From NCBI GenBank assembly GCA_946405105.1, contig CAMJFY010000008.1, forward strand, positions 1 through 63,028: DNA of 63,028 nt. Direction: 5' to 3'. The stretch comes from an uncultured Caryophanales bacterium (GTDB taxonomy: Bacteria > Bacillota_I > Bacilli_A > Acholeplasmatales > Anaeroplasmataceae). Below are positions 1 through 63,028 of the stretch, one piece after another; positions within the stretch are counted from its first letter, which is position 1, and each line of letters opens with the position of its first letter. Made by a program: the position numbers and the translations under genes. A model generated the notes under the pieces. That model made no database searches. It was not told the origin of the DNA and saw only the letters and a program-made list of their open reading frames with translations.

Positions 1-138
1 TATATGGCACAGGTTGAAAAACTATCATATCTTGCATATGAAGATCAATGCTCTCCAGCAAATCCAAGAGTACCAATGGTAGAAGATATGCAAAAGATTT
101 TAAGAGATGCATACGACAATAAAGAATTTTTAGATTAG
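1..138 (+). CDS. C-terminal end of an iron-containing alcohol dehydrogenase, probably AdhE (partial)
   Basis: Open reading frame entering from the left edge; only the last 45 residues are visible. The stretch EDQCSPANPRVPMVEDM followed by ILRDAY is the usual tail of iron-dependent alcohol dehydrogenases, including the C-terminal half of the bifunctional acetaldehyde/alcohol dehydrogenase AdhE, which reduces acetyl-CoA to ethanol and reoxidises NADH in fermentation. The catalytic and metal-binding parts lie outside the window, so AdhE cannot be told from a single-domain Fe-ADH. The stop is 10 bases before the yhbY start, so the two may be co-transcribed. Confidence 0.7.
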   Translation, partial: YMAQVEKLSYLAYEDQCSPANPRVPMVEDMQKILRDAYDNKEFLD

Positions 139-148
139 GAGAATACAC

Positions 149-448
149 ATGCTAAACCCAAAACAAAAAGCATATTTAAAGAGTCTAGCTCAAAAAGAAA
201 AGGCAGTATTTCAAATTGGTAAAGATGGCCTTAATGAAAATTTATATAATGATGTATTAAATTATTTAAATAAGCATGAATTAATTAAAATATCTATTTT
301 ACAAAATTCATTTGTTACTGAAGAAGAATGTATTGAATTCTTTGTAGATGAAGATATTCAATTTGTTGAGCATAAGGGAAGAACATTTGTTTTCTATATG
401 CATTCAGATAATGCTAAAAATCCTATCGAATTGCCAAAAAAGAAATAA
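149..448 (+). CDS. yhbY: YhbY-family RNA-binding protein (CRM domain)
   Basis: Ninety-nine residues, the full size of bacterial YhbY. It is a single CRS1-YhbY (CRM) domain: an N-terminal helix (LNPKQKAYLKSLAQ), then the GKDGLNENL segment in the position of the family's GxxG RNA-binding loop, then ELIKISILQN and a strand ending in FVFYM. In the family this protein associates with pre-50S ribosomal particles and is thought to help large-subunit assembly. It starts at ATG 149 behind TAGGAG and is followed at once by a strong rho-independent terminator. Function is by family homology. Confidence 0.9.
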   Translation: MLNPKQKAYLKSLAQKEKAVFQIGKDGLNENLYNDVLNYLNKHELIKISILQNSFVTEEECIEFFVDEDIQFVEHKGRTFVFYMHSDNAKNPIELPKKK

Positions 449-460
449 TTTAGAAGAATA

Positions 461-486
461 AAATGAGACTTTGTCTCATTTTTTCT
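461..486 (+). terminator. Rho-independent terminator after yhbY
   Basis: A perfect 9-bp stem (461-469 with 473-481) with a three-base loop is followed by a T-rich run. It separates yhbY from polA. Confidence 0.9.
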
Positions 487-500
487 TTTCTCTATCTTTT

Positions 501-522
501 TATTATAACATTTGTTATAATA
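501..522 (+). promoter_or_regulatory. polA promoter region: extended -10 inside a perfect inverted repeat
   Basis: TGTTATAAT at 513-521 is an extended -10 element; no good -35 is visible 17 bases upstream. The -10 lies in a perfect 9-4-9 inverted repeat (TATTATAAC, ATTT, GTTATAATA). The dyad could be an operator or chance in AT-rich DNA. Confidence 0.5.
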
Positions 523-548
523 TAATTAGTTTTTATGGGGTGCTTATT

Positions 549-3176
549 ATGAAAAGAATGATATTAATAGATGGAAACTCATTAATGTATAGAGCATATT
601 ACGGTATGGCCGCAGGAGGAGCTCCAGTTGCCAACTCAAAGGGTCTATATACTAATGCAATTTACGCATTCGCAAGAATGATAAATCATGTTATCAAAAT
701 ATCTAAATATGACAATATCTTAGTTGCTTTTGATGCTGGAAAGAAAACAATCAGACATGATTGGATGCAAGAATACAAAGCTGGTAGAGCACCAATGCCT
801 GATGAATTTAGAATGCAAATTGCATACATTAAGCAATTCTTAGAAATTATGCGTATTAAGCAATATGAACAAGAACTATATGAGGCAGATGACATTATTG
901 GTACAATGTCTAAAAAAGCAGAAGATGCTGGCTATCATGTAGATATTTATTCATCTGATAAAGATTTATTACAATTAGTATCTAATAACACTACAGTTCA
1001 CCTAAATAAAAAAGGAATGACTGAACTTGAAGATTACACTCCAGAAGTATTCTTTGAAAGATATCAAATTAACTATAACCAATTCGTTGATTTAAAAGCA
1101 ATGATGGGTGATAAATCAGATAACCTATCAGGTATTCCTGGTGTAGGTGAAAAGAAGGCAGTTTCATTATTACAAGAATATGGTTCACTTGATGGTATCA
1201 TTGAGCATAGATTTGAAATTAAGGGAGCTTTAGGAAAAAATGTTCAAGAAAATTTTGAACAAGCTAAGCTCTGTCAAAAGATGGCAACTATTTTAAGAGA
1301 TTTCCCTATTAATCTAGAATTAGCTGATACTGAAAAGAAAGAGCCTGATAAAGAAAAGCTAATTGCTTTCTACAAAGAATTAGAATTCAAATCATTATTA
1401 AAAGATATTGAGGTTGAAAAGCCAATAATAGTAGAAGAAAACATTTATAAGGTTGTTGATAGTATATCAATGCTAGATGATATATTATTACCTAATTCAG
1501 CATTAATATTTGAAACATTTGAATATAATTATCATAAATGTCCTATATTAGCTTTAGGTATTAAAAATGGTAAAGGTACATTTATTGTTCCACCAAGCAT
1601 GATGTTTAATAATATGTCTTTAATGATGTATTTAACTGATGAGAATATAAAGAAATCAGTTTATGATTATAAAAGAGCATATGTCCTATTAAAGAGATTA
1701 GGTATTGAATTTAAGGGTGTAGATTTTGATTTATTATTAGCAACATATATCTTAAATTCAACAGTTAACCAAGATGAATTTAAATATATCGCATCTTTTT
1801 ATAATTATGATGATGTATATCTAGATGAAGAAATCTATGGTAAAGGTGTTAAAAAACAAATACCAGAATCTAATTTCTTATATTCACATATAGCTAAAAA
1901 GGCTAATGCTTTATATGAATTAAAAGAAACATCTATTAATAAGCTAAAAGAAAAAGATCAATTACATTTATTAACTGATATTGAAATACCTTTATCTGTT
2001 GTTTTAGGTAAAATGGAATTCAATGGAATGAAGATTGATATTAATGAGCTTGAAAGACAAAAAGAAGACCTTCAACAACAAATATCAAATCTAGAAAAAG
2101 AAATTTATAAATATAGTGGTCATGAATTCAATATTGCATCTCCTAAGCAATTAGGTGTTGTATTATTTGAAGAATTAAATATTGAATACCCTGGTAAAGC
2201 AAAAGGTAATAGCTATTCTACCGATATAGACATTTTAAATGCTATAAAGGATATAAATCCTATTGTTAGCTTAGTAATTGAATATAGAGCCAAAACAAAG
2301 CTTTATTCGACATATATAATGGGTATCAGTGATCAAATATTTGATGATGGCAAGGTTCATACAATCTTCCAGCAAGCCTTAACTGCCACAGGAAGACTTT
2401 CAAGTATTGATCCAAATCTACAAAATATACCAATAAGAACTCCTGAGGGACATAAGATTAGAAAAATGTTTGTTCCTGAAAAGGAAGGAAACAAGCTATA
2501 TTCATCTGATTATTCTCAAATTGAATTGAGAGTATTAGCACATATGGCTAATGTATCTAAATTAAAGGAAGCATTTATTGAAGGTGAAGATATTCATACA
2601 AAGACAGCTAAAGAAGTCTTTAAAAAAGATGTTATTACATCTGAAGATAGAAGACGAGCTAAGGCGGTTAATTTTGGTATTGTATATGGAATATCAGCAT
2701 ATGGCTTATCACAAGATTTAGGTATTAAGCCTTATGAAGCATCTAATTTTATAGAAAAATATTATGAAGCATATCCTGAAATTAAAACATTTATGGAAAA
2801 GATTGTAGAAGATTGTAAAATTAATGGATATGTAAAAACAATGGAAAATAGAATAAGATTTGTTCCAGAAATAAATTCTAAGATATATATGCAAAGAGAA
2901 TTCGGTAAAAGAATCGCAATGAATACTCCAATCCAAGGTAGTGCTGCAGATATTATCAAGATTGCCATGATAGAGGTAGATAAAGAAATCGAAAGACAGC
3001 ATTTAAAGAGTAAAATGATAGTTCAGGTACATGATGAATTAGTATTTGAGGTTGAAGCTGGAGAAGAGGAAAAGATTCAAGCTATCGTTAGAAATAAAAT
3101 GGAGAATGCATATAAATTAAATGTTCCACTAGTAGTTGATGATTCATTTGGTAATAACTGGTATGAAGTTAAATAA
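549..3176 (+). CDS. polA: DNA polymerase I
   Basis: 875 residues, normal for bacterial Pol I. Start chosen at ATG 549 (MKRMILIDGNSLMYRAYYG) because GGGGTG lies just upstream; the longer frame to 471 runs through the yhbY terminator. The 5'-3' exonuclease domain fills about residues 1-290 (EADDIIG, MMGDKSDNLSGIPGVGEK). In the 3'-5' exonuclease-like domain the usual D-x-E metal motif reads FETF, so proofreading is probably lost, as in Bacillus Pol I. The polymerase domain has motif A (SSDYSQIELR, about 652), motif B (RRRAKAVNFGIVYG, about 700) and motif C (QVHDELVFEV, about 825). Role: Okazaki fragment maturation and gap-filling repair; mutM lies a few genes downstream. Confidence 0.97.
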   Translation: MKRMILIDGNSLMYRAYYGMAAGGAPVANSKGLYTNAIYAFARMINHVIKISKYDNILVAFDAGKKTIRHDWMQEYKAGRAPMPDEFRMQIAYIKQFLEIMRIKQYEQELYEADDIIGTMSKKAEDAGYHVDIYSSDKDLLQLVSNNTTVHLNKKGMTELEDYTPEVFFERYQINYNQFVDLKAMMGDKSDNLSGIPGVGEKKAVSLLQEYGSLDGIIEHRFEIKGALGKNVQENFEQAKLCQKMATILRDFPINLELADTEKKEPDKEKLIAFYKELEFKSLLKDIEVEKPIIVEENIYKVVDSISMLDDILLPNSALIFETFEYNYHKCPILALGIKNGKGTFIVPPSMMFNNMSLMMYLTDENIKKSVYDYKRAYVLLKRLGIEFKGVDFDLLLATYILNSTVNQDEFKYIASFYNYDDVYLDEEIYGKGVKKQIPESNFLYSHIAKKANALYELKETSINKLKEKDQLHLLTDIEIPLSVVLGKMEFNGMKIDINELERQKEDLQQQISNLEKEIYKYSGHEFNIASPKQLGVVLFEELNIEYPGKAKGNSYSTDIDILNAIKDINPIVSLVIEYRAKTKLYSTYIMGISDQIFDDGKVHTIFQQALTATGRLSSIDPNLQNIPIRTPEGHKIRKMFVPEKEGNKLYSSDYSQIELRVLAHMANVSKLKEAFIEGEDIHTKTAKEVFKKDVITSEDRRRAKAVNFGIVYGISAYGLSQDLGIKPYEASNFIEKYYEAYPEIKTFMEKIVEDCKINGYVKTMENRIRFVPEINSKIYMQREFGKRIAMNTPIQGSAADIIKIAMIEVDKEIERQHLKSKMIVQVHDELVFEVEAGEEEKIQAIVRNKMENAYKLNVPLVVDDSFGNNWYEVK

Positions 3177-4011
3177 TGATTTAATTAAGAATGTATATTC
3201 ATCTAGAATTAAATTTGAATATAATGATTCATTAATAAATGTATTAGATAGACATTCAAATGATTATATTGGATATATCAAAGAAATTGATAATGATAAT
3301 TCATTATTAATCGAATTTGATATTGAAGATAAATATAAAAATAAGGGTTATCAAACTGAAATATTAAGGGAATATTTAAGATATAAATATTTATGGGAAA
3401 AGAAATGTGATAAAATCATTTGTATCCCTAAACAACAACAAACTAAAAAAATATTATCAAAAAGAAATTTTAAAAATGATAATGATATTTATTACATCAC
3501 AAAAGATATTTATATGACATATGTAGAAAGACTTCAATTATTTGATGAAGACCTAAATCGTCTTCCATATCCTAATTTAAGAGGAGAAGACATAAAGCCT
3601 CATACATATGCTGGAATAGTTGATGTTATTGTAAAAAATAATTCAACTAATAAATATCTAACAACAAGAAGAGATATTAATAAGCCAACCTCACCTGGCC
3701 TTTGGGAAATAACTGGAGGAGGAATTGATTTTGGTGAAAAAACTGAAGATGCAATTTTAAGAGAGGTTAAAGAAGAAACTGGGCTTAACATTATTGATTA
3801 TACATATTTAGATACAAATAAAATAAAAGATTTAGTTTATTTTACATATCTTGGGATAGTTGATTGTAATGAAGATGAAGTAGTATTACAAAAAAATGAA
3901 ACAATTGATTATAAATGGAGGACAAAAGAAGAATTAATTGAATTATTTAATTCTAATTTAGTACCTCCAAAACAAGCTTTAAGAATTAAAAAAATAATAA
4001 ATAAAATTTGA
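3163..4011 (+). CDS. Fusion of a GNAT-like domain and a NUDIX hydrolase
   Basis: 282 residues from ATG 3163, which overlaps the end of polA by 14 bases; the upstream in-frame ATGs lie deeper inside polA. Residues about 1-110 look like a GNAT acyltransferase fold (YIGYIKEIDNDNSLLIEF, then DIEDKYKNKGYQTEILREYL), although the acetyl-CoA loop is degenerate (NKGYQT). Residues about 135-282 form a NUDIX domain with an intact Nudix box (GGIDFGEKTED, REVKEETGL), so the Mg-dependent diphosphate-hydrolase residues are present. The Nudix part resembles proteins acting on isoprenoid or nucleoside diphosphates, but the substrate cannot be read from sequence. The overlap implies translational coupling with Pol I, which hints at nucleotide-pool cleaning; that is inference. 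Confidence 0.75.
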   Translation: MKLNNDLIKNVYSSRIKFEYNDSLINVLDRHSNDYIGYIKEIDNDNSLLIEFDIEDKYKNKGYQTEILREYLRYKYLWEKKCDKIICIPKQQQTKKILSKRNFKNDNDIYYITKDIYMTYVERLQLFDEDLNRLPYPNLRGEDIKPHTYAGIVDVIVKNNSTNKYLTTRRDINKPTSPGLWEITGGGIDFGEKTEDAILREVKEETGLNIIDYTYLDTNKIKDLVYFTYLGIVDCNEDEVVLQKNETIDYKWRTKEELIELFNSNLVPPKQALRIKKIINKI

Positions 4012-4021
4012 GGAAAAATTT

Positions 4022-4522
4022 ATGAAAAAAATTGTATTAGCTTTATTACCTTTGATTGCTTTAACATCTTGTAGTGCAAATAAATCTCCAATTAAACAAG
4101 CTGGATTAACTGATTTTGTTACGCCAAGCGGAAAATCTCATAAGGAATCAAAATCAATAACAAATTATAAAGGATCTGAAGAAGAATACTATGAATATGT
4201 TAATGATGTTTATAATTATTTATTAAATAAAGATTATAAATATTTTGGAACACAAGGTGAAATGTTAGATTCATTGTTTGGTGGAAAACCTACTTATGCA
4301 TTATATGAATGTAATAAGTTAGATGATTTCAAAGATAATAGTGATTATCCTTGTTTTACTTTTGTTGTCTATAATGAAGTATTTGATAATGATAAATCAA
4401 AAGATGATTTATGTATTAGAATATCATATATATCAGATAGTGATTATCCTATCCATGTTTCTTCAGTTTACAATGAAACATCGATATATTATAGATTAAC
4501 AGAAAGGAATAATAATCAATAA
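4022..4522 (+). CDS. Small hypothetical lipoprotein
   Basis: 166 residues. The N-terminus MKKIVLALLPLIALTSC is a lipoprotein signal peptide with lipobox LTSC and Cys17 as the predicted lipidation site, so the mature protein should sit on the outer face of the membrane. The rest is hydrophilic and rich in Asp, Tyr and Asn, with no family I recognise. GAGG lies before ATG 4022, and the gene starts 10 bases after the NUDIX fusion, so it is probably in the same transcript. Function unknown. Confidence 0.75.
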   Translation: MKKIVLALLPLIALTSCSANKSPIKQAGLTDFVTPSGKSHKESKSITNYKGSEEEYYEYVNDVYNYLLNKDYKYFGTQGEMLDSLFGGKPTYALYECNKLDDFKDNSDYPCFTFVVYNEVFDNDKSKDDLCIRISYISDSDYPIHVSSVYNETSIYYRLTERNNNQ

Positions 4523-4546
4523 CATTAATTGATTATAGATTTATAT

Positions 4547-5059
4547 ATGGATGAAATATTAGAGCGTAGAAGCATAAGAAAATATGATTTATCTAAAAAG
4601 ATATCTAAGGATACATTAGTTGAACTATGTAAATACGCAGAATCTGCCCCTTCAGCTAGAAATCAAAGATCTAGAGAATATGTAATAGTAACTGATAAAG
4701 AATTAATTAATAAATTATCAACTATTATGGTAGGAACAATGATATTAGCTGAATGCGATAATGTAATCATAGTTGTTGGAAAAGATCCTAAAACTATTTC
4801 AAGACCTGAATTCCAACCACAAGATTTATCTGCCGCAACAGAAAATATCTTGATTGCCGCCGCAAAAAAAGGTATTGGTTCATGCTGGTGTGGAGTTTAT
4901 CCAATTGAAGAAAGAATTAAGATTATTAATGAACTTCTTGGCATTAATGATGGAAGATTCGCGTTCTCTATTATTGCTTTAGGCTATCCTAGGGATGAAA
5001 GTGAATTTAGGGATAAAAATAAATTTAGTGAAGATATGGTTCACTATAATAGAGGTTAA
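4547..5059 (+). CDS. Nitroreductase-family flavoprotein
   Basis: 170 residues from ATG 4547 (MDEILERRSIRKYD); an in-frame TTG at 4529 is possible but no better supported, and neither start has a clear ribosome site. The RRSIRKY motif near the N-terminus binds FMN phosphate in this family, and SAPSARNQRSREYVIV, NILIAAAKKGIGSCWCG and IALGYP follow in the usual order. Members are FMN-dependent NAD(P)H oxidoreductases acting as dimers on nitro compounds, quinones or flavins. The natural substrate is not predictable. It ends three bases before mutM. Confidence 0.88.
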   Translation: MDEILERRSIRKYDLSKKISKDTLVELCKYAESAPSARNQRSREYVIVTDKELINKLSTIMVGTMILAECDNVIIVVGKDPKTISRPEFQPQDLSAATENILIAAAKKGIGSCWCGVYPIEERIKIINELLGINDGRFAFSIIALGYPRDESEFRDKNKFSEDMVHYNRG

Positions 5060-5062
5060 TGT

Positions 5063-5878
5063 ATGCCAGAATTACCTGAGGTAGAAACAGTAAGAAGGGT
5101 ATTGAAAAAAGATTTAGTAGGTCTTGTTATATCAGATATTGAAATTAGATATAGTGGAATAATTGAAGATGATCTTAATTATTTCATTAATAATATTAAG
5201 AATAAAACAATAGAAGATATTAAAAGAAGAGGAAAATATTTAATCTTTAAGCTTAATGAAGGATATATGTTATCACATTTAAGAATGGAAGGTAAATATT
5301 TTTATGTACCTAATAATTCATTAGATAATAAACATATACATGTAATATTTAAACTTAATAATGGATATTCACTTTTATATCAGGATGTCAGAAAATTTGG
5401 AAAGATGTCTTATAAAAAAGAAGATGAATTATATGATACAAATCCATTAAATGAATTAGGTGTAGATCCTATATTAGATACTAATATTGATAATGAATTG
5501 ATTCATTCGAAAATTATCAATAAAAGAATACCAATTAAGTCAATATTGTTAGAACAATCAATAATTACAGGACTTGGAAATATTTATGTAGATGAAGTAT
5601 TGTTTTCTGCTAAAATAGATCCAAATAGACCTGGAAATACAATAACATTGGAAGAATCTAATAACATTATTAGATATTCAAAGGAAATATTAGAGAAAGC
5701 TATTTTAAATAAGGGCACAACTATTAGAAGCTATACATCTAGCTTAGGAGTTGAAGGTAATTACCAGAATTTTTTAAATGTTCATACAAAAAATATATGT
5801 CCTCATTGCAAAAATACATTAACTCGTGTTAAAATAAATGGAAGGACGACATATTTTTGTAATAATTGCCAGAGGTGA
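5063..5878 (+). CDS. mutM: Formamidopyrimidine-DNA glycosylase
   Basis: 271 residues, standard for MutM/Fpg. The N-terminus PELPEVETVRR carries the catalytic proline (exposed after Met removal) and the adjacent glutamate; GKYLIF contains the conserved lysine, and GLGNIYVDEVLF the helix-two-turn-helix. The C-terminal zinc finger is complete, with Cys246, Cys249, Cys266 and Cys269. The enzyme excises 8-oxoguanine and formamidopyrimidines and nicks the abasic site. ATG 5063 follows the nitroreductase stop directly, and coaE starts six bases after its TGA stop. The order polA, mutM, coaE matches Bacillus subtilis. Confidence 0.97.
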   Translation: MPELPEVETVRRVLKKDLVGLVISDIEIRYSGIIEDDLNYFINNIKNKTIEDIKRRGKYLIFKLNEGYMLSHLRMEGKYFYVPNNSLDNKHIHVIFKLNNGYSLLYQDVRKFGKMSYKKEDELYDTNPLNELGVDPILDTNIDNELIHSKIINKRIPIKSILLEQSIITGLGNIYVDEVLFSAKIDPNRPGNTITLEESNNIIRYSKEILEKAILNKGTTIRSYTSSLGVEGNYQNFLNVHTKNICPHCKNTLTRVKINGRTTYFCNNCQR

Positions 5879-5884
5879 TACACT

Positions 5885-6478
5885 GTGAAAAAGGTAGTAG
5901 GAATAACCGGTGGTATTGCGAGCGGAAAAAGCAACGTATGCCAAGTAATTAAAAAATTAGGATATCCGATTATTAGCTGTGACGAAATCACAAGAAACAA
6001 TTACGAAATCGGTGGCAAGATTTACAATGTAGTTCTAGAAAGATTTGGAAATGAATATTTATTAGAAGATGGTAACATTGATAAAAAGAAATTAGCTAGA
6101 CTAATTTTTAATAATCAAAGTGCTAAAATGCTAATTAATTCTATTACTCATCCAATTATTAAAGATGAGCTATTAGAAGAAATAGCTAAATATGATGATG
6201 GTTTAATTTTTGTTGAAATTCCATTATTATATGAAGCAAAATTTGATACTATATGCGATATAGTAATTTGTGTATTCCTATCTCAAAAATATCAGGTTGA
6301 AAGACTAATGGAAAGAGAAGGAATAGATGAAGATTTTGCGTTAAAGAAAATTCATTCTCAAATGGATTTATATATGAAAAAATCACTTGCTGATTATGTC
6401 ATTGATAGTAAAGGGAATTTCAATGAGACTGAAAAACAGGTGATTGATGTAATAAACAAAATAAAAAAGGAGTGTTAA
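5885..6478 (+). CDS. coaE: Dephospho-CoA kinase
   Basis: 197 residues, typical of CoaE. The P-loop GGIASGKS lies at residues 9-16, followed by the CDEIT segment, HPIIKDEL, FVEIPLLYEA and the lid-region sequence VERLMEREGI. It catalyses the last step of coenzyme A synthesis, ATP-dependent phosphorylation of the 3'-hydroxyl of dephospho-CoA. The start is GTG or ATG near 5885 behind AGAGGTGAT, which overlaps the mutM stop region, so translation is probably coupled to mutM. Confidence 0.96.
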   Translation: MKKVVGITGGIASGKSNVCQVIKKLGYPIISCDEITRNNYEIGGKIYNVVLERFGNEYLLEDGNIDKKKLARLIFNNQSAKMLINSITHPIIKDELLEEIAKYDDGLIFVEIPLLYEAKFDTICDIVICVFLSQKYQVERLMEREGIDEDFALKKIHSQMDLYMKKSLADYVIDSKGNFNETEKQVIDVINKIKKEC

Positions 6479-6482
6479 AATT

Positions 6483-6830
6483 ATGACAGTAGTTGAAACA
6501 GGAGAAAACCAAAAGAAGTTAGTTTTACAAACACATTATTACAAAGCATCTTATGATGAAATTAAAAAGGTTTATTTAGCATTTATTGAGGATGAAAACC
6601 ATAATGTTGTTTCTGTAAATGATGACTATACAGAGATTTATTCTGAGATTCCTCATATGGAAGTTATTGCTAAAATAATTATGCAAGACCCTAAGGAAAC
6701 ATCTATTGATTTCTATATCAATTCAGATTTCATGGTTGGTGCTAAGGGTAAGGCTGAAAAGTTTATTGAAAGAGCACTTGCTAAGATCGAATCTCAATTC
6801 GAATTCAAAGGAGTATCATTACATAAATAA
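6483..6830 (+). CDS. Conserved hypothetical protein between coaE and dnaB
   Basis: 115 residues with no family I recognise. Predicted alternating strands and helices (KKLVLQTHYYKASYDEIKKVYLAF, EVIAKIIMQD, TSIDFYINSDF) end in an amphipathic helix with AEKFIERALAKIESQ. There is no signal peptide or membrane segment. It starts at ATG 6483 behind AAAAAGGAG and lies 4 bases from coaE and 6 bases from dnaB. In Bacillus nrdR sits in this slot, but this protein has no zinc ribbon or ATP-cone and is not NrdR. Function unknown. Confidence 0.7.
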   Translation: MTVVETGENQKKLVLQTHYYKASYDEIKKVYLAFIEDENHNVVSVNDDYTEIYSEIPHMEVIAKIIMQDPKETSIDFYINSDFMVGAKGKAEKFIERALAKIESQFEFKGVSLHK

Positions 6831-6836
6831 TTAGCC

Positions 6837-8009
6837 ATGAAAGCATTAGACAGAAAATCAAAATTCAATATCTATTCAGGATTTACACTGTCTAATGATG
6901 ATGTATCTGTCATTTCCCTTTTGTATACACCACTAATTGGCAGTGATGCTCTTATGCTATATTTGGCATTCCATTCTTTTTTGGAGCGCCATAATTTACG
7001 TAGCGAAGAGATGATGCATGAGGATTTCTTTGAAATTTACTCATTAAATGAAAAGAAATTTATGGATGCAAGAATCAAATTAGAGGGTATTGGATTATTA
7101 ATCACATATTACAAAAAAGAGAATAACAATTACATCTATGTTATTTGTCCTCCTCTTACAGCAAAGAACTTTATAAAAGATGTTACATTAGGTCTATATT
7201 TATTTTCTAAAATTAGAAAAGAAACATTTGATTTAATATGTAATCATTTTAAAATCGAAAAGATTGAAAAGTCTAGCTATGAGGATGTAACAAAATCTTT
7301 TGATGAGGTTTATCAATCAAATGTATCTAATGATGAAACATTTGAGAAATTCCAATATATTTTAGGCAAAAAGCCTAATGTAGGTATCAAAATCAAAGAC
7401 GTAAGCTTTGATTTTCCTTTTTTTCTAAAAGGAATAAATCAGGATTTCTTAGAAACTGGTGTTACTAAAAATTTTGAAAGACAAATAAAGGATATTGCCT
7501 TTGTTTATGGCTTTGATGAATCTGAAATGATTAGCTTATATAATGATTCTATTAATCGAAGTGAATTATTTGATTATAGATTATTAAAGAAGAAGGCTAA
7601 CGCATTATTTAATTATAAGAGAAATATGAAGGGACCTAAGCTTCAATTTAAAGGAGCTGAGGACAATTCAGTTAATACAGATTTAATCGAGTTCTTAGAA
7701 ACAACGTCTCCAGAGGAATTCCTAGAGTCATTTATACCTAATTATCCAGCATCATATCTTGATACTATTTTAGATATTTATCAAAATATTTCACTACCAC
7801 GTGGTGTTTTAAATTGTATGATTCTAAAGGTAGTTAAGGATAAGAGTGGAGAAATGCCTAAATTAAATTATTTCAAGAAGGTTTCTGAGTCTTGGATTAA
7901 GGATAATATTTTCTCTACAAAGGATGCAATAAAATATATTACTACAGCAAAAATACCTACTGATGAATCACAACCAGTAGATGAGAATGCTGGATTCGAG
8001 GTATTATAA
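6837..8009 (+). CDS. dnaB: Replication initiation and membrane attachment protein DnaB (DnaB/DnaD family)
   Basis: 390 residues. The N-terminal part (FTLSNDDVSVISLLYTPLIGSDALMLY) is the winged-helix start typical of Firmicutes DnaB, and the C-terminal half carries the DnaB_2 helical region with ...KNIF/KDAI-like segments near residues 350-370. In Bacilli it works with DnaD and DnaI to load the replicative helicase at the origin and at restarted forks. The stop overlaps the dnaI start as TAATG, so the two are translationally coupled. It is unrelated to the E. coli helicase of the same name. Confidence 0.88.
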   Translation: MKALDRKSKFNIYSGFTLSNDDVSVISLLYTPLIGSDALMLYLAFHSFLERHNLRSEEMMHEDFFEIYSLNEKKFMDARIKLEGIGLLITYYKKENNNYIYVICPPLTAKNFIKDVTLGLYLFSKIRKETFDLICNHFKIEKIEKSSYEDVTKSFDEVYQSNVSNDETFEKFQYILGKKPNVGIKIKDVSFDFPFFLKGINQDFLETGVTKNFERQIKDIAFVYGFDESEMISLYNDSINRSELFDYRLLKKKANALFNYKRNMKGPKLQFKGAEDNSVNTDLIEFLETTSPEEFLESFIPNYPASYLDTILDIYQNISLPRGVLNCMILKVVKDKSGEMPKLNYFKKVSESWIKDNIFSTKDAIKYITTAKIPTDESQPVDENAGFEVL

Positions 8010-8878
8010 TGAAAAAGATTGAATTAAATACCACTGTAGATCAAAAAGAAATAAAGAAATTCATTGATTCAATTCAAAATGAATTCAAGGAATATGACGT
8101 TAATGAATCTAACGTTATTGATTTCTCTTTATTGTTAGAATCTAATAATAGATGTTTAAAATGTAAGGGCCTTGATTCATGTGAAAATGAAAATAATGGA
8201 TATAAGCTTGTTTATGAGGATGAAATTTTTAAATTTGCTCCTTGTAAATATATGATTGAAAAACAAAAGAAGAATAAAAATAATAATTTAATTAAAACAT
8301 TATACCTTCCTACAAAAATCTTAGAGGCAAGAATCGAAGATTTTGATGTTAATTCAGAAAGTAGAAAGAAGGTATTCCAAAAGATTAATGAATTCATTAC
8401 AGCTACTAGAAATAATAACTATAGTAAAGGTTTATTATTATGGGGCTCATTCTCTATTGGAAAGACATATACATTAGCTTGTATAGCTAATGAGTTAGCT
8501 AGAAATAATATTGAATCATTATTAATTTATTTCCCTGATTTAGTAACAGATTTAAAGAATGCTTTATCAGATAATAGTAGATATGAATCATTAATTAATA
8601 TGCTAAAATCAGTTCCGGTGTTAATGCTTGATGATTTTGGTAGTGAAAACATGACACCATGGGTTAGAGATGAGGTTTTAGGACCAATCATTAATTACCG
8701 TGTATTAGAGAATAAACCTGTGTTTATTTCAACTAATTTAAAGCCAGCTGAGATAAAGACTCATCTAGCAATTGATAAGTCTAGCGAAGGCTCTTTAAAG
8801 GCTGATAGAATCGTATCTAGATTAAATTCATTAATGTCTGTTGTAGATATGAATGATTCTAATAAATATAATAGATAA
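8009..8878 (+). CDS. dnaI: Primosomal helicase loader DnaI
   Basis: 289 residues. The N-terminal domain (about 1-105) has a CLKCKGLDSC cluster and a further cysteine in FAPCKYM, matching the zinc-binding helicase-interaction domain of DnaI. The C-terminal AAA+ domain has Walker A GSFSIGKT near residue 146, Walker B VLMLDDFGSE, a sensor region (FISTNL) and an arginine near the end (RIVSRL). DnaI binds the replicative helicase and loads it on DNA together with DnaB and DnaD. It starts inside the dnaB stop, and the thrS T-box follows about 40 bases after its stop. Confidence 0.93.
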   Translation: MKKIELNTTVDQKEIKKFIDSIQNEFKEYDVNESNVIDFSLLLESNNRCLKCKGLDSCENENNGYKLVYEDEIFKFAPCKYMIEKQKKNKNNNLIKTLYLPTKILEARIEDFDVNSESRKKVFQKINEFITATRNNNYSKGLLLWGSFSIGKTYTLACIANELARNNIESLLIYFPDLVTDLKNALSDNSRYESLINMLKSVPVLMLDDFGSENMTPWVRDEVLGPIINYRVLENKPVFISTNLKPAEIKTHLAIDKSSEGSLKADRIVSRLNSLMSVVDMNDSNKYNR

Positions 8879-8914
8879 ATTAGTTGAAAAAAATTATCAA
8901 TAAGCGTATAATTA

Positions 8915-9141
8915 CTTTGTCGATAATGAAGGACAAGATAATAAATTATAAATTTATAGAGAGAATATGGCCGGTGAAAATATTCAATTTTATTTATTAT
9001 TACTACCTTACTAGATTAATGGAGGAAATGCCATTACGTATTACTGCGTTAAAGTATTAATGAGTGCTAGATTATTCTAGAATAAAGGTGGTACCACGGT
9101 TTATATCGTCCTTAGGATTTAATATCTTAAGGACTTTTTTT
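8915..9141 (+). promoter_or_regulatory. T-box riboswitch controlling thrS
   Basis: The 5' part has the Stem I features: an AGGACAAGAT segment at the base, GAGAGAATATGGCCGGTGAAAA as the distal part, and adjoining threonine codons ACT (9002-9004) and ACC (9005-9007) where the specifier is expected; I cannot decide which is read. The T-box sequence AAAGGTGGTACCACGG is at 9085-9100. A terminator (9108-9118 with 9124-9134, then seven T) follows. Uncharged tRNA-Thr would favour the antiterminator and raise ThrRS synthesis. No other feature lies between dnaI and thrS. Confidence 0.93.
9108..9141 (+). terminator. T-box regulated terminator of thrS
   Basis: An 11-bp stem (one G-U pair) with a short AT loop, ending in seven T. 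The T-box sequence just upstream gives the competing antiterminator. Confidence 0.9.
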
Positions 9142-9155
9142 ATGGAGGAAAATTT

Positions 9156-11075
9156 ATGTTGAAAGTTGAATTAAAGGATGGCTCTATTATTGAAGTTGAA
9201 TCAGGTAAGCTTGTAATAGAGGTAGCTAAGGAATTATCACCTTCTTTAGCAAAGAAGTGCTGTGTTGCAAAGCTTAATGGTAAGCTTGTAGATTTAAAGG
9301 CACCAATTGTAGAGGATTCTAAATTAGAATTAGTAATGTTTACTGATCCTGAAGCATTTGAGGTAATCAATCACTCTTGTGCCCACTTAATGGCTCAAGC
9401 AGTTTGTAGATTATATCCAGGAACTAGAATGGGTGTAGGTCCTGCCATTGAGGAAGGATTCTATTATGATTTCTCTATTCCAACAGCAATCACTAATGAG
9501 GATTTACCAAAGATTGAAGCAGAAATGAAAAAGATTGTTAAAGAAAACATCGCAATCAATCATTATATGTTATCAAAGGCTGATGCAAAGAAGAAATTTG
9601 GTAGTGACAAATTTAAATGTGAATTAATTGACGCAATTAATGATGATATGGTTGGAATTTATGAACAAGCTGATTATGCAGATGTTTGTAGAGGACCACA
9701 TGTTATTTCAACTGGCATAATTAAGAATTTTAAGCTTTTATCATGTGCAGGCGCATATTGGAGAGGCGATTCTAAAAACGAGGTTTTAACAAGAATCTAT
9801 GGTACTTGCTGGGCAACTGAGGAAGAATTAAAGAACTTCTTAGCAATCTTAGAAGAAAGAAAGGCAAGAGATCATAGAAAATTAGGTAAAGAGCTTGGTA
9901 TCTTTATGTTTGATGAGTTAGTTGGTAGAGGACTACCAATGTGGCTTCCTAATGGTTTTATTGTAAGAAGAAAGCTACAAGATTATATTATGGATAAAGA
10001 ATATGAGCTTGGTTATAAGCATGTTATGACTCCATGTATTGGTAATGTTGAATTATATAAGACATCTGGTCACTGGGCACATTATAAAGATGATATGTTC
10101 CCTAAGATGGATGTAGATGAAGAATCATATGTATTAAGACCAATGAACTGTCCTCACCACATGGTAATGTATAGATCAACACTTCACTCATATAGAGAAT
10201 TACCTTTACGTATAGCTGAAATCGCTGCTGACTTCAGATTTGAAGCTTCAGGTGCTCTAACTGGTATCGAAAGAACAAGAGCTTTCTATCAAAACGATTC
10301 TCATATTTTCTGTACACCATCTCAAATTGGTGATGTATTTAAAGAAGTAACTAAATTAATTCTTGATGTTTATAATGATTTTGGATTTAAGAATTATAAA
10401 TTCCGTTTATCATTAAGAGATCCTAACGATGTTGAAAAATATTTCGGTAATGATGAATTATGGGAAAGATCTGAAAGCGAATTAAGACAAGTATTAAATG
10501 AGCTTGGTGTTGATTATTATGAAGCAATTGGTGAAGCAGCATTCTATGGACCTAAGCTAGATGTACAAGTTAGATCAGCAATTGGACATGATGTTACATT
10601 ATCAACTATTCAATTAGATTATCAATTACCAGAAAGATTTGAGCTTGAATACATTGATGAAAAGGGTCAAAAGGCAAGACCAGTTGTTATCCATAGAGCA
10701 ATCTTAGGTTCAATGGATAGATTCGTTGCCTTCTTATTAGAAGAAACTAAAGGTATCTTCCCTGTATGGCTAGCACCAGTTCAAGTTAAGCTAATTCCAG
10801 TAAACCTAGAATATCATAAAGAATATACTGATAAGCTATTCGCAATGTTTAAGAAAGCTAAGATTAGAGCTGAAGTAGATTATAGAGATGAAAAGCTTGG
10901 ATATAAGATTCGTGAAGCTCAAATGAAGAAGATTCCATACCAATTAGTTATTGGTGATAATGAAGTTAACAATAACACTGTAACTTATAGAAAATATGGT
11001 GAACAACAACAAGTAACTGTATCAGTTGAAGAATTCATTGAAATGATTTCTAAAGCTGAAAAAGAAATGAAGTAA
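9156..11075 (+). CDS. thrS: Threonyl-tRNA synthetase
   Basis: 639 residues, full length. Order: TGS domain (1-60), editing domain with the HSCAHLMAQA motif and later the CRGPHV segment, class II catalytic core with motif 2 around MNCPHHMVMYR and FRFEASGALTGIERTRAF, motif 3 (VVIHRAILGSMDRFVAFLLEE), and the C-terminal anticodon-binding domain (VWLAPVQVKLIPV). It charges tRNA-Thr and hydrolyses mischarged Ser. Start ATG 9156 follows GGAGG. Expression is set by the T-box upstream. C-ending codons are more common here than in neighbours, as expected for a well-expressed gene. Confidence 0.98.
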   Translation: MLKVELKDGSIIEVESGKLVIEVAKELSPSLAKKCCVAKLNGKLVDLKAPIVEDSKLELVMFTDPEAFEVINHSCAHLMAQAVCRLYPGTRMGVGPAIEEGFYYDFSIPTAITNEDLPKIEAEMKKIVKENIAINHYMLSKADAKKKFGSDKFKCELIDAINDDMVGIYEQADYADVCRGPHVISTGIIKNFKLLSCAGAYWRGDSKNEVLTRIYGTCWATEEELKNFLAILEERKARDHRKLGKELGIFMFDELVGRGLPMWLPNGFIVRRKLQDYIMDKEYELGYKHVMTPCIGNVELYKTSGHWAHYKDDMFPKMDVDEESYVLRPMNCPHHMVMYRSTLHSYRELPLRIAEIAADFRFEASGALTGIERTRAFYQNDSHIFCTPSQIGDVFKEVTKLILDVYNDFGFKNYKFRLSLRDPNDVEKYFGNDELWERSESELRQVLNELGVDYYEAIGEAAFYGPKLDVQVRSAIGHDVTLSTIQLDYQLPERFELEYIDEKGQKARPVVIHRAILGSMDRFVAFLLEETKGIFPVWLAPVQVKLIPVNLEYHKEYTDKLFAMFKKAKIRAEVDYRDEKLGYKIREAQMKKIPYQLVIGDNEVNNNTVTYRKYGEQQQVTVSVEEFIEMISKAEKEMK

Positions 11076-11081
11076 AAATAT

Positions 11082-11110
11082 TAAGCCTAGATTTGTCTAG
11101 GCTTATTTAA
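11082..11110 (+). terminator. Hairpin after thrS with weak T-tract
   Basis: A 9-10-bp stem (11083-11091 with 11096-11104) and a TTTG loop follow the thrS stop, but the downstream tract ATTTAAATT is poor in T. It may be a weak terminator or an mRNA-stabilising hairpin that lets some transcripts reach the ABC-F gene. Confidence 0.6.
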
Positions 11111-11123
11111 ATTAGAGGATAAT

Positions 11124-12662
11124 ATGGCAATTTTAGAGGTGGAAGGACTAAAATTTAAATATGCAAATGAAGAATTATTTAATAATGTTTCATTTAGAAT
11201 TTTAAATGGTGATCATATAGTCATTGTTGGTGATAATGGTGCTGGTAAATCTACCTTTATGAACCTAATTGCCAAGAACTTAATCCCAGATGCCGGAACT
11301 ATTAATTGGGAAAATAATGTATCATATGCTTATCTAGATCAGCATTTAAAGGTTAAAACTGATATATCAATTAATGATTATATTATTGATGTTTTTAAGC
11401 CTTTATATGAAAAAGAAGCATTAATGAATTCATATTATGAAAAACTAGCTACTTGTAAAGAATATGAATATGATAAATATCTAGATTATGCTAATTCAAT
11501 TCAAGAAGAACTAGAAAAGAAAAATTTTTACGCTATTAATTCTACAATGGGAAATATGATAAATGGCTTAGGTATATCTGAATATGGCTTAGATACTAAA
11601 TTATCTAGCTTATCAGGTGGTCAAAGAGCTAAAGTATATTTAGCTAAATTATTACTTGAAGCACCTGATGTATTGTTGATGGATGAGCCTACAAATTTCT
11701 TAGATGAAGCTCATATTATTTGGCTTGCATCATATTTAAAAACATTTAAAAAACAATTTGTAGTAATTAGCCATGATGAAGCTTTCCTAAGAGAAATAGG
11801 AGAAGTAGTTTATAATTTAAACAATAAAACATTAACTAGATATAATATGCCTTATGATAAATTTCTAATTGAAAGAGAAATTAGAGAAGATAATTATAAA
11901 AAAGCATATCAAAATCAGCAGGCATTTATTAAGAAAACTGAAGATTTTATTAAGAAAAACATTGTTAGAGCAACAACTACCAAGCGTGCTCAATCAAGAA
12001 GAAAAATGCTTGAGAAGCTTCAGGTATTAGAAAAACCTAAAAACCATGAGCCAATGCATTTAAAATTCCCATTTTCAAAGGCATTAGGTCAGGATGTATT
12101 AACATTTAAGAATTTAGCTGTAGGATATGAAAATAAGGTTGTATTATCAAATCTAGATTTCTTATTAAGACAAAATCAAAAGGTTGTTATATTAGGCCAT
12201 AATGGTGTTGGTAAATCAACAATTATTAAAACTATTATGGGATTAATTAAAAAGCTAGATGGAGAATTTATATGGAATCCATCAGTAGACCTTAATTATT
12301 TTGCCCAAGAAGAAAGCTACGCTGCAAATGTTAATGCGATAGATTATTTAAGATATTTTTATCACCTTAAAACTGATGGTGAATTAAGATCAGTATTAGC
12401 TCAAGCAGGAATAAAAGGTGATCTAGCAACAAAGCCAATGGTACAATTATCTGGTGGTGAACAGACAAAGGTAAGACTTGCATTAATGACTATGAAAAAG
12501 AGCAATGTCTTAATCTTTGACGAGCCAACAAACCACTTAGATGTTGCATCTAAGGCGGAGCTTTGGGAGGCAATTGATGCATTTCCAGGCTCAGTTATAT
12601 TAGTAACTCATGAGGATGATTTTTATGAGGGATTAGTAGACTTAGAATTGAATTTTGATTAG
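11124..12662 (+). CDS. ABC-F family ATPase (ribosome-associated type)
   Basis: 512 residues: two ABC ATPase domains on one chain with no membrane domain. Domain 1 has Walker A GDNGAGKST, signature LSGGQRAKVYLAKLL and Walker B LLMDEPTNFLD; a charged linker follows (KKTEDFIKKNIVRATTTKRAQSRRKML, described by its position near 270-300); domain 2 has GHNGVGKST, LSGGEQTKVRLAL and LIFDEPTNHLD. ABC-F proteins act on the ribosome E site and either help stalled translation or protect against antibiotics. Housekeeping (YbiT/YkpA-like) and resistance types cannot be separated here. RBS AGAGGAT precedes ATG 11124. Confidence 0.9.
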   Translation: MAILEVEGLKFKYANEELFNNVSFRILNGDHIVIVGDNGAGKSTFMNLIAKNLIPDAGTINWENNVSYAYLDQHLKVKTDISINDYIIDVFKPLYEKEALMNSYYEKLATCKEYEYDKYLDYANSIQEELEKKNFYAINSTMGNMINGLGISEYGLDTKLSSLSGGQRAKVYLAKLLLEAPDVLLMDEPTNFLDEAHIIWLASYLKTFKKQFVVISHDEAFLREIGEVVYNLNNKTLTRYNMPYDKFLIEREIREDNYKKAYQNQQAFIKKTEDFIKKNIVRATTTKRAQSRRKMLEKLQVLEKPKNHEPMHLKFPFSKALGQDVLTFKNLAVGYENKVVLSNLDFLLRQNQKVVILGHNGVGKSTIIKTIMGLIKKLDGEFIWNPSVDLNYFAQEESYAANVNAIDYLRYFYHLKTDGELRSVLAQAGIKGDLATKPMVQLSGGEQTKVRLALMTMKKSNVLIFDEPTNHLDVASKAELWEAIDAFPGSVILVTHEDDFYEGLVDLELNFD

Positions 12663-12684
12663 TATAAATATAGATAAAAATTTC

Positions 12685-12713
12685 TTGACTTTATATTTAT
12701 ATAAAAGTATAAT
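12685..12713 (+). promoter_or_regulatory. Sigma-A type promoter of yceD-rpmF
   Basis: TTGACT (12685-12690), a 17-base spacer and TATAAT (12708-12713) form a near-consensus promoter about 20 bases before the yceD start. Confidence 0.88.
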
Positions 12714-12733
12714 TGAAATGCTGAGGTGATTTT

Positions 12734-13186
12734 ATGAGGTTTACTTTAGCTCAATTAAGAAAATTACAAATGCCTTATAGCTATGAAGAAACAATTGATT
12801 TATCAAAAGAACTTGATGGTTTTGAGGATATAGTTTCATCTAGCCCTTGTGTTGTTAAATCAACAATCAAGGATAGAGGTGATGAAACCTACAAAATTAG
12901 TTTTAATATCAATATTAATTTAGTTTTAGAGGATTCAGTTACATTAAAGCATTTTGATTATCTAATTGATGTAGATGCAGAAGAAATTTTTTCTTCAGAT
13001 GAATCAAATGAAGATGCCTTCATTATTGATGGTATTACACTTGATACAAAGGAAGCAATCGTCGCTAATATTTTAATTAATAAGCCAATGACAGCTACAA
13101 CAGCTGAATTTGAAAGTGATGAAGAGCCTGAAGCTGAAGAAGAAAAGATTAATCCAGCATTTGCCTCATTAAAGGATTTATTGTAG
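12734..13186 (+). CDS. yceD: YceD family protein (DUF177), large-subunit rRNA accumulation protein
   Basis: 150 residues, normal for the family. It begins [12 protein letters not shown] and ends [11 protein letters not shown], the last segment being the DUF177 tail that in most bacteria reads DPR-x-A-x-L-x-x-L. It has no signal peptide. In the family this protein is needed for accumulation of 23S rRNA and is almost always encoded directly before rpmF, as here, 13 bases away. It is read from the strong promoter just upstream. Confidence 0.9.
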
Positions 13187-13199
13187 GAGGTGTTCTAAG

Positions 13200-13403
13200 A
13201 TGGCAGTACCTTTTCGTAGAGTATCAAAGATGAAGAAAAGAATGAGAAGATCTCATTTAGCTTTATCTGTTCCTGGAATGATTACTTGTCCTTCATGTGG
13301 TGAATTAACATTAGCTCATAGAGTATGTTCTAACTGTGGTTACTACAAGGGAAAGCAAGTTATTACAAAGAAGGAAGAAGCAGCTGAAGAAGCAGCAAAG
13401 TAA
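13200..13403 (+). CDS. rpmF: Large-subunit ribosomal protein L32
   Basis: 67 residues. The N-terminus [19 protein letters not shown] is the signature of L32, followed by a complete four-cysteine zinc ribbon (CPSCGE and CSNCGYY). The Cys form needs zinc; the Cys-free paralogue used under zinc shortage in some Firmicutes is not in this window. A Glu/Ala-rich tail ([11 protein letters not shown]) extends the chain slightly beyond typical length. RBS GGAGG; second gene of the yceD operon. Confidence 0.97.
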
Positions 13404-13417
13404 AATTCTAATACGAA

Positions 13418-13453
13418 AATAGAAATAGACGCCTTGGGTGTCTATTTTCTATT
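13418..13453 (+). terminator. Hairpin after rpmF
   Basis: A long AT-rich inverted repeat (AAATAGAAATAGAC with GTCTATTTTCTATTT, a few mismatches) encloses GCCTTGG. The 3' arm is itself T-rich, so it can work as a terminator or attenuator before rsmH. Confidence 0.65.
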
Positions 13454-13476
13454 TATACCTAAAAAGGGGGGATTAC

Positions 13477-14400
13477 ATGTATATTCATAAGAGTGTTTTA
13501 TTAAATGAAGCTATTGAAAATTTAAATATAAAGCCTAATGGTATATATGTTGATTGTACCCTAGGCGGTGGAGGTCATTCTAAAGAAATCTTAAAAAGAT
13601 TAACTACAGGTCATTTGTATTGTTTTGACCAAGATGATTATGCCTTCCAAAGAGCTAAAGAGGTTTTAGATTCTATATCAAAGAATTATACATTTATTAA
13701 ATCTAATTTTAAGAATATAAAAGAAGAGCTTAATAAGCTTGGTGTAGAAAAAATAGATGGTGTCTTATATGATTTAGGTGTTTCATCATTTCAATTAGAT
13801 ATACCTGAAAGAGGATTTAGTTATAATTATGATGCACCACTTGATATGAGAATGAACCAAGATAGTCCTTTAACCGCAAGAACTATAATTAATAATTATT
13901 CATTTAATGATATTCAAAATATATTATATAGATATGGTGAAGAGCCATTTGCTAAACAAATTGCTAGACAAATAGAAAAAAAGAGGGCAGAAAAGCCTAT
14001 TGAAACAACTTTTGAATTGGTAGATGTTATTAAATCAGCATTACCACAAAAGGTGTTAAATAAAAAGGGTCATCCTGCTAAACAAACATTCCAAGCATTA
14101 AGAATAGCAGTAAATGATGAATTAAGAGTATTTGAGGTATCTATTAATGATGCCTTAGATATGCTAAATAGTGATGGCTACGCTGTAGTTATTACATTCC
14201 ATTCATTAGAGGATAGAATATGTAAAACAGTATTTAAGGAAAGATCTACATTAGATATTCCTGAGGGCTTACCTATAATTATTAAGGATGAAGCTCCATT
14301 TGAATTAATAACAAGACATCCTATTACATCAAATGAAGATGAATTAAATGAAAATAATAGAGCACATAGTGCTAAAATGAGAGTATTAAGAAAACGATAA
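13477..14400 (+). CDS. rsmH: 16S rRNA (cytosine-1402 N4) methyltransferase RsmH
   Basis: 307 residues from ATG 13477 behind a strong GGGGGG site; the in-frame extension to 13438 lies in the rpmF terminator and is rejected. The SAM-binding motif is [15 protein letters not shown], with [21 protein letters not shown] and the C-terminal [13 protein letters not shown], all RsmH hallmarks. It methylates C1402 of 16S rRNA in the P site. In most Bacilli rsmH opens the division/cell-wall cluster after mraZ, but neither mraZ nor ftsL, pbp or mur genes are next to it here. Confidence 0.96.
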
Positions 14401-14459
14401 AATATATTTAAAATAAATATATTTGTGATATAATAAAATGGTATTTTGGAGGTAAGAGT

Positions 14460-14744
14460 ATGAAAAAGGGAGATACTTTATTCTGGCTAATAGGATTATT
14501 AGCATTCTTAGCAGTATTACTTGGTGGTACAGTTTGGGTATTAGGTTTAGCAAAATGTCCAACCGATATTACAGAAAAGGTTAAATTTGTTGTTGATATT
14601 GCATTATTTGTATGTGCTGTAATCGCTGGATTTATTTGGATTTCATCAACAAAATGGAATAAGACTGTTAAGATTGTATTTGAAGTATTATTCATAGTAT
14701 TTGCTATTTTAGCAATCCTTGGCGTATTCCATGTTGGATTCTAG
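14460..14744 (+). CDS. Small membrane protein, function unknown
   Basis: 94 residues dominated by three hydrophobic segments (about 8-29, 42-61 and 69-90) separated by short charged loops (KCPTDITEKVK, STKWNKTVK). No known family is recognised. GGAGG lies before ATG 14460 and a clear terminator follows, so it is probably its own transcript, with a TATAAT-like -10 around 14428. Location: cytoplasmic membrane. Confidence 0.75.
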   Translation: MKKGDTLFWLIGLLAFLAVLLGGTVWVLGLAKCPTDITEKVKFVVDIALFVCAVIAGFIWISSTKWNKTVKIVFEVLFIVFAILAILGVFHVGF

Positions 14745-14770
14745 AAAAGAGAGGGAAACCTCTTTTTTTT
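14745..14770 (+). terminator. Rho-independent terminator
   Basis: AGAGG-GAAA-CCTCT stem extended by A-T pairs, ending in eight T, directly after the stop codon at 14742-14744. Confidence 0.9.
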
Positions 14771-14807
14771 ATTGCACATTTTTGGTATATTTTAATTGGT
14801 GATAACA

Positions 14808-15653
14808 ATGAAGCTGATACATTTTATTTATAACAACAAAGAAAATATAGGTATATTGGAAAATGAAGAAATCAAAATATTAGATGTTAAAGATTTTGAT
14901 GAATTAATATCTAAATATGATTTACCTAAATTAAAAGAAATTAATAAAGCATTATTACCTATAATTGAAAGTAAAGATATAATACCCCTACCTTTTATTA
15001 AAAAATCAAATGCTGATATAATATGTGCTGGAATGAATTATTATTCACATAAAGAAGAATGTATTAAAGAGGGCGTTGATAAAAAGGATAGAACAGCTAG
15101 TGTATATTTTTCTAAAAGAGGAACTAATATTATTACCTCAAATGAAATAATCAATAGACATTCTGATATAACTAATGAATGTGATTATGAAGGAGAATTA
15201 GGAATAATATTATATAAAGATATTTATAAGCCAACTAAAAAAGAAATATTTGATTCTATATTTGGCTATGTAATAATCAATGATGTTTCAGCTAGAGATC
15301 TACAAAGATATCATCAACAATATTATTTTGCTAAATCATTAGATACATATATGGTGATGAGTGAAATATTATTAACAAGAGATACATTCGATGATTATCA
15401 TGAATTTAATATAAAAACATATGTTAATAATGAATTAAGACAAAATGATAATACATCTAATATGATTTATTCAATAGAAGATATGTTAGAAGAATTATCA
15501 TCAGGAATAACATTAAATAAAGGAACTATTTTATCTACAGGTACACCATCAGGTGTAGGTATGGGTATGAATCCTAAATGTTATTTAAATAAAGGTGATG
15601 TCATTAAAATAGTAATAGATGAAATAGGAGAATTAATAAATACTTGTGAATAA
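14808..15653 (+). CDS. Fumarylacetoacetate hydrolase (FAH) family enzyme
   Basis: 281 residues from ATG 14808; GGTGAT at 14798 is its ribosome site, so the TTG at 14796 is not used. The FAH C-terminal fold is clear: CAGMNYYSHKEEC, the metal ligands in DYEGELGIIL, NDVSARDLQ, FAKSLDTY and STGTPSGVGMG. The family includes hydratases, isomerases and decarboxylases such as acylpyruvases and 2-hydroxyhepta-dienedioate isomerase, all using a divalent metal. No pathway partner is nearby, so the substrate is open. Confidence 0.88.
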   Translation: MKLIHFIYNNKENIGILENEEIKILDVKDFDELISKYDLPKLKEINKALLPIIESKDIIPLPFIKKSNADIICAGMNYYSHKEECIKEGVDKKDRTASVYFSKRGTNIITSNEIINRHSDITNECDYEGELGIILYKDIYKPTKKEIFDSIFGYVIINDVSARDLQRYHQQYYFAKSLDTYMVMSEILLTRDTFDDYHEFNIKTYVNNELRQNDNTSNMIYSIEDMLEELSSGITLNKGTILSTGTPSGVGMGMNPKCYLNKGDVIKIVIDEIGELINTCE

Positions 15654-15693
15654 AAAAGAATCTAAGGTTTTTAGCCTTAGATTCCTTTTTTTA
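15652..15693. terminator. Bidirectional terminator between the FAH gene and clpB
   Basis: A 10-bp stem (15658-15667 with 15675-15684) flanked by A-rich sequence on the left and T-rich on the right, so it can end both converging transcripts. Confidence 0.9.
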
Positions 15694-17805
15694 TTTAGTA
15701 AATATTCTTAAGTTTCCATCAACTACATCACATACATAAGGTAATTGTGGTTTTAATTCGCCGGAAATAATCTTAGTAGCGATAAATGTTTCAATATTTT
15801 TAGTAATGAATCTAGCAATTGGTCTTGCACCAAATTCTTCATTATATGATTCATTTAATATCCATTTCTTTAATGAATCAGCGAAGTAGATATTAAGACC
15901 TTGACAAATTAATCTCATATTTAATTCCTTTAACATCTTATTAACAATTAATAATTGTACATCTTTTGTTAATGGATTAAATTTAATTATTTCATCAATA
16001 CGATTTAAGAATTCAGGTTTAAATGTTGATTTTAATAAATGATCAATTTGTAAATCTTTATCCTTATCATCAGATAATAAAATGCTAGAGCCTAAATTAG
16101 ATGTCATGATAATAATTGTATTTTTAAAGTCAATTGTTCTACCTTGAGAATCAGTTAATCTACCATCATCTAATATTTGAAGTAAAATATTAAATACATC
16201 TGGATGAGCTTTTTCAATTTCATCAAATAGAATAATAGAATAAGGAGAACGTCTAACCTTTTCGGTTAATTGTCCACCTTCCTCATATCCTACATATCCA
16301 GGAGCAGAACCAATTAATTTAGATACAGAATATTGTTCCATATATTCAGACATATCAAGTCTAATAATATGACTTTCTGAATCAAATAATGCTTCAGCTA
16401 ATGCCTTAGCTAATTCAGTTTTACCTACACCAGTAGGTCCTAAGAATAAGAATGAACCAATTGGTTTAGTTTCATCTTTGATTCCTGCACGCTGTCTAAT
16501 TATTGCGTTAGATATTAATTCAACAGCATCATCTTGTCCAATTACTCTATTCTTTAGTTCATTAGCAAGATTTAATATCTTTTCTCTTTCACCCTGCATT
16601 AGCTTAGAAATAGGAATGTTTGTCCATTTAGATACAACTTCAGCAATATCTTCCTCAGTTACAGATTCAGATAGAAGATGATCTTCTTTAGATTTAGCTT
16701 GATATTCATCAATTTTCTTTTGTAGATTTGGTATAACTGAGTATTGTAGCTCAGATGCTCTCTTATAATTACCTTCATTAAAGGCCTTATCTAGCTCGAA
16801 TTTTGATTTATCCATCTCAGCCTTGATATTCTTATAGTCTTGGATTTCATTCTTTTCTTTAGCCCATTTTTTATTTAATTCAGATTGTTGCTGATTAAGC
16901 TTATCAAGCTCAGCATTGATTTCTTTTAATCTATTTAAAGAAACAGAATCATTTTCTTTCTTTAAAGCCATTTGTTCAATCTTTAATTGAGCAATATGAC
17001 GATCAAGGTCATCTAGCTCAGCTGGCTTTGAATCAATTTCCATACGACAAGAAGCACAAGCTTCATCAATTAAATCAATTGCTTTATCAGGTAAGAATCT
17101 ATCTTGAATATATCTATTAGATAGAGTAGCAGCAGCAACTACTGCGTTATCTTGAATTGTTACACCATGATGTAATTCAAATTTTTCTTTGATACCTCTT
17201 AGAATAGAAACAGTATCTTCAACAGATGGTTCTTGAACTAAGACCTTTTGGAAACGTCTTTCAAGTGCTGAATCCTTTTCAATATATTCTTTATATTCCT
17301 TAAGAGTAGTAGCACCTATACAGTGAAGCTCACCTCTGGCAAGCATTGGCTTTAACATATTTCCTGCATCTAGTGCACCATCAGCCTTACCAGCGCCAAC
17401 AATTAAGTGAATTTCATCAATAAACATGATGATTTTACCTTCGGATTTTTTAACCTCATTTAATACAGCCTTTAATCTTTCCTCAAATTCACCACGGTAT
17501 TTAGCACCAGCAATTAATGCACCCATATCTAGCTCGAATATTGTCTTATCCTTTAATGATGTAGGCACATCATTTGCGACAATACGGTGAGCTAATCCTT
17601 CAATAATAGCAGTTTTACCTACACCCGGCTCACCAATTAGAACTGGGTTATTTTTTGTTCTTCGTGATAATATTTTAATAATACGTCTAATTTCTTCATC
17701 TCTACCAATTACGGGATCAATTTTGCCCTCTCTGGCTAGATTAACGACATCACGACCATATTTTTCTAATACATTTTCTTGTTCCATGTTTTCATTATTC
17801 ATCAT
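15691..17805 (-). CDS. clpB: ATP-dependent disaggregase ClpB lacking the N-domain
   Basis: 704 residues from the ATG at 17805 (MMNNENMEQ), chosen because GGAGG sits 7 bases before it; the longer frame would start inside that ribosome site. ClpB is normally about 860 residues; the Clp_N repeats are absent and the protein begins with a short linker into AAA-1 (GEPGVGKT, Walker B MFIDEIH). The long coiled-coil M-domain (about 310-420) identifies ClpB rather than ClpC, followed by AAA-2 ([18 protein letters not shown]). It should thread and refold aggregated proteins with DnaK. The form resembles the internally started short ClpB of E. coli. Heat-shock control by the CIRCE site is predicted. Confidence 0.93.
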
Positions 17806-17848
17806 ATTTAATCCCTCCATTTCATGGTAGTCATCTAACTACAATTAT

Positions 17849-17876
17849 ATTATACCACTAAAATTAGCACTTTCAA
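17849..17876 (-). promoter_or_regulatory. clpB promoter
   Basis: On the minus strand TTGAAA (17876-17871), a 16-base spacer and TATAAT (17854-17849). The CIRCE repeat covers the -35 element and spacer, the arrangement expected for HrcA repression. Confidence 0.85.
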
Positions 17877-17890
17877 TAGGAGAGTGCCAA
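17864..17890. promoter_or_regulatory. CIRCE operator (HrcA binding site)
   Basis: TTAGCACTT, nine bases, then GAGTGCCAA; the consensus is TTAGCACTC-N9-GAGTGCTAA, so each arm differs by one base. Spacing is exact. It overlaps the clpB promoter. Confidence 0.9.
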
Positions 17891-17926
17891 TTTCTTTTTG
17901 AAACGATGAATTAATTACTAAGTAAT

Positions 17927-17955
17927 TAAAAAAAAGAGATTCGATTAGGAATCTC
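17927..17955 (-). terminator. Terminator of the DUF1846 gene (minus strand)
   Basis: On the minus strand GAGATTC pairs with GAATCTC across a six-base loop and runs into nine T, just after the stop at 17956. Confidence 0.88.
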
Positions 17956-19437
17956 CTATTTTACATATAATTTATGAGCATAAAATTCAGGCTCAGTTGT
18001 TAAATCTATTTTTAATTTCTTAAAGATAGAAGAATCACTTTCAGGTAAGATTACAGTAGCATGCGCTTGGCAATGAGCTAATTCAGGTAATTTATCAATT
18101 GCCTTTTTAGCATCCTTATTTACTGTTGCAGAAATAGCTAGTGCGATTAAGATTTCATCAGCATGTAATCTTGGGTTATGATTTCCTAAATCTTTAATTT
18201 TCATTTTAGATATTGGCTCAATAATAGATGGGCTTATAATTAAAACATTATCATCTATACCAGCTAGGGCTTTTAATGCATTTAAAAGTAGAGCAGCAGG
18301 AGCAGATAATAAATCAGATGTTTTTGAATCAACGATTCTACCATCAGCTAATTCTAATCCCATTGATACAGTGTTTGTCTTATCTCTCTTATCTAGGGCA
18401 GCCTTAACACACTTTCTATCACTAACTGAGATTTCAAGCTGTCTCATTAAAAGTGATATCTTATCTACAGCATCACTTTTTACTTTACCATTTCTTAAAT
18501 CTACTAATGTATTTAAATATCTTCTAATTATTTCATCCTTAGATGCTTGTTTAGCAGCTTCATCATCACAGATTGCATATCCTGCCATATTTACTCCCAT
18601 ATCTGTAGGAGACTTATAAGGAGAAGAACCATAGATTGCTTCAAACATAGATTTTAATACAGGGAAGATTTCAACATCTCTATTATAGTTTACTGTTTGA
18701 ATATTATATGCTTCTAGATGGTATGGATCAATCATGTTAACATCTGCAAGATCAGCAGTAGCAGCTTCATATGCTAGGTTAACAGGATGCTTTAGAGGAA
18801 TATTCCAAATAGGGAATGTTTCATACTTAGCATAACCAGCTTTAATACCACGCTTATTTTCATGATATAACTGAGAAAGACAAGTAGCCATTTTTCCTGA
18901 ACCAGGTCCTGGTGCTGTAACTACAACAATTGGTCTTGTTGTTTCTATATATTCGTTTTTACCAAATCCTTCATCACTAATAATATGATTAATATCATGA
19001 GGATATCCTAATATTTCATAATGAAGATATGTTTTAATTCCTAAATTATTTAATTTATCTTTAAATGATTCAACTTGAGGTACAGATTGATATTGAGTGA
19101 TACATACAGAACCTACAAATAAACCAGAAGCTCTAAATGCATCAATTAATCTTAAAACTTCAGATTGATAATTAATACCTAAATCAGATCTAATTTTATT
19201 CTTTTGAATATCGTGTGCATTGATTGCGATTACAACTTCAACCTTATCCTTTAATGTAAGAAGCATCCTTAACTTACTATCTGGTAAGAAGCCTGGTAAT
19301 ACTCTTGATGCATGATAGTCATCAAATAATTTACCACCGAATTCTATATATAATTTATCACCAAATAATGATACTCTTTTTAAGATATTTTCTGATTGTA
19401 ATTTTAAATATTTTTCATTATCAAAAGCTATCTTCAT
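17956..19437 (-). CDS. DUF1846 family protein
   Basis: 493 residues; start ATG at 19437 behind GAGGTG (the GTG three codons earlier overlaps that site). Full-length match to the pattern of DUF1846: IAFDNEKYLKLQSENIL at the start, LPGFLPDSKLRML, HYEILGYPHDI, the glycine-rich VVTAPGPGSGKMATCLSQLYHE near residue 175, and DYx-rich segments such as FPVLKSMFEAIYG. The PGPGSGK segment resembles a nucleotide-binding loop. Structures exist for the family but no accepted function. Monocistronic between its own terminator and an AT-rich upstream region. Confidence 0.9.
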   Translation of the reverse strand: MKIAFDNEKYLKLQSENILKRVSLFGDKLYIEFGGKLFDDYHASRVLPGFLPDSKLRMLLTLKDKVEVVIAINAHDIQKNKIRSDLGINYQSEVLRLIDAFRASGLFVGSVCITQYQSVPQVESFKDKLNNLGIKTYLHYEILGYPHDINHIISDEGFGKNEYIETTRPIVVVTAPGPGSGKMATCLSQLYHENKRGIKAGYAKYETFPIWNIPLKHPVNLAYEAATADLADVNMIDPYHLEAYNIQTVNYNRDVEIFPVLKSMFEAIYGSSPYKSPTDMGVNMAGYAICDDEAAKQASKDEIIRRYLNTLVDLRNGKVKSDAVDKISLLMRQLEISVSDRKCVKAALDKRDKTNTVSMGLELADGRIVDSKTSDLLSAPAALLLNALKALAGIDDNVLIISPSIIEPISKMKIKDLGNHNPRLHADEILIALAISATVNKDAKKAIDKLPELAHCQAHATVILPESDSSIFKKLKIDLTTEPEFYAHKLYVK

Positions 19438-19557
19438 AATATTCACCTCAATAGTTTAGAATCTTTTCTAAAAATACATAAATATTATATTATTTATGGC
19501 TATCATTATCAAGAATAAAATTAGAAAAATAACAGTCAAAAAAAGATTAATTTTTAT

Positions 19558-19586
19558 TTGACTTTAGTTATGCGGTTTGCTATAAT
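19558..19586 (+). promoter_or_regulatory. Promoter of tRNA-Cys
   Basis: TTGACT (19558-19563), a 17-base spacer and TATAAT (19581-19586), 16 bases before the first base of the tRNA. Confidence 0.9.
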
Positions 19587-19602
19587 TATATCGTTCATAT
19601 GT

Positions 19603-19676
19603 GGCCCTGTAGCCAAGTGGTAAGGCACGGCACTGCAACTGCCTGATCGCTGGTTCAAATCCGGTCGGGGCCTCCA
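19603..19676 (+). tRNA. tRNA-Cys (anticodon GCA)
   Basis: Seventy-four bases including an encoded CCA. Acceptor arms GGCCCTG and CGGGGCC pair (one G-U), the D-arm is GCC-AAGTGGTAA-GGC, the anticodon loop CTGCAAC sits on a GGCA/TGCC stem, and the T-arm has TTCAAAT. Discriminator base is U, as for tRNA-Cys. It stands alone, with its own promoter and terminator. Confidence 0.97.
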
Positions 19677-19688
19677 TTAAAGAACAAT

Positions 19689-19722
19689 AGGTTTGATACA
19701 ATACTGTATCAGGCCTTTTTTC
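19689..19722 (+). terminator. Terminator of tRNA-Cys (member of a recurring terminator family)
   Basis: AGGTTTGATACA, ATAC, TGTATCAGGCCT and a T run. Near-identical stems end the transcripts at 23409, 24544 and 30560. Confidence 0.9.
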
Positions 19723-19782
19723 TTTATATAAACGTAAAAATCGCATAACTAAGCCATTTATTTAAGATATTAGAATAAATAT

Positions 19783-19833
19783 AGCATCAATTTAGAGTCT
19801 TATAAACTCTATTTTGGTGCTTTTTAATTTTTT
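19783..19833 (+). terminator. Orphan terminator-like hairpin
   Basis: GCATCAATTTAGAGT pairs imperfectly with ACTCTATTTTGGTGC and is followed by T-rich DNA. No gene precedes it except tRNA-Cys, so it is a second terminator or the remnant of a lost gene. The rest of 19723-19982 is AT-rich with no gene; it must hold the promoter of the next gene. Confidence 0.55.
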
Positions 19834-19983
19834 TTAGATTTGTATTCGGACATTTTTTATATTAAACGTTGCATTTTCGTGGTAAATTGAAAAACATCAT
19901 TTATTGTATACTTTTCATAGCAACAACTTGTTGCGTGATTTTGTTTTCTTAATATTATATAATAATGCTAGAGGTGAGAAACG

Positions 19984-20739
19984 ATGGAAACAAAAGATGT
20001 ATTATTGGAATTAAGAAATAGACATGGTCTATCTCAAGATGAACTTGCGAAAAAAGTGTTTGTAACTAGACAAGCAGTTTCACGTTGGGAAAACGGAGAA
20101 ACCATTCCAAATACTGAAACTTTAAAATTATTATCTAATATATTTAATGTTTCAATTAACACACTTTTAGGATCTCCTAGAGAACTAATTTGTCAATGCT
20201 GCGGTATGCCACTTACTGATGAATTAATTGGTCACAATAGTAATGGAACACTAAATGAGGATTATTGTAAATGGTGTTATGCTGATGGAACGTACACTTA
20301 TCATGATATGGATTCACTTATAGATGTTTGCGTTCCACATATGGTTAAGTCTGGTTTTAACGAAGAACAGGCTCGTTCTTATATGAAAAATATGCTACCA
20401 AATTTAAAATATTGGAAAAATCATGATTATTTAAGCGATGGTGGCAAATTTGAAGCTTTTAAGAAAGAACTTATAGAAGAAATAAATGATTTACATATTA
20501 AAGGAATGCCTAAAGTTGAAAGTTTAAATGCATTAATAGGTTCTTATGTAAATTTAGAATATCCACTTCCAAGCGGAATTAAAGCAAAATTTTTAAATGA
20601 TCAAATAACATATTTAGGAACACAACTTGAAAGTGATAAATTCTGTTATGGTGTTGTTGCCAATGCTGATTATATCTTAGTATGTACATACGAAGAAGAA
20701 GGTAAAAATCCTAATTTGTTATTATTTAAAAAGAGATAA
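19984..20739 (+). CDS. XRE-type transcription regulator with zinc-ribbon domain
   Basis: 251 residues in three parts. Residues 1-63 form a Cro/CI helix-turn-helix (LRNRHGLSQDELAKKVFVTRQAVSRWENG). Residues about 72-160 form a putative zinc-ribbon domain (ICQCCGMPL, then DYCKWCYADG) with the conserved VCVPHM segment; this domain is common in Firmicutes regulators and stand-alone proteins. The C-terminal part (LNALIGSYVNLEYPLPSGIK) is a short strand-rich region of unknown role. GAGGTG precedes ATG 19984. Target and signal are unknown; zinc or redox sensing is a guess from the cysteines. Confidence 0.85.
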   Translation: METKDVLLELRNRHGLSQDELAKKVFVTRQAVSRWENGETIPNTETLKLLSNIFNVSINTLLGSPRELICQCCGMPLTDELIGHNSNGTLNEDYCKWCYADGTYTYHDMDSLIDVCVPHMVKSGFNEEQARSYMKNMLPNLKYWKNHDYLSDGGKFEAFKKELIEEINDLHIKGMPKVESLNALIGSYVNLEYPLPSGIKAKFLNDQITYLGTQLESDKFCYGVVANADYILVCTYEEEGKNPNLLLFKKR

Positions 20740-20876
20740 GAATTGTTTTGAATCAATTAGCATTTATCACAAAAAATTTATCTTTGGAAAGATTGCATCA
20801 ATAAAGTGTAGACTTATAATTCATTATCACTTATACTATATTAAATAGAAATAGCAATTTATAGCGGAGATTAAAT

Positions 20877-21527
20877 ATGAAAAACGGTACAATAAATTCA
20901 ATTGAGTACAAGAAATATAATACTTCTTATGAAAAAGAAGTAATAAATATATTTACAAAATCATTTGAAAATTATCCCCTTTTTGAAATCACTAAGTATG
21001 ATTTTAAAACAGAAGAAAAGTTTAAAAATTTTTATAATAGTTTTATGAAGGCCTTATTTAAAGCGACAATCCGTAAAAATGCATGCTATATTGGTATAAA
21101 TGAAGGAAAGGTTATTGACTTGGTTATTATTGATGCTCCTACTGATAAACCTGTAGGATTTTTAGATTATATCCTAAGTGGGGGTATAAAACCTATATTA
21201 AAGCTTGGATTGTTCAATGCTTTAAAATATCTTAAACTTTCTGATGAAACAGAGTTTGTTGTTAAAAGCATTAAAGAGCCTCGTTGGCATTTGTATTTTT
21301 TAGTAGTTGATCCAAAATATCAAGGTATAGGTATTGGAACAGATGCAATAAAAAATTTTTTAATACCTTTTGTTAAACAAAAAAGCGGGAATTTAATTAC
21401 TGTTACAACTAATGAAAAGCACAATTGTAATTTTTATATTAATAGTGGCTTTTCTCTAATTAAAGAAGAAAATCTTAAATATAAAGATAGAGATATTAAT
21501 AATTGGAGTTTTAGAATGGATTTATGA
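20877..21527 (+). CDS. GNAT-family N-acetyltransferase
   Basis: 216 residues. The acetyl-CoA binding motif is VVDPKYQGIGIGTDAIKNFL (about 145-164), matching Q/RxxGxG/A, followed by TNEKHNCNFYINSGF, the usual end of a GNAT core. The central part (ILSGGIKPILKLGLFNALKYL) is hydrophobic, as in many stand-alone GNATs of low-GC Gram-positives. AGCGGAG precedes ATG 20877. Substrate unknown. The 137 bases upstream contain no gene. Confidence 0.85.
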   Translation: MKNGTINSIEYKKYNTSYEKEVINIFTKSFENYPLFEITKYDFKTEEKFKNFYNSFMKALFKATIRKNACYIGINEGKVIDLVIIDAPTDKPVGFLDYILSGGIKPILKLGLFNALKYLKLSDETEFVVKSIKEPRWHLYFLVVDPKYQGIGIGTDAIKNFLIPFVKQKSGNLITVTTNEKHNCNFYINSGFSLIKEENLKYKDRDINNWSFRMDL

Positions 21528-21554
21528 TTTTAGATTTAATAATATTACTATTTT

Positions 21555-21626
21555 ATGGAAAGATATTATGAAGACTATAAATGTCCAAGATGTAAACAAC
21601 CAAAATCTAAATTTAATAAAGCATAA
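21555..21626 (+). pseudogene. Rubredoxin-like C-terminal fragment
   Basis: A 23-codon frame reading MERYYEDYKCPRCKQPKSKF plus three residues. CPRCxxPKSxF is the second half of a rubredoxin or rubrerythrin iron site; the first CxxC knuckle is missing and no frame upstream supplies it. There is no good ribosome site. It is probably the leftover of a rubredoxin domain that once preceded the flavin-binding protein downstream, but a real micropeptide is not excluded. Confidence 0.5.
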
Positions 21627-21644
21627 AAAAGGAGGAAAAAGCAA

Positions 21645-22046
21645 ATGACAAATTTAGAACGAGTTTATAATTTTTTAGAAGAAGTACAATCATATTCTTT
21701 AGCAACTGTAGAAGGTGATCAACCTCGAGTTAGAGTATTCGGTACTATACTTTGTTATGGAGGTAAATTATATATTCAAACAGGTAAAAAGAAAGATGTA
21801 GCTAAACAATTATATGCTAACCCAAAGGCAGAAATTGTATCTTGTAAAGGCCCAGAATGGCTAAGAATCACTTGTAAGCTAATTGAAAATGATGATAGAA
21901 ACATTAGAGTTGCAATGCTTGAAAAGATTCCATCCTTACGTGCAATGTATAATGAAGATGATGGTAATATGACAATGTTTGAAATTGCAGATGCAACTGC
22001 AACATTTTCATCATTTACTGCACCAAGTGAAACAATAAAATTTTAA
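21645..22046 (+). CDS. Pyridoxamine 5'-phosphate oxidase-like (FMN split-barrel) protein
   Basis: 133 residues; split beta-barrel pattern SYSLATVEGDQPRVRVFGT, then LYIQTGKKKDVAKQLYANPKAEI and EWLRITCKL. These small homodimers bind FMN or a related flavin and act as reductases or pyridoxamine-phosphate-oxidase relatives; some act on nitroimidazoles. The substrate cannot be told. A strong GGAGG lies before ATG 21645. The rubredoxin-like fragment just upstream suggests the ancestral gene was fused to, or partnered with, an electron carrier. Confidence 0.85.
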   Translation: MTNLERVYNFLEEVQSYSLATVEGDQPRVRVFGTILCYGGKLYIQTGKKKDVAKQLYANPKAEIVSCKGPEWLRITCKLIENDDRNIRVAMLEKIPSLRAMYNEDDGNMTMFEIADATATFSSFTAPSETIKF

Positions 22047-22112
22047 AAAAATATTTGCATTTTTTTGGTGAATGATGCATAATTAGATTGGTTATATTTG
22101 TTATAACTATAA

Positions 22113-22206
22113 TAGGGAATGATTGTCTCCCTTGCATTTATGCAAAACCGCTTCTTAAAGCTGATGACGTCTATGATTTTTTGTCATGGATAAATCAGCT
22201 TTTTTT
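22113..22206 (+). promoter_or_regulatory. Fluoride riboswitch (crcB motif) with terminator
   Basis: The aptamer has the crcB landmarks: stem AGGGA/TCCCT (22114-22118, 22128-22132) around an ATGATTGTC loop, a variable hairpin (TTGCAT/ATGCAA), AACCGC, then a GCTT/AAGC stem and GCTGATGACGTCTATG. The bases AAAGCTGAT (22157-22165) also pair with ATCAGCTTT (22194-22202), which leads into a T run, so the aptamer and terminator exclude each other. Fluoride binding should therefore turn on the antiporter gene. TATATT (22093) or TATAAT (22108) could be the -10. Confidence 0.87.
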
Positions 22207-22225
22207 CATGACAAGAGGAGGAATT

Positions 22226-23416
22226 ATGAATATATTTTTATCATTATTTATTATTTTTACATGTGGTATCTTAGGTGGATTTATATTTGAAAAAATAAAA
22301 TTACCAAAGCTTGTTTGGTATATTATATTAGGAATATTAATAGGCCCATCAGTATTTAATATTGTAGATGATACATTAATAAATATATCATCTTATTTAA
22401 GGCAAATAGCTTTAGTTATTATATTAACTAGAAGTGGATTATCTCTAGATATAAATAATTTAAAGAAAATTGGTAGACCTGCAATATTAATGTGCTTTGT
22501 TCCTGCATGTTTTGAAATTGTTGGTGTAACAATATTTGCACCTGTATTTTTAGGAATATCATATTTAGAAGCTTTATTATTAGGAAGTGTACTTGCTGCT
22601 GTATCACCTGCAGTAGTTGTTCCTAGAATGATAAAATTAATGGATGAAGGTTATGGTAAAGAACATAACGTTCCTGAGCTCATTATGGCAGGAGCTTCAT
22701 GTGATGATATTTTTGTAATTGTATTATTTTATTCATTTAAAAATTTAGTTTCAACATCAAACTTTGATGCCTGGAATTTAGCTCAAATACCATTAAGCAT
22801 AATAAGTGGTATAACACTAGGTATAATAGTTGGATTCTTAATAGTTTTAATTATCAATAAATTAAAAATGAATAAAGTTATTAATGTTATATTTATGCTT
22901 GGGTCATCTTTTGGAATGCTAGCATTAGAAAATGCATTAAAGCCATATTTTAGTGTTTCTGCCCTACTTGCAATAATTGTTATGGCCTTAATTATTAATA
23001 TATTTAAAAAAGAAGAAGCAAAAGAAATTCAGAAAACATATAATTCACTTTGGAGTGGATTTGAAATATTATTGTTTACATTAGTAGGAATTGCAACAAG
23101 TATAGATTATGCATTTTCTAAAGATGGAGCAATTTTAGTTGGTGTTGTCTTATTAGCATTAATATTTAGAAGTATTGGTGTAATTATTTGCTTAATTGCT
23201 ACTAATTTTAATAAAAAAGAAAAATTATTTATTATATTTTCATATCTTCCTAAAGCAACTGTTCAAGCTTCAATTGGGGCAATCGCATTATCAGAAGGAT
23301 TAAGCTGTGGTACAGTTATTTTAACTGGTGCAGTTATATCTATTATAATTACAGCACCACTAGGTGCTATATTAATGGATAGCACATATAAAAAATTATT
23401 GAGAAAAGAGGTTTAA
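22226..23416 (+). CDS. CPA-family cation/proton antiporter under fluoride riboswitch control
   Basis: 396 residues from ATG 22226 behind AGAGGAGG; the long in-frame extension upstream runs through the riboswitch and is not translated. About 11-12 hydrophobic segments and the CPA pattern LGGFIFEKIKLPKLVWYIILG, LGSVLAAVSPAVVVP and GASCDDIF (the ion-binding aspartate pair in TM5-like position). Known fluoride riboswitches control CrcB/Fluc, CLC-F and also antiporters of this type, so a role in fluoride export or in restoring ion balance under fluoride is likely. Its 3' end lies inside a terminator. Confidence 0.88.
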   Translation: MNIFLSLFIIFTCGILGGFIFEKIKLPKLVWYIILGILIGPSVFNIVDDTLINISSYLRQIALVIILTRSGLSLDINNLKKIGRPAILMCFVPACFEIVGVTIFAPVFLGISYLEALLLGSVLAAVSPAVVVPRMIKLMDEGYGKEHNVPELIMAGASCDDIFVIVLFYSFKNLVSTSNFDAWNLAQIPLSIISGITLGIIVGFLIVLIINKLKMNKVINVIFMLGSSFGMLALENALKPYFSVSALLAIIVMALIINIFKKEEAKEIQKTYNSLWSGFEILLFTLVGIATSIDYAFSKDGAILVGVVLLALIFRSIGVIICLIATNFNKKEKLFIIFSYLPKATVQASIGAIALSEGLSCGTVILTGAVISIIITAPLGAILMDSTYKKLLRKEV

Positions 23417-23442
23417 TACATCTTGTATTAGGCCTTTTTTTA
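23409..23442 (+). terminator. Terminator of the antiporter gene (recurring family)
   Basis: A 12-bp stem AGGTTTAATACA/TGTATTAGGCCT with a TCT loop and a T run. The stop codon lies within the 5' arm. Confidence 0.9.
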
Positions 23443-23457
23443 TAATAAGACCATTAA

Positions 23458-23487
23458 TTGACATAAAGTTTATTTATATGATAAAAT
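23458..23487 (+). promoter_or_regulatory. Promoter of the 329-residue lipoprotein gene
   Basis: TTGACA (23458-23463), an 18-base spacer and TAAAAT (23482-23487). Confidence 0.75.
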
Positions 23488-23545
23488 TTAATCAAATATA
23501 AGCGTTAAAAAATCAAATAATTAAATTAAAAAAGGAGAGTTAATT

Positions 23546-24535
23546 ATGAAAAAAATAATTAGATTCTTAATGAGCTTTAGCTTTCTAATTATATCTATTT
23601 TATTATTAAGCTCATGTAAAAAAGATAAAATAGATATTAATTTATATCATTTAAGTAATAAAACAATTAATGGTATTAAATTTGTTGAAGAAAATACATC
23701 AAAAAAATATTCTGATAATACATTAGAATTAGATTTTGATTTATCATTAACAAATACAAAAAATAAAAAATTAAAATTAGAAATTAATAATCCAATTGCT
23801 TACGCAAATGATGCAATATTACCTGAAAAAATATATAAAAATTATAATAATGATTCACATGATAATGAATTATTTAATAAAGAAGAATATGAATTAAATA
23901 AAAAAGAAAAAATTGATATTAGATTCATACTTGTTATTGAATATGGCAATGTCGATGCTAAATATAATCTTTCATTTGATTTTAATGATGTTAAATTAAA
24001 TATTAATTATCATGAAGAAGGATATGAAACAGATAAATTTATTTATGCTCATAATCCATCATCTAATCCAAAAGTATTAGCTGATGCTGAAGTAAACGAA
24101 GATGCAGTATATGGCTTTATACCTAATGCGACTGGATCTTTGGCATCATATAGAGATTATGATTGGAATGATAAAGATGCTGTTGAAGTAGCTAAAAAAA
24201 ATAGAATTGAATATATTGAAACAAATGATAAGATGATTAGAAAATTAGAAAATGAATTAAGAAATCAAAATAAGAATATAGAAGAAATTGCAAGAGCGTG
24301 CTCTAATCTTCGTAATCAACTAAGATTAGATGCTTATAAAGATGATCCAGAAGGATTAGCAGCATTAAAACAAAGAAATTTAGAAAAATATGGACATGAA
24401 GAAGGACCATTACCTGAAGAATCATATGAGAAATATGGTTCATGGGAAAGAGTACTTGAAAAATGTTATAATCCAAACCCAGCTATGGATGCATGCTGTG
24501 GTGTATATGACATGTATTATTATTTATATAGTTAA
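23546..24535 (+). CDS. Hypothetical lipoprotein
   Basis: 329 residues. A lipoprotein signal peptide ends in LLLSSC with Cys24 as the lipidation site. The mature part has a strand-rich Asn/Lys/Asp-rich N-terminal half (about 30-165) and a helical, charged second half (DKMIRKLENELRNQNKNIEEIARACSNL, around 228-255, possibly coiled coil). Two cysteines close to the end (CCGVYDMYYY) are unusual. No family recognised. It has its own promoter and terminator, GGAGAG before ATG 23546, and precedes the signalling operon without being part of it. Confidence 0.75.
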   Translation: MKKIIRFLMSFSFLIISILLLSSCKKDKIDINLYHLSNKTINGIKFVEENTSKKYSDNTLELDFDLSLTNTKNKKLKLEINNPIAYANDAILPEKIYKNYNNDSHDNELFNKEEYELNKKEKIDIRFILVIEYGNVDAKYNLSFDFNDVKLNINYHEEGYETDKFIYAHNPSSNPKVLADAEVNEDAVYGFIPNATGSLASYRDYDWNDKDAVEVAKKNRIEYIETNDKMIRKLENELRNQNKNIEEIARACSNLRNQLRLDAYKDDPEGLAALKQRNLEKYGHEEGPLPEESYEKYGSWERVLEKCYNPNPAMDACCGVYDMYYYLYS

Positions 24536-24543
24536 TATTTATT

Positions 24544-24575
24544 AGCTTGATACTAAACTGTATCAAGCTTTTTTA
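24544..24575 (+). terminator. Terminator before the signalling operon (recurring family)
   Basis: AGCTTGATA (24544-24552) pairs with TATCAAGCT (24561-24569) and leads into T. Same GATAC/GTATC core as the terminators at 19689, 23409 and 30560. Confidence 0.88.
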
Positions 24576-24614
24576 TTATTGTATTTATATAAAATAGCCT
24601 TTTTTTAGAAAAAA

Positions 24615-24623
24615 TGTTATAAT
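24615..24623 (+). promoter_or_regulatory. Extended -10 promoter of the signalling operon
   Basis: TGTTATAAT, 61 bases before the kinase start; no convincing -35. Confidence 0.6.
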
Positions 24624-24683
24624 TAAAGAATAAGGATATTTACTATTTAAATTTTATATTATTTCAAGAGAGGAGTTAGTGCT

Positions 24684-27209
24684 ATGAGGAAAATATGGAT
24701 TATAGTTGTTAATGTATTCATTATGATTGCTATGCTTATTTTCGTAGCACTTTATTCTTATTTTGAAAATACTAATTTAACTAAAAGACAAATAGAACAT
24801 TATGAAAATACAACAATCACAATGGAACACGTTACTGAAAATTATTTAGAGGGAGAACAACGTATTTGTGATGTCTGGGCACAATATATAAATAATGAAA
24901 ATTTATCTATGGAAGAAGCAATAGCTTTTATTAGAGATTCTCATGTATTAGAAAATACATCAGCTCATATAATTTATAAAGATAATCTTACAGGATTATC
25001 TACTAGAATAAATATTAGTACTAATGACTATACAATAAATTATAATGCTATAGAGCTATTTAATGATGTAAGCTGGATTCATAATATTGGAGAATCAATT
25101 AATGTTTCAAGAGCTTATACTAATAAAGCTAGTGGAGAACAATGTATTGCGTTCTGTAATTTTATTACACTTAATGATGGTGGTATTTCTAAGGATGCTA
25201 TTTTACTTCGAGTTCTTCCAGTTTTAGAATTAAAAGAAAAATGGATTTTCCCACAAGAAGAATTTGCAGAAGCAGAATTATCTATTATAGATATCAATGG
25301 TGATTATATTATCAAAGGAAATTCTTTTAAGAATTCTAGCTTCTTTGAATTTTATAAATCATATAATAGTATTAATTCTAGCTCATCAGAAGATTTTTTC
25401 AAGAAAATAACTTCAACTACAGGATCATTTACAATGCTTAATTCACGTGGTGAAAAATGTATTTTATCATATACACCATTTGACGTAGCTGGTGGATGGA
25501 CATTATTGAGCTTAATGCCAATGAAATATTTAACATCAAATACACAAAATTGGCTTTTAATTGGTTTCGTTTCTGTTGGATTATTAATATTATTTGTTTT
25601 TGATTTGGCTGTTATGATTTATTTTAATAAGAGACTTCAAACAACAGCTAAAGAGGCAGATTCAGCTAATAAAGCTAAAACTGATTTCTTATCAACAATG
25701 TCTCATGATATTAGAACCCCAATGAACGCAATAATTGGATTTACAACAATTGCGAAAAACAATATTGAGGATAAAAAATCAGTAGAAGATAGCTTACATA
25801 AAATTGATTTAGCTAGTAATCATTTATTAACTTTAATTAATGATATATTAGATATTTCTAAGGTTGAAAGTGGAAAAACTAATTTATCTCCACAAAAAAT
25901 ATCTATTGTTTCAATAGTTGAAAATTTAGTAAATATTTCTCAACCATTAATAAAAGAAAAGAATATTGATTTTCAATTTAATATAGATAATATTGATAAA
26001 GAAAATCTATATGTAGATCAATTAAGATTAAATCAAATATTAATTAACATATTATCTAATGCTTTAAAATATACTGAACCAAATGGTATGGTTAAAGTAT
26101 TATTAAAGGAAGAAGAAAGCCAAAAGGCAGGATGTACTAAATTAACTTATAAGGTATCTGATACTGGTATTGGTATGAGCCCTGAATTTATGCAAAATAT
26201 GTATCAGCCATTTTTGCGTCAAACAGATAGTCGTGTAAATACAATTCAAGGAACAGGACTTGGACTTGCAATCACAAAACAAATGGTTGATTTAATGGAA
26301 GGAACAATTGATTGCCAAAGTGAAGTAGGAAAAGGTACTACATTTACAGTTGTTTTAGATATACCTATATCTGATCAACAAAGAATGGATTTAAAATTTG
26401 ATTCAATGGATATCTTAATTTGTGATAATGATGAAGCAATTATAAATTCTGAAGCCAATACTTTAAAATCTATAGGAATTAATGTAGACATGTCTTTAAA
26501 TGGAAAAGATATGATTGATAAAATTACTAAAAGACATGAAAATGGAAAAGATTATAATATATTAATTTTAGATTATAAGATTATAGATATTGATATTTTT
26601 GAATTGATTAATCTAATCAGAAAAAAGCTAGATTTAAATATTCCAATTATAATAATGTCTCAATATGATTTATCTGATGTTGAGAAGAATCTGAAAGATA
26701 GTGGAATAAATGGATTTATAAATAAACCTCTTTTCCGTTCTACAATTTATGATAAGATTAATGAAATATTAGGAAAAGAAAATAATATTATATCTGAAAA
26801 TGATTATTCTGATTTAAGAGGTTTAAATGTATTAGTAGCTGAAGATCATGATATTAATTTTGAAATTATTTATTCATTGTTACAAATGTATGGAATAAAT
26901 GCCATTCGTGCAACAAATGGACTAGATTGTATAGAAAAATTAAAAGAAGCACCAAAAGGCAAATATACACTTATATTTATGGATATTCAAATGCCAAAGA
27001 TGAATGGTTTAGATGCAACTAAAGCGATTAGAGCATTAGAAGATAAAGATATGGCATCAATTCCAATTATTGCAATGACGGCTGATGCTTTTTCAGAAAA
27101 TGTTACTGAATGCTTAAATGCTGGCATGAATGGACATATTGCTAAGCCTGTCGATATTAATCTTGTTATTAAAGAAATCAGAAGAATTAAGGAGGAATAT
27201 GAGAAATGA
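24684..27209 (+). CDS. Hybrid sensor histidine kinase with two receiver domains
   Basis: 841 residues. Membrane segment about 4-27, an extracellular sensor domain (about 28-287), a second membrane segment (about 290-313), then HisKA with FLSTMSHDIRTPMNAIIGF (phospho-acceptor His341), HATPase_c (N-box NILSNALKY, DTGIGMS, GTGLGLAI), a first receiver (about 565-690; Asp630 in LILDYK) and a second receiver (about 713-838; Asp767 in IFMDIQMPKMNG). Both receivers keep the acidic pocket and the lysine. The outside domain looks like a Cache-type fold but I cannot name it. The TGA stop overlaps the start of the solute-binding protein gene, and an EAL protein and an HPt protein follow, so it probably heads a phosphorelay. 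Confidence 0.93.
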   Translation: MRKIWIIVVNVFIMIAMLIFVALYSYFENTNLTKRQIEHYENTTITMEHVTENYLEGEQRICDVWAQYINNENLSMEEAIAFIRDSHVLENTSAHIIYKDNLTGLSTRINISTNDYTINYNAIELFNDVSWIHNIGESINVSRAYTNKASGEQCIAFCNFITLNDGGISKDAILLRVLPVLELKEKWIFPQEEFAEAELSIIDINGDYIIKGNSFKNSSFFEFYKSYNSINSSSSEDFFKKITSTTGSFTMLNSRGEKCILSYTPFDVAGGWTLLSLMPMKYLTSNTQNWLLIGFVSVGLLILFVFDLAVMIYFNKRLQTTAKEADSANKAKTDFLSTMSHDIRTPMNAIIGFTTIAKNNIEDKKSVEDSLHKIDLASNHLLTLINDILDISKVESGKTNLSPQKISIVSIVENLVNISQPLIKEKNIDFQFNIDNIDKENLYVDQLRLNQILINILSNALKYTEPNGMVKVLLKEEESQKAGCTKLTYKVSDTGIGMSPEFMQNMYQPFLRQTDSRVNTIQGTGLGLAITKQMVDLMEGTIDCQSEVGKGTTFTVVLDIPISDQQRMDLKFDSMDILICDNDEAIINSEANTLKSIGINVDMSLNGKDMIDKITKRHENGKDYNILILDYKIIDIDIFELINLIRKKLDLNIPIIIMSQYDLSDVEKNLKDSGINGFINKPLFRSTIYDKINEILGKENNIISENDYSDLRGLNVLVAEDHDINFEIIYSLLQMYGINAIRATNGLDCIEKLKEAPKGKYTLIFMDIQMPKMNGLDATKAIRALEDKDMASIPIIAMTADAFSENVTECLNAGMNGHIAKPVDINLVIKEIRRIKEEYEK

Positions 27210-28495
27210 AAAAAATATTTTATTGTTTTATAATGTTTTTTATATTACTTTGCGCAGTATCTTGTAAAAATTCTAAGAATAAATCTGATGAATTTAAACC
27301 AAGCTTAGATAAAAATAGAAGCTGTGATATAAGAATAGTTGGAAGTTATGATAATTTTGAATCTTTAGAAGCTGAATTTGATAAATTCAATAAATATTAT
27401 CCTAATGTTAATTTAAGCTATGAGAAAATAGATGATTATAATAATACATTATTTAGTGTATTAGAAGGTAAAGATAAACCTAATATATTCTTTTCAAACA
27501 CATGGATGATTGGTAATTCAAAATATGATAAAGTAGTTAGTCATATGGAAGATTTATCAGATTCTAATTTGAAATTAAATTTAGATTGTATTAGAGAAGG
27601 CCTTATTAATAAATCAAATGGAAAGATATTAATGTTACCAGTTTTTTCAAGAACATATGGTATGTTAATAAATGAAAATATTTTTAAAAAAGAAAAAATT
27701 AATATTCCTTCAACATGGACTGAATTAAAAGAAGTATGCAATTCATTTAATGAAAAAGGTTATGATAGTCCAATGATGGGCTATAGTGAAAAAACTTCAA
27801 GCTGCCTTATGAATACTATCGCATATCCTGCATTTGTGGCAGAATTAGCTAAAAATCCTGAAGCATTAGCTCTAGCTAATAATTTAGATAGCTCAGCAGG
27901 AGAATATTTACGTCCTGCATTAGAAAAAGTTGATTATCTTATTAAAAATGGATGTGTAGATATTACTGAATGTGATAACATTAAAGATAATTATAAAAAA
28001 GTATTATTACGCTTTTTTGAAGGTGATGTACCTATGATGATATGTACTGCTGATACAGTTTCAGGAACTAAAAAGCGTGAAACAGAATCAGAAGCATTCC
28101 AAGCATCACCATTTGATTATTCATTTTCACCTATACCATTTACTGATGAAGGAGGTTATTTTATTGATAGTCCTTCAGTAGAATTTTCAGTTAATAAGGA
28201 TTGTGAAAACCTAGATATGACAAATGAATTTATGCGTTTCTTAATTTCTACAAAAGAATTAAATGAAATGGCATCATCAAAGAGATTAGTAACTCCTACA
28301 AAAGATATGTCATTCCATTCAGTTTATAGTTCTTTTTCAAATATTCCATCAGAACGTATTATTTTCCCAGAAGTATTAGGAATTACTGATCAGCTTTCAG
28401 TTCAAACAAGAGTTGCATCATATAAAGTTGGAAGAGGCTTAATGACCATTGATGAAGCAGTTCTAAATTATGGTAATTTTGAAGATATAAAATAA
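27206..28495 (+). CDS. Extracellular solute-binding lipoprotein (family 1) in a signalling operon
   Basis: 429 residues. Lipobox AVSC with Cys20; the mature part follows the family 1 sugar-binding protein plan: RIVGSYDNFESLEAEFDKFNKYYPNVNLSYE, PNIFFSNTWM, then YGMLINENIFKKEKINIPSTWTELK and ENLDMTNEFMRFLIS. No permease or ATPase gene is next to it. It overlaps the kinase stop by 4 bases (ATGA), so the most likely job is to bind a ligand outside and present it to the kinase sensor domain rather than to a transporter. A transport role with permeases elsewhere (for example with MsmK) remains possible. Confidence 0.88.
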   Translation: MKKIFYCFIMFFILLCAVSCKNSKNKSDEFKPSLDKNRSCDIRIVGSYDNFESLEAEFDKFNKYYPNVNLSYEKIDDYNNTLFSVLEGKDKPNIFFSNTWMIGNSKYDKVVSHMEDLSDSNLKLNLDCIREGLINKSNGKILMLPVFSRTYGMLINENIFKKEKINIPSTWTELKEVCNSFNEKGYDSPMMGYSEKTSSCLMNTIAYPAFVAELAKNPEALALANNLDSSAGEYLRPALEKVDYLIKNGCVDITECDNIKDNYKKVLLRFFEGDVPMMICTADTVSGTKKRETESEAFQASPFDYSFSPIPFTDEGGYFIDSPSVEFSVNKDCENLDMTNEFMRFLISTKELNEMASSKRLVTPTKDMSFHSVYSSFSNIPSERIIFPEVLGITDQLSVQTRVASYKVGRGLMTIDEAVLNYGNFEDIK

Positions 28496-28525
28496 AATCA
28501 TTTCTATCAAAGAAAGGATGATTCT

Positions 28526-30211
28526 ATGCGAAATAATAATATTATTAATAAATTAAAAAGATATATTTTAATAGTAGAAGATGAATTCATCAATCAAGAA
28601 ATATTAAAGGAAATATTATCTAATGATTATGAAATATTAGTAGCTAATAATGGAATTGAAGCATTAGAAATATTAAAAACTTATTCAAAACCTATTTCTT
28701 TAATCTTACTTGATTTAAATATGCCTTTAATGGATGGATTTACGGTTTTAAAGGAAATAAAAAAAGATAAAGACAATATGAATATTCCAATTATTGTAAT
28801 AACTGGAGATAAAGGTAGTGAGCTTGAAGCATTAACATTAGGTGCTGTAGATTTCATTACTAAGCCATTTGACGCAACTGAAATAATAATGGCACGTGTT
28901 AATCGTTCAATAGAATTATCAGAAAAAAGAATTATTGTTAGTGCATCTGAAAGAGATGAATTAACAGATGTATATAATAAACATATCTTTGAAGAATATG
29001 TTGGAAGAATTAATAAATATAGACAAAATGAAAAGAAAGATATGATTGTCTTAAATATATCTCATTTTCATCTATATAATGAATTATATGGAAAAGAAGA
29101 GGGAGATAAAGCATTAGTATGCATTGCTAATGTATTAAAAGATATCGCAAGAATTAATGATGGTATTGTTTCAAGGCTTCAAAGAGATTATTTCGCATTA
29201 TTTATAAATCATTTAGATAATTATGATGAATTAGTTAATAAAATAAATAATGATTTAAAAGATAAATATAATATTTCAAATATTATTATAAGACTTGGTA
29301 TTTATTCATCTAATAATAATGAAGATGTTGATAATTGTATTGATAGAGCTAAATTAGTTTGTGATGAAATTAGAAATTCAAATTCTAAATTTTATAACAT
29401 ATATAATGATGATGATCAAAAGAATCAATTATTTAAAGAAAAATTAAATCATGATTTTAATAAAGCTATAGCTAATAAAGAATTTAAAGTTTATTATCAG
29501 CCTAAAATATCTATTTTAGGTGATAAATTTAAATTAGCATCTGCCGAAGCTTTAATTAGATGGATTCACCCAGAACTTGGATTTATATCTCCTGGTATGT
29601 TTATTCCTTTATTTGAAGAAAATGGAAATATTAAATTATTAGATCAATATGTTTGGAATGAGGCAGCCAAACAAATAAAGGAATGGCAAAATAAATATAA
29701 TATTACTTTACCTATTTCAGTAAATGTATCTAGAGCGGATATGTTTGATGAAAAGATAGTAGATATAATTAATAATATTGTTAAAGAAAGTGGAATAAAG
29801 CCTGAAAATTTATATTTAGAAATAACTGAATCTGCATATAATAATGAAACAGATCAAATCATTGGAATTATTAATAAATTAAGAGATTTAGGATTCAAAA
29901 TTGAAATTGATGATTTTGGTTCTGGATATTCATCACTTAATACTTTAGCTACATTATCTTTTGATTGTTTAAAGCTTGATATGAAATTTGTCCATGATAT
30001 GTTTAAAAATGATAAGACATTAAAGATGGTTGGAATAGTATCTGATATAGCAAAATATTTAAATGTTAAATTAGTTGCTGAAGGTGTTGAAACAAAAGAA
30101 CAATTAGATAAATTAAAACAATTTAATTATGATATTATTCAAGGCTATTATTTTTCTAAACCATTACCAAATGATGAATTTGAAAATTTATTTGGAAAGG
30201 AATTTAAATAG
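28526..30211 (+). CDS. Response regulator with degenerate GGDEF and intact EAL domain (c-di-GMP phosphodiesterase)
   Basis: 561 residues. Receiver domain 1-130 with Asp63 in LLDLNMPLMDG and the lysine in ITKPFDA. A GGDEF-like domain (about 150-295) has the GGDEF loop replaced by LQRDYF, so cyclase activity is not expected. The EAL domain (about 320-555) keeps the catalytic set: AEALIRW, SVNVSRAD, YLEITES, IDDFGSGYSSL, LKLDMKF, VAEGVET and QGYYFSKP. Prediction: phosphorylation-controlled hydrolysis of c-di-GMP to pGpG. It follows the binding-protein gene by 30 bases and the HPt gene starts next to its stop. Confidence 0.92.
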   Translation: MRNNNIINKLKRYILIVEDEFINQEILKEILSNDYEILVANNGIEALEILKTYSKPISLILLDLNMPLMDGFTVLKEIKKDKDNMNIPIIVITGDKGSELEALTLGAVDFITKPFDATEIIMARVNRSIELSEKRIIVSASERDELTDVYNKHIFEEYVGRINKYRQNEKKDMIVLNISHFHLYNELYGKEEGDKALVCIANVLKDIARINDGIVSRLQRDYFALFINHLDNYDELVNKINNDLKDKYNISNIIIRLGIYSSNNNEDVDNCIDRAKLVCDEIRNSNSKFYNIYNDDDQKNQLFKEKLNHDFNKAIANKEFKVYYQPKISILGDKFKLASAEALIRWIHPELGFISPGMFIPLFEENGNIKLLDQYVWNEAAKQIKEWQNKYNITLPISVNVSRADMFDEKIVDIINNIVKESGIKPENLYLEITESAYNNETDQIIGIINKLRDLGFKIEIDDFGSGYSSLNTLATLSFDCLKLDMKFVHDMFKNDKTLKMVGIVSDIAKYLNVKLVAEGVETKEQLDKLKQFNYDIIQGYYFSKPLPNDEFENLFGKEFK

Positions 30212-30550
30212 ATGTTAACAATAGAATCATTAAATAAATTTGGGGCAGATACATTAGATGGTATAAAAAGATGTGCAAATAATGAATCATTATATTTAAG
30301 ACTTGTTGGTATGGTCCCATCTAATCAAGGTTTTAATAATTTATATTCAGCAATTAAAAATAATGATTTAGATAATGCATTTTTAGCTGCCCATGGATTA
30401 AAAGGAATATTATCTAATTTATCATTAAATCCTATATTAAATCCGATTGTTGAAATAACTGAACATTTAAGAAATAGAGATAATATAGATTATTCAAATT
30501 ATATAAAAATAATAGAAGATGAAAGAAAAAAATTAGAAGAATTATTATAA
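30212..30550 (+). CDS. Stand-alone HPt phosphotransfer protein
   Basis: 112 residues, all helical. The HPt signature AAHGLKGILSNLS holds phospho-acceptor His61, and the flanking segments (LYLRLVGMV, DLDNAFLAAHGLKG, ITEHLRNRDNID) match the HPt four-helix bundle. It starts directly after the EAL gene stop and ends the operon before a terminator. It would carry phosphate from the kinase's receiver to the receiver of the EAL protein, completing a His-Asp-His-Asp relay. Confidence 0.9.
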   Translation: MLTIESLNKFGADTLDGIKRCANNESLYLRLVGMVPSNQGFNNLYSAIKNNDLDNAFLAAHGLKGILSNLSLNPILNPIVEITEHLRNRDNIDYSNYIKIIEDERKKLEELL

Positions 30551-30559
30551 TAAAATAAA

Positions 30560-30593
30560 AGGTTTGATAAGTTATTGTATCAAGCCTTTTTTA
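30560..30593 (+). terminator. Terminator of the signalling operon (recurring family)
   Basis: AGGTTTGATA (30560-30569) pairs with TATCAAGCCT (30578-30587; one G-T) and is followed by six T. Confidence 0.9.
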
Positions 30594-30670
30594 TTAGCCA
30601 TTTTATGTAAAAAATGATATAATATAAAATATAGGAAATGATTTAATAATTAATAAAAAGGTATATGTTT

Positions 30671-31402
30671 ATGAGAAAAATTTCAAAATTATTTATTTTA
30701 ACATTTTTATTAATCATGATTGTTACATTATCATCATCATGTAGCAAATCCCAAAATAAATCTAATAATGCTTTTTTAAATATTAGAGTTAATGATTCGA
30801 AAGATGATATTTCTTTATCTCTAGATCCGTCAGAAAAAGATTATACAACTGGTTTGGATACGAAAGCAATTGACAATTTCAGCCAAACATCTCCAGCAGC
30901 ATATCTATTCGCAAATCAATTCGCAAAGATTGGTGAGCTACACAGAGAAAGAGGAGACATAAGCTTCGATAAGACTTATGGTTATTCATTCTACATCGTA
31001 AATACAACATCAAACTTCCAGGATGTAACAGTTAGATTAAAGCTAACAATGACAAAGGATGATGGATTAAGTGATGCAATTAGAGTTATGACATACTACG
31101 AAGAAAGTGGTGTTCAAAACTTTAGAGTATATCAAAAGAATGATGAAACACCTACAACATATACAGCATACTCAATGATTGATGCGAGAAATGCTAGAAA
31201 GTATTTCAGCAAGAATGCTACATTAGTATTCGATACAAATTCTGTAGATGGCAGTAATGAAAATATTCATATTTCTGGTAAAAAAGGAAATAATTTCATA
31301 AAATATACAATTCTATTCTGGCTTGAAGGTGATGATCCTGATTGTAATGAAAACATCTTAGGAAAGAAATCAAAATTCAAATTAGAATTATCAACAATTT
31401 AA
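30671..31402 (+). CDS. Lipoprotein with TasA/camelysin-like pattern (tentative)
   Basis: 243 residues from ATG 30671 (AAAAGG nine bases before it; ATG 30665 is too close). The lipobox LSSSC gives Cys24. The mature part is strand-rich: YGYSFYIVNTTSNFQDVTVRL, then YTILFWLEGDDPDCNENILG near the end. The last phrase resembles the end of secreted TasA/camelysin-type fibre proteins and relatives in low-GC bacteria; this is a resemblance, not a firm assignment. The middle (about 30880-31240) uses many more C-ending codons than the ends, so the gene looks mosaic. Confidence 0.65.
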   Translation: MRKISKLFILTFLLIMIVTLSSSCSKSQNKSNNAFLNIRVNDSKDDISLSLDPSEKDYTTGLDTKAIDNFSQTSPAAYLFANQFAKIGELHRERGDISFDKTYGYSFYIVNTTSNFQDVTVRLKLTMTKDDGLSDAIRVMTYYEESGVQNFRVYQKNDETPTTYTAYSMIDARNARKYFSKNATLVFDTNSVDGSNENIHISGKKGNNFIKYTILFWLEGDDPDCNENILGKKSKFKLELSTI

Positions 31403-31426
31403 TAATTGAAGTAGTAGGTGGTAATT

Positions 31427-32263
31427 GTGGCAATACTTGATAGTGAATATTGGGCTGAATTTTATAAAGGTGGCTTTTTTGGATTTGGAGAAGAAGGCAA
31501 TTTTAAATATTTTTCATTTTGGCATTTTTTACCAATTATTTTATTAATCGCAGCTATCATATTAACTTACATATTTAGAGAAAAAATTAAAGAATGGAAA
31601 TATGAAAAAACATTTAGATTAGTATTAGGAATACTAATGATGTTAGTAGAAATGGGTTATTACTGGAGATTAATATATGCTGGACCTGGTAATACTGAAC
31701 AACATAATTTATTGTCTAAACTCCCATTTCAGGTTTGTGAATGGACATGTATATTCGCTATGATAATGGTATTTACTGAAAATAAGCATTTGTTTGATAT
31801 AGATGTATTTGTTTGTTTAACATTAGGTATATTCCCATTATTTATACCTGCAGTAATTAAAACTACAGGACCAACATATTTTAGATATTATCAATTCTGG
31901 GGTGAACATACACTACCAATTTATTCAGTTTTCTATATGATGTTTATTAAAGGATATAAATTTAATTGGAAAACAGTTTATAAGCCTATAATATTCTTAT
32001 CTGTCCTAACAGTATTTGCGTTAATATTAAATAGTCAAATTCCTGATGGAACATATCTATATTTAAGAGGAGATGCCTTAGGACCAGAAATTTCTAAATT
32101 ATTGACAGATAATCAATTTATAAGACTTCCTATATATGCAGCTATTGTTGCTATAATATTCGGTATAGAAATATTAGTATTCTATTTAATTAGAAAATAT
32201 AGAGGAAAGAATAAAACAATTGAAAACGAAGAAACAAAAGAGATAGAAAAAGAAGCTCAATAA
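31427..32263 (+). CDS. YwaF/TIGR02206-type integral membrane protein
   Basis: 278 residues from GTG 31427 (AGGTGG six bases upstream); GTG 31418 is less likely because it overlaps that site. Seven hydrophobic segments; the fold pattern FWHFLPIILLIAAIIL, a conserved EMGYYWRLIY, HNLLSKLPFQVCEWTC and GEHTLPIYSVFYMMFIKGYKF agrees with the TIGR02206 family of unknown function. The tail is charged (RGKNKTIENEETKEIEKEAQ). Start codons and spacing suggest it is co-transcribed with the small gene 11 bases downstream. Confidence 0.82.
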   Translation: MAILDSEYWAEFYKGGFFGFGEEGNFKYFSFWHFLPIILLIAAIILTYIFREKIKEWKYEKTFRLVLGILMMLVEMGYYWRLIYAGPGNTEQHNLLSKLPFQVCEWTCIFAMIMVFTENKHLFDIDVFVCLTLGIFPLFIPAVIKTTGPTYFRYYQFWGEHTLPIYSVFYMMFIKGYKFNWKTVYKPIIFLSVLTVFALILNSQIPDGTYLYLRGDALGPEISKLLTDNQFIRLPIYAAIVAIIFGIEILVFYLIRKYRGKNKTIENEETKEIEKEAQ

Positions 32264-32274
32264 AGGTATTTAAT

Positions 32275-32589
32275 ATGAAGAAAGTAAAAATAACAGTAAT
32301 GCGTATGGCATGCTACGAGGATTTAATTGAAGAATATGAAAACCAAATTGAGCATGCTTGTGATATGCAGCTTGGAAAAGTATTTATTGCTAATGGCTGG
32401 GAGAAGCCAGAAGACTTTTGTGATAGTGCATGGGAGACTATATCTCCTTTTGTAATGGCTCTATCACATGGCGCAGAGAATTTGTATGATGGTTGGATGA
32501 AAAACCAAAAATCAGCAATGATTTCATGTAATGATGGATTTCGTCCAGTAAGCTTTTTATTAGAAACAATGGATGAAGATGCTAATTAA
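32275..32589 (+). CDS. TIGR04076-like small protein
   Basis: 104 residues. Conserved features: KVKITVMRMACYEDLIEEY at the start, HACDMQLGKVF, the FCDSAWETISPFVMALSHGA segment and CNDGFRPVSFLLE at the end. This agrees with the TIGR04076 family, which is common in anaerobes and of unknown function. Several cysteines are conserved and may bind a metal. Starts 11 bases after the YwaF-like gene. Confidence 0.75.
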   Translation: MKKVKITVMRMACYEDLIEEYENQIEHACDMQLGKVFIANGWEKPEDFCDSAWETISPFVMALSHGAENLYDGWMKNQKSAMISCNDGFRPVSFLLETMDEDAN

Positions 32590-32638
32590 AAACGAATGAA
32601 GAATCGGATGAAAACACGAAAATCTTAAGGTGATGTTT

Positions 32639-33103
32639 ATGACTAAATTAGAGATTCAAGAAAAAATTAAAGAACTTGATAATCTTGTAGAAGAATGTCA
32701 AAAAAGAGAAGAACATCATAGCAAAAATATATTTAATTTAGTTTTTGTTACTTCAAGCTGTTTTGCATTATTTTTCATTGGAGTATTTTTGGCAATAAAT
32801 CCAAATTATAGTGGATTAGGTACTATGCTAATATTATTATCAGGATTAATTGTAATACCTATACCTTTTTGTATTGTTGATGTAGTTAAATCTTCGAAGG
32901 CTCCAAGCGATAAGAAATCTTTTTTGGCTAAAAAAGAAAAATTGGAAGAAGAATTAGAAAAATATGATGATCAAAAATCTAGTGTAACTTCTAGTGAATT
33001 AATAGTTAAAGCACTAATTGATTTGAAGAAATTGTTAGATGATAATATTATTACTAAAGAAGAATTTGATGAGAAGAAAATAGAAATTTTAAAGAGAATG
33101 TAA
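32639..33103 (+). CDS. Membrane protein with C-terminal SHOCT-like motif
   Basis: 154 residues from ATG 32639, preceded by AAGGTGAT; earlier GTG/ATG codons overlap that site. An N-terminal coiled-coil (IQEKIKELDNLVEECQKREEH), two membrane segments (about 33-53 and 60-82), another charged helix, and the C-terminal LIDLKKLLDDNIITKEEFDEKK, which is the SHOCT motif, a short oligomerisation or protein-binding segment found at the ends of many bacterial proteins. Function unknown. Confidence 0.75.
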   Translation: MTKLEIQEKIKELDNLVEECQKREEHHSKNIFNLVFVTSSCFALFFIGVFLAINPNYSGLGTMLILLSGLIVIPIPFCIVDVVKSSKAPSDKKSFLAKKEKLEEELEKYDDQKSSVTSSELIVKALIDLKKLLDDNIITKEEFDEKKIEILKRM

Positions 33104-33105
33104 TC

Positions 33106-33128
33106 GGATGAGTTCGCTCATCCTTTTT
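33106..33128 (+). terminator. Rho-independent terminator
   Basis: GGATGAG-TTCG-CTCATCC (33106-33123) followed by five T. Confidence 0.93.
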
Positions 33129-33184
33129 CTTTACAAAAAATTTTAAAAATTACATTTTTAATAAAAAAATTTATTGAAAATCTA

Positions 33185-33213
33185 TTGACACTCTTGATAC
33201 CTCGTGATATGAT
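33185..33213 (+). promoter_or_regulatory. Promoter of the padR operon
   Basis: TTGACA (33185-33190), a 17-base spacer and TATGAT (33208-33213). TACCTC at 33198 and GAGGTA at 33228 form a widely spaced dyad across the start region that could serve autoregulation. Confidence 0.88.
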
Positions 33214-33237
33214 GTATAGCGTAAAGTGAGGTATGCT

Positions 33238-33543
33238 ATGGACGCACAATTAAAACGAGGAGTATTGGATGTCTGTGTTCTTGCTGCAATAAAAAATGAA
33301 GATTCATATGGGTATAAGATAATCAAGGATGTTTCTCCTGTATTAAGATTATCTGAATCTACATTATATACGATTCTGAAGCGACTGGAAGAAGCTAGCA
33401 TGCTTGAGGTAAGAAGCACGATGCATGAAGGAAGAGTCAGAAAGTATTACCATATTACAGATAAGGGCTTAAACAGAATTGAAGAGTTTAAAAATGAATG
33501 GAAGGAAATAATGGAGATTTATTCATTCATTGAAAGGGGATAA
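33238..33543 (+). CDS. PadR-family transcription regulator
   Basis: 101 residues from ATG 33238 with GAGGT just upstream. Typical PadR winged helix: LKRGVLDVCVLAAIKNEDSYGYKI, SESTLYTILKRLEEASML, then GRVRKYYHITDKGLNRIEEF. PadR proteins of this size are dimeric repressors that often control the membrane genes in their own operon. It ends two bases before the DUF1700 gene. This layout (PadR, DUF1700, DUF4097) is a recurrent envelope module in Firmicutes; the inducer is unknown. Confidence 0.92.
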   Translation: MDAQLKRGVLDVCVLAAIKNEDSYGYKIIKDVSPVLRLSESTLYTILKRLEEASMLEVRSTMHEGRVRKYYHITDKGLNRIEEFKNEWKEIMEIYSFIERG

Positions 33544-33545
33544 TT

Positions 33546-34142
33546 ATGACAAAGGAAGAGTTTTTGATAGAACTTAGAAGTAAATTACAGGGGCTTCCCA
33601 AAGATGAAATAGAAGAGCGTGTTGAATTCTACAGTGAAATGATTGACGATAGAATTGAAGAAGGAAAGACTGAGGAAGAAGCAATTGCAGATTTAGGTGG
33701 AACTGATGAAGCAGTTAAGCAAATTGCAACTGCAACACCAATGGCAACATTAGTAAAAGAAAGAATTAGACCAAAGAGAAGTCTTAGAGCATTTGAAATT
33801 GTTTTATTAATTTTAGGATTCCCACTTTGGTTCCCATTATTAATCGTATTTGGAGTTTTGATATTAGTTGCATTCATATTATTATGGGTTTTAGTTATCG
33901 TATCATATAGTGTTGAGATCGGCTTATTTGGAACTTCAGCTGCAGGAGCAATAAGATTCTTTGCTGAAATAATGACAGGAAACTTCAACGTTGGATATCT
34001 AGCAATCTCTATTTTAAGTATTGGTGCTGCTGCATTATTCTTCATTATTTGTTATTACGCAACAAAGTTATCAATAAAGATAACAAAGGGAATAATATTA
34101 TCAATTAAGAGTAAGTTAATTGGAGGTAAGAAAAATGACTAA
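33546..34142 (+). CDS. DUF1700 (HAAS-type) membrane protein
   Basis: 198 residues. The N-terminal cytoplasmic helical domain FLIELRSKLQGLPKDEIEERVEFYSEMIDDRIEEG followed by EEEAIADLGG is the hallmark of DUF1700/HAAS proteins, which pair with PadR regulators. The rest has three or four membrane segments (about 82-118, 126-150 and 155-180). It probably senses or transmits membrane state to PadR; that is inference from gene pairing. Its 3' end overlaps the DUF4097 start by 8 bases. Confidence 0.9.
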   Translation: MTKEEFLIELRSKLQGLPKDEIEERVEFYSEMIDDRIEEGKTEEEAIADLGGTDEAVKQIATATPMATLVKERIRPKRSLRAFEIVLLILGFPLWFPLLIVFGVLILVAFILLWVLVIVSYSVEIGLFGTSAAGAIRFFAEIMTGNFNVGYLAISILSIGAAALFFIICYYATKLSIKITKGIILSIKSKLIGGKKND

Positions 34143-35028
34143 GTTTTTAAAGGTATTATTATTTGTAGGTATATCAGTTGTAATAGTAGGTGGTATATTC
34201 TTAGGAATTGCAATTGGAACACATGCATTCTCAAAAGAACAAAAGATTACAAATGATATCGTATTAGAAGAAAAATTCGATAATTTTGATATTGATGTAT
34301 CAATTTCTGATATTTATTTCAAGAAATCAGATAATGATAAGAATAAAGTAGAATTAATTGAAAAAAAGAAATTATATCATGAAGTTAAAGTAGATGATAA
34401 CACATTAGTTATTAAATCAAAGGATGATTACCAATGGTATGAAAATATATTTAATTTTGATTTTAGTTCAGTAGTTGTTACTATTTATTTAACAGAAGAT
34501 AATTATGATAGCTTGAATATAAAATCATCAACAGGTGAAATCTTTGTTCCAGATAATTTCACATTTAATTCAGTTATAATTAAACAATCAACAGGTAATA
34601 CTAGCTTTGAAGGTAATTGCTTAGCTAGTGCAAAAATTGAAGCTTCAACAGGTGATGTTTTATTAAAAACAATTGAATCTAATGATAATATTACTATTAA
34701 AACTTCAACAGGCGATATAGAACTTGAGGATGTAAAATGCAAAGAATTAACAGCAACTGCATCAACAGGTAAGGTTAAATTAGATAAAGTATTAGTAGAA
34801 GATCATATTGAACTAAAAACATCAACAGGAAGCATTAAACTAATTGATTCTGATGCAAATACATTAAATATAGAATCATCAACTGGAAGTGTCACTGGAA
34901 ATCTAAAAACTGATAAAACATTCAATGTTGAATCATCAACAGGAAAGAAAGATTACCCACAACATACAACTGGTGGAGAATGTAATATTAAAACATCAAC
35001 AGGAAATATCAAAATTGAAATAAAATAA
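34135..35028 (+). CDS. DUF4097 beta-strand repeat protein
   Basis: 297 residues from ATG 34135 (GGAGGT inside the preceding gene). One N-terminal membrane segment (about 4-27) anchors an outside domain. From about residue 125 a beta-solenoid repeat begins, with nine STG motifs (SSTGEI, QSTGNT, ASTGDV, TSTGDI, ASTGKV, TSTGSI, SSTGSV, SSTGKK, TSTGNI) spaced mostly 15-25 residues apart. This is the DUF4097 adhesin-like fold. In such operons it is thought to act in envelope stress. A terminator follows the stop. Confidence 0.9.
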   Translation: MTKFLKVLLFVGISVVIVGGIFLGIAIGTHAFSKEQKITNDIVLEEKFDNFDIDVSISDIYFKKSDNDKNKVELIEKKKLYHEVKVDDNTLVIKSKDDYQWYENIFNFDFSSVVVTIYLTEDNYDSLNIKSSTGEIFVPDNFTFNSVIIKQSTGNTSFEGNCLASAKIEASTGDVLLKTIESNDNITIKTSTGDIELEDVKCKELTATASTGKVKLDKVLVEDHIELKTSTGSIKLIDSDANTLNIESSTGSVTGNLKTDKTFNVESSTGKKDYPQHTTGGECNIKTSTGNIKIEIK

Positions 35029-35029
35029 G

Positions 35030-35053
35030 AAATAGGCTCCGGCCTATTTTTTA
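35030..35053 (+). terminator. Terminator of the padR operon
   Basis: AAATAGGC-TCCG-GCCTATTT (35030-35049) followed by T. Confidence 0.9.
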
Positions 35054-35067
35054 TTTTTAAAAGTTAA

Positions 35068-35079
35068 ATTGTATAAAAT
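35068..35079. promoter_or_regulatory. Predicted OhrR-type operator in front of the MarR/OhrR gene
   Basis: ATTGTATAAAAT differs by one base from the palindrome ATTGTATACAAT found before trxA. It overlaps the -35 element, so it would give autorepression. Confidence 0.65.
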
Positions 35080-35097
35080 GTAATTAATTGATATAAT
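35069..35097 (+). promoter_or_regulatory. Promoter of the OhrR-like gene
   Basis: TTGTAT (35069-35074), a 17-base spacer and TATAAT (35092-35097). Confidence 0.75.
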
Positions 35098-35115
35098 AAT
35101 ATTTGGTGATAAATT

Positions 35116-35544
35116 ATGGACAAATATGATTCTTTAAAATTAGAAAATCAAATATGCTTTCCTCTATACGCAGTAGCAAAAGAAATAACAAGAAAGTATA
35201 AACCATTTTTAGATAAGCTTGATTTAACATATACACAATATATATGTATGATGGTTCTTTGGGAACATAAAACATTAAATGTAAAAAAAATAGGAGAATA
35301 TATCTATCTTGATTCTGGAACATTAACACCATTATTAAAGAAGCTTGAGGATAAAGGATATATTGAAAGAAAAAGAAATGATGTAGACGAAAGAAACCTA
35401 GAAGTATCAATAACAGAAAAGGGTCTTGCACTAAGAGATGAAGCATTATCAGTACCACAAAGTATTGGTGGTTGTATAGCTTTATCTAGGGAAGAAGCTG
35501 AATTATTATATAAGGTTTTATATAAGATATTAAATAATTTATAA
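35116..35544 (+). CDS. OhrR-like peroxide-sensing MarR repressor
   Basis: 142 residues. The winged helix is clear (NVKKIGEYIYLDSGTLTPLLKKLEDKGYIERKR, then DERNLEVSITEKG). The N-terminus NQICFPLYAVAKEI places Cys14 exactly where Bacillus OhrR has its reactive Cys15 (in LCFALYAAS), so oxidation by organic peroxides is the predicted signal. The downstream operon encodes thioredoxin, glutathione peroxidase and a thioredoxin reductase, and matching palindromes lie before both transcription units. No ohr gene is present here. Confidence in the family is high and in the peroxide role good. Confidence 0.88.
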   Translation: MDKYDSLKLENQICFPLYAVAKEITRKYKPFLDKLDLTYTQYICMMVLWEHKTLNVKKIGEYIYLDSGTLTPLLKKLEDKGYIERKRNDVDERNLEVSITEKGLALRDEALSVPQSIGGCIALSREEAELLYKVLYKILNNL

Positions 35545-35548
35545 AATT

Positions 35549-35578
35549 AAGACTCTTAAGAGTCTTTTTATTTTTTTT
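35549..35578 (+). terminator. Terminator after the OhrR-like gene
   Basis: AAGACTC-TTAA-GAGTCTT (35549-35566) followed by T-rich sequence. Confidence 0.9.
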
Positions 35579-35589
35579 ACAAGAAAGTA

Positions 35590-35618
35590 TTGACATTTAA
35601 AAATAAATTGTATACAAT
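35590..35618 (+). promoter_or_regulatory. Promoter of trxA-gpx-trxB
   Basis: TTGACA (35590-35595), a 17-base spacer and TACAAT (35613-35618); the -10 forms the right half of the first operator palindrome. Confidence 0.85.
35607..35618. promoter_or_regulatory. OhrR-type operator 1
   Basis: Perfect palindrome ATTGTATACAAT overlapping the -10 element. It resembles the TACAATT/AATTGTA half-sites of OhrR operators. Confidence 0.75.
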
Positions 35619-35634
35619 ATAATTGCAATAACAA

Positions 35635-35646
35635 ATTGCATACAAT
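35635..35646. promoter_or_regulatory. OhrR-type operator 2
   Basis: ATTGCATACAAT, 28 bases downstream of operator 1 (start to start), in the 5' leader. One mismatch to the palindrome. Confidence 0.7.
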
Positions 35647-35670
35647 TTAATTTGAAAGGAATGATAAGGT

Positions 35671-35976
35671 ATGGTTAAAGAAGTAAATGGTTTAAATGAA
35701 TTAGATGTATTAGTTAAAAATAATAATAAGGTATTAATAGATTTATATGCAACATGGTGTGGTCCATGTAAGATGTTATCACCAATTGTTGATAAAGTAT
35801 CAGAGGATTGTAAAGATGTATTAGTTTTAAAAACTGATATTGATGAGAATCCAGATATCGCAAATGAATTTGGTGTAGAAGCAATCCCAACATTATTAAT
35901 ATTTGAAAATGGTAAGTTAAAGAATAAAAATGTAGGATTTATTCCAGAAGCAAAAATTAAGGAATTATTAAAGTAA
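35671..35976 (+). CDS. trxA: Thioredoxin
   Basis: 101 residues, standard size. Active site WCGPCK with Cys30 and Cys33, followed by the usual DIDENPDIANEFGVEAIPTLL with the cis-proline. It reduces disulfides and here probably feeds electrons to the glutathione-peroxidase-type enzyme encoded next. Start ATG 35671 behind AAAGGAATGAT; first gene of the peroxide-controlled operon. Confidence 0.95.
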   Translation: MVKEVNGLNELDVLVKNNNKVLIDLYATWCGPCKMLSPIVDKVSEDCKDVLVLKTDIDENPDIANEFGVEAIPTLLIFENGKLKNKNVGFIPEAKIKELLK

Positions 35977-35992
35977 TTAGGAGGAAAAGAAG

Positions 35993-36520
35993 ATGAATGA
36001 TAAGTTTTATGGAATTGAAGTTTTAAATCAAGATGGTAGTACACAAAATTTAGAAGAATATAAGGGTAAAGTATTATTAATTGTTAATACAGCAACAGGC
36101 TGTGGCTTTACACCTCATTATGAAGGCTTAGAGGCAATGTATCAAGAATATAAGGATAAAGGATTTGAAATCTTAGATTTCCCTTGTAATCAATTTCTTG
36201 AGCAAGCTAAAGGATCAGATGAAGAAATTAATCAATTCTGTTCTTTAAAGTATAATACAACTTTCAAGAGATTTAAAAAGATTGAAGTAAATGGCGAAAA
36301 TAAATGTGATTTATTCGCGTATTTAGAAGAAAGTGCTCCATATAAAGGAAAAGGAGTTAAATTAGGATTCTTACAAAAGCTTAGCAAGGCTAAAGGTAAT
36401 GAAATTAGATGGAATTTTACTAAATTCATTGTAGACAGAGAAGGTAATGTTATTCAAAGAATTGAGCCAACTGTTGATATGAAGGATGTAAGAAAAATAG
36501 TAGATGAATTATTTAAATAA
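35993..36520 (+). CDS. Glutathione-peroxidase family protein (thiol peroxidase, Cys type)
   Basis: 175 residues. Active-site segment NTATGCGFTPHYEGL with Cys37 in the place of selenocysteine, then the conserved FPCNQFLEQ (resolving Cys and Gln) and RWNFTKFIVDREG (Trp of the catalytic tetrad). Bacterial Cys-type enzymes normally use thioredoxin rather than glutathione, which fits the trx genes on both sides. It reduces hydrogen peroxide and organic hydroperoxides. No UGA readthrough is involved. Confidence 0.93.
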   Translation: MNDKFYGIEVLNQDGSTQNLEEYKGKVLLIVNTATGCGFTPHYEGLEAMYQEYKDKGFEILDFPCNQFLEQAKGSDEEINQFCSLKYNTTFKRFKKIEVNGENKCDLFAYLEESAPYKGKGVKLGFLQKLSKAKGNEIRWNFTKFIVDREGNVIQRIEPTVDMKDVRKIVDELFK

Positions 36521-36559
36521 TATATTATAATATAATTGTTATAGATTGGAGGATTTCTA

Positions 36560-37411
36560 ATGTTTGATACTATTATAATTGGCACAGGACCTGCTGGTAT
36601 ATCTGCTGCCTTAACACTAAAACAACTTAATAAAAATTTCTTATGGATAGGATCTAAGAGCTTATCATATAAAATAAATAGTGCTGAAAAGATTAGAAAT
36701 TATCCAGGACTTCCAAGCATTTCAGGAACTGAAATGAAGAATGTATTTTTAAAACAAATCAATGAGATGGAAATAGAAATACTAGAAGCTCAGGTTACTG
36801 GAGTATATGATTTATCTACACATTATGCTGTTTTATGTGGAAATGATCAATATGAAGCTAAATCAATTATTTTAGGTCTTGGTGTAGAATCTGTTAAGCC
36901 TATAGAAGGTGAAATTGAATTATTAGGCCAAGGTGTATCATATTGTGCAACATGTGATGGATTCTTATATAAAGGAAAAGATATAACTGTTGTTTCAACA
37001 TCAAAAGAATTTGAGCATGAAGCAAAATATTTAGCTGAGCTAGCTAATAAGGTTACATATATAGCTTTATATAAAGATATAGATATGAATTTAAACAACG
37101 TTACTGTAATTAAGGGTATGCCTAAAAAGATTGAAAAAGAAAATAAGAAGATGAAGCTAACATTAGCTGATTCAGTTATTGAATCTGATGGTATATTTAT
37201 GTTAAAGGCTGCGATTTCACCTGCAGTATTAGTTCCAGGTTTAGAGGCAGCTGAAGGTCACATTGTTGTAGATAGACAACAAAAAACAAATTTGAAGGGT
37301 GTATTTGCTGCAGGAGATTGTACAGGTAGACCATATCAATATACAAAGGCAGTAGGAGAAGGAAATGTTGCTGCCCATAGCGTTGTAAATTATTTAAATA
37401 GCTTAAAGTAA
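36560..37411 (+). CDS. trxB: Thioredoxin-reductase-like flavoprotein without a normal NADPH motif
   Basis: 283 residues, shorter than usual TrxB (about 310). FAD motif GTGPAGISAA at the start, redox pair in SYCATCDG (Cys129, Cys132), and the C-terminal FAAGDCTGRPYQ flavin motif are all present. The NADPH domain is abnormal: the expected GGGxSA reads STSKEFEHEA and the HRRxxFR arginines are missing (IALYKDID). It may therefore use another electron donor, as do the ferredoxin-dependent flavin thioredoxin reductases of clostridia. Third gene of the OhrR-controlled operon. Assignment to the family is safe; the donor is open. Confidence 0.85.
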   Translation: MFDTIIIGTGPAGISAALTLKQLNKNFLWIGSKSLSYKINSAEKIRNYPGLPSISGTEMKNVFLKQINEMEIEILEAQVTGVYDLSTHYAVLCGNDQYEAKSIILGLGVESVKPIEGEIELLGQGVSYCATCDGFLYKGKDITVVSTSKEFEHEAKYLAELANKVTYIALYKDIDMNLNNVTVIKGMPKKIEKENKKMKLTLADSVIESDGIFMLKAAISPAVLVPGLEAAEGHIVVDRQQKTNLKGVFAAGDCTGRPYQYTKAVGEGNVAAHSVVNYLNSLK

Positions 37412-37415
37412 AAGA

Positions 37416-37443
37416 AAAAGGATTCAAAAGAATCCTTTTTTTG
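37416..37443. terminator. Bidirectional terminator
   Basis: AAAAGGATTC-AAAA-GAATCCTTTT (37416-37439); A-rich left and T-rich right flanks let it stop trxB and the converging lipoprotein gene. Confidence 0.92.
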
Positions 37444-38217
37444 TTATTTTATTTCTTTTATTTGTTTACATTTGTAATTATAATAATAATTAATTTCAGT
37501 TGATCCAAAACAATTATACCAGTCCTCATATCGTCTGAAATCTGCTTTTATCTTTTTTAGTTTATTATTTACAAAATATATTTCCACATTATCATAATAA
37601 TAATTAAATGTGCCTTCAACATAAATTTCTACATCCTTTTGTTTATAAACACCATCTACATATTCATAATTATTCCAATTGTATAATGTGTTAATAGCAG
37701 AAGAATAGGAATTTTCTGTTATCAAATCATCATAATCATATGGATAATCATCAAATTCATATAATAATGTTTTCCCCAATTTGAATTTTCTATAATTAGG
37801 ATTACCGTTGTTATCTTTTTTTGCATCAGATTTTAACGATGAAAGTGAAAGAGCTTTGTACGAATCATTTTCTTTTGTTAAATAATTATAAAAGTTTTGT
37901 TCATTCTTTCCCATATCATCATAACAAGTCTGATTTCTGAAATATGTATTTTTATATATCATTGTTGTTTCAACTATGTCATTGCTGCTGTTTTTAGGAC
38001 TATCAGTCTCAGCCAATAGCCATATAAAATCATTATGATATTTTTTGATTCTTTTTAAGCCTTTGTTGTAGGCATAATCCGGACTGAAGATACTGTTAGG
38101 ATTATTTTTATCAAATATATTTTTCCACTGTTCTTCAGTTACATCAGTTTTTTTAATACTACAAGAAGTAATAATTAGAATGAAAGGCAATGCTAATAAT
38201 ATTTTTAATAAACGCAT
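37444..38217 (-). CDS. Hypothetical lipoprotein
   Basis: 257 residues on the minus strand, with AAGGAGG before the ATG. The signal peptide ends in IITSC with Cys19 as the lipidation site. The mature part is rich in Tyr, Asn and Asp (YDDLITENSYSSAINTLYNWNNYEYVDGVYK) and reads like an outside, strand-rich domain; no family is recognised. It is a single-gene transcript between two terminators. Confidence 0.75.
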   Translation of the reverse strand: MRLLKILLALPFILIITSCSIKKTDVTEEQWKNIFDKNNPNSIFSPDYAYNKGLKRIKKYHNDFIWLLAETDSPKNSSNDIVETTMIYKNTYFRNQTCYDDMGKNEQNFYNYLTKENDSYKALSLSSLKSDAKKDNNGNPNYRKFKLGKTLLYEFDDYPYDYDDLITENSYSSAINTLYNWNNYEYVDGVYKQKDVEIYVEGTFNYYYDNVEIYFVNNKLKKIKADFRRYEDWYNCFGSTEINYYYNYKCKQIKEIK

Positions 38218-38280
38218 TTTGCTACCTCCTTATTTACTTATAATCGTTTTTTGTTATATTCATTATAACATATATTAATT

Positions 38281-38320
38281 AAAAAAAGAAGAAGGAGGAC
38301 ATTTCACAACGTCCTCCTTC
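38281..38320 (-). terminator. Terminator of the PPi-phosphofructokinase gene (minus strand)
   Basis: A perfect 10-bp GC-richer stem (38291-38300 with 38311-38320); on the minus strand it runs into TTCTTTTTTT. Confidence 0.92.
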
Positions 38321-38339
38321 AATTTATTGGAAAGGAAAA

Positions 38340-39590
38340 TTATAATTTCTTGACAAATACTTTCTTTAATTTTGCAAATCTTGGTAATCCATCTTCAAGT
38401 GGTGCTTTACAATCACCTTGGATTAGAGGAAGGGCATAATCAATATAATCTTGAGTTAATCCAGTTCCATCTGGTGTAATCCATTCAAGTGGAACTTTCT
38501 TTTCAGCATTAGCAACCTCTTCAAGTGGAACTCTAATGTATTCGCATTTATATCTTCCACATCTCTTTGTTCTCTTGAAACCAATCATGTAATCTGTTAC
38601 ACCTTCACATGCTGCCTTAACAGCTTCTCTACCAGCTTGGAATGCTTCTTCAACATCAACTTTAGATGCTAGATGTTGAGCACATCTTTGTAGTAATGAG
38701 AATTCAATAGGTCTAACCTTAACATTTAATTTATTTTTTAATAAATCAGCTAATACAGAAGCAGTACCACCCATTTGTTTATGACCAAATGCGTCAACTG
38801 CGATATCTGATACTAATTCAGGAACATATTTACCATCTTTAGTTTTAACACCTTCAGATACAGCAATAATTACTTTACCATTGTTTTCTTTGAATTTCTT
38901 TTCAACATCTGCATAGAATTTATCTAGATCAAATGGAATTTCTGGTAAATAAATTAAATCTGGACCATATCCCTTATAGCAAGCTAGAGAAGCAGCAGCA
39001 GTTAACCAACCTGCGTTTCTTCCCATAACCTCAACTATAGATACCATTGGAGTATCATAAACTGTAGCATCACACTTTAATTCCATGAATGAAGTAGCAA
39101 CATATTTTGCAGCACTTGCATAACCTGGACAGTGGTCTGTAACAGCTAGATCGTTATCAATAGTTTTAGGTACGCCCATACAGAAGCATTCATATCCTGA
39201 ATCTTTAAAGAACTTAGATACTTTATTACATGTATCCATAGAATCATTTCCACCATTGTAGAAGAAATATCTAATGTTATATTTCTTGAATACTTCAAGT
39301 AATCTCTTATATTCTGAATCATCATCAGCTAAATTTTTCATTTTATATCTAACTGAACCGATTGAAGAAGATGGAGTAGTCTTTAATAATTCAAGCTCCT
39401 TCATATCCTCTTCATTTATATCATAGAATTCTTCATTTAGAATTCCCTTAATACCATGACATGCGCCATACACGCGTGTAATATTTTCTTGTTGTAATGC
39501 TTCAATAAATACACCTGCCGCAGAAGCATTAATAACGGAAGTTGGTCCCCCTGATTGACCAATAATTGCAGCACCTTTTAATTTGTTCAT
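38340..39590 (-). CDS. pfp: Pyrophosphate-dependent 6-phosphofructokinase
   Basis: 416 residues from the ATG at 39590 behind AAAGGAG; the Met seven codons earlier overlaps that site. The loop that reads GGDGT in ATP enzymes reads GGNDS here, and the next motif is PKTIDND with Lys in place of the Gly of ATP enzymes; both changes mark the PPi type. EVMGRNAGW holds the substrate-binding residues. The reaction is reversible interconversion of fructose 6-phosphate and fructose 1,6-bisphosphate using PPi, which saves ATP in fermenters. It faces away from the ATP-type pfkA. Confidence 0.9.
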   Translation of the reverse strand: MNKLKGAAIIGQSGGPTSVINASAAGVFIEALQQENITRVYGACHGIKGILNEEFYDINEEDMKELELLKTTPSSSIGSVRYKMKNLADDDSEYKRLLEVFKKYNIRYFFYNGGNDSMDTCNKVSKFFKDSGYECFCMGVPKTIDNDLAVTDHCPGYASAAKYVATSFMELKCDATVYDTPMVSIVEVMGRNAGWLTAAASLACYKGYGPDLIYLPEIPFDLDKFYADVEKKFKENNGKVIIAVSEGVKTKDGKYVPELVSDIAVDAFGHKQMGGTASVLADLLKNKLNVKVRPIEFSLLQRCAQHLASKVDVEEAFQAGREAVKAACEGVTDYMIGFKRTKRCGRYKCEYIRVPLEEVANAEKKVPLEWITPDGTGLTQDYIDYALPLIQGDCKAPLEDGLPRFAKLKKVFVKKL

Positions 39591-39729
39591 AAAAAAATCT
39601 CCTTTATGCAATTTGACTTATCGTCTTTATATAATTTAATTGTAATTAAAAAGGCCTTTAAAGTCAAGTTAAAAAGCCCTTCACATTGTTTTTATTTTCA
39701 ATTGATTTATTATTTATAATAAAATTTTG

Positions 39730-39757
39730 TTGATAGGTTGTTTTTTTGTGATATAAT
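39730..39757 (+). promoter_or_regulatory. pfkA-pyk promoter
   Basis: TTGATA (39730-39735), a 16-base spacer and TATAAT (39752-39757). Confidence 0.75.
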
Positions 39758-39791
39758 GTATCATGGAGTGATTTTTTAGGAGTGATTATTT

Positions 39792-40745
39792 ATGAGAATT
39801 GGTGTCCTAACTTCAGGTGGTGACGCTCCAGGAATGAACGCCTGCATCCGTGCAGTAGTTCGTGCCGCACTAGCTTCAGGCGATCAAGTTTTCGGTATCT
39901 ATGATGGATATAGAGGACTTATTGAAGGAAAGCTTATGGAGTTCACTAGAAAAGATGTATCTGAAATTCTATCTAAGGGTGGAACTATTTTAGGTACAGC
40001 AAGACTTCCAGAATTTCAATATGAGGCTGTAAGAAAGCTAGCTGTTGATAAGCTAAAGAAGTATGATATTGATGCTTTAGTTTGTATCGGTGGTGATGGT
40101 ACATATACTGGTGCCTTAAGACTTCATGAAATGGGTATTAAGACAATTGGTATTCCAGGTACAATTGATAATGATATTGCATCAAGTGATTATACTATTG
40201 GATTTTCAACTGCATTAAATACAGCATGTGAGGCAATCGATAAGCTTCGTGATACCTCATCATCTCACCAAAGATGCTCAATTATTGAGGTTATGGGTAG
40301 ACATTGTGGTGATTTAGCATTATATTCAGGTATTTGTTGTGGTGCTGAATACATTATCACAAATGAAACTGGTCTTGATAAGGAAAAATTATTAAAATCC
40401 TTAAAGGAAAATAGACTTAATGGTAGACGCCATGCCATTGTTGTTATTTCTGAAAATCTAACTGATGTATATCAGCTTGCTAAAGAGGTTGAGTCATATT
40501 CAGGATATGAATGTAGAGCTACAATCTTAGGCTACATTCAACGTGGTGGTAACCCAACACCAGAGGATAGACTTTTAGCTGCAAGATTAGGTAAATATGC
40601 GATTGACCTATTACATGAAGATACATCTGGTGTTGCTGTTGGTGTTATTAATGGAAAATTATGTGCAACACCTATTGAACAAGCTCTTACTATGGTAAAT
40701 GAGCCAAATATTGAATTGAATAAATTAGTTCAAAAAATATCTTAA
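39792..40745 (+). CDS. pfkA: ATP-dependent 6-phosphofructokinase
   Basis: 317 residues, the classical bacterial PfkA length. [19 protein letters not shown], the ATP-type loop [19 protein letters not shown] with the catalytic Asp, and [12 protein letters not shown] are all canonical, and [12 protein letters not shown] carries the substrate arginine. It commits fructose 6-phosphate to glycolysis and is likely allosteric (PEP/ADP). Pyk follows 29 bases downstream in the usual pfkA-pyk operon. Start ATG 39792 behind AGGAGTGAT. Confidence 0.97.
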
Positions 40746-40774
40746 TTATTAATTATTTATGGAGGAAAATTAAA

Positions 40775-42154
40775 ATGAAGAAGACAAAACTTGTTTGTAC
40801 AATCGGACCTGCAAGTGAGCAAAAGGATTGCTTAGAGAAATTAATTGGAACAGCTGGAATGAACGTTATGAGAATGAACTTATCTCATGGTGATCATGAT
40901 GAGCAAGGTTTCCGTATCAGAAACGTTAAGGCATTAAATGCTGAAAAGGGCTGGAATGTTGGTATGGCATTAGATACTAAGGGTCCAGAAATCAGAACAG
41001 GATATTTAAAGAATGATGAGCCAGTTATGATTCATACTGGTGATATCATTAGAATCACAATGGATTATTCTTTCTTAGGAGATGCAAATAAGATTGCTAT
41101 TTCTTACCCAGGTTTATATGACGATATCAACGTTGGTGGTAGAATCCTAGTTGAAGATGGTCTATTAACATTAGTTGTTAAAGAAAAGGATGCTAAGAAC
41201 AAAGAATTAGTTTGTGAAGCACAAAATGATCGTAAGTTAAAGAACAAGAGAAACTGTAATGTTCCTGGTGTAGTATTAAATATGGATTATATCGCACCAA
41301 AGGATTTAGATGATATTAACTGGGCTTGTGAGCAAGACCTAGACTTCATCTTCGCATCATTCGTAAGACGTCCTAAGGATATCGAAGATATTAGAGCAAT
41401 CTTAAAGAAGAACAACAATGATCATATTAAGATCATTTCTAAGATTGAAAACCAAGAAGGTGTTAAGAACATGGCTGAAATCATTGCATTATCTGATGGT
41501 GTAATGGTTGCTCGTGGAGACTTAGGTGTTGACGTTGATGCTTGGGATTTACCTTCTATCCAAAAGGAAATGATTTATTTAGCACAATCTACTGGTAAGA
41601 TTGTTATCACTGCAACTCAAATGCTAGATTCTATGCAACAAAACCCAAGACCTACAAGAGCTGAGGTTTCTGACGTTCATAACGCAGTATTAGATGGTAC
41701 TTGCTGTGTAATGTTATCTGGTGAATCTGCACAAGGTGATTATCCTTATGAAGCAGTTACATATTTAGGAAAGATTGCTAACAGAGCAGAAGATGATCTT
41801 GATCATGATGCAATGATTGAAAATGTTGTATATGGTAAAGAAGATAAGGATGAATATGATGCAATTGGTTTAGCAGTTGCTACATTAGCTAATACATTCG
41901 AAATTCCTGCAGTAGTAGCTGAAGGAGATGTTGATTTCGCATTAGCATTATCTCAATATAGACCTGCAACAGATATTTTCTTTGCAGTTAAGACTCCAGC
42001 TGAGGCTAGAACATTAGCTATCGTTTGGGGTGTACAAGCAGTTGTTGGTACAATTGATGATGCATTCAAGGCTGCTAAGAAGTGTTTAGAATTATCAGCT
42101 GATGACAAGGTAATTAAGGCTACTTCAACTAAGTTTGAAATTGTAAATGCATAA
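40775..42154 (+). CDS. pyk: Pyruvate kinase
   Basis: 459 residues, slightly short but with all three domains: [12 protein letters not shown] and NLSHGDHDE at the start, [11 protein letters not shown], the B-domain (about 68-160), catalytic [10 protein letters not shown] and [10 protein letters not shown], and ATQMLDSM. The C-terminal domain is complete; the extra PEP-utiliser domain of Bacillus Pyk is absent. It makes pyruvate and ATP from PEP. Codon use is rich in preferred C-ending codons, as expected for high expression. Confidence 0.97.
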
Positions 42155-42173
42155 TTAATAATTTAGATTTTAT

Positions 42174-42210
42174 AAAGCCACGATTTGGTATCCAAATTGT
42201 GGCTTTTTTA
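42174..42210 (+). terminator. Terminator of pfkA-pyk
   Basis: A 15-bp stem (42174-42188 with 42192-42206, one G-T) and a T tract. Confidence 0.93.
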
Positions 42211-42215
42211 TATTT

Positions 42216-42250
42216 ATATAAAAAGAAAAACCAGCTTTGTGCTGGTTTTA
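42216..42250 (-). terminator. Terminator of the His-rich membrane protein gene (minus strand)
   Basis: AAAACCAGC (42227-42235) pairs with GCTGGTTTT (42241-42249); on the minus strand a T-rich tract follows. Confidence 0.85.
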
Positions 42251-42253
42251 CCA

Positions 42254-43054
42254 TTATTTATTATTTAAATTAGATCCACAATTTGGACAAAATTTAGCAT
42301 TATCATCAACTATAGAATCACAATATGGACATCGTCTATATATTTTCTTTTCTTGATATGTATTTTCGGCAGTAGCAGCCTTAGTTCCTTCATAAGCACC
42401 TTCGGCTTTTCCTTTTGCGATTTTGTCAGCGTATTCTAAATCTTTTTCATCGACTACGCCATCTTTATTTATGTCTCCGACCTTTTCAAGCTCGGCTTTA
42501 TATCTTTTATAATTAATTATTCCAATAACAATTAATGTAGTTCCTCCAGTTGCAAATATTAAAAACATTACAATTGCAGCAGAAGCATCACTATCAAATT
42601 TATATTTTGTTGGAATGAAAGGATTAACATAAAGTGTATATGTTTGACCTTCCTCTATTGTTAATTCACCAGTAGATGATAAGTCATCATCACCATGACC
42701 ATAATATGTTTTATTATTGAATTTATATTCAAAATCATATATTTCATATTTATCATATCCAGAGCCTATAATAGATGTATTTGTTATTTTTGCATCAACA
42801 GCAACATCCATTAATGCAACTAATATTAGGATACCAAACATTATAGATAAAATTCCAAATATTAAATATTTAGTTAGAAGTGTTGCCTTACGTCCTCTTT
42901 GTCCACCAAAATAAAAACCATGTCCAGAACTATGATATATTCTTGTTGAATGATAGCTGGTTGAGTGGTAGTGATGTGATGAATGTGAGCTATGTCCTCC
43001 ACCATGAAATCCACCATGACTACCTGAGCTATGTCCCCCGTGAAAGCCTCCCAT
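42254..43054 (-). CDS. His/Gly/Ser-rich membrane protein with dockerin-like repeat and zinc ribbon
   Basis: 266 residues with an unusual domain mix. Residues 1-55 are a His-rich, Gly/Ser-rich tract (more than a dozen His). Two membrane segments (about 60-86 and 160-184) flank a strand-rich region (YEIYDFEYKFNNKTYYG, LYVNPF). A Ca-binding-like DINKDGVVDEKDLEYADK follows, the shape of one dockerin/EF-hand repeat. The C-terminus is a zinc ribbon (CPYCDSIVDDNAKFCPNC). Metal binding or handling is suggested at both ends. No family recognised. GGAGG before the start. Confidence 0.75.
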   Translation of the reverse strand: MGGFHGGHSSGSHGGFHGGGHSSHSSHHYHSTSYHSTRIYHSSGHGFYFGGQRGRKATLLTKYLIFGILSIMFGILILVALMDVAVDAKITNTSIIGSGYDKYEIYDFEYKFNNKTYYGHGDDDLSSTGELTIEEGQTYTLYVNPFIPTKYKFDSDASAAIVMFLIFATGGTTLIVIGIINYKRYKAELEKVGDINKDGVVDEKDLEYADKIAKGKAEGAYEGTKAATAENTYQEKKIYRRCPYCDSIVDDNAKFCPNCGSNLNNK

Positions 43055-43211
43055 AATATCCTCCTATTAATAGAATAGTATTTTAAAATACAGCAATAAT
43101 TATATCACATATGATTTATCTTAAATATAATTTTTTCTTATTATTTAAAAAAACTGGATATTATTATATAATATAATAGTAAATTATGTTTACAATTAGG
43201 AGTTGATTTTT

Positions 43212-44138
43212 ATGGCTACTTTAACAAAGGAACAAATGTATGCTGATATTACTAAGTGGAAAAAGGAAAAGAACGCTGTAATTCTTGCCCACTATTATCA
43301 GGATGGAGATATTCAAGATATTGCTGATTATGTTGGTGATTCACTAGCATTAGCTCAAAAGGCAAGTCAAACAAATGCCGATATCATTGTTTTCTGTGGA
43401 GTTCATTTTATGGCTGAAACTGCAAAGCTATTATCACCACAAAAGAAGGTATTACTTCCAGTAATGGAGGCAGGCTGTTTTATGGCAAATATGATGGATG
43501 AGGCAGCAATTAAAAAATATAGAGAAGAAAATCCAGATACTGTAATTTTAATGTATGTTAATTCAACAGCTAATTGTAAGCAATATGCTGATGTATGTGT
43601 TACATCATCAAATGCTTTAAAGATTATTGATTATTATGCTAAACAGGGCAAGAAAATGTTATATGGTCCTGATAAGAATTTAGGAAATTATGCTATGCAC
43701 AAATCTAATATAAAAATGGATTTATGGCATGGTTTTTGTGGAATACATAATGGATTAAAACCATCTGATGTTGAGGTGGCAAAGAAGAAATATCCAAATG
43801 CTTTATTTGTAGCTCACCCAGAATGTAATTTAGATGTCTTAGCTTTAGCTGATTATGTTGGTTCAACTAAACAATTAATTGAATATGTAACTGCTAGTGA
43901 TGCTAAAGAATTTATCATTGGTACTGAGGTTGGTGTTATCCATGAAATGGAAAAGAGAAACCCAGGTAAAAAGTTCTATATTTTAAGCGATAGATTAAAA
44001 TGTTTTGAAATGAAATTAACAAGATTAGAAGATCTATATAATTGCCTAAAGGATGAAACTAATGAAATTGAAATATCTAAGGAAGTAAGCGAAAAGGCAG
44101 TTAAGTGTGTTAATAAGATGTTAGATTTTAGCAAATAG
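43212..44138 (+). CDS. nadA: Quinolinate synthase
   Basis: 308 residues from ATG 43212 (AGGAG upstream; the TTG at 43203 is too close). HYYQDGDIQDIADYVGDSLALA, FCGVHFMAETAKLL, NSTANCKQYADVCVTSSNA and HPECN carry the three cysteines that hold the 4Fe-4S cluster. It condenses iminoaspartate with dihydroxyacetone phosphate to quinolinate, an oxygen-sensitive step. It lies 12 bases before the NadB-NadC fusion, giving a complete de novo route to nicotinate mononucleotide in two genes. Confidence 0.96.
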   Translation: MATLTKEQMYADITKWKKEKNAVILAHYYQDGDIQDIADYVGDSLALAQKASQTNADIIVFCGVHFMAETAKLLSPQKKVLLPVMEAGCFMANMMDEAAIKKYREENPDTVILMYVNSTANCKQYADVCVTSSNALKIIDYYAKQGKKMLYGPDKNLGNYAMHKSNIKMDLWHGFCGIHNGLKPSDVEVAKKKYPNALFVAHPECNLDVLALADYVGSTKQLIEYVTASDAKEFIIGTEVGVIHEMEKRNPGKKFYILSDRLKCFEMKLTRLEDLYNCLKDETNEIEISKEVSEKAVKCVNKMLDFSK

Positions 44139-44150
44139 GAGACTAATTAT

Positions 44151-46493
44151 ATGAAAAAGAATTTCAAATATGATGTTGTTATATTAGGTGCTGGTCTAGC
44201 AGGTATATATACAGCATTAAATATCGATAAAAATCTTAAAATTGCTATATTGGTTAAGGACAAAATCGAAAGAGGATCATCTAATTTAGCTCAAGGTGGT
44301 ATTGCCGCTGAGGTTGAATTTGATGAAGATAGAATTGAAGAGCATTACGAAGATACACTAAAGGCTGGCTCATATTTAAATAATGAGGAAGCAACACGTG
44401 TATTAGTTAATGAAGCTGGTGCGAATATTAAAAACCTAATTAGCTTAGGTGTTAATTTCGATAAGGACAACAATGGTGAATTAGTTAAAACCCTAGAGGG
44501 AGGACATCGTTCTAGAAGAATCCTTCATGCTGGTGGTGATGCCACAGGCGCTAAGGTAATGGCTGATTTAAGAAATACATTAATGAATGCTAAAAACATT
44601 GATGTATATGAAGATGAAATGGCCTTTGAAATTATTAAATCAAAGAATAAGGCTATTGGTCTTATCGCAATTAATCAAGCTAATGAAGCTATTTATTTCT
44701 TTAGTAAAAAGATTGTTATTGCCACTGGTGGTGTTGGTGGTATTTATAAAAATTCAACTAATGAAAAATTCGCAGTAGGTGATGGTATTGCCTTAGCTTA
44801 TAGAGCTGGTATTACAATTAATAATATGGAATTTGTTCAATTCCATCCAACTGGTCTATATGAAGAAGAAAAACAAGGACAAAGATTCTTAATTAGTGAG
44901 GCAGTACGTGGAGAAGGAGCTATCCTTAAAAATATTGAAGGCGAAAGATTTATGGCCAAATATGATAAGGAAAGAATGGAATTAGCTCCAAGAGATGTAG
45001 TAAGCCAAGCTATTTATAGAGAAATGTTTGATACATGGAGTGACCATGTATATCTAGATATCACATCTAAATCTAAAGAATTCTTAATGAAGAGATTTCC
45101 AACTATTTATGAAAAATGTTTATCAATTGGCGTAGATATGTCAAAGGATTTAATTCCAGTTGCCCCAATTGAGCATTTCTTATGTGGTGGTATTAAAACA
45201 GATCTTGATGGTCATACAAACCTAGAAAATGTATATGCAGTAGGTGAATGTGCCTTCACTGGTGTACATGGAGCCAATAGATTAGCATCTAATTCATTAT
45301 TAGAATGCTTAGTATTTGGTCATAGAATTGCATTAAATATTAATGAATCTAATTTAAGTAATGTATCAATTGATGAAATATATCCTGAAGTAAATGAAGA
45401 TTTTAAGAAATATAATTTCAAAGCTATTAGAACTGAAATTAGAGAAATAATGGATAAATATGTTTCAATAGTAAGAACTAGCCAAGGCTTAGATATTGCT
45501 AAAAAGATTATTGAAACTCATTATGCTAACTTAATTAAGCTAGAGGTTATGTCTAGATATTATTATGAAACATTAAACATGGTAACATGTGCAATGATCA
45601 TTATTAATGCCGCTATAGCTAGACCTCAATCTATAGGTTGCCATTATATTATTAATTCAACATTAGATTTAATTAAGGTTGATAAGATTATCAAGGATGC
45701 ATTAAATGAAGATATGCCTGAAGGTGATGTTACAACTGATAATTTAATTCCATCAAATCACAAATCAAAAGCTTTCTTTATTGCTAAAGAGGATGGAATA
45801 ATTTCTGGTACTGAAGTTGTTAAGAGAGTATTTGAGCTAGTAGGCGGCAAATCAAGCATTACATTCTATAAAAAGGATGGAGATAAAGTATCTAAGCTTG
45901 ATAAGATTGCTAAAATTGAAGGAGATACTAGAACAATCCTTAAGGGTGAAAGAGTTGCCCTAAATTTATTCCAAAGAATGTCTGGAATAGCTACTGAAAC
46001 TAACAAATATGTAAAAGAAGTAGTTGGCAATACTAAGATATTAGATACAAGAAAAACAATGCCAGGCTTACGTTATTTAGATAAGCTAGCTGTAACTCAT
46101 GGTGGTGGAACAAACCACAGATATTCTTTATCTGATATGGTAATGCTAAAGGATAACCATATCGATGCTGCTGGAGGAATCACTAAGGCAGTAAAGATAA
46201 TGAAATCTAAAACAAATCTTAAGGTTGAAGTAGAGGTTGAAACTCTAGATCAATTTAAAGAAGCATTAACAACTGATGCTGATATCATTATGCTAGATAA
46301 CATGACAACAGAATTAATGGCTGAATGTGTTAAACTAAATAATGGTAAGAAACAGCTAGAAGCATCTGGAAATATGACTATAGGAAGAATTAAAGAAGTA
46401 TCTAAAACAGGAGTTGATTTCATCTCTGTAGGTGCTATAACTCATTCAGTTAAAGCACTAGATATTAGCTTAAAATTCCACGAAATTAAATAA
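44151..46493 (+). CDS. nadBC: Fused L-aspartate oxidase / nicotinate-nucleotide pyrophosphorylase
   Basis: 780 residues in one uninterrupted frame. Residues 1 to about 505 are NadB: FAD motif GAGLAGIYTAL, SSNLAQGGIAAE, HSRRILHAGGDATG-like segment (GHRSRRILHAGGDATG), EFVQFHPTGLY and the helical tail. Residues about 508-780 are NadC: IIKDALNEDMPEGDVTTD, NLFQRMSGIAT, TRKTMPGLRYLDKLAV, LSDMVMLKDNH and EASGNMT. The chain would oxidise aspartate to iminoaspartate and later convert quinolinate plus PRPP to nicotinate mononucleotide; NadA supplies the middle step. No frameshift or stop is seen at the junction, so the fusion appears real. Confidence 0.95.
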   Translation: MKKNFKYDVVILGAGLAGIYTALNIDKNLKIAILVKDKIERGSSNLAQGGIAAEVEFDEDRIEEHYEDTLKAGSYLNNEEATRVLVNEAGANIKNLISLGVNFDKDNNGELVKTLEGGHRSRRILHAGGDATGAKVMADLRNTLMNAKNIDVYEDEMAFEIIKSKNKAIGLIAINQANEAIYFFSKKIVIATGGVGGIYKNSTNEKFAVGDGIALAYRAGITINNMEFVQFHPTGLYEEEKQGQRFLISEAVRGEGAILKNIEGERFMAKYDKERMELAPRDVVSQAIYREMFDTWSDHVYLDITSKSKEFLMKRFPTIYEKCLSIGVDMSKDLIPVAPIEHFLCGGIKTDLDGHTNLENVYAVGECAFTGVHGANRLASNSLLECLVFGHRIALNINESNLSNVSIDEIYPEVNEDFKKYNFKAIRTEIREIMDKYVSIVRTSQGLDIAKKIIETHYANLIKLEVMSRYYYETLNMVTCAMIIINAAIARPQSIGCHYIINSTLDLIKVDKIIKDALNEDMPEGDVTTDNLIPSNHKSKAFFIAKEDGIISGTEVVKRVFELVGGKSSITFYKKDGDKVSKLDKIAKIEGDTRTILKGERVALNLFQRMSGIATETNKYVKEVVGNTKILDTRKTMPGLRYLDKLAVTHGGGTNHRYSLSDMVMLKDNHIDAAGGITKAVKIMKSKTNLKVEVEVETLDQFKEALTTDADIIMLDNMTTELMAECVKLNNGKKQLEASGNMTIGRIKEVSKTGVDFISVGAITHSVKALDISLKFHEIK

Positions 46494-46498
46494 AAAAA

Positions 46499-46528
46499 TA
46501 AAGGACTATCTTCGGATAGTCTTTTTTG
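46499..46528 (+). terminator. Terminator of nadA-nadBC
   Basis: AAGGACTATC-TTCG-GATAGTCTT followed by T. Confidence 0.93.
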
Positions 46529-46593
46529 TGTTAAATTTTCCTCGCATTTTTATTCTTTTGAAATATAATATATAATGAAAGGACGCCACGGCT

Positions 46594-48336
46594 ATGTTTA
46601 AATTTCTAAAATCAATGATGTGGTATATTAAGCCAAATTGGTGGAGATATGTAATAGTAGTAATATTATGTATCCTAAATGGCTTAGTTAATTTATTACC
46701 AGCTACAATTATAGCCATTTTAACAAGCTCAATTGAGAGCGATACATTGACAGAAGAAATTCTGATATATAGGGTATTTTTGCCCTTTTTAGGCTCAATT
46801 ATATTAATTTATTTATGTGCTACATTCATGAGATTGTCACAAAATAGATTAACAACGTCTTTATATTATGCTTTGCATAAAAAATATATGGAATCAATTA
46901 TGATTCAAGATGCCTACTTTTTTGAAAAATTTAAGGCAGGAGATCTTTTAACAAGAGCTTTAGGAGATATTAACCAGGTAAAATTTTCTGGTGGAAATAG
47001 ATTATTAAAAATAGTAGGTGAATCAATAACTATAACAATAACATTTGTTGCCTTAATATTAATTCATCCAATTCTTGCAGTATGCTGCTTCATACCTCTA
47101 ACATTAATTTTTATTTCTAATTTATTATTAAAAAGAATAGTAAAGAAGAATTGGGCAGAGGTTAGAAAAAAGCATAGTGATATGGGAAATAAAGTATTAG
47201 AAAGTATTACTAATGTTAGAACTATTAGAGCTTTCTCAAAAGAGGAAGAAGATTATCAAGAAAATATTAGATATTCTAATATAGCTTATCAGGTAGAAAA
47301 AAAGAATCTAAGAGTTAATGTAATATTCCAACCATTATTCCAATTTATTGTTGGTGTTTCAACTGTTATTTGTTATGGACTAGGTGCATATTTTTATTAT
47401 ATTTCAGAAATATCAATTGCCCAGCTTGTTCAATTTGTAATGTATTTAAATTTATTCCAAGCACCACTTACTGCAATTGGAAATTTAGTTAATAATTTCT
47501 ATCAATCAATGATTTCTGCTGATAGATTAAATGAGGTATATTATTCAAAATCTAGCGTTATTGATAAGGATGATGCAGTAGATGCAGAAAACCTTGAATT
47601 AATGGAATTTAAGGATTTCTCATTTAAATATCAGGGTGATTCATTCTATTCATTAAAGGATATTAATTTAAAAATAGAAAAAGGTAAAACATTAGGTATT
47701 GTAGGAAAAACTGGTTCAGGTAAATCTACATTAGTAAGACAGCTAGTAAGACAGCTTCCTATTGATTCAGATACATTATATTTAAATGATAAGCCTATTG
47801 ATAATTATCATAAGGAATCTATTAGAAAAATAGTATCATATGTTCCTCAAGAACATATATTATTCTCAAGAAGTGTATATGAAAATGTAAAGCTAGGTAA
47901 GAAAAATGCTACTGATGCTGAAATAAATGAAGCTATTAAGTTAGCTGATTTCGAAAAGGATTTAGACAATTTACCACGTGGATTAGATACAGTTGTTGGT
48001 GAATATGGTGTTACATTATCTGGTGGACAAAAACAAAGATTAGCTATTGCTAGAGCTTTTTTGAAAAATAGTGATATCTTAATTTTAGATGATTCATTAT
48101 CAGCAGTAGATGGTAAAACAGAATCTAATATTATTGATACATTAAATAGTTATCGTAAAGATAAAACTAATATTATTGTTGCCCATAGATTATCTGCAGT
48201 TATGCAGGCTGATAATATTATTGTTTTAGATAAAGGAAAAATAGTTGAGGAAGGTAGCCATAGAGACCTTATGAAGAAAAAAGGCTGGTACTATACTCAA
48301 TTTAAGAATCAACAAATGAATAAGGAGGGTGATTAG
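46594..48336 (+). CDS. Heterodimeric ABC exporter, first subunit
   Basis: 580 residues. Six-segment exporter membrane domain (about 1-310), then an ATPase domain with Walker A GKTGSGKST, signature LSGGQKQRLAIARA and Walker B ILILDDSLSAVD. The residue after Walker B is Asp (LDD) rather than Glu, which is typical of the degenerate-site subunit in heterodimers such as BmrC/BmrD and YheI/YheH. The partner starts two bases after its stop. Likely a multidrug or lipid/peptide exporter; substrate unknown. Confidence 0.9.
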   Translation: MFKFLKSMMWYIKPNWWRYVIVVILCILNGLVNLLPATIIAILTSSIESDTLTEEILIYRVFLPFLGSIILIYLCATFMRLSQNRLTTSLYYALHKKYMESIMIQDAYFFEKFKAGDLLTRALGDINQVKFSGGNRLLKIVGESITITITFVALILIHPILAVCCFIPLTLIFISNLLLKRIVKKNWAEVRKKHSDMGNKVLESITNVRTIRAFSKEEEDYQENIRYSNIAYQVEKKNLRVNVIFQPLFQFIVGVSTVICYGLGAYFYYISEISIAQLVQFVMYLNLFQAPLTAIGNLVNNFYQSMISADRLNEVYYSKSSVIDKDDAVDAENLELMEFKDFSFKYQGDSFYSLKDINLKIEKGKTLGIVGKTGSGKSTLVRQLVRQLPIDSDTLYLNDKPIDNYHKESIRKIVSYVPQEHILFSRSVYENVKLGKKNATDAEINEAIKLADFEKDLDNLPRGLDTVVGEYGVTLSGGQKQRLAIARAFLKNSDILILDDSLSAVDGKTESNIIDTLNSYRKDKTNIIVAHRLSAVMQADNIIVLDKGKIVEEGSHRDLMKKKGWYYTQFKNQQMNKEGD

Positions 48337-48337
48337 T

Positions 48338-50107
48338 ATGGCAAAGAAAGAATTGCTTAAAAAATCAACTCTTCTAAAGAAAACTATGCCTTATATTAAA
48401 AAAGAAAAAGGTTTAGTATTTTTAACAATATTCTTATGTTTATTCATTTCTGCAATTAACGCAATAACTCCGTTTGTTACTAAATATATTTTAGATGAGC
48501 TATTACCATTTGAACAATATGATGAAATAATTAAATTTGTAATAATTTACGCAGTATTAATAATTGTATTATCTATCTCTAGATATTTATTCCAATACGT
48601 AAATAATTTATGTGGAATGAGAATAGAAAAGAGAATAAGAGAGGAAGCAATTAGAAAAATTAATTTCTTACCTGTTGATTATTATTCATTAGAGCCAGAT
48701 GGAAAAATAGTAGCTAAAATAACATCTGATTCAAGTGGTGTTAGAGTATTCTATACTACAATGTTCCAAATAATTAACGCATTAGTAAATATTTCAATTG
48801 TTTATATTGGTGTAATTATTATGGAGCCAATGCTTGGACTTTTAGTATTAATAATTGTTCCAATTATTGCAGTATGGATCACATTATATAGAAGAAAAGT
48901 TCATTCTTATTATGTTGATTTAAGAGAAACAGGATCTAGAATTACTGGTAAATTAAATGAATTAATTGTTGGTACTCCAATTATTCAAGATTTCAACCAA
49001 GAAGATGAAATGCTAAAGGAATATAATGATTTAACATGGAGATATGTTAGAAATGATAGAAAAGCTAATGCTATTAATATTTATTTTGGCTGGGAACTAT
49101 TATCATTAATTAAGAGATTAGCTGAAATTGGATTATTGTTATTCCTGGGATATAGTACAATCAATGTATTAGGTGTTGGTGTTACAATTGGTTTAATATC
49201 TGCCTTTGTAGAAAACCTAGATAAGATGGTTAACCCAATTAATACAATCTTCAATAACCTAAATGAATTAGAAGACTCAATTGTTGCCGCAACAAGAGTA
49301 TATATGTTTATTGATGAGCCAAATGATTTAAGAATCTTTGATGGAGAAGAAGCACCTGAAATAGAAGGTAATGTTAAATTTGATAATGTTAAATTCTCAT
49401 ATGTAGCTGATAAACAGGTATTAAATGGAATTAATTTAGATATTAGCCAAGGACAAACTATTGGTATAGTAGGACAAACAGGATCTGGTAAATCTACATT
49501 AATGAATTTATTACTTGAATTTAATGATTATGATTCAGGTCATATTTATGTTGATGGTTATGAAATCAATAAATATAATAAAGCATCATATAGAAGAAAT
49601 TTAGGTATTGTTTTACAAACACCTGCCCTATTTGCAGGAACTATTAAATCTAATATAACAATGGGTCGTGAATACCCTGATGAAGTTGTTATTGATGTAA
49701 TCAATAAGGTTGGTGCATCACACCTACTAGAAAAGAATGAATTAGGTATTTATTCACCTGTTTCATTTAGAGGAGAAAACTTATCTTTAGGCGAGAAGCA
49801 GCTAATAGCTTTCGCAAGAATTTTATTAAGAAATCCTAAGATAGTTATCTTAGATGAAGCAACAGCTAATATTGATTCAGATACTGAAGAAAAGATTAAA
49901 AACGCAATGAAAATCATTGCTAAAGGAAGAACTACATTTATCATTGCTCATAGATTATCTACTATAAAGGAAGCTGATAATATTATCGTATTTGAAAGCG
50001 GAAATATTGTAGGAATTGGTAAGCATGAAGAACTATATTCAGACTGTCCTGTATATAAAGATATGTATGATAGTCAATATAAGAATTTAGATAAGCAGGT
50101 TAATTAA
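48338..50107 (+). CDS. Heterodimeric ABC exporter, second subunit
   Basis: 589 residues from ATG 48338 (GGAGGG before it). Membrane domain about 1-330, ATPase domain with GQTGSGKST, a divergent signature LSLGEKQLIAFARI and Walker B IVILDEATANID with the catalytic Glu. Together with the first subunit, which has a canonical signature but Asp in place of Glu, this gives one working and one degenerate ATP site, as in BmrCD-type exporters. A hairpin terminator covers the 3' end. Confidence 0.9.
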   Translation: MAKKELLKKSTLLKKTMPYIKKEKGLVFLTIFLCLFISAINAITPFVTKYILDELLPFEQYDEIIKFVIIYAVLIIVLSISRYLFQYVNNLCGMRIEKRIREEAIRKINFLPVDYYSLEPDGKIVAKITSDSSGVRVFYTTMFQIINALVNISIVYIGVIIMEPMLGLLVLIIVPIIAVWITLYRRKVHSYYVDLRETGSRITGKLNELIVGTPIIQDFNQEDEMLKEYNDLTWRYVRNDRKANAINIYFGWELLSLIKRLAEIGLLLFLGYSTINVLGVGVTIGLISAFVENLDKMVNPINTIFNNLNELEDSIVAATRVYMFIDEPNDLRIFDGEEAPEIEGNVKFDNVKFSYVADKQVLNGINLDISQGQTIGIVGQTGSGKSTLMNLLLEFNDYDSGHIYVDGYEINKYNKASYRRNLGIVLQTPALFAGTIKSNITMGREYPDEVVIDVINKVGASHLLEKNELGIYSPVSFRGENLSLGEKQLIAFARILLRNPKIVILDEATANIDSDTEEKIKNAMKIIAKGRTTFIIAHRLSTIKEADNIIVFESGNIVGIGKHEELYSDCPVYKDMYDSQYKNLDKQVN

Positions 50108-50128
50108 AAAAACCTGCTTATTTTTTTA
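50091..50128 (+). terminator. Terminator overlapping the exporter stop codon
   Basis: ATAAGCAGGTT (50091-50101) pairs with AACCTGCTTAT (50111-50121), followed by T. The stop codon lies in the loop. Confidence 0.92.
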
Positions 50129-50164
50129 ACTATTATGATATAATCATAATGAGGTTGTAAAAAA

Positions 50165-50995
50165 ATGAAAACGAAGATACTTGTGACATCTGATTCTTTA
50201 ATAGATTATATATCTCATCCATACTCAATATCTTCAATTCCAGCATTAATTAAATTTATTGATGTTGAAACATATTTTGATTATATTGATATGTCATCTG
50301 AGAAGTTTTTTAATAGATTAAGGTATGATTCTAAAAGTGTTCCATCAATAGAACCAATTGATATTGAATATCTACAAAATGATATTAATATCGCATTAGA
50401 ATCATATGATAATGTTTTATTAGTTACATCATATGAATTGAATTATTCAGAAATCTTTACTAAATTAAAAGAAAGCTATGGAGATTCATTAAATTTTTAT
50501 ATGACTAAGGCTACAGGATTTATCCTAGCAAATATGGTCTTAGAAGGAGATAAAGCCCTAAAGGCTGGTGAAAGCTTTGAACAAGCATTTGCCGCAATGA
50601 ATGAAGCATATGAAAATTCAGCAATGCTTGTCTTAAATCCAAAGGATGATATTGATATTTCAAATGTCATTAATGAGGAAAAAAGAGTAGAGGAAAAGCT
50701 TAAAGGAAAATTATATTTAGTTAGTTCAAGAAAAGAAATTGAAATAAGGGATAGAGATAGAGATATCATAGTTTCATTAATTAAGCATTATTTAGATGTT
50801 ATAAATGATGATACATCAGTAACACCATTTATTTTATATTCATCAAAATATTCATATTATTTAAAGCTTATTGAAGAAAAGCTATTAATTATACATAAGA
50901 GATTTAGAAGTATTAAAAAAATCCCCGCATCTATTAATATGGGAATGAAATATGGAAGTAACCTTATAGCAATAGGTTACATTAAGAATAATTAG
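50165..50995 (+). CDS. DegV-family protein (probable fatty-acid-binding, FakB-like)
   Basis: 276 residues. The start TKILVTSDSLIDY follows the DegV pattern for the first strand and its Thr/Ser pocket; VLLVTSYELNYSEIFTKLKESY and ATGFILANMVLEG fit the next conserved blocks. In the family these proteins bind a fatty acid and present it to FakA kinase. Sequence conservation is weak (the usual SGL..TY motif is altered to SYELNY), so a divergent member is likely. AT-rich promoter at 50139 (TATAAT) inside a palindrome. Confidence 0.7.
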   Translation: MKTKILVTSDSLIDYISHPYSISSIPALIKFIDVETYFDYIDMSSEKFFNRLRYDSKSVPSIEPIDIEYLQNDINIALESYDNVLLVTSYELNYSEIFTKLKESYGDSLNFYMTKATGFILANMVLEGDKALKAGESFEQAFAAMNEAYENSAMLVLNPKDDIDISNVINEEKRVEEKLKGKLYLVSSRKEIEIRDRDRDIIVSLIKHYLDVINDDTSVTPFILYSSKYSYYLKLIEEKLLIIHKRFRSIKKIPASINMGMKYGSNLIAIGYIKNN

Positions 50996-51009
50996 GAGTG
51001 TGAATAGAA

Positions 51010-52023
51010 ATGATTATTAGAGCAAAGCAAAGTGCAACTGAAAAGGAAATAAACAAGCTAATAGATTATTTTACAAGTAAAGGATACCAAGTAAAAGATG
51101 CTTCAGGTGAAACATTTAAGGTATTTGGTATCATTGGTGATACATCAAAGCTAAGTGAAGAAGAAATCTATAGTATTCCAGGAGTTGATGAGGTAACAAG
51201 AATTCAGGTACCTTATAAAAAGGCATCTAAAATATTCCATCCAGAGCCAACAATAATTGATGTTAATGGCGTAAAAATTGGTGGTGGAACATTTACTGTT
51301 ATCGCAGGACCATGCTCTGTTGAAAACCACGATCAAATCTGTGAGTGCGCAAGATTAGTAAAAGAATCTGGTGCTAAGATTTTAAGAGGTGGTGCATTCA
51401 AGCCTAGAACAAGCCCATATGCATTCCAAGGACTAGAGATGGAGGGCTTAAGATTATTAGAAGAGGCTAAGGCAGAAACTAAAATGCCAATCATCACTGA
51501 AATAATGAGCGAGGATATGATTCCTGAATTCGTTAAGAATGTAGACATTATTCAGGTTGGTGCTAGAAATATGCAAAACTTCCACCTATTAAAGGCATTA
51601 GGAAAAATTGATAAGCCAATTTTATTAAAGAGAGGCTTATCAGCAACAATTGAAGAATGGCTAATGGCAGCTGAATATATTATGGCTGGTGGAAATGAAA
51701 AAGTAATTCTTTGTGAAAGAGGAATTAGAACATTTGAAAAATATACAAGAAATACATTAGATATTTCTGCAATATTAGCAGTAAAAGAATTATCTCATCT
51801 ACCTGTATTTATCGATCCTTCTCATTCAGGTGGAAGATGGACAATGGTTGAAGGCTTATCAATGGCTGCCCTAGCTGCAGGTGCTGATGGTATTATTGTT
51901 GAGGTTCACAATGATCCAGAACATGCCCTATGTGATGGTGCTCAAAGTTTAAAGCCAAAGAAGTTCGATCGTATGATGCAAAAGCTTCGTCAAATTGCAC
52001 CGATCGTTGAAAAAGAGATGTAA
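51010..52023 (+). CDS. aroF: 3-deoxy-7-phosphoheptulonate (DAHP) synthase
   Basis: 337 residues. An N-terminal ferredoxin-like regulatory domain (about 1-70) precedes the TIM barrel: TVIAGPCSVE, GGAFKPRTSPYAFQGL, EIMSEDMIPEF, QVGARNMQNF, PILLKRGL, CERGIRTFE and DPSHSGGRW. This is the type I-beta DAHP synthase of Bacillus/Thermotoga, whose N-terminal domain gives feedback control by aromatic amino acids or prephenate. It catalyses PEP plus erythrose 4-phosphate to DAHP, the first step of the pathway, and heads the seven-gene operon. Confidence 0.96.
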   Translation: MIIRAKQSATEKEINKLIDYFTSKGYQVKDASGETFKVFGIIGDTSKLSEEEIYSIPGVDEVTRIQVPYKKASKIFHPEPTIIDVNGVKIGGGTFTVIAGPCSVENHDQICECARLVKESGAKILRGGAFKPRTSPYAFQGLEMEGLRLLEEAKAETKMPIITEIMSEDMIPEFVKNVDIIQVGARNMQNFHLLKALGKIDKPILLKRGLSATIEEWLMAAEYIMAGGNEKVILCERGIRTFEKYTRNTLDISAILAVKELSHLPVFIDPSHSGGRWTMVEGLSMAALAAGADGIIVEVHNDPEHALCDGAQSLKPKKFDRMMQKLRQIAPIVEKEM

Positions 52024-52025
52024 TT

Positions 52026-52862
52026 ATGAAGATATTAATTGTAGGATTAGGATTAATTGGTGGCGCTTATGCTAAAAAGCTTACTGAGCTTGGCCATGAG
52101 GTATATGGCTCAAATCATAGACAGCCAGCAATAGATTTCGCAGTTTCAAGATGCTATATTAGAGAAGGTAATATAGATCCAATTAAATATTTTGACATTG
52201 TAGATATGGTTATTTTAGGTACATATCCTAGCCATATTATTAGCTTCTTAAAGAAATATAATAAATTCTTTAGAGAAGGACTTTTAATAACTGATGTATG
52301 TGGTATTAAATCTAATTATATTGAAGAAGCAACTAAAATATCTAAACCTGCCACATATTTAGCACATCACCCAATGGCTGGTAGAGAAAAAATTGGTATT
52401 GAATATGCTCATGAGGTTTCTTTCTCAAAAGCTAATTTCATTATCACACCAATCAAGGGATATAAATATAATGAAAAATATTTTGATATGCTAAAGAATC
52501 TTGGTAAATCTTTAGAATTTAATCATATATCTGTTTTAGATACTAAATCACATGATTTTATGATAGGATACACATCACAGCTAGCTCATGCTATCGCAGT
52601 AGCTTTAGTTAATAGTGATGCAAAACAAGATACAAAGCTATATATCGGTGATTCATATAGAGATTTAACTAGAATCGCTATGATAAATGAAAATTTATGG
52701 TCAGAATTATTTATAGAGAATAAAGAATTCTTAACTGAAAATATTTCTAATTTTATTGAACAGTTAGAAAAGATTAAGGATGCAATAGAAGATAGTGATT
52801 CAGAAGAATTAAAGAAATTATTTATTAAATCAACTAAGCATAGGAAAGAGATGGTAGAATGA
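52026..52862 (+). CDS. tyrA: Prephenate dehydrogenase
   Basis: 278 residues. NAD motif GLGLIGGAYAKKL, then LGTYPSH, DVCGIKS, HHPMAGREKIGIEYA and SHDFMIGYTSQLAHAIA, the marks of TyrA. It decarboxylates and oxidises prephenate to 4-hydroxyphenylpyruvate for tyrosine. The C-terminal ACT domain of Bacillus TyrA is missing, so feedback must act elsewhere. Two bases separate it from aroF, and it overlaps aroB by 4 bases. Confidence 0.93.
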   Translation: MKILIVGLGLIGGAYAKKLTELGHEVYGSNHRQPAIDFAVSRCYIREGNIDPIKYFDIVDMVILGTYPSHIISFLKKYNKFFREGLLITDVCGIKSNYIEEATKISKPATYLAHHPMAGREKIGIEYAHEVSFSKANFIITPIKGYKYNEKYFDMLKNLGKSLEFNHISVLDTKSHDFMIGYTSQLAHAIAVALVNSDAKQDTKLYIGDSYRDLTRIAMINENLWSELFIENKEFLTENISNFIEQLEKIKDAIEDSDSEELKKLFIKSTKHRKEMVE

Positions 52863-53887
52863 GACAATTAGATGTTAATTTAAAAGACCATTCATATAAA
52901 ATCGTAATTGAAAATGGTATTTTAAATAATTTATCTAAATATGTAAAAGAAGTTTATAATAACGATAATATTTTTATCATCACTGATGATGTTGTTGAGA
53001 AATTATATTTGAACAAGGTTATTAATTCTTTAAAAAATGATTATAAAGTAGATTATGTAGTAATCCCTCATGGAGAAGAATCAAAAACATTAGAGAAATA
53101 TGCATATATTTGTGAGGAATTATTAAAAAAAGAAATTAGAAGAAATAATCTAATTATCGCTTTAGGTGGTGGAGTTATAGGTGATTTATCTGGCTTCGTT
53201 GCTTCAAGCTTATTTAGAGGAATTCCATATATTGGTATACCTACATCATTACTTGCCCAAATGGATTCATCTATTGGTGGTAAGACTGGTATAGATTTTT
53301 ATGGAAGAAAGAATATATTAGGTGCCTTTAAGCAACCTTCAATGGTATTAATTGATCCAGAAACAATTAAAACTCTAGATGAAAGAGAATTTAATAATGG
53401 TATGGGTGAATTAATTAAGCATGGCGCTATTGGTAATAAAAAGTTATTAGATTCATTATATAGTAAGCCTGAAATTAACGAAGATATTATATATGAATCA
53501 CTTAAAGTTAAAAGACATGTTGTTGAAATAGATGAATTTGATTTAAATGAAAGAATGACTTTAAACTTTGGTCATACATTTGGTCACGCTATTGAATTGA
53601 AATATGGATATAAGCATGGAGAAGCAGTTGCTATAGGAATGCTTATGGCAATTAAAATGGGTATTGATTTAAAAGTAACAGACCCAAGCTGTTATCAGCC
53701 TATATTAGACATATTAAAGCTATATAATCTTCCAACAACAGAATATAATTACAAGGATTACCTAAAAGATGTTTTATATGATAAGAAAAACATTGCAGGT
53801 ACTGTAAGATTTATCTTCTTAACAAAGTTAGGAGAATGTGTCATTTATAAATTGACTGAAAAAGAAATTGAGGAAAAATTGATATGA
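52859..53887 (+). CDS. aroB: 3-dehydroquinate synthase
   Basis: 342 residues. PHGEESKTLEKY, NLIIALGGGVIGDLSGFVASSLFRGI, PTSLLAQMDSSIGGKTGID, the zinc ligands around NNGMGELIKHGAI, NFGHTFGHAIE and HGEAVAIGM are all in place. It converts DAHP to 3-dehydroquinate using NAD and a divalent metal. ATGA overlaps at both ends indicate translational coupling with tyrA and aroA. Confidence 0.97.
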   Translation: MRQLDVNLKDHSYKIVIENGILNNLSKYVKEVYNNDNIFIITDDVVEKLYLNKVINSLKNDYKVDYVVIPHGEESKTLEKYAYICEELLKKEIRRNNLIIALGGGVIGDLSGFVASSLFRGIPYIGIPTSLLAQMDSSIGGKTGIDFYGRKNILGAFKQPSMVLIDPETIKTLDEREFNNGMGELIKHGAIGNKKLLDSLYSKPEINEDIIYESLKVKRHVVEIDEFDLNERMTLNFGHTFGHAIELKYGYKHGEAVAIGMLMAIKMGIDLKVTDPSCYQPILDILKLYNLPTTEYNYKDYLKDVLYDKKNIAGTVRFIFLTKLGECVIYKLTEKEIEEKLI

Positions 53888-55152
53888 ATGTAATTATTAA
53901 ACCAGCAAAGCTAGCTGGTGATGTAATTATTCCACCATCAAAGAGCTTATCTCATAGAGCAATTATTGCAGCTGCATTAGCTGAAGGAAAGAGCGTTATA
54001 ACTAATGTATTATTTTCAAAAGATATAAACGCAACTATAAGCGCAATGGAAGCCTGCGGTGCTAAAATTATTAAGCATGAATCTTCATTAGAAATTTATG
54101 GTGTTAAAAGAATAATTAGAAAAGACAATATAATAGATGCAAATGAATCTGGATCTACAATTAGATTTATGATTCCTATTGCACTTACAAATCCAGAACC
54201 AATTACATTTGTTGGTCATAATAATTTAGTTAATAGACCACTAGATATTTTCCTTGATATATTTGATGAACAAAAAATTGAATATAAGAAAGAAGAAAAT
54301 ACATCATTACCACTATATGTAAATGGTATGCTAAAGCCATCTAAATATTATGTAAAGGGTGATGTATCTAGTCAATTTATTACTGGCTTATTATATTCAC
54401 TTCCAATGCTAGATGGAGATAGTGAAATTATTATTACTACAAATTTAGAATCAAAAGCTTATATTGATTTAACATTAGATATCCTAAAAATTTATGGTAT
54501 TGAAATAATAAATAATGATTACAAATCATTTATTATTAAAGGAAATCAATATTTCAAAGCTCATGATTATGAAATAGAAGGAGATTATTCACAATCTGCG
54601 TTCTTTTTAGTTGCTGATATGCTAGGCGCTGATATTAATTTATTAGCAATGAGACATGATTCATATCAAGGAGATAAAAAGATAATTGATGATATCAAAG
54701 CCTTTGGAGGAAATGTTAGCTTTAATGATAGAATATTAAAAGCAAGTGGTAATCCAAAGGGGGCAGTAATTGATTTTAGTCAATCTCCTGATTTAGGACC
54801 AGCACTTACAGTTTTAGCTGCATTATCAGAAGGTCATTCATCATTCATTAATGCTAAGAGATTAAGAATTAAAGAATGTGATAGAATTACTTGTATGAGA
54901 GAAGAGCTAGAAAAGGTTGGCTGTAAAATCAATGAATTACCTGATGGTATGGAAATTGATGGAGTTAATGTAATTAATGCTAATGTATTAGATGCTCATA
55001 ATGATCATAGAGTAGCAATGTCTTTAAGCTTATTGTGTTTAAAGGCTAAAAATGATATAAAGATATTAGGTGCAGAATGTGTTTCTAAATCTTATCCAAA
55101 TTATTGGGAAGTATTTGAATCACTTGGAGGTAAAGTAATTTATGAAAACTAA
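53884..55152 (+). CDS. aroA: 3-phosphoshikimate 1-carboxyvinyltransferase (EPSP synthase)
   Basis: 422 residues. PPSKSLSHRAIIAAALA near the start, NESGSTIRFMIPIAL, VSSQFITGLLYSLP, IEGDYSQSAFFL, RIKECDRI and AHNDHRVAMS follow the EPSP synthase order, with the catalytic Lys, Arg and Glu residues. The substrate-binding segment reads ESGSTIRF rather than the common NAGTA, as in class II-like or otherwise divergent enzymes. It joins shikimate 3-phosphate and PEP. Confidence 0.96.
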   Translation: MNVIIKPAKLAGDVIIPPSKSLSHRAIIAAALAEGKSVITNVLFSKDINATISAMEACGAKIIKHESSLEIYGVKRIIRKDNIIDANESGSTIRFMIPIALTNPEPITFVGHNNLVNRPLDIFLDIFDEQKIEYKKEENTSLPLYVNGMLKPSKYYVKGDVSSQFITGLLYSLPMLDGDSEIIITTNLESKAYIDLTLDILKIYGIEIINNDYKSFIIKGNQYFKAHDYEIEGDYSQSAFFLVADMLGADINLLAMRHDSYQGDKKIIDDIKAFGGNVSFNDRILKASGNPKGAVIDFSQSPDLGPALTVLAALSEGHSSFINAKRLRIKECDRITCMREELEKVGCKINELPDGMEIDGVNVINANVLDAHNDHRVAMSLSLLCLKAKNDIKILGAECVSKSYPNYWEVFESLGGKVIYEN

Positions 55153-55432
55153 ATTAGATGAAGCCAGAGAAGTTATAAATGAAATAGATGAACAAATGGT
55201 TGATTTATTCATTAAAAGAATGGCTGCAGTTTCAATGGTAGCTGAATATAAGGCTGAAAATGGTATGCCTATTTTTGATAATGGTAGAGAAGAAATTATT
55301 AAATCTAAAAATGCTGAAATATTAGCAAATAAGAAATTAGAATCATATTATAAAACATTCTTTGATGGCGTGTTAAATGCATCAAAGGATTATCAAAATG
55401 ATATAATAAATAAATACAAAGGTAATAAATAA
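55142..55432 (+). CDS. Chorismate mutase (AroQ type)
   Basis: 96 residues, all helical: LDEAREVINEIDEQMVDLFIKRMAAVSMVAEYKAENGMPIFDNGRE is split over helices 1 and 2, with the conserved Arg, Lys and Asp of the AroQ active site. It converts chorismate to prephenate, the substrate of TyrA encoded in the same operon. It overlaps aroA by 11 bases and aroE by one base. No prephenate dehydratase is fused or adjacent. Confidence 0.92.
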   Translation: MKTKLDEAREVINEIDEQMVDLFIKRMAAVSMVAEYKAENGMPIFDNGREEIIKSKNAEILANKKLESYYKTFFDGVLNASKDYQNDIINKYKGNK

Positions 55433-56199
55433 TGAAAAATTATGCGTTAATTGGTGAACATCTAGGACATAGTCACTCACCTCAAGTTCATTCTGAAATA
55501 TTTAAAGCAATGAATGTTGAAGGAAATTATACAAAAATTGAATGCAGCAAGGAAGATCTTAAAGGCTTAATTGATGATTTAAGAAATGGTAAATATTATG
55601 GATTCAATGTAACTATTCCTTATAAGCTAGAAATTATGAAATATTTGGATGAAATAGATCCAAAGGCTAAAGAAATAGGAGCTGTTAATACAGTTGCTAT
55701 AAAGAATGGAAAAGTTATTGGATATAATACAGATTATTATGGATTTAAAGAAGAATTAGAATATTTTAATGTTCCTTGTAAAAATAAAAATGCCTATATT
55801 TTAGGCACAGGTGGGGCATCACTTGCAGTATCTAAATCATTAATTGATTTAGGTGCTAATGTGACATTTGTTTCTAGAAATCCTAAGAATTCTAATACAA
55901 TAACTTATGATGAATTAGCAAAAAGAGAAATAGATGTTTTAGTTAACGCAACTCCAGTTGGTATGTATCCTGATGTGGATTCATCACCAGTTGATGAAAA
56001 TATAGTTAAAAATGCTAAATATTGCTTAGATTTAATATTTAATCCTGAAATCACTAAATTTTTAAGCTATGCAAATTCTAAAATGAATGGCTTTTATATG
56101 CTAGTTGGTCAGGCAATTAAATCAGAAGAAATCTGGCAAGATAAAAAATGTATTGCAGATATTGAAGTAATTATTAAGAATGTAAAGGAGATGATTTAA
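55432..56199 (+). CDS. aroE: Shikimate dehydrogenase
   Basis: 255 residues. IGEHLGHSHSPQVHSEIF, GFNVTIPYKLEIM (catalytic Lys), GAVNTVAIKNGKVIGYNTDY, AYILGTGGASLAV (NADP loop) and NATPVGMYP are canonical. It reduces 3-dehydroshikimate with NADPH. TAATG overlaps on both sides bind it into the operon. The enzyme that makes its substrate, dehydroquinase, is not in the window. Confidence 0.96.
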   Translation: MKNYALIGEHLGHSHSPQVHSEIFKAMNVEGNYTKIECSKEDLKGLIDDLRNGKYYGFNVTIPYKLEIMKYLDEIDPKAKEIGAVNTVAIKNGKVIGYNTDYYGFKEELEYFNVPCKNKNAYILGTGGASLAVSKSLIDLGANVTFVSRNPKNSNTITYDELAKREIDVLVNATPVGMYPDVDSSPVDENIVKNAKYCLDLIFNPEITKFLSYANSKMNGFYMLVGQAIKSEEIWQDKKCIADIEVIIKNVKEMI

Positions 56200-57197
56200 T
56201 GAATACTTTCGGTAGATTATTTAGAGTTAGCATATATGGAGAATCACATGGTCAATCTGTTGGCGTAATCGTTGATGGAGTTAAGCCAGGAATTAAACTA
56301 GATAAGGAAGATTTCCAATCTGATTTATCAAGAAGAAAATCAGGAGGCTTAGGAACTACACCTAGAATAGAAGCCGATGATGTAATCATTGAATCTGGTG
56401 TATTCGAAGGATACACTACAGGTGCTCCTGTACTTTTAAGATTTTTAAATCAAAATACTAAGAGTAAAGATTATTCAAATTTAGTATTCCAACCAAGACC
56501 AGGTCATTCAGATTTTACTGCAAAGAATAAATATAATGGCTACAATGATTATCGTGGTGGAGGACATTTCTCTGGTAGATTAACATTAGGTATAGTAAGT
56601 GCCGCAGTTATCGCAAAGAAGATGCTAAGAGGAATCAGTTTTGACACAAAGATTGTTAATCTATGTGGTGAAACAAATCCTAATAAATTTAATGATATTA
56701 TTGTTGATGCAGTAAAGAATAGAGATTCTGTTGGTGGTATCATTGAAATTAATGTTAAGGGTGTTCCTATTGGACTTGGTGAACCTTATTTTGATTCATT
56801 AGAATCAACTATTTCACATTTATTATTCTCAATTGGTGGAGTAAAGGGTGTTGAATTTGGTATTGGATTTGATGGTGTAGCATTAAAGGGTTCACAATTT
56901 AATGATGCAATCATTGATGAAAAGGGAACAACAAGGACTAATAATAATGGTGGTATCAATGGTGGTATTTCTAATGGAAATCCAATTTCATTAAAGGTAT
57001 TTATGAAGCCTACAGCTTCAATTGGTTTAACTCAAGAAACATATAGCTATAGAGAAAATAAAGTAGCTTCACTTGAAATTTCAGGAAGACATGATGCTGC
57101 AATTATCTTAAGAGGTATGGTTGTATGTGAAGATGCTGTAGCTATCGCATTAGCTGATGCATTATTATTAAACGAAATGTATAAAACACAAAAATAA
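56199..57197 (+). CDS. aroC: Chorismate synthase
   Basis: 332 residues, somewhat shorter than the usual 360-390. FGRLFRVSIYGESHGQSVGVIVDG, RRKSGGLGTTPRIEAD, GHSDFTAKNKY, DYRGGGHFSGRLT and GRHDAAIILRG carry the conserved His and Arg residues for FMN and substrate. It eliminates phosphate from EPSP to give chorismate, using reduced FMN. Last gene of the aro operon, ended by a bidirectional terminator. Confidence 0.96.
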   Translation: MNTFGRLFRVSIYGESHGQSVGVIVDGVKPGIKLDKEDFQSDLSRRKSGGLGTTPRIEADDVIIESGVFEGYTTGAPVLLRFLNQNTKSKDYSNLVFQPRPGHSDFTAKNKYNGYNDYRGGGHFSGRLTLGIVSAAVIAKKMLRGISFDTKIVNLCGETNPNKFNDIIVDAVKNRDSVGGIIEINVKGVPIGLGEPYFDSLESTISHLLFSIGGVKGVEFGIGFDGVALKGSQFNDAIIDEKGTTRTNNNGGINGGISNGNPISLKVFMKPTASIGLTQETYSYRENKVASLEISGRHDAAIILRGMVVCEDAVAIALADALLLNEMYKTQK

Positions 57198-57224
57198 AAA
57201 TAGGTCGTTTGACCTATTTTTTTA
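57197..57224. terminator. Bidirectional terminator after the aro operon
   Basis: AAAATAGGTC-GTTT-GACCTATTTT with A-rich and T-rich flanks; also serves the converging esterase gene. Confidence 0.92.
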
Positions 57225-58008
57225 TTATAATATCATCATTATATATGAAATTAATAAAATCGAAGAAGTGTAAATCCCAATTTTCTTCATTATGAATTCC
57301 TTCGGCAGAAACTACAAGCCTTGTCCTTATATTATTATCTTTGAAGAATTTATATAATTTGTTTCCTTGTTCTTCATATAATCCATCTTTCATAAATGAA
57401 TCTGATGTTTCTTTTTTACCATAATATATGAATATATTTTTATTGATGTTTTTATTTTTATTTAAGAATTTAAAGAATTCATCTTCGAATAAGAAAGTTG
57501 CAGTTGAAAATGCACCTACATAATTAAATGAATTAGGATATTTAAATGCTAAATATATGGCAGTAGTAGCGGCAAGTGAAGAACCATATATAAATCTATT
57601 ATTAGGATTTTTATTGATATTATATCTATTTTCAACAAATGGAATAATTGTATTAATTAAATCTTCACAAAATGCCATACATATAGATATATCATTATTT
57701 TTCCAATTATCTAGTTTAGCATTTTGAATTGAAAAAGGTGAATATTCATTTACTCTTCCCCTATCAGATCCACTATTATGAATTCCAATACCAATTATAT
57801 TTTTATTTAATTGGCTTTTGGCAAATTCTAAATGAGATGTTGCCCTAACAGATCTACCAAAGGCAGCATGAGAATCTATAAATGCATTTTGTCCATCTAA
57901 TAAATATAGAGAATCAAATAATATATTTTCATTATTATCTGGTATTGATATTTCTATTTTGACTTCCCTTTTACTTTGAGGAAGATATAAATTATAAAAT
58001 TCATACAT
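57214..58008 (-). CDS. Alpha/beta-hydrolase, putative esterase (esterase D/YbbA-like)
   Basis: 264 residues. Start at the ATG at 58008 (MYEFYN), nine bases after GAGG; the Met five codons upstream overlaps that site. Features of the putative-esterase family: LYLLDGQNAF, NRFIYGSSLAATTAIYLA with the nucleophile Ser in GSS, YYGKKETSDSF and a late EGIHNEENW supplying the His. These enzymes cleave esters of siderophores, formylglutathione or sugars; the substrate here is unknown. Single-gene transcript. Confidence 0.83.
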   Translation of the reverse strand: MYEFYNLYLPQSKREVKIEISIPDNNENILFDSLYLLDGQNAFIDSHAAFGRSVRATSHLEFAKSQLNKNIIGIGIHNSGSDRGRVNEYSPFSIQNAKLDNWKNNDISICMAFCEDLINTIIPFVENRYNINKNPNNRFIYGSSLAATTAIYLAFKYPNSFNYVGAFSTATFLFEDEFFKFLNKNKNINKNIFIYYGKKETSDSFMKDGLYEEQGNKLYKFFKDNNIRTRLVVSAEGIHNEENWDLHFFDFINFIYNDDIIIKK

Positions 58009-58111
58009 ACTTTTATACCTCATTAATATTATATATTAAAATCTATTATTTAACTAGGCTATTTAATTTACAAAATATTATTTTTGTATTAAGATATAGT
58101 TGGTGATATAT

Positions 58112-58621
58112 ATGATTAAAGCTATAATTTATGATTCAAATACAGGCTTTACAAAACAATTTGCATATTCATTTGCAGCCTCTACAGGTCTTCCAATTTA
58201 TACCCTAAAGGAAGCAAAGAAGACATTGAATAAAAATGATAATATAATATTCTTTTCTTGGATACAGGCTGATAAAATCCATAATATAAAAAAAGCTAAA
58301 AGATATAATATAGCTTACGCAGCCGCTGTAGGACTAAGATTATATAATGAAGAACTTGTTGAATTAATAAAGAAGAATTCTAAAGTTAATAATGTATATT
58401 ATTTAGAAGGCGGTATTAGATGGAGAATGCTAGGACCATTCCAAAGATTAATGATGAAAATGATATTAGCTATGCTAAAAAGTAAAAAGAAGAAGAATAA
58501 GGCAACTCCAGATGATATTGAATTAATAAATAGATTAAATTTAGGTTATGAAAATATTAACCTAGATTCATTAAATATATTAATTGAATGGTATAACAGC
58601 CAAAAAGAATTAGTGGCATAA
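58112..58621 (+). CDS. Flavodoxin-like domain protein
   Basis: 169 residues from ATG 58112, with GGTGAT just upstream. The N-terminal segment IIYDSNTGFTKQFAYSFAASTGLPIY is the phosphate-binding loop of flavodoxin folds (T/S-x-T-G-x-T), followed by NIIFFSWIQADKIHN and a helical, Lys-rich tail (KMILAMLKSKKKKNKATPDD). Whether FMN is bound is uncertain because the second and third flavin loops are weak. Its own AT-rich promoter and a terminator surround it. Confidence 0.75.
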   Translation: MIKAIIYDSNTGFTKQFAYSFAASTGLPIYTLKEAKKTLNKNDNIIFFSWIQADKIHNIKKAKRYNIAYAAAVGLRLYNEELVELIKKNSKVNNVYYLEGGIRWRMLGPFQRLMMKMILAMLKSKKKKNKATPDDIELINRLNLGYENINLDSLNILIEWYNSQKELVA

Positions 58622-58623
58622 AA

Positions 58624-58651
58624 AAAATCCCGATTTTATTCGGGATTTTAT
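58624..58651. terminator. Bidirectional terminator
   Basis: AAAATCCCGA (58624-58633) pairs with TCGGGATTTT (58640-58649). It ends the flavodoxin-like gene and, on the other strand, rpsD. Confidence 0.92.
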
Positions 58652-58653
58652 TA

Positions 58654-59256
58654 TTATGCTCTGTTGTAGAACTCGACAATTTGTTGTTCGTTGATTTCTG
58701 GTAAGAATTCATTTCTTTCAGGGATTCTTACTAAAGTACCAACAACCTTGTCTGCATCGAATGATACATATTCAGGTCTAGAAACCTTAGCTGCTAAAGC
58801 TTCCTTAACAATCTTGAAATCTTTAGCTTTATCTTTTAATGAAATAGTTTGACCTGGAACTAGCTTATAAGAAGCGATGTCAACCTTCTTGCCATCTACT
58901 AATACATGACCATGGTTAACTAATTGTCTAGCTTGTGGTCTAGTAGTAGCGAAGCCTAAACGATAAACGATGTTATCTAAACGGCACTCTAATAACTTAA
59001 GGAAGTTTTCACCAGTCTTACCTTCCATCTTTGCTGCTTGATCGAAAATTCTTCTGAATTGCTTTTCAGACATACCATAAGTAAATCTTACTTTTTGCTT
59101 TTCTTGTAATTGTACTGCGTATTCTTTTAATTTACCTTTTTTTGCACCATGTTGGCCTGGAGCGTATTTTCTTTTGATAATCTCTTGACCAGTTTCGCTA
59201 ATTGAATAGCCTAAACGACGAGATACCTTCCAACTTGAACCTGTAAATCTTGACAT
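58654..59256 (-). CDS. rpsD: Small-subunit ribosomal protein S4
   Basis: 200 residues on the minus strand with AGGAGG before the [52 protein letters not shown] and the S4 RNA-binding domain ([30 protein letters not shown]) are canonical. The N-terminal cysteines are absent, so this is the zinc-free form, like the main Bacillus S4. It nucleates assembly of the small subunit and in Bacilli represses its own mRNA; the long leader upstream fits that. Confidence 0.98.
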
Positions 59257-59430
59257 TTGAATGTCCTCCTCTAATAATATTTATTTTCGGAGTAAAAATC
59301 GATGCTCACATAATCAATTAGGATATCTTAAACTAAATGTTCACCATCAAGCAGCGAAGGTTACTATTTAAACTATAATGCTTTAAGATATTTACTAAGA
59401 TATTTAAGCTGCTGCTTTTTACCCACGCTA
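59257..59430 (-). promoter_or_regulatory. Long rpsD leader, probable S4 autoregulatory element
   Basis: About 170 bases lie between the promoter and rpsD. On the minus strand several pairing segments are visible (TAAATATCTTA, TAGTTTAAATA, TTTAAGATATCC and a GCAGCAG/CTGCTTG pair), consistent with a folded S4 leader as known in Bacillales. I recognise no exact Rfam-type consensus, so the call rests on length, position and pairing potential. Confidence 0.6.
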
Positions 59431-59435
59431 TGACA

Positions 59436-59464
59436 TTATAACAAAAACCATATTTACTGTCAAA
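59436..59464 (-). promoter_or_regulatory. rpsD promoter
   Basis: On the minus strand TTGACA (59464-59459), a 17-base spacer and TATAAT (59441-59436): consensus in both boxes. Confidence 0.93.
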
Positions 59465-59529
59465 TCTATTTTGTAATTTTATTACATTTTTTAAAAAAAG
59501 TGTTGACTTATTATTTTTTTAGTATAAAA

Positions 59530-59674
59530 TATAAATGGTTAGCCGCAACTAACCACATACTATCTCCAGGATTCTTTCCCCCTTATTTTTTTACTTTTTT
59601 GCATCCTGGAGCTATATAAAAATAACACCATCCGTGTTTAATATAAGAAAGAGGCAAGCATTTGCCTTTTTTTT
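59530..59674 (+). ncRNA. Candidate structured small RNA or thiI leader with C-rich loop
   Basis: No open frame. A TTGACT box at 59504 and AT-rich -10-like DNA (TATAAA at 59523 or 59530) precede three hairpins: GGTTAG-CCGCAA-CTAACC (59537-59554), a perfect 9-bp stem CTCCAGGAT/ATCCTGGAG (59564-59572, 59603-59611) around a 30-base pyrimidine-rich loop with CTTTCCCCCTTA, and a terminator. The CCCCC loop could pair with Shine-Dalgarno sequences, as in C-rich small RNAs of Gram-positives. It ends about 60 bases before thiI, so it could instead be an attenuator leader. No known family recognised. Confidence 0.55.
59648..59674 (+). terminator. Terminator upstream of thiI
   Basis: AGGCAA-GCAT-TTGCCT (59652-59667) with eight T. 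Confidence 0.92.
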
Positions 59675-59734
59675 ATTCCATTTATTTATAATTATGATAT
59701 AATTCATTTCGTATACAGCCTAGGAGGTAATATT

Positions 59735-60982
59735 ATGATATACAACCAGATTTTAATTAGACTTGGAGATTTAACTTTAAAGGGTAAAAACCAAAATGTG
59801 TTTTTAAGAAGATTATTTAATTTAGTTTATGAAAAGCTTGAAGGATTAGCTGTTGATATCGAAATTCAGCATGATCGTATTTATGTTCAATTAAATGATG
59901 AAGATGTAAATAAGGTAATAGAAAGAATTAATTTAATATCAGGTATTTCATCTTATTCATTAGTAGTTAAATGCTCAACAGATTTAGATGATATTAAAAA
60001 GACTGCCTTAAGTTTAATGAATGAAGTAGTAACAAAAGATGTTAAATTTAAATGCGAAACAAAAAGAGCAGATAAATCATTTCCACTACATTCATTAGAG
60101 CTTACAAAAGCAGTATCAGGCTACGTTTTAGCTAACAATCATTTATTACATGTAGATGTACATAATCCTGAAATAACACTACATTTAGAGTTAAGAAGAG
60201 GTCAATGCTATATCTATAATACTCAAATTAGAGCGATGGGTGGCTTCCCTGTAGGTGTTGCAGGAAAGGGCTTATTAATGTTATCAGGAGGAATTGATTC
60301 TCCAGTGGCAGGCTATTATGCTATGAAGCAGGGTATTGAAATTGAATGTATTCATTTTGAATCAACACCATTAACTTCAATTGAATCAGCTCAAAAGGTA
60401 GTTGATTTAGTTAAAGTTATTGCCAAATATGCACCTAAAAATAGAATTAAGCTACATATGATTCCATTTAAAGAAATCCATATGGCATTATTAGATAATA
60501 TACCTGAAAGTTATAATATCACTATAATGAGAAGAATGATGTATAGAATTGCTGAAAGATTAGCAAAGAGAAGAGATTGTCTTTGTATTATAAATGGTGA
60601 ATCAGTTGGTCAGGTTGCAAGCCAAACATTAAATTCAATGAACACAATTAATTCAGTAACTAATTTCCCAATTCTAAGACCACTTGTTACATTTGATAAA
60701 TGTGACATTATTGATAGATCAATGAAGATTGGTTGTTATGAGCTTTCAATTAAGCCATTTGAGGATTGCTGTACAGTATATGTACCAAAGGCTCCCGCAA
60801 CTCAGCCTAAGATAGAAAAGGCAATTGCTTATGAAAAATCATTTGATTATGAAACTATGATTGAAGAAGCAGTAAATAATGTAAATAGTATAACTATTTC
60901 TGCTGATTCAAACATTGATTTAACAATGTATGGTCTTGAGGTTAGAGAAGTTATTCCTGAAATCCTTAAAGAAAATAAATAA
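59735..60982 (+). CDS. thiI: tRNA 4-thiouridine synthetase ThiI
   Basis: 415 residues. N-terminal ferredoxin-like and THUMP domains (about 1-165; ILIRLGDLTLKGKN at the start), then the PP-loop ATPase with LMLSGGIDSPVAGYYAMKQG, and ESVGQVASQTLNSM plus DCCTVYVPKAPATQP with the conserved Cys. No rhodanese domain, as in Bacillus, so sulfur would come directly from a cysteine desulfurase. The IscS/NifZ partner often found next to it is absent here. It makes s4U8 in tRNA and in some bacteria helps form thiazole. GGAGGT before ATG 59735. Confidence 0.96.
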   Translation: MIYNQILIRLGDLTLKGKNQNVFLRRLFNLVYEKLEGLAVDIEIQHDRIYVQLNDEDVNKVIERINLISGISSYSLVVKCSTDLDDIKKTALSLMNEVVTKDVKFKCETKRADKSFPLHSLELTKAVSGYVLANNHLLHVDVHNPEITLHLELRRGQCYIYNTQIRAMGGFPVGVAGKGLLMLSGGIDSPVAGYYAMKQGIEIECIHFESTPLTSIESAQKVVDLVKVIAKYAPKNRIKLHMIPFKEIHMALLDNIPESYNITIMRRMMYRIAERLAKRRDCLCIINGESVGQVASQTLNSMNTINSVTNFPILRPLVTFDKCDIIDRSMKIGCYELSIKPFEDCCTVYVPKAPATQPKIEKAIAYEKSFDYETMIEEAVNNVNSITISADSNIDLTMYGLEVREVIPEILKENK

Positions 60983-60985
60983 ATT

Positions 60986-61010
60986 AAAGAGACGCTGGTC
61001 TCTTTTTTCT
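60986..61010 (+). terminator. Terminator of thiI
   Basis: AAAGAGAC-GCTG-GTCTCTTT (60986-61005) followed by T. Confidence 0.92.
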
Positions 61011-61063
61011 TTTATCTATGATAATTTCAGTGTATAATATAAATAGTTTTGAGGTATGATTCG

Positions 61064-61615
61064 ATGAGATTTATAATAATTAGAAATTTTAATGATTCTA
61101 AAATGTTAATAAATATCATAAAGAATTTATTAGGTATAAATATCAAAATAAAAGAAGAAGATAATTATATTATTGTTTATCATGATTATAAAAATGATGA
61201 TGATATTATTAAAATAATAAATTCATTAAGCGATGATTTAATGGCTTCTTTTATTACATATATATCTAGTGATTTTGATGAAAACAAATTGGCAAATGAA
61301 TTAGAAATTGTTTTACCAATTTTTATGAATAATGATTTCCCAGTAGGAGTATATAATTTCAAATCATTATTATTACAAAAACCTATCATCCATAATAGAA
61401 GAGAAGTTCTAAATTATATATTAGATTCTTCAGGAGTAGGAGAAGATTTTATTAGAGGATTTGCTGAGAATGATTTAAATGTTAGTAAGGCCTCTAAAGC
61501 TATGTTTATTCATAGAAATACAATGATATATAAGCTTGATAAGTTAAAAGAATTATCAGGGTTTGATTTAAGAGTATTTATAGATGCATATATTTTATAT
61601 ATGTTAATTCAATGA
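61064..61615 (+). CDS. PucR/CdaR-type helix-turn-helix regulator
   Basis: 183 residues from ATG 61064 behind GAGGT (the TTG at 61049 overlaps that site). The last 60 residues, ending in the PucR C-terminal helix-turn-helix (ENDLNVSKASKAMFIHRNTMIYKLDKLKELSGFDL, positions about 145-179), are clear. The N-terminal two thirds (RFIIIRNFNDSKMLINIIKNLLG) looks like a small sensing domain without a recognised family. It sits directly before the sugar ABC ATPase gene, so it may regulate it. Similar short proteins are found next to msmK in other low-GC bacteria. Confidence 0.8.
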   Translation: MRFIIIRNFNDSKMLINIIKNLLGINIKIKEEDNYIIVYHDYKNDDDIIKIINSLSDDLMASFITYISSDFDENKLANELEIVLPIFMNNDFPVGVYNFKSLLLQKPIIHNRREVLNYILDSSGVGEDFIRGFAENDLNVSKASKAMFIHRNTMIYKLDKLKELSGFDLRVFIDAYILYMLIQ

Positions 61616-61638
61616 AACAATTGTTTGGTAATGATTTT

Positions 61639-61653
61639 TGTGCAAAGTGCACA
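61639..61653. promoter_or_regulatory. Palindrome TGTGCA-AAG-TGCACA before msmK
   Basis: A perfect 6-3-6 inverted repeat upstream of the TATAAT -10 at 61677-61682, near where the -35 should be. A plausible operator for the adjacent PucR-type regulator; no other match in the window. Confidence 0.55.
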
Positions 61654-61712
61654 TAGAATTTCTATTGTAAAACAAGTATAATAACTTTGAAATGTAAGCT
61701 AGGAGGTATATT

Positions 61713-62873
61713 ATGGCTACACTTGATTTAAAAAACATTAATAAGATTTATCCTAATGGAGTTCAAGCAGTATTTGATTTCAACTTACACATTGATGATC
61801 AAGAATTCATTATTTTCGTTGGACCTTCAGGATGTGGTAAATCAACTACACTTCGTATGATCGCAGGTCTAGAAGATATTACATCTGGAGATTTCTATAT
61901 TGATGATGTAAGAATGAATAACATAAGCCCTAAAGATCGTGGTATTTCAATGGTATTCCAATCATACGCATTATATCCACATATGACAGTATTCGATAAC
62001 ATGGCATTCGCATTACAAATTAGACGTATGTCAAGAGAGGAAATTTCTAAGCGTGTTGCAGAAGCAGCTAAGATCTTAGGTCTAGAACCATTCCTATCTC
62101 GTTATCCTCGTCAATTATCAGGAGGTCAATGTCAGAGAGTTGCATTAGGACGTGCTATCGTTCAACATGCAGGCGTATTCTTACTAGACGAACCACTATC
62201 TAACCTAGATGCTAAGCTACGTGTAACAATGCGTGGTGAGTTAATTAAATTACATAAGAGATTAGGTTGTACTACAATTTATGTAACACATGACCAAATC
62301 GAAGCCATGACAATGGCAACAAGAATCGTAGTTATGAGAGATGGTAGAATCCAACAAGTTGGTGCTCCAAGAGATATTTATTCTACACCAGCTAACGTAT
62401 TCGTTGGTGGATTCATCGGTACACCTCCAATGAACTTCATCCATGGTCATTTAAAAGACAATGGTACATTCGTTTCTCAAAAGGGTAACTACACAATTCG
62501 TATCCCTGAAGGAAAATTAAAATATCCTAGAGAATTAGGTTATGAAAATAGAGACGTTATCTTAGGTATTAGACCAGAAGATATTTATGATAACCAAAAT
62601 CCTGAAATGTTCGAAGTATGGCCTCAAGGCGTAGTAGACATTACAGTTGAATTATCAGAATTATTAGGTGCTGAAACAAACATCTATACTAATATTGATG
62701 GAGACCCAGTTATTGCTGCTGTTCCTTCAAGAGCAGACTTAGCTCCTGGTCAACCATTAAAGTTAGTTTTCGACTTAAATCACATTCATTTCTTTGATGA
62801 GGACACTGAAAAAATCATTAATCAAAATTCAGAGCGTGCTCAAGCAAAAGATGAAGACGATATGGACATCTAA
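61713..62873 (+). CDS. msmK: Sugar ABC importer ATPase (MsmK/UgpC/MalK family)
   Basis: 386 residues, full length. Walker A GPSGCGKST, Q-loop FQSYALYPHMTV, signature LSGGQCQRVALGRA and Walker B VFLLDEPLSNLDAKLR, then the C-terminal regulatory OB/TOBE domain (GIRPEDIYD, residues about 290-300 onward). These ATPases energise several different carbohydrate importers from one gene; no binding protein or permease lies beside it. Codons are strongly biased to preferred C-ending forms, so it is probably well expressed. GGAGGT before ATG 61713. Confidence 0.95.
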   Translation: MATLDLKNINKIYPNGVQAVFDFNLHIDDQEFIIFVGPSGCGKSTTLRMIAGLEDITSGDFYIDDVRMNNISPKDRGISMVFQSYALYPHMTVFDNMAFALQIRRMSREEISKRVAEAAKILGLEPFLSRYPRQLSGGQCQRVALGRAIVQHAGVFLLDEPLSNLDAKLRVTMRGELIKLHKRLGCTTIYVTHDQIEAMTMATRIVVMRDGRIQQVGAPRDIYSTPANVFVGGFIGTPPMNFIHGHLKDNGTFVSQKGNYTIRIPEGKLKYPRELGYENRDVILGIRPEDIYDNQNPEMFEVWPQGVVDITVELSELLGAETNIYTNIDGDPVIAAVPSRADLAPGQPLKLVFDLNHIHFFDEDTEKIINQNSERAQAKDEDDMDI

Positions 62874-62880
62874 AAGAAAT

Positions 62881-62914
62881 AAGATTGCATACCAAATTAT
62901 GCAATCTTTTTTTT
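62881..62914 (+). terminator. Terminator of msmK
   Basis: AAGATTGCATA (62881-62891) pairs with TATGCAATCTT (62898-62908), followed by T. Confidence 0.93.
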
Positions 62915-63005
62915 ACATTTTCACATATTAAAAATGTTTATTTTTTAAAATAATTATTATATAATGTCAATATGTGCTATTTTAAAAGAGAAAAGAGTTG
63001 GTTTT

Positions 63006-63028
63006 ATGCTTAAATTAAAAGACCTAGT
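63006..63028 (+). CDS. Start of a gene running off the right edge (partial)
   Basis: ATG 63006 opens MLKLKDL; only seven codons plus two bases are visible, with AAAAGAGTTGG upstream. Such a beginning is frequent in ABC transporter ATPases but is far too short to assign. Confidence 0.4.

What the first reader, a model, noticed from the sequence alone, without database searches (positions are those of the whole stretch)
24684..30550. Complete phosphorelay with its own ligand-binding lipoprotein and a c-di-GMP phosphodiesterase output
Seen: four co-directional genes, overlapping or within about 30 bases of each other, between two terminators: hybrid kinase (His341, Asp630, Asp767), solute-binding lipoprotein without transporter genes, receiver-GGDEF-EAL protein (Asp63) and a lone HPt protein (His61). 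Known: hybrid kinases pass phosphate His-Asp-His-Asp through HPt proteins. Inference: the lipoprotein is the sensor subunit, like LuxP for LuxQ, and the pathway LuxP/LuxQ/LuxU finds an analogue here with c-di-GMP hydrolysis as output.
Basis: partly seen in the sequence, partly recalled or inferred. Interest (0 to 1): 0.78.

Follow-up and report, generated by a model that had tools for sequence, protein, structure and literature searches.

The report
Nutrient-sensing phosphorelay controlling cyclic di-GMP
Four neighbouring genes appear to form one signalling chain in which a surface-anchored solute-binding protein reports to a membrane kinase, and phosphate is then passed to an enzyme that destroys the messenger cyclic di-GMP; the parts resemble known ones, but this conserved combination seems not to have been described.

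Summary
In detail: hybrid kinase (HK), solute-binding lipoprotein (SBP), REC-GGDEF-EAL protein and lone HPt form one tight run between two terminator-like hairpins, with all five phospho-sites present. Relatives show it is no accident. A search with the kinase's sensor domain found 10 of 395 genomes of the class; in 9 of 9 with readable flank the SBP gene lies beside the kinase, often sharing an ATGA stop/start. All 10 also have a REC-GGDEF-EAL relative with an HPt beside it; 6 of 385 other genomes have such an EAL relative. The two pairs are linked in some genomes, in varying order, and on different contigs in others. In the own draft genome (91% complete) searches found one HPt, one hybrid kinase, one REC-EAL and one SBP_bac_1 protein; the only sugar-type permease pair found has its own adjacent lipoprotein. 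The sensor is predicted to be a dCache domain. Best reading: an SBP-dependent multistep phosphorelay to a c-di-GMP phosphodiesterase. The LuxP/LuxQ/LuxU comparison is functional analogy only. Ligand, sign of the response, SBP-kinase contact and phosphotransfer are untested. In Clostridia-type relatives the EAL output is fused to an amino-acid permease and a canonical GGDEF domain.

The parts
24544..24569 (+). terminator-like hairpin upstream of the operon
   Evidence: z -6.8
24684..27209 (+). hybrid histidine kinase: membrane helix, dCache-type extracytoplasmic sensor (about 30-285), membrane helix, HisKA (His341), HATPase, REC1 (Asp630), REC2 (Asp767)
27206..28495 (+). solute-binding lipoprotein (SBP_bac_1 family; invariant Cys20 at the lipobox), start codon overlapping the kinase stop codon
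28526..30211 (+). REC (Asp63) - degenerate GGDEF - EAL; predicted c-di-GMP phosphodiesterase
30212..30550 (+). stand-alone HPt phosphotransfer protein (His61)
30557..30590 (+). terminator-like hairpin downstream of the operon
   Evidence: z -5.2

Best explanation
An SBP-dependent multistep phosphorelay with a c-di-GMP phosphodiesterase as output. The lipoprotein, anchored outside the membrane, binds a solute and acts on the dCache sensor of the hybrid kinase. The kinase then changes its net kinase/phosphatase activity; phosphate passes His341 -> Asp767 (REC2) -> His61 of the HPt -> Asp63 of the REC-GGDEF-EAL protein, changing hydrolysis of c-di-GMP. REC1 (Asp630) is probably accessory. Shown here: gene order and its conservation, phospho-sites and catalytic residues, co-occurrence, no importer operon around the SBP. 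Inferred: SBP-kinase contact, phosphotransfer. Unknown: the ligand (the fold points to oligosaccharide binders, transporter neighbours in some relatives rather to amino acids or organic acids), and whether it raises or lowers c-di-GMP.
For: HK-SBP adjacency: 14 of 14 readable loci (17 loci; L005, L016, L017 are cut off on the kinase side) and 9 of 9 strong matches, the window's own included. By the kinase sensor: 10 of 395 class genomes, 9 of 9 readable; three of these (G000, G018, G007) were already known; once the SBP is on the opposite strand (G256, L147). Of 26 junctions 20 overlap as ATGA, 3 by one base (TAATG), 1 by more, 2 have gaps of 2-3 bases. REC-GGDEF-EAL: 10 of 10 carriers against 6 of 385 others (Fisher p 3.5e-16, kinship not corrected). 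HPt directly beside that EAL gene in 14 of 16 genomes. Own genome: one HPt; seven REC domains (two in the kinase, one in the EAL protein, four in other regulators); one SBP_bac_1. EAL catalytic residues invariant in 11 of 11. Orders seen: HK-SBP-EAL-HPt, EAL-HPt-HK-SBP, SBP divergent from HK-EAL-HPt, and with more distant proteins HPt-EAL-SBP-SBP-HK.
Against: No phosphotransfer, binding or c-di-GMP was measured. dCache domains commonly bind small ligands themselves, so the SBP may be dispensable. EAL-HPt pairs occur in 4 genomes where the kinase sensor was not found (G228, G313, G384, G402; in G313 beside a different hybrid kinase), and in G352 with another kinase between EAL and HPt. HPts of the wider family are also found, with E below 1e-20, in 11 of 23 non-carriers chosen. 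One carrier, G024 (73% complete), has no convincing HPt. The sensor profile was built from kinases first found beside the SBP, so the two adjacency counts are not fully independent. In G319 and G146 a secondary transporter gene follows the SBP, though after a hairpin with a T run. The genome is a 34-contig draft, 91% complete. The SBP model is poor (mean pLDDT 63.8).
Confidence: 0.72

Rival explanations
1. The kinase senses a ligand directly through its dCache domain; the SBP is a co-regulated scavenger or modulator and not the sensor subunit.
Against: The SBP is beside this kinase in all readable relatives, also after an inversion, and mostly overlaps its stop codon; two kinase paralogues in one genome (G013) each have their own SBP paralogue. 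The amino-acid motif of dCache_1AA domains (recalled) is not evident by eye in the alignment.
Confidence: 0.15
2. The lipoprotein is a transport SBP that serves a permease encoded elsewhere; its place beside the kinase reflects co-regulation only.
For: The own genome has one permease pair whose second member resembles UgpE/MalG, below those families' cut-offs (C2), and a UgpC-type ATPase at window 61713-62873. In L015 a BPD_transp_1 permease gene lies about 2 kb upstream of the kinase, and in L050 an ORF that reads as an ABC ATPase about 2.5 kb downstream of the SBP (by eye).
Against: That pair has its own adjacent 788-aa lipoprotein, which however matches no Pfam or NCBIfam model, so that its SBP role is inferred. 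The other two importers have SBPs recognised by Pfam. Of 110 ORFs scanned of 140 flanking 29 HK-SBP pairs, at most one matches BPD_transp_1. The gene is coupled to the kinase gene.
Confidence: 0.08
3. HK-SBP and EAL-HPt are two independent systems that happen to be neighbours; the HPt/EAL receives phosphate from another kinase.
For: In 6 of the 10 carriers the two pairs lie on different contigs (for G378 the contig ends leave direct linkage open); EAL-HPt also occurs where HK-SBP was not found.
Against: The pairs still occur in the same genomes (10 of 10); where linked, they are so in different orders; in the own genome this is the only hybrid kinase found, and Asp63 the only receiver outside the kinase that is not in a regulator of 208-256 aa.
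Confidence: 0.05

Closest known systems
CuaD-CuaS-CuaR of Ruminiclostridium cellulolyticum, and XylFII-LytS as cited there (PMC10384115, passages read)
   Same: a solute-binding lipoprotein encoded beside a histidine kinase, separate from the importer's own SBP, binds the kinase's extracytoplasmic domain
   Different: a system with an AraC-type regulator that induces transporter genes; no HPt or c-di-GMP enzyme in the passages; the CuaS sensor model has 7 helices, here a dCache domain
VieS-VieA (VieB) of Vibrio cholerae (PMC4352251, passages read)
   Same: multistep phosphorelay from a sensor kinase through HPt to a response regulator with a c-di-GMP phosphodiesterase domain
   Different: ligand-binding domains and HPt are parts of VieS, VieA also has a DNA-binding domain; here SBP and HPt are separate proteins and the output is REC-GGDEF-EAL
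RocS1-RocR of Pseudomonas aeruginosa (PMC3083521, passages read)
   Same: the HPt domain of the sensor interacts with the receiver of a REC-EAL regulator described as a phosphodiesterase
   Different: HPt is part of the sensor, branched with a DNA-binding regulator; a separate SBP gene was not mentioned in the passages seen
LuxP-LuxQ-LuxU (recalled)
   Same: separate binding protein, hybrid kinase and stand-alone HPt
   Different: SBP family differs, the kinase is far under the LuxQ family cut-off, and the output is not a LuxO-type transcription regulator

Membership tests
His-Asp-His-Asp phosphorelay with hybrid kinase | conserved phospho-acceptors in HisKA, REC, HPt and output REC | tested here: met
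   His341, Asp630, Asp767 invariant in 14 two-receiver kinases; REC2 kept in 29 of 29 compared, REC1 in 25; His61 in 16 HPts; Asp63 in 11 regulators
His-Asp-His-Asp phosphorelay with hybrid kinase | phosphate actually passes through all steps | not testable with these tools
   needs purified proteins
SBP-kinase three-component systems (CuaDS, XylFII-LytS) | SBP gene beside the kinase and not part of an importer operon | tested here: met
   14 of 14, 9 of 9 and 9 of 9 readable loci, sets overlapping by three genomes; at most 1 of 110 flanking ORFs scanned is an ABC permease
SBP-kinase three-component systems (CuaDS, XylFII-LytS) | SBP binds the kinase's extracytoplasmic domain | not testable with these tools
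EAL phosphodiesterases | all catalytic and metal-binding residues present | tested here: met
   E341, N400, E432, D462, D463, K483, E519, Q539 invariant in 11 of 11; the residue roles are recalled
GGDEF diguanylate cyclases | GG[DE]EF active-site motif | tested here: not met
   the window protein reads LQRDYF at that place; no GGDEF motif there in any of the 11 aligned proteins
LuxPQU | LuxQ family membership of the kinase | tested here: not met
   293.5 bits against cut-off 1200, best stretch in the kinase-receiver part
LuxPQU | LuxP-type binding protein | tested here: not met
   SBP_bac_1/SBP_bac_8; the 14 PDB sequences matched are SBPs of the MsmE/RafE kind and similar
LuxPQU | stand-alone HPt | tested here: met
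   112-aa ORF with only the Hpt match
VieSA/Roc | HPt as a domain of the sensor kinase | tested here: not met
   no Hpt match in the kinase at E up to 0.1; HPt is a separate gene
VieSA/Roc | REC-EAL phosphodiesterase output | tested here: met
   domains and residues only; activity not tested

The most novel reading that the evidence does not exclude
The REC-GGDEF-EAL protein is a nutrient-integration node. In the window lineage an SBP sets its activity through a multistep relay. In Clostridia-type relatives the same output is fused to an amino-acid permease and a canonical GGDEF domain, so that amino-acid transport and the SBP signal would act on c-di-GMP through one protein: a transporter-cyclase-phosphodiesterase under phosphorelay control. 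No such fusion appears among the papers listed (10 of 41 listed; 5 of 5).
Probability: 0.35. Interest if true: 0.72.

Novelty: new variant of a known kind. Interest (0 to 1): 0.5.

Why it matters
The SBP-kinase systems that PMC10384115 reviews include at least four that control transporter genes (passage). Here the same kind of sensor would act, without transcription, on a second messenger, in small-genome Bacillota known mostly from gut and rumen assemblies (titles). The own genome has 21 GGDEF and 6 EAL matches in 1.43 Mb. With one HPt, one hybrid kinase and one REC-EAL protein found, the wiring is unusually clear and can be tested with four purified proteins. The conserved gene pair also gives a handle for finding the ligand of an orphan SBP family.

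Tried and rejected
LuxPQU homology: rejected. No LuxQ entry appears among the 50 rows, which excludes nothing. PF01627 alone as an HPt counter: rejected, because it missed the HPt of G018 that the gene map shows; a profile of 16 HPts was used instead. Its second own-genome match (E 3.7e-5) lies inside a 423-aa ORF that reads as a phosphofructokinase (my reading) and was dropped as chance. Ligand from the SBP model: not attempted beyond the fold, as pLDDT is 63.8. Promoters: 58 sites against 74.7 expected from shuffles, so none is claimed. A plain claim of 'no permease nearby' was tested and narrowed: of 140 ORFs flanking 29 pairs, 110 were scanned; the 30 left out were EAL, HPt and fusion genes known from other calls and four other-strand or short ORFs. 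Only 25 of 131 families are shown, all with two or more members being among them; BPD_transp_1 is not, and one ORF (L015:3785-4450) has it. A CitMHS/ArsB-type gene (G319) and an Asp-Al_Ex gene (G146) follow the SBP, each after a hairpin with a T run, seen by eye. The ORF picker sometimes takes the wrong strand in GC-rich loci. Co-occurrence: an EAL relative was counted when its match starts by profile position 11 and E is at most 2.3e-149, chosen after seeing the rows; G015's weaker match (position 8, E 6.2e-106, in an 1190-aa frame) was left out and would make it 7 of 385. G267 is counted although it is 34% identical and has no HPt beside it. I assume that searches drew the same 395 genomes. 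Literature: ten searches, of which only listings were seen, often a small part of the papers that held the terms (10 of 839, 8 of 1,022); four papers were opened, passages only. No listed title or abstract start describes the four-part system; only open-licence PMC papers are held. One search was an empty script.
Full report
What is there. The window is contig C8 of a draft genome of 1,434,575 bases in 34 contigs, 91.3% complete. Related loci carry titles such as Bacilli, Erysipelotrichaceae, Clostridiales and Ruminococcaceae, many of them gut or rumen assemblies; the exact taxon was not established. Four genes on the + strand form one run: kinase 24684-27209, lipoprotein 27206-28495, REC-GGDEF-EAL 28526-30211 and HPt 30212-30550, with a 4-base overlap, a 30-base gap and a 0-base gap. 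Hairpins followed by T runs bound it on both sides. Domains were confirmed by Pfam.

Phospho-sites and catalysis. His341, Asp630 and Asp767 are invariant in 14 aligned two-receiver kinases, Asp63 in 11 regulators, His61 with Lys64 and Gly65 in 16 HPts. The EAL domain keeps the residues that I recall as catalytic or metal-binding in 11 of 11 sequences, while its GGDEF motif is degenerate. So the regulator is predicted to hydrolyse c-di-GMP and not to make it.

Which receiver relays? Among two-receiver relatives REC2 is 63-78% identical to the window's, REC1 37-52%. Four of 29 kinases compared, the window included (G011, G007, G024, G256), have one receiver; each matches REC2 (75-95 identities in 122-124 positions) far better than REC1 (32-36 in 111-118). 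A tree of 23 of the kinases needs three changes for this trait; G256 is a long branch. Hence Asp767 is the likely relay site and REC1 accessory. G024's kinase sequence is partial.

The kinase-lipoprotein pair. A search of genome contigs with the lipoprotein gave 17 loci; in the 14 whose kinase-side flank is held, the same kinase lies directly upstream. In 100 relatives, 24 genomes matched; 9 strong matches in 8 genomes all have the kinase beside them, the rest are weak matches to other SBPs. To choose loci by the kinase, I searched 395 genomes of the class with the sensor alone: 10 matched, three of them known already. The profile itself was built from kinases found beside the lipoprotein. The lipoprotein is adjacent in 9 of 9 with readable flank; the contig of G378 ends inside the kinase. 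In G256 the lipoprotein is on the opposite strand, divergent from HK-EAL-HPt (L147), so adjacency goes with an inversion. At 26 junctions the lipoprotein gene overlaps the kinase stop as ATGA in 20, by one base in 3, by more in 1, and follows after 2-3 bases in 2. Transport SBPs are usually made in excess of their permease (recalled); coupling to a kinase fits a stoichiometric partner better. G013 holds two paralogous systems, each kinase with its own lipoprotein.

Transporters. The own genome has four BPD_transp_1 matches: a pair whose second member resembles UgpE/MalG below cut-off, with an adjacent 788-aa lipoprotein without family match; an amino-acid type with a SBP_bac_3 protein; and one more with an NMT1-like protein. 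The window's protein is the only SBP_bac_1 match. A UgpC-type ATPase lies at 61713-62873. Service to the pair in trans is unlikely but not excluded. Around 29 HK-SBP pairs, 110 of 140 flanking ORFs were scanned: at most one is an ABC permease (L015, about 2 kb upstream of the kinase). In G319 and G146 a secondary transporter gene (CitMHS/ArsB type; Asp-Al_Ex) is the next gene after the lipoprotein, but after a hairpin with a T run, so HK-SBP looks like a closed two-gene unit there.

The EAL-HPt pair. Of the 395 genomes, 16 have a REC-GGDEF-EAL relative aligned from the receiver onwards; all 10 kinase carriers are among them, against 6 of 385 others (Fisher 3.5e-16, kinship not corrected, only three candidates scored per genome). 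An HPt lies directly beside it in 14 of 16; in G352 a kinase lies between, in G267 there is none. In six carriers the pair lies on another contig than HK-SBP (G125, G146, G319, G348, G375, G378). In G313 the pair follows a different hybrid kinase, and in G228, G384 and G402 no hybrid kinase is directly beside it. Of 38 genomes chosen for, 14 of 15 carriers had an HPt at E below 1e-20 and G024 (73% complete) did not; so had 11 of 23 non-carriers. Of these, G006 has EAL-HPt with a distant kinase and two lipoproteins (L052), G015's HPt is at a contig end, and the others inspected sit beside other regulators, kinases or unrelated genes.

Wiring in the own genome. One HPt; seven receivers, four of them in regulators of 208-256 aa; nine HATPase matches, of which four read as two gyrase/topoisomerase subunits, HtpG and MutL (my reading). 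Three of the four other regulators have a kinase within about 1.5 kb; the fourth, on C2, has only a weak kinase match 3.6 kb away. By elimination the HPt's target is Asp63, as far as a 91% draft allows.

A related output in Clostridia-type assemblies. In L006, L010, L012, L016 and L018 the next gene of the system encodes an amino-acid permease - GGDEF - REC - GGDEF - EAL protein of 1362-1469 aa, followed by an HPt; its first GGDEF has the RTGGDEF motif in 5 of 5. In L006 an ORF of doubtful reality lies between. L016's ORF begins inside the permease domain. For L006 and L012 the HPt is seen in tblastn though the ORF picker chose the other strand. In L010 and L018 a SBP_bac_3 - GGDEF - EAL protein is encoded upstream of the kinase.

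Comparison with the known. SBP-kinase pairs are known (CuaDS, XylFII-LytS; PMC10384115), and relays to EAL regulators are known (VieSA, PMC4352251; RocS1-RocR, PMC3083521; passages only). The combination of separate SBP, separate HPt and REC-GGDEF-EAL output, found together in genomes of five families of the class (f1, f9, f11, f19, f23) and linked in f1 and f11, was not described in the titles and abstract starts listed by the ten paper searches. I file it as a new variant of a known kind.

Noticed in passing
L010:10349-14758 (also L006, L012, L016, L018): Amino-acid permease fused to a canonical GGDEF, a receiver, a degenerate GGDEF and an EAL domain, downstream of HK-SBP and followed by HPt; in L006, L010, L016 and L018 a lone receiver match follows the HPt.
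   Followed up: partly
L010:577-3654 and L018:3229-6141: SBP_bac_3 domain fused to GGDEF and EAL, encoded upstream of the kinase; L018 also has a dCache-HAMP-GGDEF gene before it.
   Followed up: partly
L142:10375-11673 and L144:10307-11473: A CitMHS/ArsB-type transporter and an Asp-Al_Ex permease are the next genes after the SBP in G319 and G146, each after a hairpin with a T run; a possible hint at the ligand.
   Followed up: partly
L052 (G006:C30): A distant version of the system: HPt, REC-GGDEF-EAL, two lipoproteins of about 600 aa (one SBP_bac_8-like) and a 956-aa hybrid kinase in a row on one strand.
   Followed up: partly
L184, L185, L186, L187, L188, L189: Non-carrier relatives have HPts beside other regulators or kinases; those scanned are REC-HD (L184) and REC-HD-GGDEF (L186, next to a hybrid kinase), so HPt relays to c-di-GMP enzymes seem a wider theme.
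   Followed up: partly
G000 genome-wide: 21 GGDEF and 6 EAL matches in a 1.43 Mb genome, a dense c-di-GMP network for its size.
   Followed up: no
window 27206-28495 and 24684-25673: Five cysteines of the lipoprotein besides the lipobox (40, 128, 178, 256, 333) are invariant in 11 sequences, and three of the kinase sensor (62, 158, 259) in 14; unexplained.
   Followed up: partly
window 22106-22180: Fluoride riboswitch at or just before the start of a Na_H_Exchanger-family gene; T-box leader at 8914-9116.
   Followed up: no
window 23546-24535 and 30665-31402: Two lipoprotein-like genes of no convincing known family flank the operon outside its hairpins.
   Followed up: no
L005: The lipoprotein gene is followed by a second, different kinase (34% identical to the window's); the upstream side is cut off by the contig end.
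   Followed up: no
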